Part shown: piece by piece, positions 1-19,341 of the stretch
Layout of the letters: each line of letters starts with the position of its first letter
Position numbering within the stretch: position 1 is the first letter of the stretch
Origin: Acanthamoeba castellanii str. Neff
Lineage: Eukaryota > Discosea > Longamoebia > Acanthamoebidae
NCBI RefSeq assembly: GCF_000313135.1
Contig: NW_004457538.1
Span: 6,312-25,652, forward strand
Length of the DNA: 19,341 bases
Direction of reading: 5' to 3'
Made by a program: the position numbers and the translations under genes
Notes under the pieces: model-generated
What the model was told of the DNA's origin: nothing
Database searches by the model: none
The model's input: only the letters and a program-made list of their open reading frames with translations

Positions 1-1317
1 GCCCCGTAGATGTCGTAGATGTCCTCGAGATCCACCTCCCCGTTCTCGCACATCTGATACCACTTGGACCTCATCTTCTTGCTCATCATGTCCGCTATCT
101 GCTCGGTGGTCGTAGTTGATGAAGAAGACGACGACGAAGAGGCGTAAAGAAGAAGAAGAAGAAAGGAAGGGTGACGTACGTCTTTGAACATCTTCTCGAA
201 GTCGTCGAAGATGTCGCTCCGCTGTCGGTACCACCGGGAGAAGTCCTCGTGGCCCATGCCACCCATGCCGTACGCCGTGAAGTCGTCGGCGCGCCCGGTG
301 CGGCCCGCCCTGGCACCGCCGGCCCCGTAGTTGGTGTAGTCGGATTGATGCGTGTACGACGTATACGTCGACGAGCTGCATACAGACATAATGTGTCAGT
401 GTGTCGTGTGCCGTGTGCGGTGGTGGGAGAAGCGTGAGCTCGCACCTGCTTGAGCGCATTCGTCGCATGCCGTCGTACTCCTGTCTCTTCTTGGTGTCCC
501 TCAAGATCTCATAAGCGCTCGTCGCCTCCACAAACTTCTTCTGGGCGTTGGGGTTCTCTTTGTTCATGTCCGGGTGGTACTCCTTCGCTTTCTGTACGGA
601 TCGGTGCGGGTTGTGTTGCACAAGACGAACACAAAAAAAGGTCAGCTTGAGCCAAGATAGACTTACAACGCTCTGATGTACCTTGTAGAACGCGGTTTTG
701 ATCTCCTCCTGCGATGCGGCGTCCTTGATCCCCAGAATGTTGTACAAGTCCTTGGAGTACATCTCGTGTCCCATCGCTGCGTCGACACACGACACACACG
801 ACACACACGACACACACGACACACACGACACACCATCGCACACGAAGGGATATGAGCGAACTCGACTACTGAGAGGAAGGACGAAGGTGGGGGGAAAAAA
901 CCGTAGGATCGGGTGTGGCCGCGCTCGGGGTTGCCTGCAGTCACGGCAGTGCGAGTCCAGGCCACGGACGAGCCGAACACGAGCAGTGACGGACGGCGGC
1001 GGCCTGACGTCGCGAACGACGCAGCTGGCCCACGGGCGTGTGACAACCACGCACACGGAGCTGCAGCGGAGCGGAAGCTGCGCCGGTGGTGCGGCAACAG
1101 TGTATATGATGGTCGCTCGCACGGCGCGATTGTGGGCAGCGAGAAAGCGGCGTTGCCGCCTCTGAATGATGAAATCGATTGGAGGATTCAATTCGAGGAA
1201 AATCGCGATGCTATGCTAAAAACATGAAATGTGCGAAAGCCACTTCTTCCAACGACAGTACCTCGTCGCATTGCCGAGCAAGTGCCCGCGAACCACGTCC
1301 GTCGCCGAACGCCTCAT
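1..1317 (-). CDS. Mitochondrial-type DnaJ (Hsp40) J-domain protein, 3' end outside window
   Basis: Co-chaperone that would stimulate the ATPase of an Hsp70, probably in the mitochondrion. My exons (minus strand) are 1317-1262, 1161-902, 776-682, 591-446, 375-180 and 98-1, all in phase, giving about 283 residues before the window ends. The J domain spans roughly residues 114-178: it opens with KDLYNILGI, has the catalytic HPD triplet at about 143-145 (in KEYHPDMN) and ends with KKRQEYD. The first 105 or so residues are rich in Arg, Ser and Ala with almost no acidic residues, as in a matrix presequence. After the J domain come a Ser/Tyr stretch, a Gly-rich segment and an acidic/aromatic part (DIFDDFEKMFKD). 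No CxxCxGxG zinc-finger repeat is seen, so a type A protein is not shown. The ATG at 1317 is chosen because it joins the Arg-rich exon in phase; that exon has no ATG of its own. The J domain is certain; the 5' end is less so. Confidence 0.85.
777..901 (-). repeat. DnaJ intron 2 with a 9-bp tandem repeat
   Basis: This intron runs from GT at 901/900 to AG at 778/777. Positions 784-833 are a tandem array of the 9-mer GACACACAC (plus strand), four full copies with partial copies at both sides. It lies between the presequence exon and the J-domain exon. The long open frames across it on both strands are a by-product of the repeat. Confidence 0.8.
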
Positions 1318-1386
1318 GCTCTCCTTACTCTCCTACTGTTGATGCAGGCAATGTCCGGAAAGAGAGAAATGCAATTTTTCTTTCGA

Positions 1387-1392
1387 TTTATT
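1387..1392 (-). terminator. Poly(A) signal AATAAA of the WD40 gene
   Basis: The minus strand reads AATAAA about 110 nt past the stop codon of the WD40 gene at 1503-1505. It supports that stop over an alternative frame that would read on to 1333, through this AT-rich stretch. The rest of 1318-1502 holds only this 3' UTR and the very short spacer before the DnaJ start; I see no other gene there. Confidence 0.65.
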
Positions 1393-1502
1393 TATGGGCC
1401 ACGTCAGCAAAGCCAAAGAAGGACTGTACACCCGCTTGAGGAAGAGAAGCGTAGAGGAAAAGAAGCAGGAGAGGATCCACCGACTCAAGAGCGCGTTGGG
1501 AC

Positions 1503-3819
1503 CTACAACACCGGCGGGATCTGATAGTAGGACAGCAGCCCGTTTCTGATGGTCAAGAGGCGGTGGGTGAGTGGAGGGAGTGGAACTGGAAACAAAGGTG
1601 ACGGGCTTGTCGTACGAATCGGTAACGGCCAGGGCCGAGCTGTGCGAGAGAAACTCGCCCGAGGTCTTGTAGGACATGTTGTTTGGCAGCTGCGGCGGAC
1701 ACATGTTGTTGTGGCCCCTGCACAAGGTGTGGGTTACAGCCGAGTCACAAGAGCTGCGTTTGCTCGATAGAAGAGGCGCAGTGAGGCCGTACCAGACTTG
1801 AAAGCTGCGTGACTCTCCCACTTTCCAAAGCGTGACCTCGGGCACGCCAAACGTGGCGAACACGCCGCCACCGTCCACCTTGATCTCGCCGATCTGGCGC
1901 TGGTAGGGATCCTGCACAGCGGGCGACATGTCTTTAGCATCTTCGATCAGCAGCGCAAGCCACACGCGTAGCTCACCATACCTGGAATACTTGGGTGGTT
2001 CGCTGCATGCGCGTGTCGAAGGTGTGGATCTGCCCGTCACCTAAGGTCGGGGAGAGGGGGCGTAAGCATGATGTGCGTGTCGTGCATGTCGTGCGGCTGG
2101 GAGGGGGTTTACCGTAGCCGAGGAGGATGGTGTATTCATCGCAATATGCGTGAGTGTAGAGCTCGGGTTTGGTGGTGTTGTAGAGCAGAGACTGGCGCGC
2201 CCGGTCGCTCGCCGCATTCACGCCTCCCGAATCGGTGCGTATGTCGAAGATGTGGAGCGTGCCCGGATCGGTCGTGCACGAGGCCAACCACGGATCTGCA
2301 CACCAAACACAGGTGCCGAGCGGGTGTCAGACTAGAAGAGTCGGGAGACGGATCACATGTGTGGCGGTTTCGGGGGACGTACTGGTCGGGTGCCACCCCA
2401 CACTGCCCACCACTTCGCCGCACGGGTAGATGCTGTTCTCGCTGTGCTGCTGATCGGTGGTGATGTCCTCGCATAATCGACTGATGTCCGTCACTGTGTT
2501 GTGTTACGACAGGTAAATACGAAAGGGTCAGCGTGTCGGCCAAGAAAGAAGTAGCCGAGGTGAGTCGAACCAAACACGGAACCGTCGAAGCCGCCGGAGA
2601 GCAAGAGGTTTCGTTTCGCCGGCGAGACGGCAATCTCCCGTATAAAGTCCTGCAAGGAGAGAGCACAAATGAGGACGAATGAAATGCTGTCTCAGCCATG
2701 GTGCCATGGGCGGAGAGTTGGTGTACCTTGTGAAAAGGAGGAAAGTTGATGGTCGCGAGATCGGCGCGGGTGTGCTGCGGCAGGCGCATGAGAATGAGCG
2801 TGCTGGCGATGGCCACGATCATGAGCTGCTCGTCCACCCATTGTATGTCTCGCACGTGCTGAGATGGTGGCACCGCCACCGCCATGTGTAACATATGAGA
2901 TGGGGCTTTGCTCGTCCACACAAGGGAGGTCTCACGTACATTGCTGATGGGCTGCGTCCAAACGTCCGGCGAGCCGTTCCTTGTCATCAGCTTCCCCGTG
3001 TTGGGATCCATTCTACCGAATATCAGATAGTTGCTCTTTGACCTGCACGCACAGTCCAGGAAAACGATCGTGGTGAGAAGGGCGTCTGATGTGCTCATGT
3101 GGTGGTCGAGAGGCCGCTGAGAGAGCGAATCCTACCGCTGGGGATGCTGTTCTTCGGTGCCGCAGAGGAAGCGGCCGCTGCCGTCTCGCGCAAAGGCTGG
3201 CCGCGACAGAGCGGGAATGATCGGCGCTGCGCGTGTAATCCGCCCATAGAACGAGCACCCAAGTCTTAGAAGACACGGTACACCGACTACGAGCGCACAG
3301 CTTTGGCATCGCGTACCGGATGCCCCGAGGGCGATGTCGAACAGGGGGATCACCTCTCGCGGCCTGAACTGCGCGACGGCTCCACCTCTCGACTCCGCTT
3401 CCACCTCGCCCATCATCATTCCCCCTGCACGCGCCCCACCACGATGAGCTTCGACCACACGAGCACCAGCAGTACATGGGCACCGTACCGACGTTCATGC
3501 GCATCCCGCCGCCCTGGAGCGGCATGTCAAAGTTGGGCATTGGGGTGGAGGGCAGGGGGTAGAGCGGGGCCAGGCTGGGGAGGCCGCCGCCACCACCGCC
3601 CGATGACGAAGACGTACTGCCCCCACCGGTGGGCAGGTGGGCGGGCAGCTGGGCGTGCAGCTGGCTGGCGGCGGCGTCAGAGGTCGAGTAGTAGTCGGGC
3701 TGTGCTGTAGCCGCTGCCCACATCGACTCCATGTCCTCTTGGTGCTGTTGTTGTTGCCGCTGTTGCTGCTCCTGGTGCATGGCCTGCCCTGGTAGGCCAC
3801 TGAACGAGGACCTGTCCAT
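1503..3819 (-). CDS. WD40-repeat protein with Gln-rich N-terminus, function unknown
   Basis: Predicted 486-aa beta-propeller protein. Exons (minus strand): 3819-3489, 3424-3317, 3226-3136, 3042-2940, 2858-2727, 2649-2571, 2493-2383, 2295-2113, 2040-1982, 1911-1793, 1717-1616 and 1545-1503; phase is kept at all 11 junctions. Residues 1-110 are low complexity: a Gln/His run near 17-29, then Gly/Ser and Pro stretches. From about residue 155 come WD-type blades, recognisable by GSGRFLCGTEE, LLLSGGFDGSVFVTD, HIFDIRTD (333-340), HTFDTRMQ (385-392) and VTLWKV (425-430). The stop follows SYYQIPPVL. I do not recognise a specific subfamily; the protein is most likely a scaffold or adaptor. The ATG at 3819 follows a possible splice acceptor (TTTGCAG), so a 5' UTR intron or a further upstream exon is possible. 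The last intron (1615-1546) is inferred from phase and a pyrimidine-rich acceptor. Confidence 0.82.
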
Positions 3820-4380
3820 TCCTGCAAAGAGGAAAGTTGCGTTATCGCTTTGTTGGAGACCTCACGCGTAGAAGACAGAGTTCGACATGCCCCCCCCCCT
3901 TTCACGTTCTCTTTCTACTTCACCGACATGGCAAGTGGAGGTTATTTGGTACTTTGGTTGGAGACTGCGGCACCTGGGACGCGAGCTCTTTGCAAATCCT
4001 CTGCAAATCACTTCTGGTCCTGTTGTTCGCGTGCTTTCTTCTTGTTATTGCCCTTCTTCCTTTCTCCCTTTCAAATGCGACCTCCTCAACCGCGTTCGTG
4101 CCAGGAGAGACGTTTGGGTGCTGGTAGCTATCTGGTGGTCGCCACCTCCAGTGCCCCTCTTGTTCAGCGCGCTCGCCCACGAAAGCCGACGGCTTTTCCA
4201 GTCCTCTCCCGAGCTATGCGCCATTGATGGTCAAAGGAAAAATGCCACAAATTATTCGAGATAACAATGTTAACATTATCAATAACTAATAATAAATTGG
4301 AAAATAAATCAAGAACGAGAAAAAGCTGTCAATAATAAATAGATTTATTAATGTTAGTGCGCAACCACACAATAAAAGGA
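3820..4380. other. Intergenic: 3' UTR of malonyl-CoA decarboxylase and 5' flank of the WD40 gene
   Basis: The stretch of 561 nt separates two minus-strand genes. Positions 4255-4350 are strikingly AT-rich and belong to the 3' UTR of the malonyl-CoA decarboxylase gene. The remainder, nearer the WD40 start, includes a run of Cs near 3890-3898. Short open frames here show no domain-like sequence and I call none of them. Confidence 0.6.
4344..4349 (-). terminator. Poly(A) signal AATAAA of malonyl-CoA decarboxylase
   Basis: AATAAA on the minus strand, about 32 nt past the stop codon at 4381-4383, within an AT-rich block. Further AATAA-like words lie nearby, so the exact site of use is not fixed. 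Confidence 0.65.
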
Positions 4381-6459
4381 CTACCACCGATCGCGCAGGA
4401 GAGCTTCGACGTCGGGCGACGCCTTGATGATGCCCTCCCGGTGGTAGAGCGCAGCGTCGGCGGCGCCGGTGGTCGCGTCGGCCGGGCTGGGGTACTTGTA
4501 GTTGGCCATCAGGCTGGCCGACTCGCTCAGGCGCAGCGGTGCCAGGTCGGCCATCCAGTTGAGTCCGTGCACGTAGGCGCCATTGCCCAGATGGAAGTTG
4601 GCCACCTGCAATGGTTTTTACAATGCAACGCTAAGTACGACCAATAGGCTTGCTCGAGAGTGGTAAGGGCAGGTCACGCACGCGATCGAGGGCTTGGGTG
4701 GACCCATTGACGGCCCTTTCGGTGATGACATAGTGAGCGCACAGGCGCAGCATGAGCGGCTGCAGGGCCCCCACTACGCGCTCGTTCTCGAACCAACGAT
4801 GATTCTCCAGCGCTTCCTGGAGAGAGCAGAGAATGGTGTGGTGTGAGTGCATTCGTTGTTGATGGTGCTGTGAAAAGGCTTCACGCACCACGAGCGCTTC
4901 CTGAGGCGGTACGGAAGAAGAGATGCCAAGCTCCTTTGCCACGACCTCTACCTTGGCTGGCAGCATCGCCTTGAGCCACGCTGTACGCACATGAACGGTC
5001 ACCGTCTCAGTGGTGCAAGGATCCAAACGTGTTGATTACGTACCTTTCCGCTCGGCGAGCGATGGGCTGGAGGGGCTGGGCGAGGAAAGCGAGAGCCGAA
5101 GCCAAGGCATGAAGCCAGGAATAGGCGAGAGAGTGCTGAACTCCGTAAGGCCTGACGGGCCACGAACAGGGACAATCAGCTGCCTCACCAGTCCGGCACC
5201 AACCCTATCTCGGACTTGGCCGCACCTTTGTACTGTTGGTGGAGGTAACGCGATGTCCACTTGATGAGCTGGTGCGGCAGATCGACACCCTTGAGACCTA
5301 CGAACACATGAAAGTGGTAAAGTTAGAAAAGCTGAGGCTTCGAGTCGGGTCGATCCGCGCTAGTGTCCGTACCGGGTTGAGTCGTCACAATCGAATAGAA
5401 GATGGCCGCTTTCGCTTCTTCGGGGTCCAGCCTCTGAGCTTCATCGAGGTAGATCTCCTGTTCACCCGAACAGAAGAAGCGTCTATTGAGGTGAAAATCA
5501 TGATGATCTACACACCGAATCGTGTTCCAGTGCGTACCTTCATGGAGGTGGCAATCCTGGGCTCGAACGCGACGTTGATGTAAACGAGCGGTTCCTGGAC
5601 GAGGATGCGCATTGTCCGTCAGGAATTCTCTCAACGGTGCCTTGCGGTGCAGGGAATTGACAGAGGCAGCACCTCGGGGAGCAGTGGATGGAAGAAGGCC
5701 CAGCACTTTCTGCCTTTGCCCAGCCGGGCTTTGAAGGCGTCGACTGAGGCCAACGGGTGGACGGACTCGGTGTCGACCACCTGCGAAAGAGTGTTGAGCG
5801 TTTCTCTTGGCGATCACACGTGTGACGTGCGGGAGACGCACCTTCTGGAGCACAGTGAGTGGTGAGGTGCGTTCGATTTGCGTCAGGAGGAGCGAATGCG
5901 GATCGAAGCGCTCGCTCAGCACATCCTTCAGTCCGTCCGCGATGGCGCGCAGCTCGTTCCTCAAGTGCTGCTCGTTCGGGTCGCGCGCGTGTCTGATCGT
6001 TTGCTGTTTGAACGGAGAAAAAGTGCGTGTCTTCATCAGCGCACTTGGCCACGCGCGGCACACCGTACGCAGGCGCTGTAGGTACCATCAAGGAGGCACG
6101 CAGGGCGACCAAGCCGCGCAGGCGCTCGCTTGGGTCTTTCGTCGCCGCCACGCTCGCCTGAGGCACAATACAGAGAGAAGGCAGCTGATGTGAGCCGCAT
6201 CCTCGCAGGCAAGCCTGTCGCCTGGCCTGGACCAGAAGAAGAAGAAGGGAGGGAGGAGGGAGGAGGGCACCGAAGCGGACGAGAGCCGGGGGTGGGCTGG
6301 AAGCGAGGCGAGCCGGTGCAGCCACGGCGCCTCGTCGGCACCAGTGGCAGCTTGTGAGGAAAAAGCCCGCAAACAAGGCGCGAGCAAGCGCGAGCCCCCT
6401 CGCGGCGGCCGAGCCAACCTCAGAGAAGAACGGCAGCCACCCCACGCTCCCCTCCTCAT
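4381..6459 (-). CDS. MLYCD: Malonyl-CoA decarboxylase, probably mitochondrial
   Basis: Converts malonyl-CoA to acetyl-CoA and CO2, and so controls malonyl-CoA, the precursor of fatty acid synthesis and inhibitor of mitochondrial fatty acid import. Exons (minus strand): 6459-6271, 6157-6086, 6003-5842, 5780-5673, 5594-5538, 5457-5373, 5297-5226, 5151-5044, 4980-4889, 4816-4682 and 4605-4381; 434 aa. Family landmarks: EPLVYINVAF (178-187), AAIFYSIVTTQPG, TLSPIPGF (255-262), LMLRLCAHY, VANFHLGNGA (361-370), NWMADLAP and a C-terminal IIKAS. Ser257 of SPIPGF and His365 of ANFHL match the family's Ser-His catalytic pair. Residues 1-40 are Arg/Ser/Ala-rich (RLLAPCLRAFSSQA), a good matrix presequence. 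The C-terminus is DRW, so no peroxisomal SKL-type signal. The helical N-terminal domain looks shorter than in animals; the junction of exons 1 and 2 is the weakest part of the model. Identity is very sure. Confidence 0.95.
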
Positions 6460-6952
6460 CTCTTGTGTACAAATAAAATAAATAAAAAAATGAGCCAACT
6501 ATTCCAAGCATTTGCCCTCCCTCGTGGCACCTTTCCTCCCATCAACGGCCGCACATGCGCTTGCGACGATACCGAAATCCCGTATGTTGCATCGGGAAGA
6601 GCCAGGGCCAAATAGCTGTGGTCAGCCGCTCGAACTGAAGTACGACGGGGCTCTTCCGCCGCGCCAACGGCTCCACTGTTGGGGCTCTCGGTGTTGCCCT
6701 TGGCCAAGGGGCAGCAGCCTTTCGTTCTTTTTTTGCGACGAAAGGAGCGAAGTGGAGACAGAAGAAGAAGAAGAAGGAGGGGAGCTTAGTTGGAGAAGAA
6801 AGGTAAAGAGTGAGCTCGACAGCTCAGACCTGGTCTTGATCCATTGAGCGCGCGAGGCCAACAGAGCACGCCCCCACCTGGTGTCGAGGGTTGATTTCGG
6901 TTAGATCTCGTGGTTGAATCCATCGGGAGGACGGGACTGCCCGAGATTGACG
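6460..6952. promoter_or_regulatory. Divergent intergenic region between malonyl-CoA decarboxylase and the histidine kinase
   Basis: The stretch of 493 nt separates two gene starts that point away from each other, so it must hold both 5' UTRs and promoters. An A-rich block at 6469-6491 lies just upstream of the decarboxylase start (minus strand). A purine-rich GAAGAAG stretch is near 6758-6780. No clear TATA box or conserved operator can be named. Open frames here have no recognisable protein content. Confidence 0.5.
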
Positions 6953-9900
6953 ATGGAACAACAAACGGCGACGGTGGCGACGGGGGAGCGGGAGGAGCGA
7001 AACCTCCAATTCACATCCTCAGTCCCCATCCCGTACGTGTCGCCCGCCGTTTGGGCGATGATGGATCCGTCCTTGCTGGCGCCCTCGCTCAGCGTAGAAG
7101 CCCTCGAGAACAACCTGGGGGTATGCCAATCGCTTCATCTTGAACCACCCTTTCATCCACATCCATTTTTCTTTGCCCAACGCGATTCTCTGTCCAATAA
7201 TTTGTTCATTGCAATCGTAATTCAACCATTTTGGTGCTAAAATCACGCTACACGAATTATTACGATTTGCAGCAAGTGCTGGCGGTGCTGTCGGCGGTGA
7301 CGCAGCAGCTGCGACCCGACGAGCAGCTCTCCTTCGATGCCATCGTGGCGGAGCTGACCAAGCCCGAGCTGCTCCACCACGAACATCAGCACGTGCAGGG
7401 CCTCGTGCTCGACTGTCTGCGACAAGTCGTGCGCGTGTGTAAACTAGACAACTACACCAGTGACCACCTTCTTTCCCCATCCTCCTCAACCAACACAAGC
7501 CCGCAAGTGAGCTGCGACAACGAGGTATACGTCGCATGTGGTGTGTGTTTGTTGAAGTCTAACGCCAGATGGTTGCGATCATATCTATCGTCATGCGCTC
7601 ACACTTTCCTGTGCTGTCTATTCTTTGGGCAGAGGCGAGAGCAGGACACCAGCAGCAGCCCGCAACCACCGAAGGCGAACACACCTCTGGAGAAGAATCG
7701 GGCACACGGCAAGGCCCTCGCGGTGGCGGGAAAGGGTGCGAACCGAAAAGAGCGGCGACGGGCGCAGCCCGAGATGGAGCACTGGCTCTCGGCGCCCGGC
7801 GAACTGGCCACCATCATCAAGTGCGTCATCAGTATCAGTGCTATTTGTGTTCTGTGATAGATGAGGAAGTCTGCACTGACCCTGCACGTTTCGTGCACTC
7901 TCTCTCTCTCTCTCTCTCTCTAGGAACAAGGACTGGTCACAGACACCCCTGGGTCCGCTCTCGCAATGGCCGCTTGCGCTCAAGATTGCGCTCACAGTGT
8001 GCCTCTGGTCCCGCTACTCAGTTGTACGTCGCAACTCTGCCACTGCCGAGGCTCTAGAGCCTTGTGCCCTCCTATTTACTCAACTGCCGTGTGTCGTGTC
8101 GTGTCGTGCTATGCGGCCATAATGTGTGAACCATCAGGTCCTTTTCTGGGGGCCAGAATACAGGGTGATCTACAATGACGGGTATCGACACACAATGGGC
8201 GACAAACACCCGGCATACCTTGGTATGTGTGCTTTCCGCGACACCTACACACACGCACACCACACACACACGACAACCGTGCTGAGTTGATCTACAACAA
8301 CTTGACTCCTGCGCACAGGCACGCCCTATTCGGTGTGCTGGAGCACGATTTGGGAGCAGCAGAGGCCGTTGCTCGACGGCGTCACCTTTTCCAAGAAGGC
8401 CAACTGGATCGAAGACCAGCTGAATTGCGTGGACCGGTTTGGCTACCTTGAGGTGAGTCAACTAGCATCGTCCATCAACACATCACACCTTAACCGTTAA
8501 TGATGTTTTAACAACTAAACCGCGCCTCTCTTCTTCGTTCTTCTTCGGTTCTTTTTGCAGGAGGCCTACTTCACCTTCTCCTACAGCCCTTTGTTCCTCG
8601 AGGACAACTCGGTCGGCGGCATCTTCTGTTCCTGCTCGGAGACCACGTCACGCGTCATTGGCGAGCGTCAGCTGCGGTACTACGGCTCTCGCACTCGCCA
8701 GGGAGCCCTGCCCCGCAATCAATCCATTCACTAACCGAACTGGCCGGGGGCAATCCGCACACAGAGCGCTGCGCGACCTGGCTGCTCGAGGAGCAGATGC
8801 AGAATCGGCCAAGGGTGCGCTACACATCACAGCCGAGGTCATCAGCTCATCGGGAAAGTACGCATCGCGTCCTACGCACGATCTGTACCTTGTTCTGGGC
8901 CGATTACTCACCTGATCGGGTACCCTCCCTCCTCCCGTGTGCGGTGGGTGGCCAGGTGGGACATCCCCTTTGCCAATTTGTACCTGCTCGACGAGGGCAT
9001 GAAGCACGCGTTCCTGGAGGAAGTCGTCGGACGGCAGGAGAAGGGCTCCGTACTGTGCCCCTACATCGTCACCATCCCTCGACTAAGCCAGTCGTAAGTA
9101 GCCACACAACGACACACAACGACACACACGGCTCTGCTTGGCTGGTGGGTTGTCATGGCTAACTCTGCCCTCGCAGCAGCGACAGCGATGGGAGTAGTGG
9201 CAGCAGCAGCGCAGGTGAGGATCGAGAGGAGGAGCAGGGCGGGTTCTGGTGCGCCCTGTTTCACGAGGTCGTGACGACACGCACTTCGCAGTTCCTCGAC
9301 CTCACCCAGTTCGGCGAGGAAGTGCCACTGTGTGTGGCTTGGGAAGATCGGCCCAGGTACTCACCGCTCTTGCACGACACCACACACGACACACACGACA
9401 CACACTGCCACCGATGCGCTGACGTTGCTTTTGTCCAGGTCGTGTGTTATATTTCCGATGCTGTCGCAAACGGATGCGGACAAGGTGGTGGGGATTCTTG
9501 TAGCTGGCGTGAACCCACGACACGAGCTAGACGACAACTACCGGTACCCATTAATTTCGATTATTTATCTATTTATCTATCTATTATTTATTGAATTAAA
9601 AAAATAGCTAGGTTAAAAGAGATATATTTATGCATTGTGTGCTCACCACCATTTTAGGATATTTTACAATTTGTTCACCGGGCATGCCGCGTCGGCTGTG
9701 ACCAATGCCATGGCGCGCGAGGAGGAACGAAAGCGAGCAGAGGTGCGCCCTCCTCTCTCCTGGCTCGAACCCATATTCTGCGCCACCCGACTGATACGAG
9801 CTGTTGTTGTGTGTTTCTGTACAGTCCTTGGCTGAGTTGGACCGAGCCAAGACCACCTTTTTCTCCAATATTTCGCACGAGTTCCGAACGCCACTCACGC

Positions 9901-10461
9901 TCATGCTCGGCCCTCTCGAGGTGCGTTCGCCGCTGTCTCCGCCTGTGTGCCCTCGGTGTCGCATGACACTTGCTTACCAGCAAACACGTGTGCGCACGCA
10001 CGCACCACACACACACCACCACACAGGATCTGATGGACAGTGCCGAGCTGCAGCTCGAGAAGGAGCAGCTGATGCTCATTCATCGTAACGCGCTGCGACT
10101 GTACAAGCTGGTCAACTCACTGCTCGATTTCTCGCGCATCGAAGCTGGCCGGGCGCGCGCCGTCTTCGAGCCGGTCGACCTCAGCGCCTTCACCCAGGAC
10201 CTCGCCTCAATTTTCCGCTCGGCCACCGAAAGGTAATCGCGCGTGCGCGTGCGCGTGTGTGCGTGTGCGTTGGTGCTGAAGGTCGAGTTTGCGAACACAC
10301 AGAGCGGGGCTAGACCTGTTGGTGGATTGCTCGGAGCTGGAGCAGGCGGTCTACGTGGACAAGGACATGTGGGAGAAGATCGTGCTCAACCTGCTCTCCA
10401 ACGCGCTCAAGTTCACCATGCACGGCTACATTCGCATCAGCACCAAGGCCATCTCCGGTAC

Positions 10462-10505
<44 letters not shown>

Positions 10506-13500
10506 TCGACCTGTGCGCACGACACGACCAACGACACGCAACACACAACACACAACATAACACACAACAACCGCACGCATGCACTGTGTTGCCGTTTGAC
10601 ACGAATTTGTGCGCCACCGTCTGACATGTATATATATAGAAACGCACGCCGAGCTGGCGGTGCAGGATACGGGCATCGGCATTCCGTCCGAGGAGGTGCC
10701 CCTGTTGGGCAAACGTTTCCATCGCGTGCAGACGCCCGGCGGCCGCTCGCACGAGGGCACTGGCATAGGCACGTGCGCCGTCCCATCGCGTCGCATCCCA
10801 CCACTTACCCCTCCCAAGCGCTGATCTTTCCTCTCACGCGTCCAACACACGTGTGCGACGCGGGGCTCACCAACGTACGACACGCACCTCACAGGTCTAG
10901 CCCTGGTCTTCGAGTTGGTGCGCCTCCACGGCGGCACCGTGTCGGTGGAAAGCAAATTGGGCAAGGGTACGCCCACCGAGCGCACACGCTGCGATTATGG
11001 GATCGCTCCAACAAGGGGATTGGTGGTGATTGGTTGTTCTTACGCCCCCTCCCCCAATCAGGCTCCACGTTTCGGGTGCGGCTTCCGTTTGGCACGCAGC
11101 ACCTGCCGGCCAATCAGATCAAGCGCATCGTGCGGACCCTGCCCGCGGCCTTTGCGGCGTCCGCGAAGTACCCAGCCTCGCCTCGCCATCACCTCCCCGA
11201 GGGCGGCCAGCCGCAGCTGCCGCCGCACCAGCCGCAGCCGACGAATGCGAACGCGGACGAGTACGACACGTCGCTGGCCGACGCCCGCAACTACTCGAAG
11301 ACGGCGTCGTGGTGGCTGCCCTCGATCCCGATCGCGGCCTCGTCGTCGTCGCGCAACAGCTCGTCGATGTCGTCGGCCTCGTCGTCGTCGTCGTCTTCGT
11401 CATCGTCATCGTCGGCCTCGTCGTCGCCCGTGCTGTCGCTGTCGTCGTCACCGTCGTCCTCGTCGCCGGAGATGCCGTCGTCGCCGCGATCGCGCACGGC
11501 CTCCACCTTCAGCGTGCTCTCCGACAAGCACAGCAAGCGGTCCAAAAAGAAAGTGCGCATTCCTCCACACATTCCTCCCGCACATTCCTCCGCCACATTC
11601 TTTGCCGACGGCTTCGTCGTTGCGTGACGTCAGCATGACCCACTCACGCCACCCAACCAATTGCAGAGAGGCAAGGACACCAAGGCGCGAGTGCTGCTGG
11701 TGGACGACAATTTTGATATGCGCGAATACGTCGCGCGACTACTGAGCACCAAGTACGAAGTCATCAGCGCCGCCAATGGTACGTCACCACTACCACCACC
11801 TCCTCTCGAAGCCACGCACTGCGACCATTGACAGGCTAACAATCGCCCGCATCCGCGCAGGTTTGGAAGCGCTGAGCGTGCTGCGATCCGGGCCGAATGC
11901 CATCGACCTAGTACTGACCGATGTCATGATGCCCTTCCTGGACGGTTTTTGGACTCCTCAAAGAGCTTCGGTACGACACACGACACACGACACACGACAC
12001 ACGACACACGACACACGACACACGACACACGACACACGACACACGACACACGACACACGACACACGACACACGACACACGACACACGACACACGACACAC
12101 GACACACGACACACGACACACGACACACGACACACGACACACGACACACGACACACGACACACGACCCACGACCCACGACCCACGACCCACGACCCACGA
12201 CCCACGACCCACGACCCACGACACACGACACACGACACACGACACTGATCATGGCACGATAGGTCGCGAGACGAGACGCGCATGTTGCCGGTGATTATGC
12301 TGTCGGCGCGAGCAGGCGAGGAGGCCAGCGCCGAGGGCCTGGCCGAGGGGGCCGACGACTACCTCATCAAGCCCTTCACCGCGCGCGAGCTGCTGTCCCG
12401 CGTGTCGTCGCACCTGCGGATGGCCCGCATGCGCATGGAGGCGGCCGACACCGAGCACACGCTGAGGATGGACGTGGCCGAGGGCAAGGAGCGGCTCGAG
12501 CGCATCCTGGCCTCGATCCAGGACGCCTTCGTGTCGCTCGACGCCCGGCTGCGCTACTCGTTCGTCAACACCAACGCCGCCTTACTTCTCGGCGCCAAGA
12601 AAGAGGGTATGTGCGTGTCGTGCGTGTCGTGCGTGTCGTGCGTGTCGTGCGTGTCTTAACGTGATGTGCGCGTGTCGTGTCGTACATTAGATATGGTGGG
12701 CCACAACGTGTGGCGATTCATGGTCGACACGGAGGACCGCGTGGTGCGACGCAACCTGGAGCGGGCGGTGAAGGAGAAGGTGGACCTCGTGTTCGACTAT
12801 TACTACAACAACCGGGACCGCTGGTACGAGAGCCGGATTTATCCGGGAGCCGACGGAGGCGTCACGCTGTACACGATCGACGTCACCGCGCGAAAGAAGT
12901 CCGAGATCCGGCTCGGCCTTATGTCCCAGGTCGGTCGGTTGCTGTCGGCCAGCGTCGACAGCCATCTGCCCTCGCTGCTCTCCGGCGCTCTCAAGATCAT
13001 CGCAGGTACCAACCACAGCCAATACAACCGACCACGCGCGGCTGCCTGCGTTGTTGAGACTATTCAAAAAACTAAGTTCACGCACCCGCGCTGCTATGAC
13101 AGGTTCGGTGGTGGCGGACTGGTGCATTCTCGACGTGGTCGCCGAGAACAACACCCTACAGCGCATCGCCACGCCCCAGGCCGCCACCCAGCTCTGGCAG
13201 CTGCACAAGCTCCCATCGCCAGCAGCGGGGGACAAGGGCAAGAGGGTGACGGGCGGCAAGAAGTACTTCAAGGAGCTGGAGCTGTGCAACGGAGAGCGCG
13301 TGGGGATCGAGTGCGGGTTGCCCAACCCCGACGACTTCTTCGTGTGCTACCTCGAAGGCCGCGGCAAGATCTTCGGCTGCTGGCTCTTCGCCCGACACCC
13401 GTTCCTTCAGTCTGGCTTCCACGTACCTTCTTCCTCTCGTGCGGTTGTGTCGTGTGCGGTTGTATGTCGCGTGTGTCGCGTGTCATGTGTCGTGTGCGGT

Positions 13501-15900
13501 TGTGTGTTGTGTGCGGTTGTGTGCGGTGTGACTCAAAAATGTGAGTGCAGCACGAGGACATTGCGACGGGCGAGGAGCTGGCGCGACGAGCGTCGATGGC
13601 GATTGACAACGCGCGCCTGTATCATGAGGCCGAGAGGGCGAACCACGCCAAGGACCACTTCCTCGCGGCCCTCTCCCACGAACTCCGCACACCGCTCACG
13701 CCCGCGCTCCTGCTTTCCGAGTCCCTCCTCGGTCCGTACCGCGCCACCTTAACCATCAAACTCTTTGGGGGCGTTCAATTTACTTTGAAATGCATGGAAT
13801 GCGTGTGCCTATATTTGCGCAGGAGAGGGACTGCCGCCACAGGCCGAAGAGAATGTGCGGATGATCCACGAGTCGGTGGAGCTGGAGGTGCAGCTCATCG
13901 ACGACCTGCTCGACCTCACCAAGATCTCGCGGTACCTCGACACAACACTCGCATTGATGGCTACACTATATTCACGTGTTGTGTGTGTGTGTGTGGTACA
14001 GGAACAAATTGGAGCTACACTTGCAAGAGGTGGTGGCGCACGAGCTGTTGAGTCGCACGCTGCAGATCGTGGGACACGAGATCAAGCTCAAGAAGCTCCA
14101 CGTCTCTACCGACTTCGCCGCCACCATCGACCGACTCAACGCCGATCCCGCACGGTACATCCCCCCCCCGGTGCCCGCCAGACGCATTTCACCTGACCTC
14201 TTCGTGTGCTGTGTGCGGCGTGTGCGGCGACGATGTAGGCTGCAGCAGGTGTTTTGGAACATCACGAAGAACGCGATCAAATTCACGCCGGAGGGCGGCG
14301 CCATCGCGATCCGCACGCGCAACTACGAGGCCGTAGACGACGACGCCGTGCCCTCGGAGAAGGAGAAGAAAAAGAATGAAATGATTCAGGAAATGCGGAA
14401 GCGAATCCAGCCCCACGGCACGTGCGGCGGCGGCGGCGGCGGCGGTAAAGAGAAGGAGGCCAGGGAGGCTAAGGAAGCGAAGCGGCGGCTCATGCTCGCC
14501 GTCGAGATCATGGACACGGGCATCGGCATCGAGGACCACGTCTTGCCGCACCTCTTCCGCGCCTTCGAGCAGGGCGACGCCTCCATCACCGTGCGCTTCG
14601 GCGGCCTCGGCCTCGGCCTCTCCATCTCACGGTACCACACACGACACGACACGACACACGCTGTGATGCTCACCCATGCGTGAATGGGGGGGGGAGCAGA
14701 TCGCTGGTGGAGATGCACCAGGGCACGCTGAGCGCGGCAAGCCAGGGCAAGAACAAGGGCGCCACCTTCACCATCCACCTCCCAGTCGTACGGCCCGCCG
14801 CCTCCTTTCATTCTCTAGCGATTCCTAACCGACTCTGTGTACCGCGCAGTTCAAGGGCGGGGCGCTGCCGTCGCCGACGGGTCGCACTTCGCTGGGCTCG
14901 GCGGAGATCAAGCTGCTCACTCCGTCCTCCTCCTCCTCCTCTTCATCATCGTCTTCGTCGTCGCCGTTGGCTTCGGCTTCGTCGTCACGCGCCTCTTCCC
15001 CAGTGCCGAGTCTCGCCGACGCCGCTGTCGCTGTCGGGCTTGTCTCTGCCTCTAGCGGGGGGAGTGTCGACAACGTCAGCCAACTCAAATCGAGCTATTC
15101 TGTCGACAGCATCAGCAGCGGCGGCGAAAGCAGCGGTTTCTCCCCGCTCTCGTCCTCCTCGTCCCTGCCCACCGTCATCCCGGCCTCCAACTCCTTCTCG
15201 CCGCCCACCTCCCCGCGTGGCGCCGCCGGCTCGCCCGGCCCACCGCCGCCACGCGACCTCAAGGTACACCCAACGCCAGCCCTGGCGACACCCATTCGGC
15301 ATTGCTTGGGCTCACGCAGTGGTGGTGGTGGGCCGACAACAATGGCAGGTGCTGCTGGTCGAGGACAACAAGAGCACGCTGGTGATCATGTCGCGGCTGC
15401 TGCGCCAGAAGCTGAACTACGACGTGGTGGTGGCCTCGAGCGTGGGCGACGCCCTGCGCGCGGCGGACGAGGCCCGGGGCGAGTTCGACCTGGTCATCAG
15501 CGACATCGGCCTGCCCGACGGCACGGGCCTCCAGCTCATGACCACCCTCAAGGCCAAGTACAACCTCAAGGTACCCCCAGTCGTGTCGTGTTGTTGGTCA
15601 TTGATCGTGTCGTGGTGCATGTTGCGTGTTGCGTCGTGTGCGGTGATGCGTGTGCGGTGATGTGTGTGCGGTGTGTGCTCACGACATGTGGTGCGCTTGC
15701 AGGGTATTGCGCTGTCGGGCTACGGCATGGACGAGGACGTGCAGCGGAGCGCCGACGCGGGGTTCGAGCTGCACTTGACCAAGCCAGTGCACTTTGCCTC
15801 CCTCTTGGCGGCCATCCACGCCCTTCATCACCACCAGCCGCCGTCGGCGGGCAACCCTCAGCCTACTGATGACCCTCCCTTCCCATCGGATCACGTGTAA
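6953..15900 (+). CDS. Tandem (double) hybrid sensor histidine kinase, with a frame break in the first receiver domain
   Basis: Soluble multistep phosphorelay kinase, about 1,916 aa if the frame break is discounted; no membrane segment or signal peptide seen. Order by approximate residue: N-terminal helical region 1-200; PAS 206-347 ([25 protein letters not shown]); GAF 348-545; HisKA with SHEFRTP, His566; HATPase with [22 protein letters not shown]; Ser-rich linker 779-935; receiver with LLVDDN, phospho-acceptor Asp989 (LTDVMMP), Lys1041 (IKPF); PAS 1082-1190; GAF 1195-1330; second HisKA with SHELRTP, His1374; second HATPase with [23 protein letters not shown]; Ser-rich linker 1640-1777; second receiver with LLVEDN, Asp1829 (SDIGLP), TKPV. 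There are 31 exons; key ones: 6953-7120, 7924-8023, 8561-8676, 9825-9920, 10027-10232, 10640-10768, 11062-11552, 11667-11778, 11861-11970, 12263-12606, 13551-13731, 14239-14631, 15349-15570 and 15703-15900. All required phosphorelay residues are present. The domain order resembles bacterial proteins, suggesting ancient transfer followed by intron gain (inference). The stop TAA overlaps an AATAAA. Confidence 0.93.
7121..7272 (+). other. Histidine kinase intron 1
   Basis: GTATGC donor to TTTGCAG acceptor, both in phase 0. It is AT-rich compared with the flanking exons. The next exon boundary, somewhere between 7435 and 7524, is ambiguous: the frame stays open through GTGTGT, GTGAGC and GTATAC donors. 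I used 7524. Confidence 0.7.
7821..7923 (+). repeat. Histidine kinase intron 3 with a (CT)n tract
   Basis: Positions 7899-7921 are an uninterrupted CT dinucleotide run that abuts the AG acceptor at 7922-7923, so the microsatellite itself serves as the polypyrimidine tract. The following exon restores the start of the PAS domain ([10 protein letters not shown]). Confidence 0.8.
9357..9438 (+). repeat. Histidine kinase intron with a short ACACGAC-type repeat
   Basis: Positions 9373-9406 hold a few imperfect copies of the 9-mer CGACACACA, the same family as the array in the DnaJ intron at 784-833 but on the opposite strand relative to its gene. Donor GTACTC and acceptor GTCCAG are in phase. Confidence 0.65.
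9544..9657 (+). other. AT-rich intron in the first GAF region of the histidine kinase
   Basis: Runs from GTACCC to TTTTAG and is strongly AT-rich (ATTTATCT-type runs) within an otherwise GC-rich gene. The splice joins ELDDNYR to IFYNLF in phase, matching the end of the GAF domain. Confidence 0.75.
10458..10639 (+). repeat. Histidine kinase intron with an 11-unit (CTTT) tetranucleotide tract
   Basis: Positions 10463-10507 are a pure CTTT repeat of a little over 11 units directly after the GTACT donor. The acceptor follows a TATATATATAG run at 10629-10639. The intron sits between the N box and the DTGIGIP box of the first ATPase domain. Confidence 0.85.
10769..10894 (+). other. Non-canonical GC-AG intron
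   Basis: The upstream exon ends GGC ATA G and the intron begins GCACGT; the acceptor is CTCACAG. Only this boundary gives the expected phase and rebuilds the ATPase G2 box as [14 protein letters not shown] donors nearby (10772, 10779) give the wrong phase, and reading through meets a stop. Confidence 0.75.
11300..11500 (+). other. Ser-rich low-complexity linker coding region before the first receiver
   Basis: Within exon 11062-11552, long runs of TCG codons encode poly-Ser with scattered Ala and Pro (residues about 845-915). It connects the first ATPase domain to the first receiver domain. The antisense and +1 frames are also open and give Asp- and Arg-rich shadows, which are not genes. Confidence 0.8.
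11946..11950 (+). other. One-base frame break (T5 run) in the first receiver domain
   Basis: Upstream the frame reads [12 protein letters not shown]. From here the conserved helix continues only in the next frame, as GLLKELR, and the following exon also needs that frame. One T too many in the run GGTTTTTGG explains it. This is the only junction in the window where phase is not conserved. It may be a sequencing or assembly error or a real lesion. Confidence 0.8.
11971..12262 (+). repeat. Histidine kinase intron filled by a 38-unit heptamer minisatellite
   Basis: The array occupies 11975-12246: 27 copies of GACACAC (11975-12163), then a block of 8 copies of GACCCAC (12164-12219), then 3 more GACACAC and a partial copy. 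Donor GTACGA and acceptor GATAG bracket it. The intron is 292 nt, by far the longest in the gene, and the repeats produce spurious open frames on both strands. Confidence 0.93.
12607..12690 (+). repeat. Histidine kinase intron with a 9-mer tandem repeat
   Basis: Five exact copies of GTGCGTGTC lie at 12611-12655, starting three nt after the donor. The splice joins KKE to DMVGHNVW in the second PAS domain, in phase 1. Confidence 0.85.
13423..13550 (+). repeat. Histidine kinase intron with degenerate GTGTCGTGTGCGG repeats
   Basis: Between donor GTACCT and acceptor GTGCAG, positions 13437-13530 are imperfect repeats of GTGTGCGGTT and CGTGTGTCG. The intron separates the second GAF domain from the exon that carries the second HisKA box. 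Confidence 0.75.
14340..14490 (+). other. Charged and poly-Gly insertion inside the second ATPase domain
   Basis: Coding segment in exon 14239-14631. Between the N box and the DTGIGI box it encodes Asp-, Lys- and Glu-rich sequence with a run of seven Gly (GGC codons near 14423-14446). The insert of roughly 45 residues is far longer than the usual loop and is probably disordered. Confidence 0.75.
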
Positions 15901-15904
15901 TAAA
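15899..15904 (+). terminator. Poly(A) signal overlapping the histidine kinase stop codon
   Basis: The end reads GTG TAA TAAA, so AATAAA begins inside the TAA stop codon. T-rich sequence follows at 15914-15960. If used, the 3' UTR would be only about 20-30 nt long. Confidence 0.65.
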
Positions 15905-16174
15905 CGCAGAGTGTTTTTTTTTATTTGTTTTACATGTATCTCTAATTTATTTATTTTTTAACATTTAAAATTGGAGTTTTTGCTCCGCCTACAGGCCGGC
16001 AGCTCGCGGCGCTCAAGTGGGCGCGGACCAACTGCCCGTGGGACGAGGAGACATGTGCCGCGGGTGGCCATCTCACGAGATGTGCTGTCCACATAATTTA
16101 AAATAAAATAGTAAAAAAAGAAAAGGAAAACGAAAAACGAAACACAGATCAGAAGCAACGAGGCTCCTGCGAAG
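15905..16174 (+). promoter_or_regulatory. Intergenic region upstream of the IST1-I/LWEQ gene
   Basis: The 270 nt comprise the T-rich 3' end of the kinase gene, a GC-rich middle part (15980-16090) and an A-rich stretch (16094-16140) shortly before the next ATG. No defined promoter element can be named and no gene is seen. Confidence 0.5.
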
Positions 16175-19100
16175 ATGCTGGAGCGCCTTTCCTTGACCAA
16201 CAATGCCGCCAAGTTCCCTCAGAAATGGTAGGCCATCATCAGCATCTTTGCATGGTGGTTGCTGCTGCGAGTAAAAAAAAATATGGCTTGTGCGATTCAT
16301 CATTTATTGTCTTGTGTAGAATGCCATGGGCAAGGCAGATGAGCTTTTCATCGTGTTTTTTAATAGGATTAATCTTTATTTCTGGGGGCCAGCTCGATTC
16401 AGCTGAAGCTGGCCATCAATCGTATGCGATTGCACCGCACGAAGAAGCTCGAGGAGGGAAACCGCCACAAAAAGCAGATCGCCGACCTCCTGGCCACCGA
16501 CAAGGAACAGCTGGCACGCGTCAAGGTCCCTCCCTCCCACCCGCATGCCCCTTGGTCGCAACCGCGCTTGACTGTGTGTTGTTGTTGTCGTTGCGCTGAT
16601 GATGATGATGGATGGTGGTGATGGATGATGGCACTGGTGGCGGCACGTGTGTGTGTGCAGACGGTGTCGGTCATTTTCGAGGACTACATGATCGAGGCGC
16701 TCAACATGGTGGAGGTCTACTGCGAGACCATCGTCTCCCGCGCGCAGCTTCTCTCTGCACAGAAGTAAGAGACACTCGTGTTCTGTGCCGTGCGTGTCGT
16801 GCGCGCGCTCGTGCGTCGTGGCGAGATCAAACTGACGTGGTCGCAACGCGTGCGTGTGTGCGTGCGTGCGTGTGTGCGTGTGCGTGTGTAGGACGTGTCC
16901 TCTTGAGCTGAAGGATGCCGTCTGCAACATTATCTACTGCGCGCCCTATCTGGCCATGGAGGAACTGACCAAGGTTGGTTTATATTTATTTATTTATTCA
17001 ATTATTTATTGAATTTGCATAAATAAATAAATAAATATAAATAAATAAATGAAATAATGCTAATTGCTGTTTTTCGCTGCAGTTGCGTAAGGCGTTCATC
17101 AAGCGCTACGGGAAGGACTTTCCGATGGACTGTGAGCGCAACGGGTACCTCAACGAGAAGCTCATCTCGCGGCTGCAGCACAACCCGCCCGACGAGGCCC
17201 TCATCAACTACTACCTCTCCGCCATCGCCAAGAAGCACAACATCGACTGGGAAGTCCCTGTACGTTCTTTTCCTCCCCCGCTTCCCCCTTCACTCTTTTT
17301 ACTCTTCGTTTTCGCTCTTCGCGCTCTTCGTTCTTTTGTTTCCTGATGTATGTCGTTGGTCGCGCGTGTGTCGTGTCGTGTCGTGTCGTGTCGTGTCGTG
17401 TCGTGTCTGCAGGTGGGAATGCTCCCGACGTCGATTCTCACGCCACAGCCGGGCGCGCAGCAGCCGCAGTTCCCGACCTACGGCTACCCGCCCATGTCCG
17501 GCCAGCCGGGCGCACAGGGGCCGCCGCCCACCTCGCCGCCCCAGCCCCACCACGCCCCGCCCTCCGCCGTCTACTACCCCGCGCCCGGCCAGTTCCCCGC
17601 GTCCCCATCTTCGCCCACCTTCCCTCCCGCCCACTTCACTCAAGGTGCCCCCGACCCCCCGCGCGCGTGTCGTGTGCGGTGCGTGCGGCAACTAAATGTT
17701 TCTTGTGTGTGTGTGTGTGTGTATGTATGTGTGTGTGTGTGTGTGTGTGTGTGAGACAGGTGGAATGCAGCAGGGCGGCATGTCGCAGGGGACCAGCGCC
17801 ATTCCGAGCGCGGACTCGGTGGACGACCTCGAGGCCCGCTTCCGCGCGCTGTCGGGCCAGCCGGGCGGCGGCGATGGCGGTGGCGGCGGTAATCTGCAGT
17901 CGCTCCAGCACGGCGCGGTGGTGCAGAACTCGCAGCCCATGCCCGACTTCCTGGACGAGCTCGACTCGATGTGGAAGCAGTCGGCCTCGGCCGCGCGCGC
18001 GGTCGAGCCCGCGCTGGCCCGCGTCGACGCGGCGCTGGCCGAACTCGAGGCCTCGGCCCGGTCCGTCGGCGCCGGCAAGCTGCTCGCCCGCAGCGCCGTG
18101 CCGCCGACCAACGGTAACGACCCACCCCCGGCCTCTAACCTTCACGCACGACCCGACACGACCAACGACACGCCACTCGCACACAATAACGCGTGTGTTG
18201 TGTCGTGTCATGTGTGTCGTGTGCGATGATAGATGAGGCGGCGGCAGCGCTGGCGGCGGCAGTGGAAGCGCTGCGGCAGGCGACGTCCGGGCTGTCGTCG
18301 GAGGCGGCCAACGGACGGCCGATCGGCGACAAGGCCCTGACGCTCGCGCAGGCCCTCGCGCGCCTGTCCGACCTCTCCGTCGAAGCCGCCGCTCAGCTCG
18401 CCAGCGTCGATGCCCAGGTGCTCCCCACCCCCACCCGCCCCCATCGCCTCGCGCCTTGCTTCGCTCACGTGTGCGGTCGTGCATGTGCGGCCATGTGTGC
18501 GTGTGCGGCTGTTAGGCGTCGGCACTGCGTGCGGTCCGCGCGTCGCTGGAGTCGGGCCGCGTGCTACTGGCCGCGGCCGAGGCCACCGGGGCGTCGCCCC
18601 ACGACCCCTCCCTGCGCGACCGGCTGGGCCAGGCCTCGGCCGGCGTCGCCGCCGCAGTCAAGTCCCTCTTCGCCATCCACCAGCAGGCCCGGCAGCAGCA
18701 GCAGCAACCCGCCCCGCAACCCTCCGCCTCCTCCTCATCATCCGGTACACCGCACACGCACAACCACACCGCACCCACCGCACACAACTCATTGCGCGTG
18801 TGCGTGCGGTTTCAGCGGACGAGGCGGCGCGTGCGGAGATCATGAAGGCGGCGCAGGCGCTGATCGCGGCGGCCACGCAGCTGCACGAGACCTCCACGGG
18901 CGCCGCGCCGCGCAAGCCGCCTGCGGGTCCGAAGACCGGCGGGTGGGAGGACCTGGCCTACGATCTGGGCGGCCTCCCGCCGGGTCTCATCCCGCCGGCC
19001 CAGCACATCGCCGGCGCCGCGGGCGCGCTGCTGGCCGCCGCGGCCGAGTGCCAGGCCGAGCGGGTGCAGGCCATGTCAACAGGGCCGCACTACCACGCTG

Positions 19101-19341
19101 ACCCGGCCTGGACGAACGGCCTCGTCTCGGCCAGCCGCGCCGTCACCTCCACCACCTTCCATGCCCTCAGGTACGGCACGACACGACACACACACCGCAC
19201 ACACCGCACACGGACCACCGCATATGCGGCTGACGTGATCGCGCGCGGGTGGTAGATTGGCGGTGGCGGTGGGCAAGGGCGAGGCGGACCTGCCCACGCT
19301 GCAGGCGGCGCTCCGCGCAGAGTCAGCTGCCAGTGCCCAGC
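16175..19341 (+). CDS. IST1 (ESCRT-III) domain fused to an I/LWEQ (THATCH) actin-binding domain, 3' end outside window
   Basis: Predicted link between endosomal ESCRT-III and F-actin. Exons: 16175-16227, 16393-16525, 16661-16764, 16892-16973, 17083-17259, 17413-17644, 17760-18113, 18233-18417, 18516-18744, 18816-19170 and 19256-19341; all junctions in phase, 663 residues so far. Residues 18-183 are the IST1 core: QLKLAINRMRL, IFEDYMIEALNMVEVYCE, IIYCAPYLAMEELTKLRK, ALINYYLSAIAKKHNIDWE. A Pro/Gln/Gly linker (about 184-275) follows, then SVDDLEARFRAL (280-291), matching the MIM1 motif by which IST1 binds the Vps4 MIT domain. Residues 310-515 are Ala-rich predicted helices. From about 517 two I/LWEQ-like segments appear (AEIMKAAQALIAAATQL; AAAAECQAERVQ), then DPAWTNGLVSASRAV (612-626), close to the HIP1R/Sla2 signature RWTEGLISASKAV. 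No stop or poly(A) signal separates the halves. A fusion of neighbouring genes by my splicing is possible but unlikely. Confidence 0.88.
16228..16392 (+). other. Intron 1 of the IST1-I/LWEQ gene
   Basis: Donor GTAGGC follows 17 codons; acceptor GGCCAG at 16387-16392 leads into SIQLKLAINR in phase. The poly-A run at 16274-16281 and AT-rich middle are typical of intron. A second AG at 16402 is possible and would drop a few residues. Confidence 0.65.
16974..17082 (+). repeat. AT-rich intron with a perfect 20-bp inverted repeat
   Basis: Left arm 16979-16998 (TTTATATTTATTTATTTATT) and right arm 17022-17041 are perfect reverse complements around a 23-nt loop. Donor GTTGGT and acceptor CTGCAG join EELTK to LRKAF in phase. 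Confidence 0.85.
17260..17412 (+). repeat. Intron of the IST1-I/LWEQ gene with a pentamer repeat
   Basis: Eight copies of GTGTC at 17368-17407 end directly at the TGCAG acceptor. The upstream half is pyrimidine-rich. The splice joins the end of the IST1 core (DWEVP) to the Pro-rich linker. Confidence 0.85.
17645..17759 (+). repeat. Intron of the IST1-I/LWEQ gene with a (GT)n tract
   Basis: A GT dinucleotide run at 17705-17752, interrupted by GTATGTATGT, precedes the GAGACAG acceptor. The following exon encodes the MIM1-like motif. Confidence 0.8.

What the first reader, a model, noticed from the sequence alone, without database searches (positions are those of the whole stretch)
16175..19341. 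ESCRT-III IST1 protein fused to a HIP1R/talin-type actin-binding domain
One continuous, phase-consistent gene model carries a complete IST1 core at the N-terminus and an I/LWEQ (THATCH) segment at the C-terminus. IST1 proteins normally end after a Pro-rich tail with MIT-interacting motifs; I/LWEQ domains are known at the ends of talin, HIP1/HIP1R and Sla2, usually with an ANTH or FERM domain. I know of no described protein that joins the two. It would place F-actin binding directly on an ESCRT-III subunit, for example for endosome scission, cytokinesis or phagosome work in an amoeba. The function is inference; the two domain signatures are read from the sequence.
Basis: partly seen in the sequence, partly recalled or inferred. 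Interest (0 to 1): 0.9.

Follow-up and report, generated by a model that had tools for sequence, protein, structure and literature searches.

The report
ESCRT protein fused to talin tail
An amoeba gene joins a protein of the cell's membrane-cutting machinery to the actin-gripping tail of talin, which would tie membrane scission directly to the cell's pulling skeleton; related proteins show the same fusion, so it does not look like an annotation slip.

Summary
Confirmed, and sharpened. The gene is Acanthamoeba castellanii ACA1_197490. Its 11-exon model encodes a full IST1 core (Pfam E 2.3e-44), a talin-like bundle and the start of an I/LWEQ domain; the window stops where the held assembly reads N, so I/LWEQ is cut at 55 of 151 columns. 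Four other proteins carry a complete I/LWEQ after IST1, including a Stereomyxa one. The tail is talin's C-terminus rather than HIP1R's: P0003 343-893 aligns with talin-1 1976-2531. A MIM1-like docking motif is kept in 5 of 5 fusions. IST1 joined to actin itself is already published as Dictyostelium filactin. In my tree the fusion's IST1 groups with filactin's, away from Acanthamoeba's own ordinary IST1, with support that varies with sampling; both kinds share a linker motif. Best reading: an amoebozoan actin-linked IST1 subfamily with exchangeable actin modules; here the module is a force-bearing talin tail that may pull on ESCRT-III coats. Function is untested. No paper on the fusion turned up (open-access library only).

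The parts
16175..19341 (+). ACA1_197490 gene as far as the window reaches: exons 16175-16227, 16393-16525, 16661-16764, 16892-16973, 17083-17259, 17413-17644, 17760-18113, 18233-18417, 18516-18744, 18816-19170, 19256-19341 (open at the 3' end)
   Evidence: Spliced model, exon phases and introns, match to annotated protein P0001
16400..17247 (+). IST1 (ESCRT-III) core, exons 2-5, residues 21-179
17413..17821 (+). Pro/Gln-rich linker, exon 6 and start of exon 7
   Evidence: Translation; pLDDT under 50 in the relative's model at 180-286
17822..17851 (+). MIM1-like MIT-docking motif (residues 282-291), inside exon 7
   Evidence: Pattern in 5 of 5 fusions and at the C-terminus of Acanthamoeba's ordinary IST1; that tail's best PDB matches are human IST1 peptides; the A. 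castellanii fusion peptide itself found only unrelated weak hits
17954..17974 (+). DELDSMW motif (residues 326-332), shared with filactin-type proteins; partner unknown
18029..18698 (+). Talin rod bundle, R11-like by sequence order (residues 351-501), exons 7-9
18816..19341 (+). Start of the talin R13 / I/LWEQ F-actin-binding bundle, exons 10-11, truncated by the end of the window; Pfam I_LWEQ proper from 19091

Best explanation
ACA1_197490 is a single gene for an IST1-talin-tail chimera, a member of an actin-linked IST1 subfamily of Amoebozoa. SHOWN by sequence: IST1 core, MIM1-like motif, a shared linker motif, and talin's C-terminus in talin's own order (R11-like bundle, R13 with I/LWEQ, terminal helix; the R12 part is present in P0003, P0004 and P0009 but mostly lost in P0001 and P0002; talin domain numbers recalled or from PDB titles). 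INFERRED: the IST1 core joins CHMP1/IST1-type ESCRT-III coats on membrane necks; the MIM1-like helix lets Vps4- or spastin-type MIT proteins act on the coat; the talin tail dimerises and grips F-actin under load. The protein would therefore anchor an ESCRT-III coat to moving or contracting actin, which supplies the pull that CHMP1B-IST1 coats need to cut membrane in vitro (friction-driven scission). Likely sites are tubular endosomes or macropinosomes, the cleavage furrow, or nuclear-envelope closure.
Confidence: 0.55

Rival explanations
1. Two neighbouring genes (an IST1 gene and a talin-like fragment) wrongly joined in the annotation.
For: No A. castellanii transcript was examined here; introns are short (71-165 bases) and introns 8 and 9 have no in-frame stop, so local retention is possible.
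Against: The same fusion in 4 other proteins, three with transcriptome-style names; MIM1-like motif and, by alignment, the talin start lie in one exon; my model and the public annotation agree.
Confidence: 0.03
2. The talin tail serves as a scaffold or address tag (binding adhesion receptors or other talin partners, or only dimerising) and has lost F-actin binding.
For: R12 mostly lost in P0001 and P0002, and their I/LWEQ has DLPTLQAAL/DIQMLQAAL where P0003 has EEAVVASA; the talin bundle is Pfam's 'IBS2B', an integrin-binding-site name by recall.
Against: I/LWEQ complete and strong in 4 of 4 relatives (E 3.9e-30 and 2.6e-39; 2.9e-35 and 1.1e-39); C-terminal helix kept in all five.
Confidence: 0.22
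3. Its job is filactin-like: nuclear-envelope closure with spastin and CHMP7, with actin only a secondary partner.
For: IST1 core and linker motif shared with filactin-type proteins; filactin co-localises with spastin in spots at the spindle, and the authors propose a role in envelope closure.
Against: The MIM1-like motif is absent from the 5 filactin-type proteins by the pattern used; the module after the linker differs entirely.
Confidence: 0.2

Closest known systems
Filactin (Fia), Dictyostelium and Physarum
   Same: N-terminal IST1 of the same subfamily (48% identical to D. discoideum P0010 over 175 aligned positions), linker with a D-E-x-D-x-LW-type motif, then an actin-related module. 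P0010 carries the segment SIPHAIKRIDIGG that PMC2441452 prints for filactin
   Different: Filactin-type proteins carry filamin repeats and an actin domain; the fusion carries talin's tail and a MIM1-like motif
IST1 (human IST1/KIAA0174, yeast Ist1)
   Same: Complete IST1 core; MIM1-like motif after a Pro-rich linker
   Different: Ordinary IST1 ends at the MIMs (my model of Acanthamoeba's own does); here at least 370 further residues follow; 33% identity to human over 165 positions
Talin (C-terminal rod and terminal helix)
   Same: Colinear C-terminal rod with I/LWEQ and terminal helix
   Different: No Pfam match to a FERM head; head and most of the rod replaced by IST1
HIP1R / Sla2
   Same: I/LWEQ (THATCH) at the C-terminus
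   Different: No ANTH match; lower score than talin

Membership tests
IST1 (ESCRT-III) | Ist1 domain (PF03398) | tested here: met
   151.7 bits vs cut-off 33.6
IST1 (ESCRT-III) | ESCRT-III helical fold of the core | tested here: met
IST1 (ESCRT-III) | MIT-interacting motifs after the core | tested here: inconclusive
   MIM1-like pattern in 5 of 5 fusions; a stricter pattern 0 of 13 proteins; PDB matching of the motif weak or negative; MIM2 not tested
IST1 (ESCRT-III) | Copolymer with CHMP1 and regulation of Vps4 | not testable with these tools
   Needs protein
Talin | C-terminal rod with I/LWEQ and terminal helix | tested here: met
   In relatives P0003 and P0009 over the whole tail; in the window only the R11-like bundle and the start of I/LWEQ
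Talin | N-terminal FERM head | tested here: not met
   No FERM match in the window model, P0001-P0004 or P0009
HIP1R/Sla2 | ANTH domain | tested here: not met
   No ANTH match in the same six proteins
Filactin | IST1 core of the actin-linked clade | tested here: met
   12-row clade 96/97; 85/90, 62/82 and 92/93 with one ordinary IST1 left out; only three ordinary IST1 rows, all long branches
Filactin | Filamin repeats and an actin domain | tested here: not met
   Absent from the window model, P0001-P0004 and P0009
I/LWEQ proteins | F-actin binding | not testable with these tools
   Needs a binding assay

The most novel reading that the evidence does not exclude
Amoebozoa evolved a dedicated actin-coupled branch of ESCRT-III: one IST1 lineage that keeps exchanging its actin module (a whole actin after filamin repeats, a whole actin after cold-shock/OB repeats, or talin's force-bearing tail), so that the membrane-cutting coat is hard-wired to F-actin and scission is powered by actin pull rather than by Vps4 or microtubule motors alone.
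Probability: 0.35. Interest if true: 0.88.

Novelty: new variant of a known kind. Interest (0 to 1): 0.72.

Why it matters
How ESCRT-III and actin are coupled at membrane necks is, to my knowledge, an open question; a protein that carries both parts in one chain makes the link testable with one tagged gene. It also links a puzzling published protein, filactin, to a wider family. CHMP1B-IST1 coats cut membrane tubes in vitro when an extra pull is applied, not by themselves (PMC9303997, passages); here nature may have supplied the rope.

Tried and rejected
Two-gene artefact: rejected, see rivals. HIP1R-type tail: rejected in favour of talin on scores. Reading the missing 3' end: the last 27 residues of P0001 follow a jump that, aligned with its relatives, skips the middle of I/LWEQ; by eye the annotated splice uses a GT just before the N-run, so I treat that end of ACA1_197490 as an artefact of the N-run. 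I looked for that last exon in the next stretches held: no convincing match (best E 0.035). Whether the N-run is an assembly gap or a withheld stretch I cannot tell, and I went no further.

A full talin in the same genome: Talin_middle gave nothing, and its control rang nowhere, so that is no evidence of absence; Talin_IBS2B rang at 4 places on 3 other contigs, not followed. Neither nor the I_LWEQ search rang for the window's own gene, so these exon-by-exon searches miss things. A passage of PMC12686525 says that some Acanthamoeba express a talin. A strict textbook MIM1 pattern gave 0 of 13 proteins; the looser IST1-like pattern was then written by eye, so its shuffle test is post hoc. The linker-motif test is fairer: a score matrix from 5 filactin-type proteins alone, then applied to the 5 fusions, with 0 of 2000 shuffles as high in each; P0006 (417 of 2000), P0007 (137) and the plant IST1 P0013 (556) did not stand out. 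The regex hit in P0006/P0007 lies inside their actin domain and is discarded. Tree: the 5 fusions form one group only weakly (62/81); three ordinary IST1 rows were available, all long branches. Protein searches were not exhaustive: two rows of the query itself (P0001, P0002) were not returned, and searches scored only the candidates sharing most words. P0009 lacks the first part of IST1 (profile from 60) and P0005 the first part of actin (profile from 149). The species of P0002-P0007 are not named in the results (sources: eukprot for P0003-P0005, jgi for P0002, jgi and others for P0006 and P0007).

Papers: the not-in-print claim rests in an open-access library; of the 4 papers I saw the listing only, the 20 of 33 listed. 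I saw passages, no whole paper, of PMC8932920, PMC2441452, PMC11816917, PMC10200693, PMC4758236, PMC5225641, PMC9303997, PMC12686525, PMC9477494, PMC4475061; other papers were seen as search listings.

Full report
What is there. The window lies in a 38.4 Mb assembly, on a contig of 614,167 bases, the same length as the contig given for Acanthamoeba castellanii str. Neff ACA1_197490, 'uncharacterized protein'. Splicing eleven exons (16175-19341) at ten GT-AG introns gives 663 codons without a stop, and the annotated protein is the same up to residue 660. Pfam finds Ist1 (21-179, E 2.3e-44), Talin_IBS2B (383-494, E 8.3e-7) and the first third of I_LWEQ (609-663, 21.5 bits, under its 27.5-bit cut-off), the last being cut by the end of the window, where the held assembly reads N.

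It is not an isolated oddity. Three protein searches gave 13 distinct proteins in all. Five of 13 have IST1 followed by talin-type sequence and I/LWEQ: P0001 (this gene), P0002 (source jgi, 705 aa, 62% identical over 98%), P0003 and P0004 (Trinity transcript names) and P0009 (Stereomyxa, MMETSP0439). I_LWEQ is complete in the four other than P0001 (E 3.9e-30, 2.6e-39, 2.9e-35, 1.1e-39). Five of 13 are IST1 + filamin repeats + actin (P0005, P0008, P0010, P0011, P0012; the actin of P0005 is partial), two are IST1 + cold-shock/OB repeats + actin (P0006, P0007), one is a plant IST1 (P0013). P0007, P0012 and P0013 are described from the precomputed Pfam columns; the other ten were scanned here.

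The IST1 side is still equipped. After the Pro-rich linker all five fusions have a D-[DEA]-L-x-x-R-[LF]-x-[AE]-L helix. Acanthamoeba also has an ordinary IST1 elsewhere (my own eight-exon model, 351 aa) that ends in the same motif; its tail's best PDB matches are human IST1 peptides (4wzx with 7s7j, and 4u7e, E 0.028). 7s7j is the SPASTIN MIT-IST1 complex (PMC9477494, passages), and IST1 MIM1 also binds ULK3 MIT2 (PMC4475061, passages). The Stereomyxa motif's only PDB match was a yeast DID4 (Vps2, by recall its MIM1) peptide (2v6x, E 1.1); the A. castellanii peptide gave only unrelated hits. Exon 7 (17760-18113) holds this motif, the DELDSMW motif and, by alignment with the relatives, the first helix of the talin bundle, which argues against two genes.

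The relation to filactin. Filactin is a published hybrid of an IST1-like and an actin-like domain in Dictyostelium (PMC8932920); it is reported from Physarum (PMC4758236), sits in nuclear actin rods (PMC5225641) and co-localises with spastin in spots at the spindle; all as passages. The fusion's IST1 is 48% identical to that of D. discoideum P0010 but 28% to Acanthamoeba's own ordinary IST1 and 33% to human IST1. In a tree of 15 rows the 12 actin-linked IST1s form one side of a branch (96/97); leaving out one ordinary IST1 at a time gives 85/90, 62/82 and 92/93. Holding Acanthamoeba's ordinary IST1 with P0001 and P0002 is rejected (AU p 0.0117, long branches in play). A score matrix made only from five filactin-type linkers picks, in 5 of 5 fusions, a D-E-[LV]-D-x-[LM]-W motif at the start of the talin part, above all 2000 shuffles in each. 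So fusion and filactin probably share ancestry in the linker too. The fusions group together only weakly (62/81).

Mechanism. Shown: the parts and their order, conserved in five proteins. From established work: CHMP1B-IST1 coats constrict membrane tubes and cut them when the tube is pulled, not by themselves (PMC9303997, passages); talin R13-DD binds F-actin (title of 9az6). Inferred: the chimera anchors the coat to actin and passes on the pull; the MIM1-like helix lets MIT proteins take it apart later. I give this about 0.55, with the alternatives listed.

Novelty. No held paper has 'IST1' with 'LWEQ' (0) or names ACA1_197490 (0); 6 hold both 'IST1' and 'talin', and from the listing plus passages of one of them (PMC10200693) I saw no fusion. 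The library is open access only. Because IST1 joined to actin is known, I call it a new variant of a known kind.

Noticed in passing
L012 (G000 C79), about 3297-5715: The only I/LWEQ matches listed in this genome (2, in one place, a lower bound) lie downstream of a weak, sub-cut-off PH-like domain and a Gln-rich stretch: possibly a PH-I/LWEQ protein, another unusual architecture.
   Followed up: partly
P0006, P0007: A third actin-linked IST1 design: IST1, several cold-shock/OB repeats, then a whole actin; source organism not named (P0007 from precomputed domains only).
   Followed up: partly
window 17954-17974 and linkers of P0002-P0005, P0008-P0012: Short D-E-x-D-x-LW-type motif shared by fusions and filactin-type proteins, partner unknown; it loosely resembles a stretch inside actin itself.
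   Followed up: partly
window about 13958-15900, + strand: Upstream neighbour looks like a hybrid histidine kinase: HATPase and receiver pieces matched; its last open frame ends at 15900, about 275 bases before the IST1 start codon.
   Followed up: no
C-terminus of ACA1_197490 (P0001 residues 661-688): The public annotation appears to splice over the N-run and skips the middle of I/LWEQ, so the domain scores as truncated.
   Followed up: partly
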